From the IMG/VR virus record IMGVR_UViG_3300047121_000011, positions 1 through 31,842 of that record: 31,842 nt of DNA; one strand, given 5' to 3'. Below, in pieces: positions 1 through 31,842 of this stretch; position 1 is the stretch's first letter, and each line of letters starts with the position of its first letter. This stretch comes from a virus. The position numbers and the translations under genes were made by a program. Below the pieces are notes generated by a model that was not told the DNA's origin, did no database searches, and saw only the letters and a program-made list of their open reading frames with translations.

Positions 1-212
1 CAGTAGCGGTCATGCGCCTCTTTGGTGGCGTGGTGGGTCGCGGCAATCGCCTGCCGCTCCGCCACCGTACCCTCAGCGTGAGTGAACACGGCTTCCCGTG
101 TGGCCTTCCAGCCATACTCCGCACGCTCCATCTCGGCCTTGGCGAGCGCACAAGGCTCGTCGGTATCGACTAGATACCGCAAAGCCTTCTCTGCTCTCTC
201 GTCGCTGATCAT
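1..212 (-). CDS. Hypothetical phage protein, 3' end outside the window
   Basis: The reading frame opens with ATG at 212 and runs off the left edge with no stop, giving at least 70 residues (begins MISDERAEKALRYLVDTDEP). It is rich in Glu, Ala and Lys and looks mostly helical. It follows directly on the stop codon of the upstream gene (TAA then ATG with no spacer), so it belongs to the leftward recombination operon. I do not recognise a domain. Its place next to a YqaJ-type exonuclease and an ERF protein suggests a DNA-metabolism accessory role, but that is inference from position only. Confidence 0.7.
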   Translation of the reverse strand, partial: MISDERAEKALRYLVDTDEPCALAKAEMERAEYGWKATREAVFTHAEGTVAERQAIAATHHATKEAHDRY

Positions 213-488
213 TTAGAACCCCAGTGGATCGTTCAGATCAGCCTTTGCCCAGTTGTCCTCGGTCAGAGTACCAGCAGGCATCTCGTTCTTCGGCGGAATC
301 TTTTGGCCTTCCTTCAACTGGACGCTAATAGACAAAAAGTTGTTGCCCTGCTTGCTCGCCTTCTTCCAGGCTGACAGCCGGTACTCCGTGCCGCCCACGT
401 TTATGTCACCAGTAAAGTCGGGGCGCTTCTCATTGCCTTTCTTATCGTTCGGAAACAAAACGCCACGGTTCGTGTTATCAAAATTCAC
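213..488 (-). CDS. Small conserved phage protein, DUF736-like
   Basis: A 91-residue soluble protein with the pattern NTNRGVLFPNDKKGNEKRPD, then FTGDINVGGTEYRLSAWKK and NFLSISVQ. This resembles the beta-rich DUF736-type and related small phage proteins often found near single-strand-DNA and recombination genes. The start is GTG at 488, and it overlaps the exonuclease stop in a GTGA junction (485-488), which implies coupled translation. No catalytic motif is visible. A DNA-binding role is a guess from fold resemblance and neighbours. The family assignment comes from memory of the motif and is moderately sure. Confidence 0.75.
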   Translation of the reverse strand: MNFDNTNRGVLFPNDKKGNEKRPDFTGDINVGGTEYRLSAWKKASKQGNNFLSISVQLKEGQKIPPKNEMPAGTLTEDNWAKADLNDPLGF

Positions 489-1093
489 AGGCTCATCTCC
501 TTCAGTTTAGCCACTTTAACATTGAGTTCAGCGAGGAATTCGCTAACCTCTTTCTCTAACAAGGTAATGCAGTCTGTATCCCTCGGGATACGCACTACGA
601 GCAACTGGAGGTTCTCGGGCATCCTCGGATCGTATGAAACCCAGTCGCACCAATCCGCACCCGTGCAGGCCATCTGCCATTGCATCTGATAAAAGTATTT
701 CTGCGGCGGCTCGCGCTCCATCAGGTACTCGATATGGGTTGCCGTACTCGGAGCCTTTATCTCGACGATTCCTGCACCGACGATACCATCAGGTGACGCG
801 CCAGCCATCTTGATAGCCGGATGGTCAATGAAGCCCACCTCGGTGACGAGTTCGCCCACCTTAGCGCTATATGCATCGCGGGCTGCGGCTTCCTGCTCGA
901 CGCCCCACTCCATCGCTGCGTTGCTGAACCCTTCAGTCGGCTTGCCGGTCAGACGCTCGCACACCAACTGCGCCATGTAGTTTGCGCGGCTGGCTGCATA
1001 ACCCGTCTTCGTGCGAGCCACTACGTCAGCCACCTTCGAGGCAGTCACCTTGCCCAAACGGGCGGCGTGCCATTCTGCTGATCGCTGTTCCAT
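485..1093 (-). CDS. YqaJ-type viral recombinase (exonuclease)
   Basis: A 202-residue PD-(D/E)XK nuclease of the YqaJ / lambda-exonuclease type, expected to resect double-stranded DNA ends 5' to 3' to make ssDNA for an annealing protein. Visible motifs are the N-terminal QRSAEWHAARLGKVTASKV (residues 3-21), the helix MEWGVEQEAAARDAY (61-75), the active-site core GASPDG (98-103, D102), VEIK (110-113, E111 and K113), and Q137/Q140 in the final helix. The longer frame opens at 1144, but ATG 1093 fits the family N-terminus and lies just past the upstream stop (1095-1097). It shares an operon with an ERF annealing protein, so the two form a two-part recombination system. Confidence 0.9.
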   Translation of the reverse strand: MEQRSAEWHAARLGKVTASKVADVVARTKTGYAASRANYMAQLVCERLTGKPTEGFSNAAMEWGVEQEAAARDAYSAKVGELVTEVGFIDHPAIKMAGASPDGIVGAGIVEIKAPSTATHIEYLMEREPPQKYFYQMQWQMACTGADWCDWVSYDPRMPENLQLLVVRIPRDTDCITLLEKEVSEFLAELNVKVAKLKEMSL

Positions 1094-1094
1094 A

Positions 1095-1802
1095 TCAAAC
1101 CACCTTGTAATCTTTAAAAACGGCGCCACGAGCGGGGTCGCCAACCTTGCACGACTTTACCCAAACGGTTTTCCCGTTCGGCAAGCGTCGGTGATGTCCT
1201 CGACGTTCGTGGAATCGCGGCGATGCGTGCGTGCCGCCGTGATCTTCCTTGCCAATTTTCTTTCCACTGACAATGAGCGTTCGCCAGGTATAAATAGGCG
1301 GCTTATTCCGCTCTAGTCGTTTCTTGTTAATAAAGTTATCAACGGTTGGGATTGACGCTTTTGTGGGCATATTTGCAAGCCGCTGATACAGCATCGCAAT
1401 TAAGGTCAGACCCCAGTTGCGATTATCAATATCTTGCTGCGTCTCGCCTTCTTTGCGAGTTAAGAACAACTGACCGTCACGAATTGAATATATCGCTGTC
1501 GTTAATAACTTCGGAAGATGCTCTCCGTATCTAATCACCACGGAAAACTTAATACCGACTTCCGGGTCATCTCCCTCCAAAGTCATCAAGACTTCGTGAG
1601 ACACTTTGTTGTGCTGCGCCTGATATACCAAGACGGTCTTATCAAACGGAGGCCGATATGTTGTTAGCCACAATTCTGGCTCAACGTGTACCGCGTGATC
1701 AGTTGGAATTGATCCGCTTAAATCAAACCAATGCCATTCGCACGGGTTTTTCGACGTAGCAACCCACGTCTTAACCATGCGTTGAAGTAATGCGCTCATC
1801 AT
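1095..1802 (-). CDS. Conserved phage protein with His-rich C-terminus
   Basis: A 235-residue protein of unknown function. The C-terminal 50 residues are striking: HGGTHASPRFHERRGHHRR, then GKTVWVKSCKVGD and a KDYKV end. The cluster of His, Cys and Arg suggests metal or nucleic-acid binding. I recall this tail from other phage hypothetical proteins but know no tested function. The start ATG 1802 overlaps the upstream stop as ATGA, with a second ATG at 1799. Counted by hand, bases 1321-1560 are about 41% GC against 60-70% in flanking genes, so the gene may be a recent arrival. A nuclease or anti-host role is possible but unproven. Confidence 0.8.
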   Translation of the reverse strand: MMSALLQRMVKTWVATSKNPCEWHWFDLSGSIPTDHAVHVEPELWLTTYRPPFDKTVLVYQAQHNKVSHEVLMTLEGDDPEVGIKFSVVIRYGEHLPKLLTTAIYSIRDGQLFLTRKEGETQQDIDNRNWGLTLIAMLYQRLANMPTKASIPTVDNFINKKRLERNKPPIYTWRTLIVSGKKIGKEDHGGTHASPRFHERRGHHRRLPNGKTVWVKSCKVGDPARGAVFKDYKVV

Positions 1803-2023
1803 TCCTCTCCTATTTCAGATAGACGTTTAAGTTCTTTGCACTCGCGCTCTAAGCGCTCTACCTTCTCTCGCAGCGCCGAGTTCTGATCTCGGTATTCATC
1901 ACGCTGCTCCAATACTCGCTTCAACTTCTCGGCCAAGGCTTGCGACAGTTCCGACGAATCAGGAATCGCCATCGTGTGACCGATGATTTCCCAATCCGAC
2001 ATCAGCGAGTAGTAGGGAGTCAT
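1799..2023 (-). CDS. Small coiled-coil protein
   Basis: A 74-residue protein. After a short head (MTPYYSLMSDWEIIGHTMAI), residues from about 25 to the end form one long charged heptad-like coiled coil (KLKRVLEQRDEYRDQNSALR, then KVERLERECKELKRL). ATG 2023 is chosen over the longer in-frame opening at 2149 because it forms an ATGA overlap with the stop of the upstream gene and avoids a 130-bp overlap with it. Function is unknown. It probably self-associates or binds a partner in the recombination operon. Confidence 0.75.
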   Translation of the reverse strand: MTPYYSLMSDWEIIGHTMAIPDSSELSQALAEKLKRVLEQRDEYRDQNSALREKVERLERECKELKRLSEIGEE

Positions 2024-2244
2024 TGCAGTTCTCCCTGCTTCCACAGCACGTAGTCGTACTGTTTGATGCCGCGCTGCAAGGCCGTGCCGATCACGCTCTG
2101 GCGCACGCCCCAGGCGTTCACCAAGTCGCGGTAGCGGATGCGCCGACACTCTTCCTCGGCCTCTCGCTTACGCTCCAGCAGCACCTTGTACTGCTCGATG
2201 CTTAGGCGCAGGTTGTAGCGGGACGGCTTGGTGTACAGACTCAT
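2020..2244 (-). CDS. Small helical protein, possible DNA-binding HTH
   Basis: A 74-residue basic, helical protein (MSLYTKPSRYNLRLSIEQYK at the start). Residues about 38-60 (RYRDLVNAWGVRQSVIGTAL) resemble a helix-turn-helix in which the second helix would be VRQSVIGTALQRG. It is joined at both ends by ATGA junctions (2241-2244 and 2020-2023). Its length and operon position resemble small phage DNA-binding regulators or packaging and recombination accessories. The specific role is not known, and the HTH call is tentative. Confidence 0.75.
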   Translation of the reverse strand: MSLYTKPSRYNLRLSIEQYKVLLERKREAEEECRRIRYRDLVNAWGVRQSVIGTALQRGIKQYDYVLWKQGELQ

Positions 2245-2525
2245 AGCGGCGGCACCTCGTACCAGCCCCGCACGATGCGTACCGCCTCCAAGTGGTCACG
2301 CAGGATGCGAAGGTCTTTGGTTTTGCTTTTGTCGAAAAACCCATTCTTCCAATCACCGGCCAGTCGTTCTTTAATGATCTGTTCCAAACTGGCCTCCGTG
2401 GTCGTCAGCGAGTAACGCACGATGTACGCAGATACGTCGTCGATTACTTGCTTGAGAGTTGGGTCTTGCGGGTTGAGAAGATCGGCAAGTGCGTCTTTCT
2501 TTGTTCGGCGCTTAGGCTTTTCCAT
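2241..2525 (-). CDS. Hypothetical protein overlapping the ERF gene
   Basis: A 94-residue protein beginning MEKPKRRTKKDALADLL, basic at the N-terminus and then helical. It is not a recognised family. The start ATG 2525 lies 82 bases inside the 3' end of the ERF gene, in another frame. No later Met is available. A GAGGAG ribosome-binding sequence sits about 11 bases upstream of ATG 2525, inside the ERF coding region, which supports the long overlap. The stop is coupled to the next gene by ATGA. It is likely a small recombination-operon accessory; this is inference. Confidence 0.7.
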   Translation of the reverse strand: MEKPKRRTKKDALADLLNPQDPTLKQVIDDVSAYIVRYSLTTTEASLEQIIKERLAGDWKNGFFDKSKTKDLRILRDHLEAVRIVRGWYEVPPL

Positions 2526-3019
2526 ACGTTGTTCAACTCCTCGATAGTGGTAGCGGCTTCTACGGACGCTTCGACAGCAGGGTCAGTCGCAGAGACTTCG
2601 TGCGTGTGGGCGTCCGCGTCGTTGTCGCCCTCAGTCGGGATACAGAAGGCTTGGAAGGCTGCGTACTTGTAAGCCGCAGACATCGCCTTGTTGCTGGCCT
2701 TGTCGCCAGAGTCCATCGCTTCGCCTACGGTGATGACCGTATGCTTGCTGCCGTCCTCGGCTGCTACAAAGTCAAACTCGACAGTCAGCGTGACGTAGAA
2801 CAGAGCCGTGCCTTGGCGGTTCTGGCGTTCAATAACCTGTCGGTCGGTGACGCGAGGCAGGATGCACAGCCCGTGCTTTGACAGCATGGGCGAGAGCGCA
2901 CCGTACACAGCGTCGATGCCACGGAAAGCGTAGCCCTGTGATGTGTTCTTGCTGTCCTTGCTGATACCGATCTTGGACAGTTCGGCGGTGACAGCAGCAA
3001 TCTTCTCGTAGACCTTCAT
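2444..3019 (-). CDS. erf: ERF-family single-strand annealing protein
   Basis: A 191-residue recombination protein of the P22 Erf / ERF superfamily, which coats ssDNA and anneals complementary strands. The core is diagnostic: KNTSQGYAFRGIDAVYGALS (about residues 26-45), ERQNRQGTALFYVTLTVEF, and then GEAMDSGDKASNKAMSAAYKYA (about 105-126). The C-terminus (IEELNNVWKSLSAEQRK...FSTRKTQL) is the small helical domain often found at the end of ERF proteins, so the stop at 2444 looks natural. ATG 3019 (MKVYEK) forms an ATGA junction with the upstream gene, so the longer frame from 3067 is not used. It probably works with the YqaJ exonuclease downstream. Confidence 0.92.
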   Translation of the reverse strand: MKVYEKIAAVTAELSKIGISKDSKNTSQGYAFRGIDAVYGALSPMLSKHGLCILPRVTDRQVIERQNRQGTALFYVTLTVEFDFVAAEDGSKHTVITVGEAMDSGDKASNKAMSAAYKYAAFQAFCIPTEGDNDADAHTHEVSATDPAVEASVEAATTIEELNNVWKSLSAEQRKTHLPIFSTRKTQLSSK

Positions 3020-3231
3020 TGTGGTTCCCTCAGTTTGGCGGATGCGGCGTCGATAGCAGCAAGGCACTCGGCAAACGCTTGGTGCAGTTTGAAAGCGCCT
3101 TCGGCTTCGATGCGGTTAAGTTCGTTGAGTCCTTCAATGACGTTGAAGGCGGCGTGTTCTGCACGGCAGTGCAGTTCCATGAGTCTGTCGCGCTCCTGCT
3201 CTTGCAGGATGCGGAAGTCATCTTGTTCCAT
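3016..3231 (-). CDS. Small helical protein, first gene of the leftward early operon
   Basis: A 71-residue helical protein (MEQDDFRILQEQERDRLMEL, ending AIDAASAKLREPQ) with no recognised domain. ATG 3231 is preceded by GGAG at 7 bases spacing. The longer frame from 3330 would start upstream of the predicted promoter, so it is rejected. It is the promoter-proximal gene of the operon, about 30 bases after the inferred transcription start, and is coupled to erf by ATGA. Leader peptides or small regulators often hold this place, but the function is unknown. Confidence 0.75.
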   Translation of the reverse strand: MEQDDFRILQEQERDRLMELHCRAEHAAFNVIEGLNELNRIEAEGAFKLHQAFAECLAAIDAASAKLREPQ

Positions 3232-3247
3232 CGTAGTCTCCAGTAAG

Positions 3248-3262
3248 CGGGGCCGATCCCCG
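3248..3262 (-). promoter_or_regulatory. Hairpin at the predicted 5' end of the leftward transcript
   Basis: Perfect inverted repeat CGGGG-CCGAT-CCCCG (5-bp all-GC stem, 5-base loop). The leftward -10 box ends at 3269, so transcription should start near 3261-3263, placing this stem at the very 5' end of the message. It lies upstream of the GGAG site and ATG 3231. 5'-terminal stems of this kind protect phage and bacterial mRNAs from decay; whether this one does is inference. Confidence 0.5.
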
Positions 3263-3268
3263 GAGTCA

Positions 3269-3296
3269 AGTATACGCATGTTGACTATGGTGTCAA
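3269..3296 (-). promoter_or_regulatory. Leftward sigma70-type promoter
   Basis: On the minus strand: TTGACA (3296-3291), a 16-base spacer, and TATACT (3274-3269). The -35 matches consensus fully and the -10 at 5 of 6 positions. It would drive the recombination operon starting at 3231. Its -35 box is one arm of the palindrome at 3279-3298. Confidence 0.75.
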
Positions 3297-3298
3297 CA
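3279..3298. promoter_or_regulatory. Shared operator palindrome
   Basis: Perfect inverted repeat with arms TGTTGAC and GTCAACA around the six bases tatggt. The two arms contain the -35 boxes of both divergent promoters, so one bound dimer would block or set the balance between them. The adjacent Cro-like gene at 3316 is the natural candidate ligand. The palindrome is seen directly; the operator role is inferred from its place. Confidence 0.7.
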
Positions 3299-3309
3299 GT
3301 CGTTACAGT
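3281..3309 (+). promoter_or_regulatory. Rightward sigma70-type promoter
   Basis: TTGACT (3281-3286), 17-base spacer, TACAGT (3304-3309). Only six bases (gcgctc) separate the -10 box from ATG 3316, so the predicted start point falls on or next to the start codon. No ribosome-binding sequence is present, so the message is likely leaderless, as with lambda cI made from PRM. Confidence 0.7.
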
Positions 3310-3315
3310 GCGCTC

Positions 3316-3489
3316 ATGACACCGAAGCAACTACTGAAGATTTATGGTTCCCAAGCGGAGATCGCTCGGGCGTTAGGCGTGACTCGTCAGGCCGTGCTGC
3401 GCTGGTTCAAGGAAAACAAGATTCCTGCTCTGCGGCTGTATCAGATTGAATGTGTGGTGAAGCCCAATGATCCAGCAGCAGATCGTTAG
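3316..3489 (+). CDS. Cro-like helix-turn-helix repressor
   Basis: A 57-residue protein with a clear helix-turn-helix, GSQAEIARALGVTRQAVLRW (residues 11-30), followed by KIPALRLYQIE, which is typical of Cro and YdaS-type phage repressors. Length is normal for Cro (about 60-70 residues). It is the first gene of the rightward operon, immediately after an operator that overlaps two divergent promoters, so autoregulation and repression of the leftward recombination promoter are expected. ATG 3316 is six bases after the -10 box with no ribosome-binding site, pointing to leaderless translation. The 3' end overlaps the next gene by 23 bases. No CI-type partner lies in this window. Confidence 0.88.
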   Translation: MTPKQLLKIYGSQAEIARALGVTRQAVLRWFKENKIPALRLYQIECVVKPNDPAADR

Positions 3490-3802
3490 TAGCGACATTT
3501 CGTGGGCGTCGCAGGCCAACGTTCGGTACTGGGAGTCGGTAAGGAATAATCCTTACCACAAACTCCGGTTAGCCGATGCGTACCTTGCTCGGATCAACGT
3601 AGGCGAGTGGTCGCAGCGGGCAGAGCGCACGTCGTGGCTAAAGAACTACGTGGGCGACATCCTCCGCAGCCTCACCGACGTAAAGGAAGCCTATGGCGAC
3701 CCGCACATCCGTGGCATGGTGCGGGAGTTGTGGGGCGAACCTGGCGTAGACCGATTGAAGGCAAGGGCGGAAGCAATGATACAAGACGAAAAAGGCAGTT
3801 AA
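3467..3802 (+). CDS. Hypothetical protein after the Cro-like gene
   Basis: A 111-residue, mainly helical protein (MIQQQIVSSDISWASQANVR at the start). No family is recognised. ATG 3467 lies inside the 3' end of the Cro-like gene (23-base overlap, different frame) and has a purine-rich GGTGAAG upstream. GC content is high: about 64% by hand count over 3601-3720. Gene position is like that of lambda cII or replication initiators, but no HTH or DNA-binding motif is visible, so function is left open. Confidence 0.75.
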   Translation: MIQQQIVSSDISWASQANVRYWESVRNNPYHKLRLADAYLARINVGEWSQRAERTSWLKNYVGDILRSLTDVKEAYGDPHIRGMVRELWGEPGVDRLKARAEAMIQDEKGS

Positions 3803-3805
3803 AAA

Positions 3806-4321
3806 GTGTACGTTGTTTTAAGTGATGCGGAACAAAGGTTGGCAAAATACTTAGCCAAGCAGAGGTACGAAAACGCCAGAAGGAAAGGCTTGCCTGATCG
3901 GAAAATGGGCGATCAGTCAAATGAACTTACCGACCTGGAAGGCATTGCCTCTGAGATTGCTTTTTGTAAATTGGCAAATGTTTATCCTGATTTAGACCTT
4001 GACCACACTAAAGCGGAAGATTGTTATCTGAGAGATGGAAGGTCAGTTGACATTAAATCTACCACTTACGAAAGCGGAAGGCTTTTGGCCGTGCGGTGGA
4101 AGGACGCTAAAGCCGTAGACGTGTTTGTATTGATGGTCGGAAGGTTCCCTAAATACCGATGCGCTGGTTTCTTGCCGTCAGCCGAGTTGCTTGACGATAA
4201 AAGGCTGACTAACCTTGGGCATGGGGAAGGCTATGCTGCCAACCAAAATGAATTGCTTGACATAAAATTGATAACACCATGCGCTACGCCAAACGTCGGG
4301 ACAACAACCACACGGATATAG
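3806..4321 (+). CDS. Putative PD-(D/E)XK endonuclease-like protein, AT-rich
   Basis: A 171-residue protein that fits the PD-(D/E)XK restriction-endonuclease-like fold: E50 in GIASEIAFCK, D72, and the core VDIK (residues 81-84: D82, K84) followed by a beta-strand RLLAVRW. The start is GTG 3806, four bases after the upstream stop, since no good ATG exists before residue 34. Composition differs from its neighbours: bases 3841-4080 are about 43% GC against about 64% in the upstream gene. This suggests acquisition from elsewhere, as for homing or anti-host nucleases. It overlaps the next gene by 43 bases. The nuclease call rests on a short motif and is moderate. Confidence 0.65.
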   Translation: MYVVLSDAEQRLAKYLAKQRYENARRKGLPDRKMGDQSNELTDLEGIASEIAFCKLANVYPDLDLDHTKAEDCYLRDGRSVDIKSTTYESGRLLAVRWKDAKAVDVFVLMVGRFPKYRCAGFLPSAELLDDKRLTNLGHGEGYAANQNELLDIKLITPCATPNVGTTTTRI

Positions 4322-4587
4322 TCGAAGCCCTCCGCAAGGCAAACTTCGAGGTCATCGACTTTGCCAGCGCCGGTCACGACATCCCTGACTTGCTTGCCAT
4401 CAAGCCTATGCACGACGGCATGGCGTGGATATGTTGGGTAGAGGTCAAGGCGAAGGGCGGACGGCTCTCAGACGGCCAGAAGCGCTTTAGGGGATTGTTT
4501 GAACCTAGGGGCGAGTGGTACGAAGCGCGTGACCCAGACGATACGGTCTGCGCGATCCAAGCCCTGTACTTGCAGCGGCTTAAATAA
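4279..4587 (+). CDS. VRR-NUC-like nuclease
   Basis: A 102-residue protein with the compact VRR-NUC / Holliday-junction-resolvase-like nuclease pattern: E15 in IVEALRK, AGHDIPDLLA with D37, a WVEVK core with E55 and K57, then GRLSDGQKRF with Q67. This is a PD-(D/E)XK arrangement with the usual post-core Gln. Phage proteins of this kind may resolve branched DNA or nick DNA during recombination and replication. ATG 4279 lies 43 bases inside the preceding gene. No clear Shine-Dalgarno sequence precedes it, so translation may depend on re-initiation. Confidence 0.8.
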   Translation: MRYAKRRDNNHTDIVEALRKANFEVIDFASAGHDIPDLLAIKPMHDGMAWICWVEVKAKGGRLSDGQKRFRGLFEPRGEWYEARDPDDTVCAIQALYLQRLK

Positions 4588-4599
4588 TTCGTTTACAAT
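4570..4599 (+). promoter_or_regulatory. Second rightward promoter, leaderless geometry
   Basis: TTGCAG (4570-4575), 18-base spacer, TACAAT (4594-4599). Six bases (agcgcc) separate the -10 box from ATG 4606, the same spacing as between TACAGT and ATG 3316. The predicted start point again falls on the ATG, and no ribosome-binding sequence is present. The -35 is weaker than at 3281. The overlap with the end of the preceding gene is expected for an internal promoter. Confidence 0.55.
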
Positions 4600-4605
4600 A
4601 GCGCC

Positions 4606-4869
4606 ATGAACAACTGGCGCTCACTAAACCAATCACTGAACTTACTGAACGAGGGGCAGGTCAAAGCCCTGCTTGACGATGAGATCGTCGGCCAACGTCG
4701 CACGACGTTCCTCAAGCGGCTGCACCAACGCTACTGCATCCTGCGGGCCGCTCGGGAACGCGCTGAGATTTTCAGCGCCGTCGCAGATAAGTCAGATAGT
4801 CCGCACCTTCCTGCGGGTCCCACCACACTTTCACCAAGTCTGGATGCTCAGGCGGCAATTCTGGGTTGA
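4606..4869 (+). CDS. Small conserved helical phage protein, convergent overlap
   Basis: An 87-residue protein. Residues 1-56 have the pattern SLNQSLNLLNEGQVKALLDD, then RRTTFLKRLHQRYCILRAARERAE. I recall the RLHQRY-x-LR-x-x-RER helix from small phage proteins of unknown function. The remaining 31 residues (from about 4774) are coded opposite the 3' end of the leftward phosphoesterase gene and look low in structure. The coding overlap is 98 bp (4772-4869). The start has no Shine-Dalgarno site and sits six bases after a -10 box. It may be a small regulator or adaptor; unknown. Confidence 0.7.
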   Translation: MNNWRSLNQSLNLLNEGQVKALLDDEIVGQRRTTFLKRLHQRYCILRAARERAEIFSAVADKSDSPHLPAGPTTLSPSLDAQAAILG

Positions 4870-5839
4870 TGGTCGTCAGGACGCAGGGTGACAGGGCGTT
4901 GTCCCTGAACCCTCGATCCTTCGCATAACGGTCGTAGACCTTGTATGAGGCAACCTTGCAGGCGTGCATGGTAATGCCGCTAATCGCATCTTTCAGGACG
5001 CTGTAGGCGCTCTCGTGCTTATGCCCTGCCACGTAGATGTGGTCGCGGGTTCCCATGATGGCCGCCTTCATCGGGCCGTGTGCCGGGTTCCAGATGGACG
5101 AGCCGCTGTGGTCGTGACGAGCGTTAACCCGCACTTCCATGCCGTTCGGGAACCGAAGCGCTATACGGGCTTCTGAGGACTTATAGAGCGCGTTCTGCTG
5201 CTTGGCTATCCACTTCAGCGGATCGCCTGAACCTGACCACAGGTCGTGGTTTCCGGCAATCATGTAGAGCCAGTCGCAGCGACCGACAAACCACTCGGCA
5301 ATCTTCCAGGCTTGCGAGGCAGACGTACTCTGGTCGGCGTAAAGCCTTGCTAAACGACCACACCAGTTGTTCGTGGTGTCGCCTACGTTGCAGGCAAACA
5401 GCCCCTCGGTCTTGTTCACCAGCGCCGTGTGCCGCTCAATGGCCTCAATGTCGCAGCCGTCGTCGTCTACGTGCGGGTCGCCAAAGTGCAGCAGGCCGAT
5501 AGCGCCGCCGAGTTTGACCTTAATAGGAATGAGTTTGGAGGCTTCTTCGTGTTCGCGCTTGTGGGCAAACTTGCGCTTGCGCTGTTCGATCAACTCCTCA
5601 ATGGGAACGTCGTCGTCAGGCAGCGGGGTAAAGGAGAATCCGGGCTTTTCTACGTCTTGCTTAACCGCACCGGCTTTGTAAGTGGACTCAGGGATGATAT
5701 ATCCCTTGGCCTTCATCTTTTTGAGCCGCATCATCAGGCTTCGTTCGTTAAGCCCTAGTTTGTTAGCGGTAACGGCTCGTATGCCGTTAGCGTCTTGTAG
5801 TTCCTTTAGGATTTCATCGTCAGTGGCTTTTGCTTGCAT
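4772..5839 (-). CDS. HTH-metallophosphoesterase, calcineurin-like
   Basis: A 355-residue protein in two parts. Residues 1-50 form a winged or HTH-like region (GIRAVTANKLGLNERSLMMR). From about 112 on it is a calcineurin-type dimetal phosphoesterase with all signature blocks: GDPHVDD (D121, H123), NVGD (D154), AGNHDLW (N197, H198, D199), HDH (H242, H244) and AGHKHE (H273, H275). Substrates could be DNA ends, cyclic nucleotides or other phosphodiesters; the sequence does not say. The HTH suggests nucleic acid. It is the last gene of the leftward late operon, three bases after the HExxH gene, and its 3' end overlaps the convergent gene at 4606-4869. Confidence 0.88.
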   Translation of the reverse strand: MQAKATDDEILKELQDANGIRAVTANKLGLNERSLMMRLKKMKAKGYIIPESTYKAGAVKQDVEKPGFSFTPLPDDDVPIEELIEQRKRKFAHKREHEEASKLIPIKVKLGGAIGLLHFGDPHVDDDGCDIEAIERHTALVNKTEGLFACNVGDTTNNWCGRLARLYADQSTSASQAWKIAEWFVGRCDWLYMIAGNHDLWSGSGDPLKWIAKQQNALYKSSEARIALRFPNGMEVRVNARHDHSGSSIWNPAHGPMKAAIMGTRDHIYVAGHKHESAYSVLKDAISGITMHACKVASYKVYDRYAKDRGFRDNALSPCVLTTINPELPPEHPDLVKVWWDPQEGADYLTYLRRR

Positions 5840-5842
5840 CGT

Positions 5843-6139
5843 CTACTCCATCGTTGTGAGCATCTGTTGCAGCAAGTGGCCGGTTCGGTCTACGAGTTGT
5901 TCGTCTGAAGACAGGTCGGGATGACCTGCGACATCAAAGAGGGCGTGCATAGCCTCATGCGCCCATACTTGCTGACGGTTCGTGCCTTTACAAGAACTTA
6001 TGATGTGAATCTCATACTTGTCTGGAAGCCACATTCCAACACAATTCTTGCCGTGTCGCCACTTTGAAGGCGATATTACTTTGACTTTGATGGTGTGACC
6101 GGCTAGTTGGAACGTGGCAGGGATACCGTCTTTACGCAT
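5843..6139 (-). CDS. Small zinc-metallopeptidase-like protein (HExxH)
   Basis: A 98-residue protein with a clear zinc-binding helix HEAMH (residues 61-65, E62 catalytic) in the context VWAHEAMHALFDVAGHPDLS. E80 a little downstream could be the third metal ligand. Such minimal HExxH proteins occur in phages, sometimes near lysis genes, and resemble SprT/ImmA-type peptidases. The target is unknown: it could cleave a host regulator, a virion protein or a peptidoglycan peptide. It lies 24 bases after the lysozyme gene and 3 bases before the phosphoesterase gene, so it is co-transcribed with lysis functions. No signal peptide is visible. Confidence 0.78.
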   Translation of the reverse strand: MRKDGIPATFQLAGHTIKVKVISPSKWRHGKNCVGMWLPDKYEIHIISSCKGTNRQQVWAHEAMHALFDVAGHPDLSSDEQLVDRTGHLLQQMLTTME

Positions 6140-6163
6140 GACGCCTGCTCCATGAGGCTTAAA

Positions 6164-6649
6164 TTACGGCTGGCTAAGAAACATCGCCATCTCGTCCCGG
6201 CGCCTCTTGACCAGTCCGGGCAATACTTTGCCCGCTGCCTTTGTCCACATCAAGAACGCTTCTGCCGCTTCCTCGATGTCGCCACGGTTGTAGCGCATCC
6301 GTATGCTACTGCGCTGAAGATTACCGAGTCCCACGTTAAAGGAGAACGAGACTAGGGCGTCAAATTGTCCTTGATTACCAACAGACCCAGGGCAAAGGCG
6401 GGCCACGCCACGCTCAAAGCGGCCAAGGTCTTCAGCAAGCAAAGCGTCAACTTCTCCCATTGTGAGAGTGCGATCCCAGCCTGCCGGTATCGGTAGATTG
6501 CGCCTTTCATCGAACTTTACTGTTGCGTGGGTAGGGTCAATGACGTGGCCGACTCCGACCGTCCATAGCAGAGCCGGACACCTGTAAGGGCGCGTCCTTA
6601 CGCCCTCGTGATGCTTGATCATCGCCTTTGCGGCGTCGGATACCTTCAC
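6164..6649 (-). CDS. T4-type lysozyme (GH24 endolysin)
   Basis: A 161-residue glycoside hydrolase family 24 muramidase that cuts peptidoglycan glycan strands at lysis. The catalytic block is aligned with T4 lysozyme: E15 in HHEGVRTRPY, then C24, then T30 in WTVGVGH. The spacing E-x8-C-x5-T equals the T4 spacing E11-x8-D20-x5-T26. Cys in place of the Asp is a known natural and functional variant. Later blocks FDALVSFSFNVG and PGLVKRRRDE are typical. There is no secretion signal, so release must depend on the holin. The start is GTG 6649, in a GTGA overlap with the holin-like gene; length is normal. Confidence 0.93.
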   Translation of the reverse strand: MKVSDAAKAMIKHHEGVRTRPYRCPALLWTVGVGHVIDPTHATVKFDERRNLPIPAGWDRTLTMGEVDALLAEDLGRFERGVARLCPGSVGNQGQFDALVSFSFNVGLGNLQRSSIRMRYNRGDIEEAAEAFLMWTKAAGKVLPGLVKRRRDEMAMFLSQP

Positions 6650-7131
6650 TTTTTCCCGAAGGCTTGCGTGCCGAACCAGAAGGCAATGATGGATGACAGG
6701 ATCAGCATCTCGTCCTCAGAGAAGACGTTTTCCAGCGCAATCGCAAACGGTACGCCTTGGTTCCACGCATACCACATGCCAGCAATGTTGATGATGACCA
6801 ATTCCAGCACAAAGATGTAAGTGACGACCGGGCGCACCGAAGCGCGCAGGTTGATCATCCACTGGCTTGCGCCCTCGCCAATCTTCATGTCGTGTTCGTA
6901 AAGCGACTGGCGTTCTTCGCCAGCCGTCTGCGTCTGTATCTGCTCCAGTTTGATTTCTTCGACGCGAGCCTGGGCGATAAAGCCACGCTCGGCCAAGGCC
7001 AACTCACGCTCCTTCTGGGCAGCGACAAGGGCTAACTCGTGCTTCTTGTCCTGACGGTCTTGAAAGATTTGCAGAATCTTGGGCAGGCCACCGGCTAAGA
7101 ACGACAGAAAAGTGCTAACCATCGTCATCAT
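6646..7131 (-). CDS. Holin-like membrane protein (GTA-holin-3TM type)
   Basis: A 161-residue protein. A hydrophobic N-terminus (FLSFLAGGLPKILQIF) is followed by a charged helical stretch (about 25-80), then two strong membrane segments: VVTYIFVLELVIINIAGMWY (about 102-121) and LILSSIIAFWFGTQAF near the C-terminus. The arrangement and the terminal IIAFWFGxxAF pattern match the 3-TM holin family first named from gene transfer agents. It directly precedes and overlaps the lysozyme gene (GTGA), the standard place for a holin. ATG 7131 overlaps the upstream stop; further Met codons at 7128 and 7122 leave room for dual starts as in lambda S, which is not proven. Confidence 0.8.
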   Translation of the reverse strand: MMTMVSTFLSFLAGGLPKILQIFQDRQDKKHELALVAAQKERELALAERGFIAQARVEEIKLEQIQTQTAGEERQSLYEHDMKIGEGASQWMINLRASVRPVVTYIFVLELVIINIAGMWYAWNQGVPFAIALENVFSEDEMLILSSIIAFWFGTQAFGKK

Positions 7132-7535
7132 TTGCTTGCCCTCACTACGTCGTCGCCCTTGGTTACGGTCACATGATCGCCCTCGACATCGACCCGCATC
7201 GGCATTTCTTTACGATCCAACTTGTCGAGTTTGGCGATAAGGTCTTCAATAACCTTGAACTCAGGTTTCTCTTCCTTCTCTACGGTGCCAGCGATAGACG
7301 CCAGCATGGAGATAAGGGCAGTCAGCGAGGCACCAAGCAAGCCCATCACAGCGGCGATCTTGTCGCTATCTAACGCAAGGCTAGACATCACGCCAATAAC
7401 CACAATGGCTGTAATGTACTTCAGGCCGTTCTTGCCAATGGCCTTGCCAGCCACATCCTTGGCGCTGCTGTGGGCCTCCAAGCGTTGCAGTTCAGCCTTG
7501 ATCTGCACCTTCAACAGTTCAATGTCTTCGCTCAT
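7128..7535 (-). CDS. Two-TM membrane protein of the lysis cassette
   Basis: A 135-residue protein with a charged N-terminal helix (about 1-35), two membrane segments (YITAIVVIGVMSSLAL, about 40-55; IAAVMGLLGASLTALISMLA, about 60-79) and a charged C-terminal tail. It has the size and topology of a holin, antiholin or pinholin-like protein. It lies between two other membrane proteins and ahead of the holin-like gene and lysozyme, joined by ATGA at both ends. No lipobox or spanin pattern is seen. It may regulate or replace the holin; the exact role is not set by the sequence. Confidence 0.78.
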   Translation of the reverse strand: MSEDIELLKVQIKAELQRLEAHSSAKDVAGKAIGKNGLKYITAIVVIGVMSSLALDSDKIAAVMGLLGASLTALISMLASIAGTVEKEEKPEFKVIEDLIAKLDKLDRKEMPMRVDVEGDHVTVTKGDDVVRASK

Positions 7536-7756
7536 TTGTCCATCTTCTCGTCTAGTTTGTCGAAGATTTTGCCGAGCATAGACTTGATGTCGTCGATGTC
7601 GCGCTGGTACGTGGTCTGCGTTACATACGTCAACGGCATACTGCGGATGTCTTTATCCAGCCGCTCAATGCTGCGCGTCAGGTTATTTACCGTCCAGCCA
7701 CCAAGGAAGGCAGCCACGCCCAAAACGATGTTGAAAAGAACCTGCATGTCGTCCAC
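7532..7756 (-). CDS. Small TM plus coiled-coil protein of the lysis cassette
   Basis: A 74-residue protein with one N-terminal membrane anchor (LFNIVLGVAAFLGGWTV) and a helical soluble tail ending DIKSMLGKIFDKLDEKMDK. This membrane-anchor plus amphipathic-tail layout is common for small phage proteins next to lysis genes and could be an i-spanin-like or holin-accessory protein. No cognate lipoprotein (o-spanin) was found. The start is taken as GTG 7756, with GAGG eight bases upstream; ATG 7747 is a possible alternative. The stop overlaps the next ATG (7532-7535). Confidence 0.72.
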   Translation of the reverse strand: MDDMQVLFNIVLGVAAFLGGWTVNNLTRSIERLDKDIRSMPLTYVTQTTYQRDIDDIKSMLGKIFDKLDEKMDK

Positions 7757-7758
7757 GT

Positions 7759-10053
7759 CTATGGCCTCATCTGATTAGCAGGGGCAGGAGCAAGTCGGTT
7801 GCGCGGCTCGGCGCTAACTTGCGCTTGCGCCGCCTGCGCTACTTGGCCTGCAAACTTGTTCCATGACTCAGCGTCCTTGAACTGTTTCAAGAACGCATTT
7901 TTGTCACGAGCCGGAATCTGGTCTAACACCCGATTAAATTCACGACCTGACTGCGCGGCGCGAATCAGCACATCCAGCGTTTCCGCCTTCATGCGCTGCT
8001 CAAGGCCAGCGACAACCTCGTTAACTGCTGTAGAAGCACGGGTAAAGAACGGGAATCGTATTCTGGCGCTACCTTTCTTTTCCGCTTCAGTAAGCGCAGC
8101 ACGACCGGCAGCAGCCTGCTCAACGGCCTTACGATCCAAGTCCAGCGTGTCAGCAAGTTTAGTGAGGAATGGCATGTCTTTAGCCATTTCCTTGCTGATT
8201 TGGTAACGCCCAGACCCGAACAGTTCCTCGATGATTTCTGGCGATTCACCACGCACCAAATCAATAACCTGTTGCTTGGCTTCTGGCGTCCCCTTTGCGT
8301 ACAACTTGCGAACCTGATCGGCCAGTTCCATGCCTTTGATTGAGGACATGCCAGACTCGACCGAACGCAAATAATCGCGGAAGCCTTTGCCGCCAGCCTT
8401 TTCAATAGCCTCATCAAAAAACGGCTTCATTTCAGTCAATACGCGAGCAGCAAATTTATCTTGCGACTTTGCGTCCATGTTGGGATTAAGTTCCCGAATA
8501 ACGCCAGCAACTCCATTTTTACGGATTGCATACAACGCTTCTGGCGTGACTATGCCGTATTCATTTGTCCAGTCGTTGACCATATCTATGATGCGCGGAA
8601 TAGCAGTAGATGCTTCACGATTTGTGTCAATTTCTGGATTACGCAAAAGCCCGCTTAAACTGCTGGTAATTTTTTTAGAATCAATTGGCTCAATGCCTCG
8701 ATCACGCATACTTTTAAGCGTGGCCTCTGCTGCTCGGGCGCGGGCGCCAGCACGCAAAGACTCGTCAGCAGCGCTGGCAATTTGACGCGCCACCGTGCCG
8801 CCTTCGTCAATTACTTGACGCTCAAACGGACCGCCCATAGTAGTCTGCCGACCGCTTGTGGCTAATTGCCCAGGGAACGTATACCGCTGCTCCGCTTGCG
8901 ATCCCAAACGGACACCGGCCTCGCCTACGCCACGATTTGTGACGTACTCACGAGTAAAGGTTCCGCCCGGTCCTTCTACGAGGCGTGACTGCGTAACCCA
9001 ATTACGCGCCCAATCGTCAGCCTTGTTAACAAGGCCTTCTAGCCGACGAACCTTGGCTACGTTTTCCGTAACCTCTTGACGGGCTTCCTTGGCAATAACG
9101 TCAAGTTTCGGCATGACTTCGCCCGTTTCTCGGGCGGCAGCAAATGCTTTTTCGCGCATTGGCCCAGTCACAGCCGTTAATGACTCTTTCGCGCTTTCGC
9201 GGGCAGCACGCGCCGTTTCAGCAGTCGGCCCACCAGCGATGCGGCTTAACTGGTTAACAATGTCCTGCGATTCGCGTTGACGGAACGCATTGACAACTTG
9301 CCGAGGATCGCGCTGTTCCGCACGAGCAAGCAGGGCTTGCAGTACAGGCAGGTTAAGGTCAGCAGCAGCACGGCTGGCAGGCATGTCAGGATTTGCCGCC
9401 ATAGCCTGACGAAGCGCATTGACTTCATTGTTAGCCGCAGTGCGGATTAGTTCGTTAGCGCGAGCGTCGGCAGTACGACCTGCAAGTGCATCTGCAATTG
9501 CTCCGCCGCCCTTCGCCACGATTCGGGCGACGGGAGGTGCCAGCGTTGCGATGGTTGCGCCAACTGTAGCGCCAGTCATTGTATCTTCTGGTTCAACTAA
9601 CGCGGCTGCACCACCACCCGTAACAGCGCCACCAGCAGCCCTAGTCGTTAATTGCCTTGCGCGACTAGCAGTAGCAGGCAGCCCGGTACGAAATCCGCCT
9701 GTTTCAAGGGTGGGCGTGATTGCCGGAACAAAGCGCTGCAAGGCTGGGATAACAGTCGCAGCCCCACGAACTACGCTAGCCAGTGCAGGCCCAACTAACA
9801 TGCCGCCAGTAAATGCAGCGCCGGTACGAACTGCCTCTTGGCGTTCTTGCGGCGTCATCCCGGTTTCAGCGACTTGCGCTCGGAAACCAGTCGCACGGTC
9901 GCCAACGTCTGCCAATGACGGCATACGGCGCTGCGGAACTTCCGTTTGCGCGGCGACAGGCGCTTTTATGCTGGAAGCAATCTCGTCAATTTCGACTTCG
10001 GTCAACGGCTTTTCAGTCTTGACCTTCTTGCCCTCAATCAAGTACGTGGGCAT
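7759..10053 (-). CDS. Putative DNA-ejection / internal virion protein (gp16 position)
   Basis: A 764-residue protein, the largest of three at the position held in P22 by the ejection proteins gp7, gp20 and gp16. After a short N-terminal domain, residues about 75-180 are Gly/Ala-rich with hydrophobic stretches (AAFTGGMLVGPALASVV; GATVGATIATLAPPVA) that could insert into membrane. The rest is a long helical, Gln/Arg/Glu-rich region (about 190-730), typical of proteins packed in the head and ejected to form a trans-envelope conduit. No lytic transglycosylase motif is seen. It is one base after the stop of the upstream gene. The functional call is by synteny and composition, not by a recognised domain. 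Confidence 0.75.
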   Translation of the reverse strand: MPTYLIEGKKVKTEKPLTEVEIDEIASSIKAPVAAQTEVPQRRMPSLADVGDRATGFRAQVAETGMTPQERQEAVRTGAAFTGGMLVGPALASVVRGAATVIPALQRFVPAITPTLETGGFRTGLPATASRARQLTTRAAGGAVTGGGAAALVEPEDTMTGATVGATIATLAPPVARIVAKGGGAIADALAGRTADARANELIRTAANNEVNALRQAMAANPDMPASRAAADLNLPVLQALLARAEQRDPRQVVNAFRQRESQDIVNQLSRIAGGPTAETARAARESAKESLTAVTGPMREKAFAAARETGEVMPKLDVIAKEARQEVTENVAKVRRLEGLVNKADDWARNWVTQSRLVEGPGGTFTREYVTNRGVGEAGVRLGSQAEQRYTFPGQLATSGRQTTMGGPFERQVIDEGGTVARQIASAADESLRAGARARAAEATLKSMRDRGIEPIDSKKITSSLSGLLRNPEIDTNREASTAIPRIIDMVNDWTNEYGIVTPEALYAIRKNGVAGVIRELNPNMDAKSQDKFAARVLTEMKPFFDEAIEKAGGKGFRDYLRSVESGMSSIKGMELADQVRKLYAKGTPEAKQQVIDLVRGESPEIIEELFGSGRYQISKEMAKDMPFLTKLADTLDLDRKAVEQAAAGRAALTEAEKKGSARIRFPFFTRASTAVNEVVAGLEQRMKAETLDVLIRAAQSGREFNRVLDQIPARDKNAFLKQFKDAESWNKFAGQVAQAAQAQVSAEPRNRLAPAPANQMRP

Positions 10054-10054
10054 T

Positions 10055-11281
10055 TTAGTCCTCCAGAATTTGGTAGGACGTTCCGCGAGATGTCTTATTA
10101 GCCTGACCAGCAGGCTTGTCAGCCGCAGCAGCAGGCGCGGCTTTTACTCCTCGATAACTGTAAGTGTCGTTGAACGCATCCCGTAAGTTGCGATCCGCAA
10201 ACTGCAAATCGCTAATCACGGAATCAATTTGATTGGCAAAGTCTTCGTCTTGCTGGGTTTGACTCAAAGCGCCAAAACTATCTCTGAGCGCCTTACCTTC
10301 AGCGTCAGACACGTTGCCGACCGCGCCGCCAGTAGGCGAGTTGTCTCGCAACTGCTGCAACGAACGGAACTGCCCTTTTGCCAGAATCTTATCAAGCAAT
10401 GCCTGTGCCGCCGTTGCTTCCTTGCTAACGCTAGGCAATCGGCCTTGAATACCGCCAGTAATTGCTGGCAGCCCAGGGTGAGTCTTTAGCGTTTCCAAAT
10501 CTCTAATAAGCGACGAAATATCTTTTTGAGCGGAGCCAAACGCTGCATTAGCCTTGGGAAAGGCCGCCTCTCGTTTTGAACGCTCTTTAGTATCAAGTTT
10601 AACTTCTTGATAGTCAGGCGAAGCCTTCAGTTGCTCCAACCCTAAACGTGCTTCTTCGGCTGCAACTCGTCGAGCCTCCAATTGAGCGCGAATCTGATCA
10701 ACGCCAAGGCGACCTTCCGCAGCGCGGGCTTCACGAGCGCGCAACTGCTGATTGATTCGGTCGGCCTGCGAAATAAACGATTTGCCCAATGAATCAAGCA
10801 ACTCAGGATTGTATTGTTCCGTAATCCCCATCTCCGCCAACTTATCAGCGCCACCCGCCATTTGAACGGCTTGCTGATACATTTGCGGATACGTGCGAGG
10901 GTTAGCGGCAGTAATAAAATCAACCAACTTTGCGTAGGCTGTTGACTCTTGTTGTTTGCGAGCCGTATCAATATCAAGCAGCGATTTTTCCCGCTGCGCT
11001 TCAGCAGCAGAAGTTTGAGCGCGAGAAGTGCCTAACGACGCTGCCGACTTGGCAATTTCTGCACCAGCAGGCCCGAATCGCAACAGTTGGTTTTGCACTT
11101 CCGGCCTAGAAAGATCGGCAGATGCTAAGTAATTACGCAGCGCCATCTCTTGCTTGGCTGCTTCAATCTGCGCCATTTCTTGCTGGCGAGCCAAGCGGTT
11201 GCCACGCCCAATTTCCATTCCTTGAACAAATGAGCCGAGGGTATTTACAGGATCAAGTTGTGTTGCGCCAATGACTGCCAT
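10055..11281 (-). CDS. Putative internal virion / ejection protein (gp20 position)
   Basis: A 408-residue, strongly helical, Ala/Gln/Arg-rich protein with coiled-coil potential over about 25-55, 85-115 and 170-225. The C-terminal half contains a pattern I recall from many phage structural proteins: PGLPAITGGIQGRLPS, then GQFRSLQQLRDNSPTGGAVG and SDAEGKALRDSFGALSQTQ. It ends with an Ala/Pro/Lys tail. Length (P22 gp20 is 471 residues) and position between a gp7-like and a gp16-sized gene suggest an ejected core protein. The start ATG 11281 follows the upstream stop by three bases. Confidence 0.75.
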   Translation of the reverse strand: MAVIGATQLDPVNTLGSFVQGMEIGRGNRLARQQEMAQIEAAKQEMALRNYLASADLSRPEVQNQLLRFGPAGAEIAKSAASLGTSRAQTSAAEAQREKSLLDIDTARKQQESTAYAKLVDFITAANPRTYPQMYQQAVQMAGGADKLAEMGITEQYNPELLDSLGKSFISQADRINQQLRAREARAAEGRLGVDQIRAQLEARRVAAEEARLGLEQLKASPDYQEVKLDTKERSKREAAFPKANAAFGSAQKDISSLIRDLETLKTHPGLPAITGGIQGRLPSVSKEATAAQALLDKILAKGQFRSLQQLRDNSPTGGAVGNVSDAEGKALRDSFGALSQTQQDEDFANQIDSVISDLQFADRNLRDAFNDTYSYRGVKAAPAAAADKPAGQANKTSRGTSYQILED

Positions 11282-11284
11282 GAC

Positions 11285-12049
11285 TTACACCACATTTCCG
11301 TATTGCGGACCCATGTAATTCAATGCTTGCAGATTTGAGCCGCCACCTGGCGTTACGCTAGTCGGGCCAAAATATCCGCCCTTATACATGCCGTATCCCA
11401 TAGCAGCCTGACCAAGCGCGTTGGAAAGCGCATTAGCCTGACCTAAGTAGCCGGAAGCGCGAGCCTGACCGCCGCTCATCATAAGGTTGCCAACGTTGGC
11501 GCCATACTGACCGGCCTGTCCTGCAACCTGCTGCGCGGCAGTTTGACCGGCGCCATACAGACTACCAAGCGTTCCCAAGCGTGTACCTAACTGCGCCTGC
11601 GCTCGATTAAAGGCGTTCATGTACTCTTGCGAAGCCAAGTCCTGCCCGAAGCGCTGACCGGCCTTGATAGCGCCGCCAGAGAGCAGATTACCGCGAGCAG
11701 CCTGCATACGCTCCAGAGCCTTCTCGCCCTCACGCAAACGGAAACCGTAACCGGGGTCCATCTGCAAGTCTTGCTCGCCAAACTGTCGGGTAAGCATCCC
11801 GTAGTCAGCAGCAGAAGCGTCTCCGCCAATCCCGAGCAGTCGCATTAGTTCGTTTTGCGAAGTAATACCCGCTTGACGGAACGGCTCTTGCAGTTCCACC
11901 TGACGTTCAAACATCTGCTTTTGAACATCTTGGGCTTGTTGGGATGCACGCTCTTGCGCTTGTGCGGCCTTTTTGGCTCCACGGGCGCCGATTGCTGCGC
12001 TGCCAGCGCTGCTAACTGCGGCAACTGTGGCTGAGACTGGATCAGGCAT
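11285..12049 (-). CDS. DNA transfer / ejection protein, gp7-like
   Basis: A 254-residue protein rich in Ala, Gln and Gly. The conserved run is QEPFRQAGITSQNELMRLLG, later DPGYGFRLREGEKALERMQA, then LSGGAIKAGQRFGQDLASQE and AFNRAQAQ. This pattern is shared by many phage proteins annotated as DNA transfer or internal virion proteins. Size is close to P22 gp7 (229 residues) and it is the first of three genes in the gp7-gp20-gp16 position. ATG 12049 (MPDPVS) is chosen because GAGG lies nine bases upstream; the longer frame from 12076 would overlap its neighbour more. It overlaps the upstream gene by 8 bases. Confidence 0.82.
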   Translation of the reverse strand: MPDPVSATVAAVSSAGSAAIGARGAKKAAQAQERASQQAQDVQKQMFERQVELQEPFRQAGITSQNELMRLLGIGGDASAADYGMLTRQFGEQDLQMDPGYGFRLREGEKALERMQAARGNLLSGGAIKAGQRFGQDLASQEYMNAFNRAQAQLGTRLGTLGSLYGAGQTAAQQVAGQAGQYGANVGNLMMSGGQARASGYLGQANALSNALGQAAMGYGMYKGGYFGPTSVTPGGGSNLQALNYMGPQYGNVV

Positions 12050-12491
12050 GAGGGAATTCCTCGCGATACTTCGCAAAATCTTCGCCGTATAGTGCCATTA
12101 CCGCACCTGCTTTTTCCATAGCAGACTCACGGCCAAGACACAACAGCACCGTTAACAACACAATGTCGTAATAGGCGGCACGCCAGACAAACGACTTCTC
12201 GTCCGCCCGACCCGACCGCTCGGCGTCATCCGACGCCTTCCACTTACAAATCGCCGTAGCCAATGCTGGCAATAACTGACTGGCATTAGCCATAAAGAAA
12301 CTGTTTGCAGGCATATTGACGAGGCAACGCCATACCGTGTCGTCCAGCGCATCCCGGTCTACCGGGTCGCCGTCAGCCACGTCGTCAAATACCTGCGTTA
12401 CTTTCCACAGGTCTAGCAGCCAAGCCGCCGCGTCAGGCGGTAGCCCTAGTTCCCTGAAGTTCTCCGTCAGCCAGTATTCGGCAGTCGTCAC
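12042..12491 (-). CDS. Conserved phage protein, possible gp14-position assembly factor
   Basis: A 149-residue helical protein with a distinct pattern: LGLPPDAAAWLLDLWKVTQ, FDDVADGD, then PANSFFMANASQLLPALATA, KWKASDDAER and EKSFVWRAAYYDIVLL. I recall similar proteins from aquatic phages, always uncharacterised. In P22 the gene before 7-20-16 is 14, a 172-residue head-assembly factor. Position and size are alike, but no sequence link can be claimed. The start is GTG 12491 in a GTGA overlap with the upstream gene. Confidence 0.75.
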   Translation of the reverse strand: MTTAEYWLTENFRELGLPPDAAAWLLDLWKVTQVFDDVADGDPVDRDALDDTVWRCLVNMPANSFFMANASQLLPALATAICKWKASDDAERSGRADEKSFVWRAAYYDIVLLTVLLCLGRESAMEKAGAVMALYGEDFAKYREEFPHA

Positions 12492-12823
12492 GAAACTTCT
12501 CGCCCCGACGAACGAATGTTAATAGCCGACGCCGTACCGGCAATCGTCGAGATAAACCCGCCCGGTTGCAGGACGTGGCCGACCAGTTCGGGGAACGTGT
12601 ACGTCTCGCTCGGCAACAACGTCTTGTTTTTAATGATCAAGTTCTGGTTGCCCGACGAGTCAAACTGCGTCACGAGGTTGACCGACAGGGTAGCCGCCGA
12701 AGCGCTGTAGTTGGTCGCCGTAAACTTGTCGATAATGGCCGACACGTTCTGGGCGGTGTATTGAGTTACTTGGGTGTTCTCCGCAATCTTTGCGGGGATC
12801 AGGACTTTGACGTTAACTGCCAT
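12488..12823 (-). CDS. Small beta-rich virion protein
   Basis: A 111-residue protein, Ser/Thr/Asn-rich with alternating hydrophobic residues that predict beta strands (NVSAIIDKFTATNYSASAAT, NLIIKNKTLL, TYTFPELVGHVLQPGGFIST). It lies between a glycine-rich adhesin and a helical assembly-type gene, and a good AGGTGA ribosome site precedes ATG 12823. It looks like a tail-accessory or decoration protein such as an adhesin stabiliser. No named family is recognised. Confidence 0.72.
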   Translation of the reverse strand: MAVNVKVLIPAKIAENTQVTQYTAQNVSAIIDKFTATNYSASAATLSVNLVTQFDSSGNQNLIIKNKTLLPSETYTFPELVGHVLQPGGFISTIAGTASAINIRSSGREVS

Positions 12824-12830
12824 GTGTCAC

Positions 12831-13490
12831 CTAAAAGGTAAAGACCATTCGGACGCGGCCATTAGACCCAGACAGGCCAGCGGCACCGCCCTCTACCGGA
12901 TCGCCACCGTCACCGCCAGCGCCACCAGTAAGGCTACCCACACCAGCGATTGCAGCCGCACCTGTCTGCGTAAAAGCCGCTCCGCCGTTGCCGTTAGTGT
13001 TGGTCGTATTGCCCCCAGAGGCCGTGCCGCCAGCACCCTGCTGACTGCCGTAGATACCGATACCACCGTAACCTCCAAAGCCTCCAGTTGCGATCATCTC
13101 GGGCAGCGCATACGTTCCGGCATACGCCACCGACTGAGTGCCAGCACCGCCTACCGCATCGCCAAGTGAGCCGCCTGTGCCAGCCACGCCAACAGTGTAC
13201 AGGATCGTTTTACCGGCATCTGGGCCAGTTAGAACGAGTACAGTCTTGGAGTAGGCACCACCGCCTCCGCCGCCACCAGGGTTCTCCTGCGGCTCATAGG
13301 CAAACTCACCAAAGATGTTCGTTACCGTACCGTAGCCGCCACCACCACCTGCGCCCCATACCTCAATGGTGACGCCCGTAGCGCTGGCAGGGATCGTGAC
13401 CGACCCAGACCCGGACGAGTAATCAACAACGCCCGCACCGGCTCCTCCGGTCGTGCCTGCAATCGCCGCTGCTAGGGTAGCGCCGCCCAT
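12831..13490 (-). CDS. Glycine-rich tail adhesin (single unit)
   Basis: A 219-residue protein. A short head is followed by a strand (SGSVTIPASATGVTIEVWGA) and then long Gly-rich runs broken by short motifs, closing with GSNGRVRMVFTF. The layout VxIxxWGAGGGG ... terminal beta strand is that of Gly-rich phage and bacterial surface domains, and may form polyglycine-helix sandwiches as in the T-even-type adhesin gp38. It follows the tail-fibre gene with a TAATG junction, the same pairing as 25839-26510 plus 23442-25835. ATG 13490 is used; a GTG at 13520 lacks a ribosome site. It probably binds the host surface. Confidence 0.8.
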   Translation of the reverse strand: MGGATLAAAIAGTTGGAGAGVVDYSSGSGSVTIPASATGVTIEVWGAGGGGGYGTVTNIFGEFAYEPQENPGGGGGGGAYSKTVLVLTGPDAGKTILYTVGVAGTGGSLGDAVGGAGTQSVAYAGTYALPEMIATGGFGGYGGIGIYGSQQGAGGTASGGNTTNTNGNGGAAFTQTGAAAIAGVGSLTGGAGGDGGDPVEGGAAGLSGSNGRVRMVFTF

Positions 13491-14290
13491 TAGGTCAACC
13501 CTGCTCCGCTGATCAGCCACGAGGTTGAGCCAATCTTGACGCAGGTCGCCAAGCCGTTCTGCGCGAGGGTGCGAGTACCGGTCGTCGTGCTGTTAGCCAG
13601 CGTCAGCGTGTCGGTCGTAATCGCAATCGAGAGCGCCGTAGCGTTGAGGTTGACGATAATGACCACCGTGCCAACCGGGAACGCAACAGCGACGTTAGCC
13701 GGAATGGTCAGCGTCAGCGACGAGCCGTTCATTAGGATGGACTTACCGCGATCTGCCAGCACCAACTGGTAGTTAGCCGTCTGGCTGTTTTGCGGAGCCT
13801 CTCGATAGCCTACGGCGTAATTAACGCTAGTCGTGGCGTTATCGGGAATTAGCGGTGTGCCGGTGAACGTGGGCGAGGCAATCGGGGCATAAGTGGAGGC
13901 AATCTGCGTTGAAGTCAACGAATTAGTAATCCCGTAGCCAGCCAGTGTCGTCGGCGTACCGGTAATAGTTGACCACGCTACTGACTCAGTGGAAATGTCA
14001 TTAACGCCGCCGATGTCGTCGTATTCGCCAATCTGCACGTCGTTGGCGTCTTTTAATACAAACCGATACAGCACGCCTTCCGACAGCCACATGTCCTCCG
14101 GCAGTCTGCCGCCAGAGTTAAGGATGATGGGATTGGCATTAGCAGACGTGCCTAGCACCGACGTGTAAGTCGTCTGCGGGGTCGTGGTGCCAGCGGCGTA
14201 AGTGTAAATCTTTCCGCCCGACAGCACTTCGTTGTCGTCGGTAAAGAACTGCGCTCCGGCGCCAGCAAAGGCTGAAAGGTAAACGGTCAT
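13490..14290 (-). CDS. Tail fibre protein with head-binding-like N-terminus
   Basis: A 266-residue fibre. Residues 1-95 form a phage tail-attachment module (SGGKIYTYAAGTTTPQTTYT, NPIILNSGGRLPEDMWL, YRFVLKDANDVQIGEYDDI), similar in layout to P22-tailspike-type head-binding domains. A linker (about 100-160) with Thr/Pro repeats follows, and then a C-terminal beta domain (TANYQLVLADRGKSILMNGS ... TSWLISGAGLT) that also ends the fibre at 25839-26510. It is coupled to the needle-like gene upstream (ATGA) and the adhesin downstream (TAATG). Most likely it tethers the Gly-rich adhesin to the virion. Confidence 0.82.
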   Translation of the reverse strand: MTVYLSAFAGAGAQFFTDDNEVLSGGKIYTYAAGTTTPQTTYTSVLGTSANANPIILNSGGRLPEDMWLSEGVLYRFVLKDANDVQIGEYDDIGGVNDISTESVAWSTITGTPTTLAGYGITNSLTSTQIASTYAPIASPTFTGTPLIPDNATTSVNYAVGYREAPQNSQTANYQLVLADRGKSILMNGSSLTLTIPANVAVAFPVGTVVIIVNLNATALSIAITTDTLTLANSTTTGTRTLAQNGLATCVKIGSTSWLISGAGLT

Positions 14291-14994
14291 ACATACACCT
14301 GCATAACAGTCAAAATGATAGAAGGTATGGCTGGGACAGGAGCGGCAGCGGCAAATTGCTGTAACTGCACGTCCAAAGCATCTACAGAAAAATACAACTG
14401 AAAATAGTCGCCGTTTGACAGCGGTAAGAAAAAGTTAGCCGCCGAAAATATTTCAGCGTTGTTGCCTTGAATCTGAATTAACGATGCTGAATTGGCGACG
14501 TTTGTGCCGTTAATAGCAGGCCAAATGTACAGCCGCCCCGTACCACCCGAAGTTTTATCCACTTGGATAGAAAACTGCACGTTGTAGATAGCAGGGCGAG
14601 TAACCTTAATCTTGCTGCTATCAGCAGGGTCGCGGTACACGCCATAAGCCGGGTCAGCGTTGTTGTACGTGATGGCTTTTGCCGTGTTAATGACGGTAGC
14701 CGCTTGCGTCTGCGTTGAGAAAAACGACCCGTAGTTAATTAGCCCCGGCTCAAACCGAGGTGGCCCTTTCTGCAAATCGTCAATATTGCCGCGCAGTACC
14801 GCTACCTCGTCCTCGACGTTAGCGGCCAGCGACGGGGTAATCTCAAGGTCAGCAATAGAGGTGGACGTAGTGCCGCCACCCGTCAGTTGGTACTGATTGT
14901 TGAGGAAGCGGAACCACTCACGCGAAACCAACCCTGTCCGTTCGTCAAGAAACGGAACACGCGGGGCAGGGATTTGCGTGATGTTTTGCGTCAT
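14287..14994 (-). CDS. Putative tail needle / knob protein (gp26 position)
   Basis: A 235-residue protein placed right after the gp10-like gene, the P22 position of gp26 (tail needle). The N-terminus is PAPRVPFLDERTGLVSREWF, then a short helical stretch (about 58-76), then a beta-sandwich-like C-terminal domain (about 90-235) with the pattern YGVYRDPADSSKIKVTRPAI, YNVQFSIQVDK, LYIWPAINGTNV, NGDYFQLYFSVD. This resembles C1q/TNF-like jelly rolls, which also form the knob of the Sf6 needle. The coiled coil is much shorter than in P22 gp26, so a fibre or knob on another base is possible. Confidence 0.6.
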   Translation of the reverse strand: MTQNITQIPAPRVPFLDERTGLVSREWFRFLNNQYQLTGGGTTSTSIADLEITPSLAANVEDEVAVLRGNIDDLQKGPPRFEPGLINYGSFFSTQTQAATVINTAKAITYNNADPAYGVYRDPADSSKIKVTRPAIYNVQFSIQVDKTSGGTGRLYIWPAINGTNVANSASLIQIQGNNAEIFSAANFFLPLSNGDYFQLYFSVDALDVQLQQFAAAAPVPAIPSIILTVMQVYV

Positions 14995-16601
14995 GATGCC
15001 GTCGGACTAATCTGAAGTTCAGCGCCCATAATGGCAACCTTGACGGGATCGGTGCCGCTGACCTCATATACGCGGTCACGCAGTTTTAGCGTCATGCCAA
15101 GGCGACGGAAGATAGCGCGAGTACCGTATTGTCCGGTGCGACCCATTGAGGTCGTGCGCTCGCCGTTCCAAGTGTGACCGCCATCGTCTGACCAGCGCAG
15201 CATGATTTGCGGGTTAGCGCCCGTAACAGGCGTGTATTCAAGAATAATGTCTTCGCCGCTTTCAGTTTCTAAAATTTCAAGCAACTCAGACCCCAAATAC
15301 TGGTAATCCCCTAGCGCATACCCTTCTAAGCCCACGCCTGTTTCGCAGTCAATTTGAAGCGAGTGGTGAGCAGTGCGCTTTAGGTCATTAGCGCCAGTCG
15401 GCAACGCACGCCAGCGGCGCAGCCACTTCTGTGTTTGCCCGTCATCGGCGTATACGTCTAGGTCAAACTCGTACAACTTACCGTTCTGGTAATCACCCAC
15501 AATCGGCACGCCGTTAAAGCGAGCGTGGTTGTTGCCACGGTGGCGCTTGAAGTCACCATTACGAAATCCTGCACGTTCGTGCCAAGCGCCCGTAGCGGCG
15601 TCAAACACCCACGTCGTGTCCGCATTAGTAAAGTTCAACACGTAGAACGTGTGGCCGTCCTGCTGGTAGGTGTAGCCCACCGCGTCAGACAAGTCGCCGT
15701 ACCCTTGAATAGCAAACTCAACGGCATGGGTAGATACACGCACGCCTTGGTAGCCGTTGGCTCGATAGACGATACCCTGACCGCGAGCGTCTGCGCCTAG
15801 CCAAAAAACGGAGTTATCCATCTTGGCGACCGAGTACGGCGCAATACAGCCAATTTCGTTATAAGCGCCTTGGATGCGGGTAAGGGGAAAGTCAGGGTCG
15901 CCCGAGTTGTACCAGACCTCCACCGAGTTCGTGCCAAAGAGCCACGCTTCACGGTGATCAATGATGAGGGAGACTAACCCGTCTGGTGAACCCTCCGCAC
16001 TCGCAAAATCCAAGGGGTCAACTGACAAGCCATCCAATAGACTTGTTACCCACACTCTTTGCGAGTTCGGTTCGTTAAACACAAAGTAACCGTCAAGGTA
16101 GCCGACCGTGACAGCACCCGGAAAGTCGGGGTCGGTAATCTGTTGGAAAGCGTCCGTAACGCTGTTGTAGATATATCCATCAGGGTTGGCGGCAATAAAT
16201 ATCTGCGTGCCGTTATCTGCCATAGACACCGGGCCGGTGCCAGACACAAATCCCAATGACGGCGCTAATTGGTTTTCTAACAAGATGGTTTCGCCATCTT
16301 CTAACAAGATAAAAAAGCCGTCTTCCAGCAACAGTTGATTTTGGCCTTGCTGCACATAGTTGTTGTCCAACTTGTACATCTGGTCGCCAGAAACAACGTA
16401 CAGATAATTGCCTAACGTCCACAAGCCTCGAATCGGGCCAGTGCCAACAACAGTCTTTAGCGTCAAACCTGGGCAGCGTTGCAGGTACGCGGGTTCTTTG
16501 CCGCCCTCTGGCACCACTTCGGGATAAAGATTGACCATCCGGTTGTCGGCAGCATTGACCGACCGGATGACATACGACGACCCTAAGATCGGCGTCTTCA
16601 C
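14991..16601 (-). CDS. Packaged-DNA stabilisation protein, gp10-like tail hub
   Basis: A 536-residue beta-rich protein with the hallmarks of the P22 gp10 / phage stabilisation family: VNAADNRMVNLYPEVVPEGG near the start, RCPGLTLKTVVGTGPIRGLW, VDGYFVFNEPNS-like blades, FGTNSVEVWYNSGDPDFPLT, and later LRRWRALP and MLRWSDDGGHTWNGER. P22 gp10 (472 residues) forms the hexameric tail hub below gp4. The extra length is partly two hydrophobic-acidic inserts: an octapeptide repeat at residues 91-110, and a related stretch LLEILETESGEDIILEYTP. The start is GTG 16601, immediately after the gp4-like stop. Confidence 0.9.
   Translation of the reverse strand: MKTPILGSSYVIRSVNAADNRMVNLYPEVVPEGGKEPAYLQRCPGLTLKTVVGTGPIRGLWTLGNYLYVVSGDQMYKLDNNYVQQGQNQLLLEDGFFILLEDGETILLENQLAPSLGFVSGTGPVSMADNGTQIFIAANPDGYIYNSVTDAFQQITDPDFPGAVTVGYLDGYFVFNEPNSQRVWVTSLLDGLSVDPLDFASAEGSPDGLVSLIIDHREAWLFGTNSVEVWYNSGDPDFPLTRIQGAYNEIGCIAPYSVAKMDNSVFWLGADARGQGIVYRANGYQGVRVSTHAVEFAIQGYGDLSDAVGYTYQQDGHTFYVLNFTNADTTWVFDAATGAWHERAGFRNGDFKRHRGNNHARFNGVPIVGDYQNGKLYEFDLDVYADDGQTQKWLRRWRALPTGANDLKRTAHHSLQIDCETGVGLEGYALGDYQYLGSELLEILETESGEDIILEYTPVTGANPQIMLRWSDDGGHTWNGERTTSMGRTGQYGTRAIFRRLGMTLKLRDRVYEVSGTDPVKVAIMGAELQISPTAS
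16272..16331 (-). repeat. 24-base tandem repeat coding octapeptide LLEDGxxI
   Basis: In the gp10-like protein, residues 91-110 read LLEDGFFI, LLEDGETI, LLEN. At DNA level the block ttctaacaagat occurs at 16275-16286 and 16299-16310, exactly 24 bases apart. The same octapeptide logic (LLEDDSFV, LLEDDSKI) ends the unrelated 57-residue protein at 26514-26687. Confidence 0.8.
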
Positions 16602-17315
16602 TTAGAAGTTTCCGGTAAAGATGTTGAAGCGCGGACGGTTGACGATCAGTGCCGCTGGCATTGCCATCAAGTCATCCGGGTTGTTGATGCGCTTCAGATC
16701 GCGCTTGCTGGTCATTGCAATGCGCTGCACCTGCGGAGACGGTTCGACACCAAACTCGGCTGCAAGTTCACAGGCCAAGCAAAAGCGGAACGCACGCAGG
16801 TATCCAGGCGGGAACGCAAGGGTGGTGTCTAGCGTGGCTGGTTGAGCCAGCGGACGCACCGACACAAAGTGGAACTCCAGTATCTTGGTCGGTACTGGGT
16901 AAATGTAAATCTCCGCGTCGGGGTAGGTCATGTTGACCCACATCAACTGTGGATAAGTCGAGGTCACTGTCTTAACGGCAATATTGTTGTACTGCTCGTT
17001 ATTGATCAGTTTGATGCCATACGACACGTTGGTCGAGGCGTCACGAAAATAGGTGGCGTCGTCCATAAGGATCGGACGCTCGGCAACGAACGTACCCGTC
17101 GGTCCCATGGTGATGAACCGGACGTTCGGCTGCCAGTTGTAGATTTGGTCTTGGGTCGAGAAAACCGCTAGACGCTCCGTACTCCAAGAGTCAAGCATCT
17201 GGTTTAGAGCAGCGAGGGCGTCTTGAGACGTGGCTGCCGAAGGCACTTCACCTTCTGCCAATTGCCCGATCAGACGCAGCGCACCGTTGATCTGGTCAGC
17301 AGCGGTGGTTGCCAT
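16602..17315 (-). CDS. gp4-like head-to-tail connector / tail accessory protein
   Basis: A 237-residue protein. Its N-terminal helical block (TAADQINGALRLIGQLAEGE, then DALAALNQMLDSWSTERLAV) is characteristic of P22 gp4-like connectors that bind under the portal ring. It is followed by a beta-rich middle (NEQYNNIAVKTVTSTYPQLM, AEIYIYPVP) and a helical end (YLRAFRFCLACELAAEFGVE). P22 gp4 has 166 residues; larger versions are common in related phages. The order coat, gp4, gp10 is as in P22. A GGAGTAA ribosome site precedes ATG 17315. Confidence 0.88.
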   Translation of the reverse strand: MATTAADQINGALRLIGQLAEGEVPSAATSQDALAALNQMLDSWSTERLAVFSTQDQIYNWQPNVRFITMGPTGTFVAERPILMDDATYFRDASTNVSYGIKLINNEQYNNIAVKTVTSTYPQLMWVNMTYPDAEIYIYPVPTKILEFHFVSVRPLAQPATLDTTLAFPPGYLRAFRFCLACELAAEFGVEPSPQVQRIAMTSKRDLKRINNPDDLMAMPAALIVNRPRFNIFTGNF

Positions 17316-17318
17316 GTA

Positions 17319-17522
17319 TTACTCCCGGCGTCGTCGTCGCGCCCTTAATGCGTTATCAGAAGTCCCCGATGCCGACAAGTTTGCCGACACCGGGGATTCT
17401 GAATCATCCGGGTCAGAGGGGTCAAACTCCTCCCACCCATGCTCCATATCTTCCCGCGCTTCTAGCACCGAGATTGCTACTTTCTCGCCGTGCTTGTGAT
17501 GACGAAGGTAGATATTCGGCAT
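17319..17522 (-). CDS. Small conserved virion-cluster protein (YLRHHKHGEKVA type)
   Basis: A 67-residue protein. The first half, MPNIYLRHHKHGEKVAISVL then EDMEHGWEEFDP, is a pattern I recall from many phages just upstream of head-completion genes. The second half is Ser/Asp-rich and ends in a run of arginines (ALRARRRRRE). Function is unknown. ATG 17522 starts two bases after the upstream stop. The longer frame from 17669 is not coding-like, so it was trimmed. Confidence 0.75.
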   Translation of the reverse strand: MPNIYLRHHKHGEKVAISVLEAREDMEHGWEEFDPSDPDDSESPVSANLSASGTSDNALRARRRRRE

Positions 17523-17523
17523 A

Positions 17524-17844
17524 TTACGGCAGCAATCCGTAAGCCTGTAGACGAGACTCCAACTGGCCGACTCGATCTTGCAGGTTCTTAATAACAGACA
17601 ACACCGTGTTGCCTTCGTCCTTAGTAACGAAGCCAAACGCGCTGGTGTTAACAAGGTCTTGAATTGCAAAGTCCGGCGTGACCGGCGCAGTAAACGTAAT
17701 AGTCGTTAACTGAGTGGTAAGCGCCGCGCCTTCGGCAACGGGCGTCGTTCCGAAGAAGCCTACGGTGCCGCCTGCTGCGCCAATCACCGCACCGTCAAGT
17801 TCCGGGTCGGAAAAGGCAACACCAATCGCCTTTGAATTAGGCAT
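17524..17844 (-). CDS. Putative head fibre / decoration protein
   Basis: A 106-residue protein. The N-terminal segment MPNSKAIGVAFSDPELDGAV is followed by a Gly/Thr/Ala-rich beta-like middle, and then a helical coiled-coil end (TVLSVIKNLQDRVGQLESRL), which suggests a trimer stalk. It lies two genes after the coat protein. Small proteins with this start recur after coat genes in phages and are presumed capsid fibres or decoration. No tested homologue is known to me. Confidence 0.72.
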   Translation of the reverse strand: MPNSKAIGVAFSDPELDGAVIGAAGGTVGFFGTTPVAEGAALTTQLTTITFTAPVTPDFAIQDLVNTSAFGFVTKDEGNTVLSVIKNLQDRVGQLESRLQAYGLLP

Positions 17845-17869
17845 AGAAATACCCCTTTAGGTTAGCCCC

Positions 17870-17887
17870 CGGCGGGTTGCCCCGCCG
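17870..17887. promoter_or_regulatory. GC-rich hairpin between two head genes
   Basis: Perfect stem CGGCGGG / CCCGCCG with a 4-base loop (ttgc), in the 55-base gap between two head genes. On the transcribed (leftward) side it is followed by GGGGGCTAACC, not by a T-run, so it is not a standard intrinsic terminator. It could lower downstream expression relative to coat, or shield the coat mRNA 3' end from exonucleases. Confidence 0.55.
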
Positions 17888-17899
17888 AGGACGTTGCCA

Positions 17900-18298
17900 T
17901 TACGAAATGCGGTAGCAAGTCCACGTACCGTCGCCCGTCTTACGAGCGCGGAAGTGACCCGAAGTACCGTTATCAACCTGACCAGCGCCAACCAGCGTCC
18001 AGCCCGTGCCAATCGCCACGGTTACGTCATCCGTACCCGCGTCGATGTTGATGACAAAGAAGTCAAACGCCGCGTTTACCTTAGAGGCAGACGAAACGTA
18101 GGCTTCAAGGTCAGCAACCGTCGGCAGCGTCAAGTCACCGGCAGTGCCGTTGAACGTGAAGAGGCCATTGGACAACTGAGCAGGCGTTGCCGTTGCAGCC
18201 GCCGTCAGCGCCGTCGGAGCGCCCTGCACAAACAGCAGGGCCTCACCGACGTTACCGTCGTTGAACTGATAACCACCAGAACCATTAGGAAGTGCCAT
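17900..18298 (-). CDS. Capsid decoration-type protein
   Basis: A 132-residue beta-rich protein (MALPNGSGGYQFNDGNVGEA at the start, then AFDFFVINIDAGTDDVTVAI and GHFRARKTGDGTWTCYRIS at the end). It directly follows the coat gene in the transcript, with an upstream GGAG ribosome site. Size and fold class fit head decoration or fibre-knob proteins that bind the capsid surface. The family is recalled only loosely and the role is inferred from position. Confidence 0.75.
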   Translation of the reverse strand: MALPNGSGGYQFNDGNVGEALLFVQGAPTALTAAATATPAQLSNGLFTFNGTAGDLTLPTVADLEAYVSSASKVNAAFDFFVINIDAGTDDVTVAIGTGWTLVGAGQVDNGTSGHFRARKTGDGTWTCYRIS

Positions 18299-18328
18299 TT
18301 TGAATTACTCCGTGAATAAGTTTAAGGG

Positions 18329-19534
18329 TTAGCCCCAGAGACGCACGCCCATCTGCGGGCGAATCACCGAGTAGCCATACAGCACGTCGATACGGCACGG
18401 CATACGGTCGTTGTTGATGTCGTACTGACGGACAACGCGCATGGACACACCGTTGTGAACCTGACGCGAAGCCATGTCAACGCCCTGCGGGAGCAGGAGG
18501 TCAGCCGTGGCAAACGCAATCGCGTCCTTGTGGTACACGAGGTTCTGCGGATACTGGGTCGAAGCACCACCCAAGAAGGTGACAGCAGCGCCAGACTGCG
18601 GGAACGAGTCAACGGTCGCCAGAGCGTTTGACGACGTGTAGATCGCCGGGCTGATCTTCACGGCAGCATACGCACCGCCAGTCGCCGCCACGTCTTCCGT
18701 GCAGACGAACTGTTGGAGCGAACCGGTTGATTCGCGGGTCTGCGGATTCACGGCAAACACGCTACCAATCGTGAACACGTCGCCCTTCTTGATGGTCTGC
18801 GTGCCAGTGCCGGTAATGGCAATGGTCGAAGTACCCTGAGCCGAGACGGTCGTCGTGATCGTGTGAGCGCCCGAACGGCTGCCAGTCGTGAACTGCTTGA
18901 TCGACTGCGACATGTTGAGTTCGTCGAACCCAAGGATGCCCTCGCCAAACATGCCGTTCTTGAACTGCGCCGAGATGGTGCTGACCGGGTTAAACAAGCC
19001 CTTCATGCCCTCGATGAGCGCGGCGTTCGCAGCCGGGTTCACGGTGACATAACGCGGCGACATCACGGCAGCGGCCTCGTTCAACTTCTGCTGGGCAGCA
19101 AGAAGAACAGCGGTGCTGCTCGGGGTCGTGCCGGGGGTGCCAACCGCCTGATACATGTTCAGGAACGAGTTAGCAACGTCGGCGTCGATGCTGGCGGCCA
19201 ACTGGCTGATACGCGGCTTCAACACGCGCTCGGCAAAGTCGTCCAACTGCATGGTCATTTCGGCAGTCGTAAAGTTCACGCCGATGTGCTTCTGCGAAGC
19301 AACCGTCAACGTGGTGAACTGCTCGTTGTCGTCCTGCACCTGGAGGGCAGCACCGTCGGTCACGAGAGCGCGGTCCGGCAAGCGGATACGCAGCGTGGTG
19401 CCGATCTTGGCGCCTTCGACGGCGTAGGAGTCGTCGTACTGGCGGTTAACATTGCGGGTCAGCACGAGATTGTTTTCAAGAATCTCCAACGCTTTCCGCG
19501 TGATCATGTCGATAGTAAGAAGTGTATTAGCCAC
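18329..19534 (-). CDS. Major capsid (coat) protein, P22 gp5-like
   Basis: A 401-residue coat protein of the P22 type (P22 gp5 is 430 residues; HK97 fold with an inserted domain). Supporting motifs are MANTLLTIDMITRKALEILE at the start, QKHIGVNFTTAEMTMQLDDF, VNPAANAALIEGMKGLFNP, then QFKNGMFGEGILGFDELNMS, and RQYDINNDRMPCRIDVLYGY at the end. A Gly/Thr-rich segment about 225-330 fits the I-domain and telokin-like region. The start is GTG 19534 with GAGGA eight bases upstream. It follows the scaffold gene, as in P22. Confidence 0.92.
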   Translation of the reverse strand: MANTLLTIDMITRKALEILENNLVLTRNVNRQYDDSYAVEGAKIGTTLRIRLPDRALVTDGAALQVQDDNEQFTTLTVASQKHIGVNFTTAEMTMQLDDFAERVLKPRISQLAASIDADVANSFLNMYQAVGTPGTTPSSTAVLLAAQQKLNEAAAVMSPRYVTVNPAANAALIEGMKGLFNPVSTISAQFKNGMFGEGILGFDELNMSQSIKQFTTGSRSGAHTITTTVSAQGTSTIAITGTGTQTIKKGDVFTIGSVFAVNPQTRESTGSLQQFVCTEDVAATGGAYAAVKISPAIYTSSNALATVDSFPQSGAAVTFLGGASTQYPQNLVYHKDAIAFATADLLLPQGVDMASRQVHNGVSMRVVRQYDINNDRMPCRIDVLYGYSVIRPQMGVRLWG

Positions 19535-19556
19535 TTTAAATGTCCTCTAAAAGAAG

Positions 19557-20345
19557 TTAGCGGTTACGACGCGCTTCCCACTGCTTAATCTGTCGCTGAC
19601 GCTCGCGCTCGATCCACTCTGACGCGCTCATGGCCGAAATTGACCGTGGGTCTGTCGTGTCGTAGACCGGAGTGCCAGCGCCTTTAGCCGTGACAGGCTT
19701 AATCGGCGGGGGCGCACTGGTTGTCTTTTTGACCGGGGCGGGACTGTCGGCCAACTTGGCCTCAATCTTCCCGATCTCCTTTGCCTGCAAGTACGGCGAT
19801 AGGCGGGAAATACGTTCAGCCTCGCGGGGGTTAGAACCCAAGTGATATGCAATATCGGGTCCTAATTCCGAAGCCTGAATCGTCTGAGCCATCACGGTCG
19901 TAATGGGCAGAGCGTTGTTGTACGCGACTTGTTCAAAGTCATCGTAACGGTCACGCGCTGCTTCTTCGCGGTCGTGATAAGCCTCTAGGAGAGCCATTTG
20001 CTCCCGCTCTGCCTCGCGTCGAGCGAGTAACTCGGTGGCCTTACGCTCGGCCAAAGCCTCTGCGTATGCGTCCGGGTCCTCGTCTCTGCTCGGCAGGGCA
20101 GCGGCTTCAGCCTGTAACGGCGTGGCCTTTAGCGCCTGCTGCTCCCTTTCCCAACTTCGACGTGCCTTTTTTAGGCGTCTGTCGATGACTTTATCCAATT
20201 CTTCTTGTGTGAAGACATTGGGTTTGTCGTCTACCGGCTTTGCTGTTTCTGCAACAGCCTCTACAGGTTCCGGGGCCGCCGTGGCTTCCGGTTCCGACAC
20301 GGGATTGCCCGCTACAACTTCAGGGACTACATTTTCGTCCGACAT
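19557..20345 (-). CDS. Scaffolding protein
   Basis: A 262-residue, very charged protein. It has an acidic Glu/Pro/Val-rich head (about 1-45), a long helical Arg/Glu/Ala-rich core (about 46-165), and a basic C-terminal helix (ASEWIERERQRQIKQWEARR) that matches the helix-turn-helix tail by which P22-type scaffolds bind coat. P22 gp8 has 303 residues. Its place immediately before coat supports the call. An AAGGA ribosome site precedes ATG 20345. It is the first gene after the host-recognition cassette, so it may need its own promoter in the 78-base gap upstream. Confidence 0.88.
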   Translation of the reverse strand: MSDENVVPEVVAGNPVSEPEATAAPEPVEAVAETAKPVDDKPNVFTQEELDKVIDRRLKKARRSWEREQQALKATPLQAEAAALPSRDEDPDAYAEALAERKATELLARREAEREQMALLEAYHDREEAARDRYDDFEQVAYNNALPITTVMAQTIQASELGPDIAYHLGSNPREAERISRLSPYLQAKEIGKIEAKLADSPAPVKKTTSAPPPIKPVTAKGAGTPVYDTTDPRSISAMSASEWIERERQRQIKQWEARRNR

Positions 20346-20363
20346 AACCTTCCTTACGGAAAC

Positions 20364-20419
20364 CTGGTGAAACGCACCAGTACGGTTAAACTTTAACTTA
20401 CAAGTTGCGTCTGTGCAAC
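20364..20419. promoter_or_regulatory. Cluster of four inverted repeats upstream of scaffold
   Basis: Within the 78-base gap before the scaffold gene are four perfect inverted repeats: CTGGTG-5-CACCAG (20364-20380), GTTAAA-c-TTTAAC (20385-20397), AACTT-ac-AAGTT (20395-20406) and GTTGC-6-GCAAC (20404-20419). The last three overlap, so they could be alternative stems. No strong T-run or promoter boxes are evident. It could be a weak terminator, an RNA-processing site or an operator ahead of the head genes. Confidence 0.5.
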
Positions 20420-20423
20420 AACC

Positions 20424-21911
20424 TTAGTTTGGATAGGTCAGCGACAAGCGAATAAAGTCGCCGTCTATAAATGTGCCGGGGCTGTTGTACGTCACCGATC
20501 CAGACGTATCACGCAGCAAATATCCATACGCTGCTGGCAAATTTGGTTCTTGAACTGGAATTTGCACAAACCCTTCATAAACGGTTCCACCTCGGTTCAT
20601 GTAAACCGTGCCACCCACAAACTCTACGTCGTTTGTCATTGCGTGAGGCAGTAAAAACCCAATGTTTCCGCCCGGACCAATTGATGTATTGGCGCCAAAG
20701 TTAAGGTCAACCACTACTGTGGTCGTTGCTCCTTGACGGAAATAGGAGCCAGAAGTGCTGCCCGCCCCAGGCGCCGCTCCAAGCGTGTAGGGAGTTCTTG
20801 CGATACCAGTTCCGCTTCCTGCTCCGGTGGCAGTAAAGGTTGTTCCGACCGTGTTTGCCGATGCGCCGATAAGGGTAAAGTCAGTCGTACCGACAAAGGT
20901 AATTGTATAAACCGCTCCAATAGAAAACGATCCAGCAGAAACCAGATATACCCAGTTTGGCGTGTAAGCGATTCGCCAAGAATCCAACAGGTTACGGCTG
21001 TTGGTTGAGTTATCAATAATCGGCAGATTGTTGTAACTGTTTCCCTGCAACGCGATGTTGTCAGAACCAGTCTGAATCGTAATCTGCGGGGTAATCGCGC
21101 AACTGATAATCGTGTGGTTGTTACCTTGAATCAAAAGCGCAGCCTGATTGGCAATACGGCAATTCGTTATTAATGTAGCGCGAGAGTTTAGGCTGTAAAA
21201 CAAGTCAGCCAAAAAACTGTTAGTGACGTAAGTATTGTTGCTGGAACCAAACGAGAACGAGCAAAACCCGTTAGTCTCAATGTGCGAGAACTTACGCGGG
21301 AATGCGCCAGATTCAACGCTGCCGGTGTCTTGAATGACGATGGCAAAGTTGCCCGTTCCGGTTGCGCCGTTAGTCTGCGAGGCAATTAGGTCAAACACGG
21401 AACATTGCGGCCCGCCCTGCGCGTAAAAATACAAGCAAGCGGCATTGAAATCGGTGATGCGGCAGTTGGTAACGCTCTGGCGACCAACGCCGTTGTTGAT
21501 AACCACGCCTTGGCCGGTGTACGTTGCGCCTTGCCCATCTAGCCACAAGCCGGACAAACCAGAGTAGTTGCCAAGGGTCATCATGTCGCCGTTAAAGGCG
21601 TGCAGCAGTTTGGAAGTTCCGCGACCAGCGCCGTATAGCGTGGTGTTGTTAGGCACCGCCAACGTCGAAACAATCTTGTAAGTGCCAGGCGGAACGTACA
21701 CAGCAGTCGAGGCTGCCATTGCAGCCGTAAAGGCGGCCGTGTCGTTGGCAACACCGTCGCCTACAGCGCCATAAGTTTTAACGCTAACCATCTGCCCAAA
21801 GGCGCTAATAGGCGTATTTTTAGTAACCCCGCCTTGCACAACTGGCGCTAACTCAGCCCCAGTGAGCGGCTGAGTTGCGGCAGGCAGTTGCGAAATCTTA
21901 ATTGTGGTCAT
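20424..21911 (-). CDS. Tailspike with pectate-lyase-type beta-helix
   Basis: A 495-residue receptor-binding protein. Residues 1-40 are a short attachment head (TTIKISQLPAATQPLTGAEL). VSVKTYGAVGDGVANDTAAF (42-62) is the entry motif of pectate-lyase-3 / parallel beta-helix tailspikes, and the helix runs to about 305. Residues about 325-372 are an inserted repeat-like domain (SAGSFSIGAVYTITFVGTTD ... TATGAGSGTG) that I recall from many unrelated phage tail proteins. A beta-sandwich-like end follows (to 495). It probably depolymerises or binds capsule or O-antigen. Unlike in P22, the gene lies between portal and scaffold. Confidence 0.87.
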   Translation of the reverse strand: MTTIKISQLPAATQPLTGAELAPVVQGGVTKNTPISAFGQMVSVKTYGAVGDGVANDTAAFTAAMAASTAVYVPPGTYKIVSTLAVPNNTTLYGAGRGTSKLLHAFNGDMMTLGNYSGLSGLWLDGQGATYTGQGVVINNGVGRQSVTNCRITDFNAACLYFYAQGGPQCSVFDLIASQTNGATGTGNFAIVIQDTGSVESGAFPRKFSHIETNGFCSFSFGSSNNTYVTNSFLADLFYSLNSRATLITNCRIANQAALLIQGNNHTIISCAITPQITIQTGSDNIALQGNSYNNLPIIDNSTNSRNLLDSWRIAYTPNWVYLVSAGSFSIGAVYTITFVGTTDFTLIGASANTVGTTFTATGAGSGTGIARTPYTLGAAPGAGSTSGSYFRQGATTTVVVDLNFGANTSIGPGGNIGFLLPHAMTNDVEFVGGTVYMNRGGTVYEGFVQIPVQEPNLPAAYGYLLRDTSGSVTYNSPGTFIDGDFIRLSLTYPN

Positions 21912-21913
21912 TG

Positions 21914-22225
21914 TTACTTACTCCAAGGCAACCGTACAAACGAGACAGGTTCTGGCTGGTTATCCACCTGCGCTTGCACCTTGGCCTCGTATTCGTCAGC
22001 AGCAGCACCGAGGGCTTGCTTCACCCATGCCACGGCCTGCTCGTGAGTCACCGAGTCAAACGCCACAAAGGCGGCAGCATCGGGCGGCAGCAAGTCTACC
22101 TCCCCGACCGCGTAGCCGTGTTTAGCGCCATCAGACGCCAGCACATCAAACGTGCAGCGAACGATCACATCGTTTAAGCCGCCAACGCTAGATGTCTCTA
22201 CTCGGGTGACTTTCCAAGTGACCAT
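21914..22225 (-). CDS. Small tail-cassette accessory protein
   Basis: A 103-residue protein. It has an N-terminal beta part (TWKVTRVETSSVGGLNDVIV) and a helical C-terminal part with FDSVTHEQAVAWVKQALG and an AQVDNQPEP / RLPWSK end. I recall this layout from small proteins that sit next to phage fibre genes. A possible fibre assembly or structural accessory role is inferred from position. A GGAGTAA ribosome site precedes ATG 22225. Confidence 0.75.
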   Translation of the reverse strand: MVTWKVTRVETSSVGGLNDVIVRCTFDVLASDGAKHGYAVGEVDLLPPDAAAFVAFDSVTHEQAVAWVKQALGAAADEYEAKVQAQVDNQPEPVSFVRLPWSK

Positions 22226-22228
22226 GGA

Positions 22229-22594
22229 TTACTCCTTCGGAACCGCGACCCAGTTACCGGCAGCCTCATCCCACGAATACATCTCACCGTCTGTCGGCAT
22301 CGGAACCGGGGCTTCCCATTGAGCGTGTGCTGGCGTCAGTATCCAAGACGGATACGGCTGCGGCGGCACGAACGCATCAATGGCGCTTCTGTAGGTATAA
22401 CCGACACCAGCGTAGTTCTTACGGATGTTGCCGTTGTAACTAGTTTGCTTCCAGTTACCGCCAAGCAACTTCTGGCAGAACGCCACACCGATGCTTTCCA
22501 TTTCGTTGCCGTTGGCGTCAGCGGTGTCCTTATTGGCAACCACAATGACGCGCTGCACAACGCCGTTTGAATCAATTTCAGCAAAATGAGCCAT
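22229..22594 (-). CDS. Conserved structural-type protein, cyanophage-like
   Basis: A 121-residue protein with the pattern MAHFAEIDSNGVVQRVIVVA, GVAFCQKLLGGNWKQTSYNG, RKNYAGVGYTY, then PPQPYPSWIL and a Pro/Trp-rich end. It is the same type as a small protein very widespread in marine and freshwater phages (T4-like cyanophages included), where it accompanies tail genes. Function is not established to my knowledge. AGGAG precedes ATG 22594. Confidence 0.82.
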   Translation of the reverse strand: MAHFAEIDSNGVVQRVIVVANKDTADANGNEMESIGVAFCQKLLGGNWKQTSYNGNIRKNYAGVGYTYRSAIDAFVPPQPYPSWILTPAHAQWEAPVPMPTDGEMYSWDEAAGNWVAVPKE

Positions 22595-22597
22595 GTC

Positions 22598-23200
22598 TTA
22601 CTCCTTCAGATGCAACGCGGTCAGGCTGCTTTCGTCACCAACGTAGCCGACCGGAAAAGTGTTAAACGCCAAAGATACGCGATCCTCGTCCTGCACGGTT
22701 TCCACCATGTGCGTGAGGCTAGACGGAAACAGCATTAAGTCACCCGCACCTACCTCAAACCACCACGAGTCGCTGTTGTACACGTTGTAGTTGTCGGTCG
22801 GCAGTTTGACCTGCTGGTATCCGTCTTTGTAAAAGTAAATCTTGTCGCGCTCTTTAGCAGCCTTGAGGTACAGCACACCAGACACAAACGAGTTGGGATG
22901 CGCGTGTTTGTGGTGGTATTGACCGGCCTTGGTGTAGTTCAGCCACGATTGCGTCAGGCGCAGCATAACGTCGTGTTTCGGCGCGTAGATGGAGCGCAGA
23001 TACTCGTTGACGCTGGCCTCGGCAAACGCCTTGAGGCTTGCCATCGTGTCGTGACGCAGCACATAGCGGTCGTCGCTCGTGGTGTTACCCATGTTGCTAT
23101 GCATCGGCTGCTCGTCCACAAACGCCATTTCCTCGGCGGTGTAGTCCCGTCCAAGTTCAAACTTGGCGACAGCCGTAGGAAAAAGGTTGTATGTAATCAC
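22598..23200 (-). CDS. 2OG-Fe(II) oxygenase-like protein
   Basis: A 200-residue double-stranded beta-helix protein matching the phage 2-oxoglutarate/Fe(II) oxygenase type. The first metal block is QYHHKHAHPNSFVSGVLYL (94-112; candidate ligands H99 and H101). The distal His is H164 in GDLMLFPSSLTHMVE, and the 2OG-binding Arg is R174 in DRVSLAFNTF. The substrate is unknown: tail-fibre hydroxylation, nucleotide or host protein modification are all possible. Its place among tail genes favours a virion target, which is inference. The start is GTG 23200 in a GTGA overlap with the upstream gene. Confidence 0.83.
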   Translation of the reverse strand: MITYNLFPTAVAKFELGRDYTAEEMAFVDEQPMHSNMGNTTSDDRYVLRHDTMASLKAFAEASVNEYLRSIYAPKHDVMLRLTQSWLNYTKAGQYHHKHAHPNSFVSGVLYLKAAKERDKIYFYKDGYQQVKLPTDNYNVYNSDSWWFEVGAGDLMLFPSSLTHMVETVQDEDRVSLAFNTFPVGYVGDESSLTALHLKE

Positions 23201-23445
23201 GCAACCGCCTTTTCAATTTGGGCAACGTAGTCGTCAAACGCAGCCTGCTGCTCGGGCAACAGGATCGTCGGCACCGCGTCCTCAAGTTCCTTGATCTTTT
23301 CAATCGTGAACATGATTTCGTCCCACGATGGTTTCGGTCGCGGGTCTTCCCAGCGGGTGATTTCGCGGTTGCTGATTTCCCACTTTGCGCCGGGGCGAAG
23401 CAAGTGCATCGCCGTATCAATGCCCATGAGTTGATAGGTTTTCAT
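23197..23445 (-). CDS. Small accessory protein of the adhesin cassette
   Basis: An 82-residue protein. It has a short mixed N-terminal part (MKTYQLMGIDTAMHLLRPGA) then PRPKPSWDEIMFTIEKIKEL and a helical acidic end. The PSWDEIMxTIEKIKxxED pattern recurs in small proteins beside phage fibre genes. It starts inside the adhesin stop (ATGA, 23442-23445) and overlaps the oxygenase gene start (GTGA). A chaperone or attachment role for the adhesin is possible. Confidence 0.75.
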   Translation of the reverse strand: MKTYQLMGIDTAMHLLRPGAKWEISNREITRWEDPRPKPSWDEIMFTIEKIKELEDAVPTILLPEQQAAFDDYVAQIEKAVA

Positions 23446-25835
23446 GTGAAGTTGACCTTAAGGATTACGATACCGGAACCGCCTGCGCCGCCGTTGGCAT
23501 TTACCTCGCCGCTACCACCGCCGCCCCCTCCGGTGTTAGCGGTTCCCGATCCGGCTGTCGCGGTATAACTTCCAGCCCCACCGCCGCCTGCGCCGCCTGC
23601 GCCGCCGGTTCCACCTGTGTGACTTGATCCACCACCGCCACCACCAGCATAAGTGACAGACGAACCAGAAATAGAAGATGCCGTGCCAGCACCGCCTGCG
23701 CCGCCAGTTTCACTTCCGCCAACCGATCCATTACCACCCACAGCAGAAGCGCCGCCTCCGCCAGCGGAACTACCTTGCCCGCTAGTTGATCCTCCATTGC
23801 TGCCCTGCGATGGGTTTGTGCTAGGAGTATTGCCAGCACCACCTGTGCCAGCAACACTTCCTCTTGCGCCACTACCAGAACCGCCGGATTTTCCATTTGA
23901 GGACGGTGCGGCAAATCCCGGCCCTGCGCCGCCCCCATTGGAGGTGATAGTTGAAAATACTGAATTTGATCCAGTACCCGCGTTGTCAGTTTGATTGTTT
24001 ACGCCGCCAGAACCACCAGCGCCCACCGTAATTGTGTATTCGCTTCCAGCCGTAACCGCCAATGCAGTTCCAGTACGGAAACCTCCAGCGCCACCACCAC
24101 CACCAAAGTAAGAACCACCGCCGCCACCACCGGCTACAACCAAATAATCCACGCTCACCGCACCCGCTGGTGCAGTCCACTTCTGCGATGACTTGAAGGT
24201 GAAGATTGAGGCAGAGCCGATGTCGTACTTGAGAATGACGATGCCGGAGCCGCCTGCGCCAGCCAAATAACCATTTGGTGCGGATGGGCTTCCATGCGCG
24301 CCACCACCGCCGCCGCCTGTATTGACGGTTCCATCAGTTCCGGTGGTCGTTGATGCACCAGCACCGCCGCCGCCAGTTCCGCCTGTACCACCAGTTGTAA
24401 TTTGAAATCCGCTTCCGCCGCCGCCACCAGCGTACGTTACGCTGCTGCCGCTAATTGACGATGCGGTTCCATTTCCTCCAGCGCCGCCAGTTGAGGTGCC
24501 ATTATTGCCGTTACCTCCAACCGCTGACGCACCGCCGCCACCACCTGCCGCATAGGGCGAAGTGTTTGCAGCGCCATCGCCGCCGTTATTGCCTTGAGAT
24601 GGGGCTGTGCTTGGAGTGTTTCCCGCATATCCCGTTGAACCTGCCGCTGCTCCGCCGCCAGAGCCACCGGTTTCACCAGCGCCACCACCACCAGAACCGC
24701 CTCGGCCTCCACCGGCAGAAGTAATGGTGCTAAATACGGAGTTACTTCCACTAGTCCCAACGCCGTTGTTGTTACCAGCGGTACCGCCACCACCAACCGT
24801 CACGGTGTAATCGGTTCCTGCGGTTACGGACAAACCGGTGCCTGTCCTGAATCCACCCGCGCCACCACCAGCGCCGTTTGAGCCTCCACCGCCGCCACCT
24901 GCGACGACAAGGTACTCCACCGCGCTAACACCGCTCGGGCAAGTCCATGTGCCGGTAGAAGTGAACGTGGCTACGACAGATTGGACGGGTACGGTGTACT
25001 TCAGAATGACGATGCCGGAGCCGCCGGACGCGCCGTTATAAGTAGTCGGATTTGCGCCTAATCCACCACCACCGCCACCGCCGGTATTAGCAGTTCCCGC
25101 AACGGCTGGGCCACCTGCATCACCACCGCCGCCTGTGCCACCCGTGCCATTGGTGTATGGTGAACTATTTGAATTTCCTGATCCGCCGCCGCCGCCAGCA
25201 TAAGTGACAGACCCACCAGAAATACTAGACGCGGTGCCATTTCCACCATTACCACCAGCAGAAGCCCCCGCAGCAGCACCAACGGCGCTTGCGCCACCTC
25301 CACCACCACCACCACCCGCAGAGGGCGTTGTGTCTCCAGCGCCTCCATTTGAACCTTGCGAGGGATTTGTGGACGGGGTATTTCCAGACCCGCCTACGCC
25401 GGAACCATTGACGTTATTGTTTCTGGAACCACCGCCGCCAGAGCCGCCATTTGCGCCAACAATAATTGTCGCAGAAGTTGCTGCTCCGCTTGCTCCGCCG
25501 CCACCACCAGTTGATGTAATGGTGCTAAATACTGAATCTGATCCGTTGCTGCCTTTTGCTTCAGCATCGGTTGAACCTGCGCCGCCACCGCCGACTGTAA
25601 TCGTATAATTGGTACCTGCGGTTACGGATAGTCCTGTACCTGTGCGGAACCCACCTGCACCGCCACCACCTCCAAATCTTCGGCCACCACCCGCACCACC
25701 GGCAACGACGAGGTATTCCACCTCCGTCACGCCAGTCGGCGCAGTCCAGTTACCGGATGCGGTGAAGATTTTGTATTCGGTAAACGCTCCGCCGCCGACC
25801 TTCACGGCGAGCAGCAAACTCATAATGCCGCTCAT
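23442..25835 (-). CDS. Large glycine-rich adhesin with three repeat units
   Basis: A 797-residue protein made of three homologous units of about 255-265 residues (about 18-281, 285-538, 540-796). Each opens with a strand motif (xWTAPxGVxxVEYLVVAGGGGGG), carries GGAGGFRTGT, TITVGGGG, SVFSTITS, NTPSTxPSQGxNGG, GGASAVG, GTASSISGxSVTYAGGGGG and NTGGGGGG, and ends GGSGIVILK. The Gly-rich runs may fold as polyglycine helices in a sandwich, as in phage S16 gp38. It is downstream of a tail fibre gene (stop at 25839). It is probably the host-binding tip. The triple unit is much longer than the single-unit paralogue at 12831-13490. Confidence 0.85.
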   Translation of the reverse strand: MSGIMSLLLAVKVGGGAFTEYKIFTASGNWTAPTGVTEVEYLVVAGGAGGGRRFGGGGGAGGFRTGTGLSVTAGTNYTITVGGGGAGSTDAEAKGSNGSDSVFSTITSTGGGGGASGAATSATIIVGANGGSGGGGSRNNNVNGSGVGGSGNTPSTNPSQGSNGGAGDTTPSAGGGGGGGGASAVGAAAGASAGGNGGNGTASSISGGSVTYAGGGGGSGNSNSSPYTNGTGGTGGGGDAGGPAVAGTANTGGGGGGGLGANPTTYNGASGGSGIVILKYTVPVQSVVATFTSTGTWTCPSGVSAVEYLVVAGGGGGGSNGAGGGAGGFRTGTGLSVTAGTDYTVTVGGGGTAGNNNGVGTSGSNSVFSTITSAGGGRGGSGGGGAGETGGSGGGAAAGSTGYAGNTPSTAPSQGNNGGDGAANTSPYAAGGGGGASAVGGNGNNGTSTGGAGGNGTASSISGSSVTYAGGGGGSGFQITTGGTGGTGGGGAGASTTTGTDGTVNTGGGGGGAHGSPSAPNGYLAGAGGSGIVILKYDIGSASIFTFKSSQKWTAPAGAVSVDYLVVAGGGGGGSYFGGGGGAGGFRTGTALAVTAGSEYTITVGAGGSGGVNNQTDNAGTGSNSVFSTITSNGGGAGPGFAAPSSNGKSGGSGSGARGSVAGTGGAGNTPSTNPSQGSNGGSTSGQGSSAGGGGASAVGGNGSVGGSETGGAGGAGTASSISGSSVTYAGGGGGGSSHTGGTGGAGGAGGGGAGSYTATAGSGTANTGGGGGGSGEVNANGGAGGSGIVILKVNFT
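23448..25784 (-). repeat. Three tandem coding repeats of about 0.78 kb
   Basis: In transcript order the units span about 25784-24993, 24983-24222 and 24218-23448. They share motif order and many short Gly-codon runs, but differ in length and in inter-motif loops. Such DNA is prone to unit gain or loss by recombination and to assembly errors. Confidence 0.85.
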
Positions 25836-25838
25836 GGC

Positions 25839-26510
25839 TTAACTCACGTTGCCGTTGATAACGCAGACCGTACCAGAGAGGAACAGTATCGTCGCCACAC
25901 CTCGCGTTGCCAAAGTCACCGTCGCCTTATCCGCATCCGTACCCGCGATATACGCCGTCGTAATTGTGCAGGTAATCGTCACGTTGCCCGAGGTGTTGTT
26001 GAACACCGACACCACATCGCCAGCGGCAAACGTTGCATTAGGAATCGTGATAGCGCCAGAAGCGCCAACCTCGATGAACTTACCGACATCGCCCACCACC
26101 AAATCGTAGTTCGCCGTCTTGGCTGAACCCGACTGCGGGACGTTACGGAAACCAACCGTCATCGTCTCGTCAGGGATCGTCACCGTTCGGTTAGCCGTCA
26201 GCGTGGTCGGCGTCAGCGTGACCGCATACGAACTCGTACCGCCTGCGCGACCGGCGATAACCACCGCGTCCTGCGTTGAGGCAGCCTCGGAGCGAATCGC
26301 ATTAGCAGCGCGGAACGTCTGCGCGGCGGTAAACGTACCGGCGACCGTAAAGGACTGCGCGGCAGTAAAACTGTTTGCCGTGCTGGTAACCAGCGTCAGC
26401 AGGTTCGTGCCGGTCAGTTTGTAGTTAGCGCCAGAGCGGGCAATAACGTACTCGTCCGTGCCTACTGCCGGTGCGCCAGAACTTAATGCGCTTATCTTGG
26501 TATCAGCCAT
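25839..26510 (-). CDS. Tail fibre protein, adhesin partner
   Basis: A 223-residue fibre. It begins ADTKISALSSGAPAVGTDEY, a short attachment motif common in phage fibres, then Thr/Ala-rich repeats with two TFTAAQ-type blocks (about 45-70), and a C-terminal beta domain (about 123-223) containing RNVPQSGSAKTANYDLVVGD and GKFIEVGASGAITIPNATF. That domain matches in layout the end of the fibre at 13490-14290. In both cases the next gene is a Gly-rich adhesin. A GGAG site within the end of the preceding gene precedes ATG 26510. Confidence 0.8.
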   Translation of the reverse strand: MADTKISALSSGAPAVGTDEYVIARSGANYKLTGTNLLTLVTSTANSFTAAQSFTVAGTFTAAQTFRAANAIRSEAASTQDAVVIAGRAGGTSSYAVTLTPTTLTANRTVTIPDETMTVGFRNVPQSGSAKTANYDLVVGDVGKFIEVGASGAITIPNATFAAGDVVSVFNNTSGNVTITCTITTAYIAGTDADKATVTLATRGVATILFLSGTVCVINGNVS

Positions 26511-26513
26511 GAT

Positions 26514-26687
26514 TTACTCCAATTCTATTTTGCTGTCGTCTTCGAGCAGCACAAACGAGTCGTCTTCCAATAAGAGGTAACTAGCCGCAGGTGGTGCGGC
26601 TCCCGTTGGCGGAACCCCTAACGCAATAATCGACCCTAGCCCAATGGCTATGCCGTTTGCAGGGGATATGCCGTAAAAAACTGTCAT
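26514..26687 (-). CDS. Short protein with hydrophobic-acidic octapeptide repeat
   Basis: A 57-residue open frame that starts in a TAATG overlap with the upstream stop at 26687 and ends four bases before the fibre start. The first half is Gly/Pro/Ala/Ile-rich (MTVFYGISPANGIAIGLGSI). The last 20 residues are two octapeptides, LLEDDSFV and LLEDDSKI, plus ELE. The same octapeptide type is inserted in the gp10-like protein. Coupled start, tight packing and the shared motif support a real gene. It is likely a minor virion part; function unknown. Confidence 0.7.
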   Translation of the reverse strand: MTVFYGISPANGIAIGLGSIIALGVPPTGAAPPAASYLLLEDDSFVLLEDDSKIELE

Positions 26688-26989
26688 TAGTTGCCGCTAA
26701 TCGGCTTGGCGTACACGCTGCCACCCGAGGCAACCTGGATAGCCGATACGCGCCACGGAGCGCCCGTACCCTTCGGCACGATAAACGGCACCGGGACGTT
26801 CGCCGGAATCGGCGTGCTGCTGGTGGTTGCCGTCACGCCTTCGCCAACGGCGATATAAGCGGCAGTCGTAGCCCACACTACAACACCCTCGACGCCAGCG
26901 TCCCAAGTGCCTGTAGACCCGGCGGTTCCCGTATAAGAGGCAGTCTTGGCCGGGAACAGACTGTCGTTCAGCGGGTTAAGTAATTGCAT
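26687..26989 (-). CDS. Small beta-rich virion protein
   Basis: A 100-residue protein (MQLLNPLNDSLFPAKTASYT at the start) with VEGVVVWATTAAYIAVGEGV and NVPVPFIVPKGTGAPWRVSA. Its alternating hydrophobic pattern predicts a small beta domain like those of phage head or tail decoration proteins. GAGG lies eight bases before ATG 26989, ten bases after the upstream stop. It is the first gene of the host-recognition cassette after the portal block. No named family is recognised. Confidence 0.75.
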   Translation of the reverse strand: MQLLNPLNDSLFPAKTASYTGTAGSTGTWDAGVEGVVVWATTAAYIAVGEGVTATTSSTPIPANVPVPFIVPKGTGAPWRVSAIQVASGGSVYAKPISGN

Positions 26990-26999
26990 TGTCTATACC

Positions 27000-27362
27000 T
27001 CAAGCCAAGAATCTGAGTTTATAAATCGTTGAAAGATACAACTCGAAGATGCCGTCCAGCAGGTTTTGCAGGGTAGCGTCGTCTTTAGAGACGACTTTAT
27101 ACCGCATTTCCTCAAGTTCCTTAAGTTCCTTTTCCAGAAAGTCAAGTACGTTGTTTGACTTCTGGGCAGATGCCAGCGCAATTGGGCCGATTAGGCCGTG
27201 CCGACCCTGATACGCCTCGGCAAAATCGTCCGCCAAGGGAATGATGCCCTCGTAGAACTTTTGCAGCGCCTTGTGCTTGGCGTAGTTACGGGTATTCAGG
27301 TGGGTGCTGTGGGTCACATCCCGAGCCAGAAACAGCCGTCCGATAAAGACTTCGCAGGTCAT
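27000..27362 (-). CDS. Ferritin-like helical protein (DUF5856-like)
   Basis: A 120-residue all-helical protein. The core THLNTRNYAKHKALQKFYEG followed by PLADDFAEAYQGRHG resembles the small phage proteins grouped as DUF5856, which look like shortened ferritin/Dps four-helix bundles with His and Glu at metal-site-like positions (HKAL, FYE, FAEAYQG). Its gene overlaps the portal stop by four bases (ATGA, 27359-27362). Roles could be metal handling, DNA binding or a virion part; unknown. The family call is from motif memory. Confidence 0.75.
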   Translation of the reverse strand: MTCEVFIGRLFLARDVTHSTHLNTRNYAKHKALQKFYEGIIPLADDFAEAYQGRHGLIGPIALASAQKSNNVLDFLEKELKELEEMRYKVVSKDDATLQNLLDGIFELYLSTIYKLRFLA

Positions 27363-29533
27363 TGCGGCGGTAACTCCATGCCCATTTCAGGTGGCATCAT
27401 TTCGGTTTCACGTGAAACAGGCGCTACGAGGTCAGCAGAGGAGAGCATCCCGCTAATCGTACCCATCACTATATCTTGTATCTGTTCCTCGCTCATACCA
27501 GCCTGCATAGTGCCAATGCGCTTGGTTTCGGCGTCATAAGCCTTAATGGAGGCTTCCTGCTCCTTGATACGCAGTTCGGTCGCTTCCATCGACTGACCGA
27601 CGCGCTGGAGCATTTCCTGCATCATCTGCATTTCCTGACCCATAACCTCAATCTGCTGGTTAGCAGCCTGCAACGCCGGGTCTTCATCCGGGTCAGCAAG
27701 GAGTTTGGGGTCAATCGTCTTAGCGAGACGCTTGGCGATCTCTTGGGCGCCCGGCCAATCCATGTTCTTAACGAACAGGTCGCCAGCCACCTGCCAGAGA
27801 GCCGGGTTGGCTTGCAGAATCTGCGACATGGCCTCCATCGCTTCCTGACGCTTGGTCAGGTAGGACGGGCCAGTCGTTACCGCTACGTCGTACTTACCGA
27901 CAGACGGGTTGTAGATTTTCTCGATGACAATGCCAGCCTGATCCACGATCTTTCGAACAGGCTCTTGCTGCATCGGGTCGATCCGCACCGTACCCGTCTC
28001 ACCGTCGATGCCGACGATTCGGGCGATACGCTGGGTATCGTAAATCTTCGGAATCAAGTCCACGAGTTGTCGCGTGACGTAGCGGATAGCGCGGGCAAGG
28101 TTATCAACGTAGTGATATGACCCCGTATCGCCCTGACGTTCACGCGCCAGAATGGCTCTACCCGACCGCTCGTTAGACGTGGCGCCCAGGCTAGAGTCAT
28201 AGTAGCCCGTCGTGGACTTAATATCGTCCGACGCGCCCATCTTAGCCTGAATCAAGCCCGTTTGAGCAAGGGGCGGAGCAGCACGCTGCGGCAACGGCAT
28301 TGCTGCGCCAGCGCCGTCAGTTACGTCAGGATTGACCTCAAGGTACGGCCAGTTTTGCGTGTTAGCCGTCTTCCACTGATGCTCGTATCCCTCAAACTGC
28401 CCGCCATAGCCGATAAACGGCGCTTTGGGGGCCAAGGCGAGCATTTCCGCCTCTTGGGATACCCAGTAGTTGTACATGCGCTGCGCGTCTTTAGCGTTAC
28501 GCACGAGGCCGCTGATATAAATACGGCCTTCGACTTCGTATTCGTTACCGACTACGCGAATGACCGGAATCCACTTACCCGGCCACTCTTGCTCTTCCAG
28601 AATCTCGTAGCCGTTGGTCTTGATCCACTTGATCTTGCGAATATCGACTTCGCGGCTGCGAACAGCCTGCAAGCCCATCATTTCCAACTGCTTGGCTTCG
28701 GGTGACCCGGCAAACGCCGTTTGGTTCCCAGGATAAAGGTTTAACTTCGCTTTTTCGTAGTAAGCGTAGAAGTATTCCGCGATCCGAACGGAGTTATCCG
28801 TAATCCATTGCGCCAGATTCTCGTCACCAGTACCACGCTGCTGGATCGACGAGATTGGCTCGGCGTCAGGAAAATGACGCTCAAACTCCTCACGGGGCAT
28901 GTCCTCAGTAATGAAACACCACTCGGCATCCGACCCACAGGGGTCTTGGATGTGAGGGTCCATATAGACCGAGAACGAGTTTCGCACACGTCCGATACGA
29001 ATGTCTTGGTCGAACGTATTGTCGTCGCAGTATTCGGTCAGGATGCGGATATAGCCTTCGCCATACGTGACTTGGTTTTCACAAGCGGTGTCGTAGGCAA
29101 CATCGGCATCCGAGATGTACTCGATGTGCCGAACGATGCCGTCGAATACCTCGGCTACCTCAATGTCGGCCTGATCATCAACCGGGATGACCTTGCCCGA
29201 AGGACGGTTCTGGCGCTGGTCGTTTGTGACCTGCCGAACGTGCTGGGGCAGTTTGTTGATGGTCAGGCAGGGACGCGCATTGATCGTCTGACCCTGCACT
29301 GCGCCACGGGTAGCCAGCACTTCTTGCGGCCACTGCCAGCGGTTGTCCGGGGAACCTGCCATAAAGCGCAGGTCATCGAGTTCGCTGTCGCGGGACTCGC
29401 TATACGCCGTCAGGGACAACTGCATACGGGTACGCGCTTGCGAGAGGATGTCTCCCGCATCGCGTCCACGGCGGGACTGCGGCGTATTAGCGACCTGAGC
29501 CGCTCCCTTCATCCCTGTCGGGTCTTTAGCCAT
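27359..29533 (-). CDS. Portal protein, P22 gp1-like
   Basis: A 724-residue portal, almost the same length as P22 gp1 (725). Diagnostic blocks are SRDSELDDLRFMAGSPDNRW, RPCLTINKLPQHVRQVTNDQ, GYIRILTEY, then QTGLIQAKMGASDDIKSTTG and SNERSGRAILARERQGDTGS, and a long helical barrel region near the C-terminus (about 600-690, MGQEMQMMQEMLQRVGQSME). It forms the dodecameric DNA gate at the unique capsid vertex. ATG 29533 is in a TAATG overlap with the upstream small basic gene. The last 20 codons contain a parS-like palindrome (27404-27419). Confidence 0.93.
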   Translation of the reverse strand: MAKDPTGMKGAAQVANTPQSRRGRDAGDILSQARTRMQLSLTAYSESRDSELDDLRFMAGSPDNRWQWPQEVLATRGAVQGQTINARPCLTINKLPQHVRQVTNDQRQNRPSGKVIPVDDQADIEVAEVFDGIVRHIEYISDADVAYDTACENQVTYGEGYIRILTEYCDDNTFDQDIRIGRVRNSFSVYMDPHIQDPCGSDAEWCFITEDMPREEFERHFPDAEPISSIQQRGTGDENLAQWITDNSVRIAEYFYAYYEKAKLNLYPGNQTAFAGSPEAKQLEMMGLQAVRSREVDIRKIKWIKTNGYEILEEQEWPGKWIPVIRVVGNEYEVEGRIYISGLVRNAKDAQRMYNYWVSQEAEMLALAPKAPFIGYGGQFEGYEHQWKTANTQNWPYLEVNPDVTDGAGAAMPLPQRAAPPLAQTGLIQAKMGASDDIKSTTGYYDSSLGATSNERSGRAILARERQGDTGSYHYVDNLARAIRYVTRQLVDLIPKIYDTQRIARIVGIDGETGTVRIDPMQQEPVRKIVDQAGIVIEKIYNPSVGKYDVAVTTGPSYLTKRQEAMEAMSQILQANPALWQVAGDLFVKNMDWPGAQEIAKRLAKTIDPKLLADPDEDPALQAANQQIEVMGQEMQMMQEMLQRVGQSMEATELRIKEQEASIKAYDAETKRIGTMQAGMSEEQIQDIVMGTISGMLSSADLVAPVSRETEMMPPEMGMELPPQ
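27404..27419. promoter_or_regulatory. parS-like palindrome inside the portal gene
   Basis: The bases gGTTTCACGTGAAACa match the widely conserved bacterial parS consensus TGTTTCACGTGAAACA at 15 of 16 positions, including the full 14-bp palindrome (27405-27418). It falls in portal codons 706-710 (V-S-R-E-T), in the likely flexible C-terminal tail. Identity to the consensus is seen directly; binding by host ParB is inference. Confidence 0.5.
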
Positions 29534-29679
29534 TACTTGCCCTTCTTACCCTTGGCCGCAGCGCGGCGCTTAACGGAATAGGCGATGGCAACAGCCTGCT
29601 TCTGCGGCTTGCCAGCCTTTATTTCCGCCTTGATGTTCTTACGGAAAGCACCTTTGCTTGCCGACTTGACTAAGGGCAT
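29533..29679 (-). CDS. Tiny basic protein before portal ([15 protein letters not shown] type)
   Basis: A 48-residue Lys/Arg-rich protein ([20 protein letters not shown], then [18 protein letters not shown] and a Lys-rich end). I recall this sequence type from many phages next to portal or terminase genes. It is joined by TAATG junctions to its neighbours on both sides. Possible roles are nucleic-acid binding or assembly; none is established to my knowledge. Confidence 0.82.
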
Positions 29680-29864
29680 TAGCCCATCCGTCCACGCGGC
29701 TTAACGACCGGGGTCGGACGAAACGCAACCGTCGTGCGGATCATGTCCTCGTTTACCCGGCGCGGAGCGCGGGGAGCAGGCGCACGGGGCTTCTGCATAC
29801 GCGAATTTGTGATCATGTCGCCAATCGTGGCACCGGGTGACACGCCTACAGGGCCGTACTTCAT
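29679..29864 (-). CDS. Tiny Pro/Arg-rich basic protein
   Basis: A 61-residue protein ([20 protein letters not shown], then a Pro/Arg/Ala-rich middle and a [12 protein letters not shown] end). It is second-last in a chain of four small basic genes between terminase and portal, coupled to the next by TAATG. It has low complexity, is probably disordered, and has no recognised domain. A larger out-of-frame opening (29701-29970) on the same strand looks non-coding and was set aside. Confidence 0.68.
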
Positions 29865-29866
29865 GT

Positions 29867-30022
29867 TTATTTCCTCTTTTTGGCCGTTTTGGCCGATTGA
29901 CGGAACGCTTTAGCAGTCGGAGCGCCTTTAGCACCCACTTTCCGCATCTTTTCGCCAGAACCGGCAGCAATACGCTCCCGTTTAGCGTGAATGTTAGCGT
30001 ACAAGCCCTTTTTAGCAGCCAT
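29867..30022 (-). CDS. Tiny basic protein (KKGLYANIHAKRERIA type)
   Basis: A 51-residue protein, MAAKKGLYANIHAKRERIAA, then GSGEKMRKVGAKGAPTAKAF and a Lys-rich end. The pattern is one I recall from many environmental phages. It begins in a TAATG overlap with the upstream gene and stops two bases before the next ATG. It is strongly basic (Lys/Arg about a third). It could bind DNA or the packaging machine; unknown. Confidence 0.82.
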   Translation of the reverse strand: MAAKKGLYANIHAKRERIAAGSGEKMRKVGAKGAPTAKAFRQSAKTAKKRK

Positions 30023-30285
30023 TAGTTACATTTCCATCGTCGGAGTGAAGCCTTGGCGCGCTCTGCCGGGCCTTTGGCCTTGGCAACAACGCCTTTCATA
30101 CGCGCACAGAACGACTTTTTGCGTCCTGCATCTGCTTTAGTCTTAGGGCTAGGGGCAGGAGCCTTCAGTTTGCTGCCAGTAGCACGGTTGTACTTCGCTC
30201 GACCCTTGGCGGTCAGGCCAGCACCCTTAGAAACGGACTGCTTTTCGCCGCGACCAACGGAGAGCGATACGGACTTCTTAGCCAC
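30022..30285 (-). CDS. Small basic protein (LTAKGRAKYNRATGS type)
   Basis: An 87-residue basic protein with the conserved block GAGLTAKGRAKYNRATGSKL, then KKSFCARMKGV and a RAKASLRRWKCN end. Two Cys near the C-terminus (one in FCARM, one in WKC) could pair or bind metal. It starts at GTG 30285, directly after the terminase stop (TGA then GTG). This type recurs beside phage terminase and portal genes. Function is untested; DNA or capsid interaction is plausible. Confidence 0.8.
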   Translation of the reverse strand: MAKKSVSLSVGRGEKQSVSKGAGLTAKGRAKYNRATGSKLKAPAPSPKTKADAGRKKSFCARMKGVVAKAKGPAERAKASLRRWKCN

Positions 30286-31809
30286 TCAAGCACCCATCCA
30301 CGACGAGAGCATCTCGCCGCGTCCTGAAAACCTACGCTCGATTTTAACTCTTGACTCCCGACTTGCAACAGGGTACGCGAAAGTAACCGCTAAAGCATCT
30401 GCTGCGTCAGGGGAGGCCAGCCCTCTAGCCTTCATGTCTTTCTTGGCTTCAAGGGCGATGGCACCCGAGGAGTTGGTCTTGTACTGCGGGCTACAGAGGT
30501 CGGACTTCAACAGTCGTTCGTTCGGGATCGAGGCGGTACGCAACCACTGGCGCATATCACCCCACATCTCGGCACGCTTGTTTTGCCACATCGCAGGCTT
30601 TGACGACTTCCAGCCAAAGTTGACGCCACGCACCTTGTACCGCTGTTCTTTCAAGCGATCCAAGATGCCGTAACCGAGGCCACCTTCGTCAAGGACAACG
30701 AGCGCTGGGCGGAACTCTTCGATTGCGTCGATTACTCGCCCGACAATCTCCATTGTATCTTCGCCTTTATATCTCTTAATCGCGACAATATCGCGTCCTT
30801 GGCGCGCGACAATGACCGTGGAATCATTGCCACTTCTAGCCGGATCAACGCCCAATACAATCGGAGCAGTTTCATCCTGCCACTTAGGGCGAGACGCCGC
30901 TTCGTCCACCAAACTTGGAGGGATGAACTGGTCGTCTCCATCGGCGGGAAACTGTCCATACACTTCGATTCGGGCTTGCGGGGAGTCCGCGCCGTACTCT
31001 TCGATGATTTGTTCGTAGACCGCTTTGTCGGTGTCTTCGACTTGGCGGGCGTCGATGCTTTGCGTCGTCCAGAAGTTCCTTTTCGCGTTGAAGCACTCAT
31101 AGAAATAGCCCTCATTCCGTCGTGGGTTGCTAAACGCAAACCAGAAACGGTTTGGCGTGTTCTCAGTAAAGAAGCCTGCGGTAACAGACCAGATAGGATC
31201 AGGGATACCCGAGGCTTCGTCGAAGATGACCATCACGCCATCATGATTGTGTACCCCGGCATACGAGTCAGGGTTTTCTTCTGACCAGAGACGACCTTCG
31301 ACAGACCAATAACGGGTGCCTTTCTTGAGGTCGCGTTCGACCAACTCAGCAATCCATTTAGCGGGCATCACACGGGTGGCGCTGATCTCAAACCAATGCG
31401 AGTTGATTAGGAGCGCTGCCCACTTAGTGATTTCGGCCCATGTGATCGAGCGTAACTGCGCTTCCGAGTTAGCCGACACAATGGTCGTTGAGCCTATGCG
31501 CGTGGTCAGCATCCAGAGGATAAGCCACGACACCAACGCTGACTTACCGATACCGCGACCCGAAGCGGTAGCCATACGCAGGACTTCATAGGCGGTCGCT
31601 TCCTTGTTCTTTTTCATGTGCGCGGCTACTTGGCGCAGCACTTCACGCTGCCACTTACGCGGACCTTGGAAATGCTCAAGGGGCGTGTTCTTTTTCTGCC
31701 ACGGGAACACGAGCAGCACGAAGGCTTCCGGGTCGTCCTTGATAGAGGGCGACCAGAGTTTGCTCATCAGCAACTCTTCTTCTTCGGCGCTATAGATCGG
31801 CAGTTGCAC
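30286..31809 (-). CDS. terL: Terminase large subunit
   Basis: A 507-residue packaging motor. ATPase: Walker A SGRGIGKS (83-90) and Walker B VMVIFDEAS (192-200; D197, E198), with an adenine-binding region near RKWQREVLRQV (51-61). Nuclease (RNase H-like): GVDPARSGND (D322), VVLDEGG (D374, E375) and SPDAADAL (D468, D471). It cuts and pumps DNA through the portal. The start is GTG 31809 with GGAG seven bases upstream; ATG 31767 is an alternative. It leads the chain of small basic genes and portal. Confidence 0.93.
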   Translation of the reverse strand: MQLPIYSAEEEELLMSKLWSPSIKDDPEAFVLLVFPWQKKNTPLEHFQGPRKWQREVLRQVAAHMKKNKEATAYEVLRMATASGRGIGKSALVSWLILWMLTTRIGSTTIVSANSEAQLRSITWAEITKWAALLINSHWFEISATRVMPAKWIAELVERDLKKGTRYWSVEGRLWSEENPDSYAGVHNHDGVMVIFDEASGIPDPIWSVTAGFFTENTPNRFWFAFSNPRRNEGYFYECFNAKRNFWTTQSIDARQVEDTDKAVYEQIIEEYGADSPQARIEVYGQFPADGDDQFIPPSLVDEAASRPKWQDETAPIVLGVDPARSGNDSTVIVARQGRDIVAIKRYKGEDTMEIVGRVIDAIEEFRPALVVLDEGGLGYGILDRLKEQRYKVRGVNFGWKSSKPAMWQNKRAEMWGDMRQWLRTASIPNERLLKSDLCSPQYKTNSSGAIALEAKKDMKARGLASPDAADALAVTFAYPVASRESRVKIERRFSGRGEMLSSWMGA

Positions 31810-31842
31810 GCTCTGGCTCCAACGTCAGAAGTTTGGCGGGTT
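31790..31842 (-). CDS. Possible 3' end of the gene upstream of terminase
   Basis: Only a few codons are visible, so the frame is unresolved. One frame reads PAKLLTLEPERATADL and stops at 31790-31792, overlapping the terminase start by 20 bases. Another reads NPPNF and stops at 31825-31827. Terminase small subunits normally hold this place. Neither option can be confirmed from the window. Confidence 0.25.
   Translation of the reverse strand, partial: PAKLLTLEPERATADL

Follow-up and report, generated by a model that had tools for sequence, protein, structure and literature searches.

Interlocked divergent early promoters and candidate Cro sites in a P22-like freshwater podovirus

In the immunity regions of lambda and P22, Cro is produced from the rightward early promoter, the recombination genes lie on the leftward operon, and Cro represses both. 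The late role of lambda Cro is to turn down the early promoters. Operators and Cro specificities of lambdoid phages are thought to diversify because prophage repressors confer immunity. Lambda Cro has a mixed fold, and N15/P22-type Cro proteins have an all-helical fold. The operator sites of N15/phiKO2 and PY54 are 16 bp long, the Cro proteins of PY54 and phiKO2 each bind one such site, and the cro and cI mRNAs of PY54 are leaderless (PMC4488713, PMC4997575). These phages are temperate and have a CI/CB gene opposite cro; the target of PY54 Cro is cI and apparently not cro. Bidirectional promoters of Escherichia coli let one DNA stretch accept polymerase in two exclusive orientations and share a symmetric -10 element (PMC12825309). 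The conjugation switch of pLS20, a plasmid of a Gram-positive host, is reported to use overlapping divergent promoters and DNA looping (PMC4207663). We found no paper on early control in the phage clade analyzed below.

We analyzed an IMG/VR virus record of 31,842 bp, which was taken whole and is called the window. It is a fragment of a P22-like podovirus, a freshwater phage, and contains P22-like virion genes (portal, coat, DNA ejection, and head closure). The cro gene opposes a leftward operon that begins with a 71-residue ORF and ERF and includes a YqaJ exonuclease gene farther on. The genes around the control region are:

485 to 1144, minus strand: YqaJ-type exonuclease of the leftward operon (Pfam YqaJ, 3.7e-29)
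2444 to 3019, minus strand: ERF single-strand annealing protein (Pfam ERF, 9.5e-22; phrog_155)
3016 to 3231, minus strand: leftward operon ORF 1, 71 residues, without assigned function, Shine-Dalgarno (SD) sequence TGGAG
3316 to 3489, plus strand: cro, 57 residues, N15/P22-type Cro
3467 to 3802, plus strand: rightward operon ORF 2, 111 residues, no match in PHROGs or Pfam
4279 to 4587, plus strand: VRR-NUC nuclease of the rightward operon (Pfam VRR_NUC, 3.1e-6)

The cro operon also holds a 171-residue ORF with a GTG start (3806-4321, plus strand; phrog_18407, weak DUF5843 match). A metallophosphoesterase-like protein is encoded at 4772-5839 on the minus strand (phrog_7339, 2.8e-42), and its first 50 residues give a weak HTH match.

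The initial annotation had taken the 57-residue protein for Cro, and both its family and its fold agree. Pfam P22_Cro matches with 43.9 bits against a curated cut-off of 30.2 (E 2e-11), which identifies an N15/P22-type Cro; Pfam YdaS also matches (4.7e-11). The closest solved relatives are N15 Cro (2hin, 7e-4) and P22 Cro (1rzs). An AlphaFold model built from 44 sequences (pLDDT 85.1) has five helices and no strand, which fits the all-helical Cro fold. Its best structural match is 6on0, N15 Cro bound to operator DNA (TM 0.77, rmsd 0.8 over 46 columns). P22 Cro 1rzs comes next among other proteins, and nothing in the structure search fell below E 0.001. The modeled protein therefore shares the N15-type fold of the PY54, phiKO2, and N15 Cro proteins (best PDB entries 6on0 and 2hin).

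Unlike those temperate phages, the window has the ERF/YqaJ operon opposite cro, and no CI gene was found. The lack of a CI gene beside the control region had been noticed before, and it extends well beyond the locus: HTH_3 matched at just one place in each of 15 records, and in G000 that place is Cro. Searches with the HTH_3, S24, PF00589, and PF00239 models, in records that may be fragments, detected no S24-type CI repressor and no resolvase (PF00239) in 16 records and no tyrosine integrase (PF00589) in 15 records or in 15 sister-lineage records. The sister-lineage records contain at most one HTH_3 place each, with a match in 10 of the 15. Exact 127-bp repeats at the ends mark two records of about 37.5 kb (G001 and G004) as probably complete, and the window is about 6 kb short of a genome like these. 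Inspecting the ORFs of G001 by eye revealed no evident repressor or integrase. Neither a CI gene next to cro nor an integrase, the marks of a lambdoid genetic switch, was found in the records examined. A profile search of genome contigs with alignment A2 for prophage relatives of Cro accompanied by CI returned no relative, and a genome-contig search with the window Cro gave three distant partial matches, in Lachnospiraceae and Clostridia.

A consensus scan of positions 2900-3700 returned exactly two promoter-like sites, where shuffled sequences averaged 0.5. The leftward promoter, TTGACA-16-TATACT, runs from 3296 to 3269 on the minus strand and matches the consensus at 11 of 12 positions. The rightward promoter, TTGACT-17-TACAGT, runs from 3281 to 3309 on the plus strand and matches at 9 of 12. 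The features of the control region are:

3248 to 3262, minus strand: stem-loop CGGGG-AUCGG-CCCCG where the leftward mRNA is predicted to begin, with compensated stem changes and the loop AUYGG kept among relatives
3269 to 3274, minus strand: leftward promoter -10, TATACT (consensus scan), predicted start at about 3262
3270 to 3285, no strand assigned: candidate Cro site OL, 16 bp, GTATAC-GCAT-GTTGAC, over the leftward -10 and the rightward -35; half-sites agree at 4 of 6 positions
3279 to 3298, no strand assigned: perfect palindrome TGTTGAC-TATGGT-GTCAACA; TTGAC-N6-8-GTCAA faces in the same way in 21 of 21 distinct upstreams of the window's own helix class, TRQAVLR
3281 to 3286, plus strand: rightward (cro) promoter -35, TTGACT (consensus scan)
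3291 to 3296, minus strand: leftward promoter -35, TTGACA (consensus scan)
3292 to 3307, no strand assigned: candidate Cro site OR, 16 bp, GTCAAC-AGTC-GTTACA, over the leftward -35 and the rightward -10; half-sites agree at only 3 of 6 positions
3304 to 3309, plus strand: rightward promoter -10, TACAGT (consensus scan), predicted start on the A of the cro start codon, about 3316

The sequences and positions first annotated for the two promoters are correct. Their description as overlapping back to back captures a real overlap and is too weak, as each -35 box lies inside the spacer of the other promoter: the leftward box (3291-3296) falls within the rightward spacer, and the rightward box (3281-3286) falls within the leftward spacer. 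Two polymerases would therefore not be expected to fit together. The analysis supports two divergent, very compact early promoters that separate a recombination operon from a Cro operon. The claim that this compactness is unusual is not supported, since control through one 16-bp Cro site has a precedent in PY54 and in phiKO2 (PMC4488713, PMC4997575). The layout differs from that of the E. coli bidirectional promoters (PMC12825309), because the window has interlocked -35 boxes and separate -10 boxes (3269-3274 and 3304-3309). The pLS20 switch resembles the window in its overlapping divergent promoters and differs in being a Gram-positive plasmid system with looping.

Both -35 boxes lie in the arms of the palindrome TGTTGACTATGGTGTCAACA, which is exact at 3279-3298, as had been annotated. 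It is the sole copy in the record at two or fewer mismatches; further copies had been proposed as something to look for, and none was found within that distance of the full palindrome. The perfect core GTTGAC-N6-GTCAAC occurs once per record in 15 of 15 records, where it may be the halves of two sites. With two mismatches allowed, its counts resemble those of a reversed control (e.g. 5 versus 4 in G000). Perfect arms of at least 7 bp would arise by chance in an 84-bp spacer of the same composition with p = 0.022. Given two facing TTGAC cores, however, such arms arise with p = 0.066 (outward extension) or p = 0.16 (any extension), which makes the symmetry by itself a weak argument for an operator. 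We rejected perfect symmetry as proof of an operator because facing -35 boxes produce symmetry cheaply. The palindrome is mostly two -35 boxes that face each other, and it is not a new kind of switch. In a sister group (L014-L051 and L053), the outermost palindrome pair is broken, which leaves 6-bp arms.

Because symmetry by itself does not prove an operator, we compared relatives. Eight viral scans and a few other fetches yielded 369 entries (loci plus the window) that match a Cro-family regular expression; L001 is the window's own copy and was excluded from the relatives. Many loci are the same contig fetched twice, and all counts use distinct upstreams only. The six helix classes counted comprise 342 matches, 4 of them too short, and 131 distinct 75-base upstreams. 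Classes were set by seven recognition-helix residues, and both the helix classes and the site patterns were picked after viewing the data. The distinct upstreams number 21 for TRQAVLR (the window's class), 6 for TRQSINK/SRQAIHK, 33 for TRAAVQQ, 5 for TRAAVQL/TRSAVQQ, 39 for TKG, and 27 for xPA.

Among these 131 upstreams, the type of site tracks the recognition helix. Facing TTGAC..GTCAA motifs are present in all 21 TRQAVLR and all 6 TRQSINK/SRQAIHK upstreams, in 32/33 TRAAVQQ and 1/5 TRAAVQL/TRSAVQQ upstreams, and in none of the TKG (0/39) or xPA (0/27) upstreams. TKG upstreams, which lack the facing dyad, carry GTTTAG-N4-[CA]TAWAC instead (39/39, against 0/92 others). AAC-N4-GTT[AG] was found in 21/21 TRQAVLR and 27/27 xPA upstreams and in 0/83 others; its chance rate is about 0.6% per upstream, for a pattern chosen after looking and with each lineage representing one history. 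GTCAAG-N4-CTTGCA is present in 5/5 TRAAVQL/TRS upstreams and absent from all other counted classes. On an ERF tree, 6 of 6 independent pairs show agreement of site class with helix class (sign test 0.031). Because no more than about 150 bp separates the helix codons from the operator, linkage alone may produce such co-inheritance, and we rejected it as proof of binding for that reason.

Spacing among the relatives bears on how a Cro dimer might sit. The facing layout is present in 63 distinct upstreams. In all 63, the leftward -10 and the rightward -35 are 6 bp apart; the gap between the -35 hexamers is 4, 5, or 6 (25, 30, and 8 upstreams), and 6, 7, or 16 bp separate the leftward -35 from the rightward -10 (38, 21, and 4 upstreams). 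Hexamer gaps of 5 and of 6 are found with Cros only two residues apart. Such variation beside near-identical Cros would be unexpected for a rigid dimer on the central dyad, while the leftward -10 and the opposite -35 stay together as a constant unit. A dyad scan found that the N4 dyads of TKG and xPA start at -24, near the rightward -10, and the window fills this slot with GTCAAC-AGTC-GTTACA. Sister Cros likewise have candidate 16-bp sites (hexamer-N4-hexamer) at -10 boxes, and the OL candidate has the same slot and N4 frame as GTTTAG-N4-CTAWAC of the TKG lineage. As the sister sites occupy the same slots as GTATAC-N4-GTTGAC and GTCAAC-N4-GTTACA, the palindrome is likelier to be two inner halves than one site.

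We therefore lean, at slightly less than even confidence, toward two adjacent predicted 16-bp Cro sites, with the palindrome formed by their inner half-sites facing each other. The initial annotation had proposed a single dimer site; the variable hexamer gap and the shared slots of the sister N4 sites are why we prefer two. In TRQAVLR, all five non-promoter half-site columns of the two-site model are invariant; among all 17 non-promoter columns, 9 are (p = 0.02, post hoc). The rightward -10 of TRAAVQL has shifted downstream, and GTCAAG-N4-CTTGCA is still kept in 5/5 TRAAVQL/TRS upstreams although that -10 moved away. Several observations count against two sites. OL and OR are poorly symmetric (4/6 and 3/6) while the central dyad is perfect, and an unbiased scan ranks the central dyad strongest in the window lineage, TRQSINK/SRQ, and TRAAVQQ. 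TRQSINK/SRQAIHK upstreams fit poorly (AAC-N4-GTT[AG] in 0/6), and the two-site frame was devised after the data were seen. The weak symmetry of OL and OR, the strong central dyad, and the poor fit of TRQSINK/SRQ set the confidence given here to two sites and to the two readings that follow.

A single Cro dimer on TGTTGAC-N6-GTCAACA, covering both -35 boxes and repressing both promoters, seems to us rather unlikely. It would account for the perfect 7-bp arms, which form the top dyad of the lineage, for the one perfect GTTGAC-N6-GTCAAC per record (15/15), and for the facing TTGAC..GTCAA in 59/60 upstreams of TRQAVLR, TRQSINK/SRQAIHK, and TRAAVQQ combined, against 0/39 in TKG. A single 16-bp Cro site also has a precedent in PY54 (PMC4488713). 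The arms are largely -35 consensus, however, their outer pair is broken in the sister group, and the hexamer gap takes values of 4, 5, and 6 among relatives, with 5 and 6 beside Cros two residues apart. Placed in a 16-bp frame, the central operator would have the half-site TTGAC(T/G), which is unlike GTTTAG, ATTAAC, or the TTATAG of the N15-like L181. The two non-promoter columns that one site predicts in TRQAVLR are both invariant (p = 0.27). Less probable again is that the palindrome is nothing but two facing -35 hexamers, with Cro acting elsewhere or not on the promoters. The p values of 0.066-0.16 given facing cores agree with such an origin, as do most TRAAVQQ upstreams, in which the perfect arms are just the two hexamers. 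It explains neither the conserved non-promoter bases beside the hexamers nor the operator-like repeats that sister lineages carry at these positions and that vary along with the recognition helix, and the palindrome has no other copy in the record at two or fewer mismatches.

The annotation had further suggested a one-site switch between the recombination and Cro operons. The layout implies mutually exclusive polymerase binding, which would suit a bistable device, yet we regard such a choice as highly improbable. Any Cro site here would block parts of both promoters, and any repressor bound here would cover elements of both and should lower both. The searches turned up no second HTH_3 regulator (15 records) and no S24 repressor (16 records), and Cro would repress its own promoter, which makes no toggle. 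Under one-site or two-site geometry alike, Cro probably blocks both promoters, giving shut-off and autorepression.

Under the two-site reading, the locus would control the early genes of a P22-like podovirus that is without CI and presumably strictly lytic. On infection, both sigma70 promoters would be open to host RNA polymerase, one at a time. Rightward transcription would yield a leaderless cro mRNA, and leftward transcription the ERF/YqaJ recombination operon. As Cro accumulated, dimers could occupy OL (3270-3285) and OR (3292-3307). Since each of these would cover one promoter at its -10 and the opposite promoter at its -35, either bound dimer would hinder both promoters. Bound Cro would then cause a delayed shut-off of the early genes, including the recombination genes, together with autorepression. 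We infer the start sites, polymerase exclusion, Cro binding, two-site geometry, and timing in this scheme. The proposed mechanism corresponds to the late role of lambda Cro with pL and pR fused. The window shares with lambda and P22 a rightward Cro, leftward recombination genes, and presumed double repression; it differs in its fused pL and pR, in having no CI or integrase found, and in having two abutting candidate sites, or one, rather than six. The proposed autorepression also differs from PY54, where Cro acts on cI and apparently not on cro.

Several comparisons point to movement of this region between relatives. The distribution of the TKG helix class on the ERF tree (61 rows) requires at least 6 changes along branches with good support, and three identical-ERF sets contain both TKG and TRA phages. 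Over 1,619 bp of the leftward operon, L223 (TKG) and L323 (TRA) show 99.57% identity. The shared stretch stops 70 bp upstream of cro in L323 and 382 bp upstream of it in L223, and the two carry different promoter-operator-cro modules, with the swap edge near the leftward start. In L102/L182 (TKG), the 3' half of cro matches that of TRA phages (L106-type loci; 98% over nt 87-150), whereas the 5' half is only 64-66% identical and the operator region is not shared. By sequence comparison, the recombination edge in L102/L182 is directly after the recognition-helix codons. The pattern looks like an exchange of immunity regions in phages without a recognizable CI. We raise, as a doubtful proposal, that CI-less phages may keep, diversify, and exchange a mini immunity-like module made of fused pL/pR, two interdigitated Cro operators (each blocking one -10 and the other -35), and the recognition-helix half of cro. 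If true, swaps of the L223/L323 type would diversify repressor specificity without lysogeny, with co-infection or the repressors of resident prophages as the driving force.

The clade is widespread and yielded neither CI nor integrase, yet it diversifies and exchanges Cro and operator, which makes it a clean comparison with the lambdoids. If Cro-on-Cro repression between co-infecting lytic phages drives this diversification, plasmid-borne Cro should block phages of the same class only. The TKG, TRA, TRQ, and xPA helices and their sites are natural sets for deriving a specificity code of N15-type Cro.

The cro mRNA looks leaderless, with a predicted start at the A of the ATG. The rightward -10 sits 6-7 nt before the cro ATG in the window's lineage, and a TA...T motif at 5-9 nt before the ATG is present in 123/131 upstreams, the 8 misses being xPA. 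An SD-like motif was found in 0/131 distinct upstreams in the 13 bases before cro, compared with 15/28 other putative genes of the window and 5.2% of random 13-mers.

The predicted hairpin at the 5' end of the leftward mRNA has a 5-bp stem and a 5-nt loop. Among relatives, the stems CGGGG/CCCCG, CGAGG/CCTCG, TGAGG/CCTCA, and GTGAGG/CCTCAC all occur with the loop ATYGG. The stem is down to 4 pairs in one TRQSINK sequence, and a single TRQAVLR match that forms 1 pair is not the hairpin. The folding energy is ordinary (z -0.25), so support comes from the comparison between lineages only. Conservation of the loop while the stem changes points to an RNA element rather than a DNA operator, and protection of the 5' end is an ordinary guess at its role. 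TKG and TRA phages have CGUUG-ACAAACA-CAACG at the hairpin position instead. Upstream of cro at 2748 in L016, the hairpin and the usual start of leftward ORF 1 are replaced, and the promoters and palindrome remain.

An SD-like motif is present in the more distant Cro groups SRASVNR, TRQAISL, and GGSAVWH. The loci L063-L068 and L074-L078 form one such distant group, with the helix TRQAISL and an SD before cro. Most of them carry GTCAA-N5-TTGAC upstream of cro, with -35-like boxes pointing apart.
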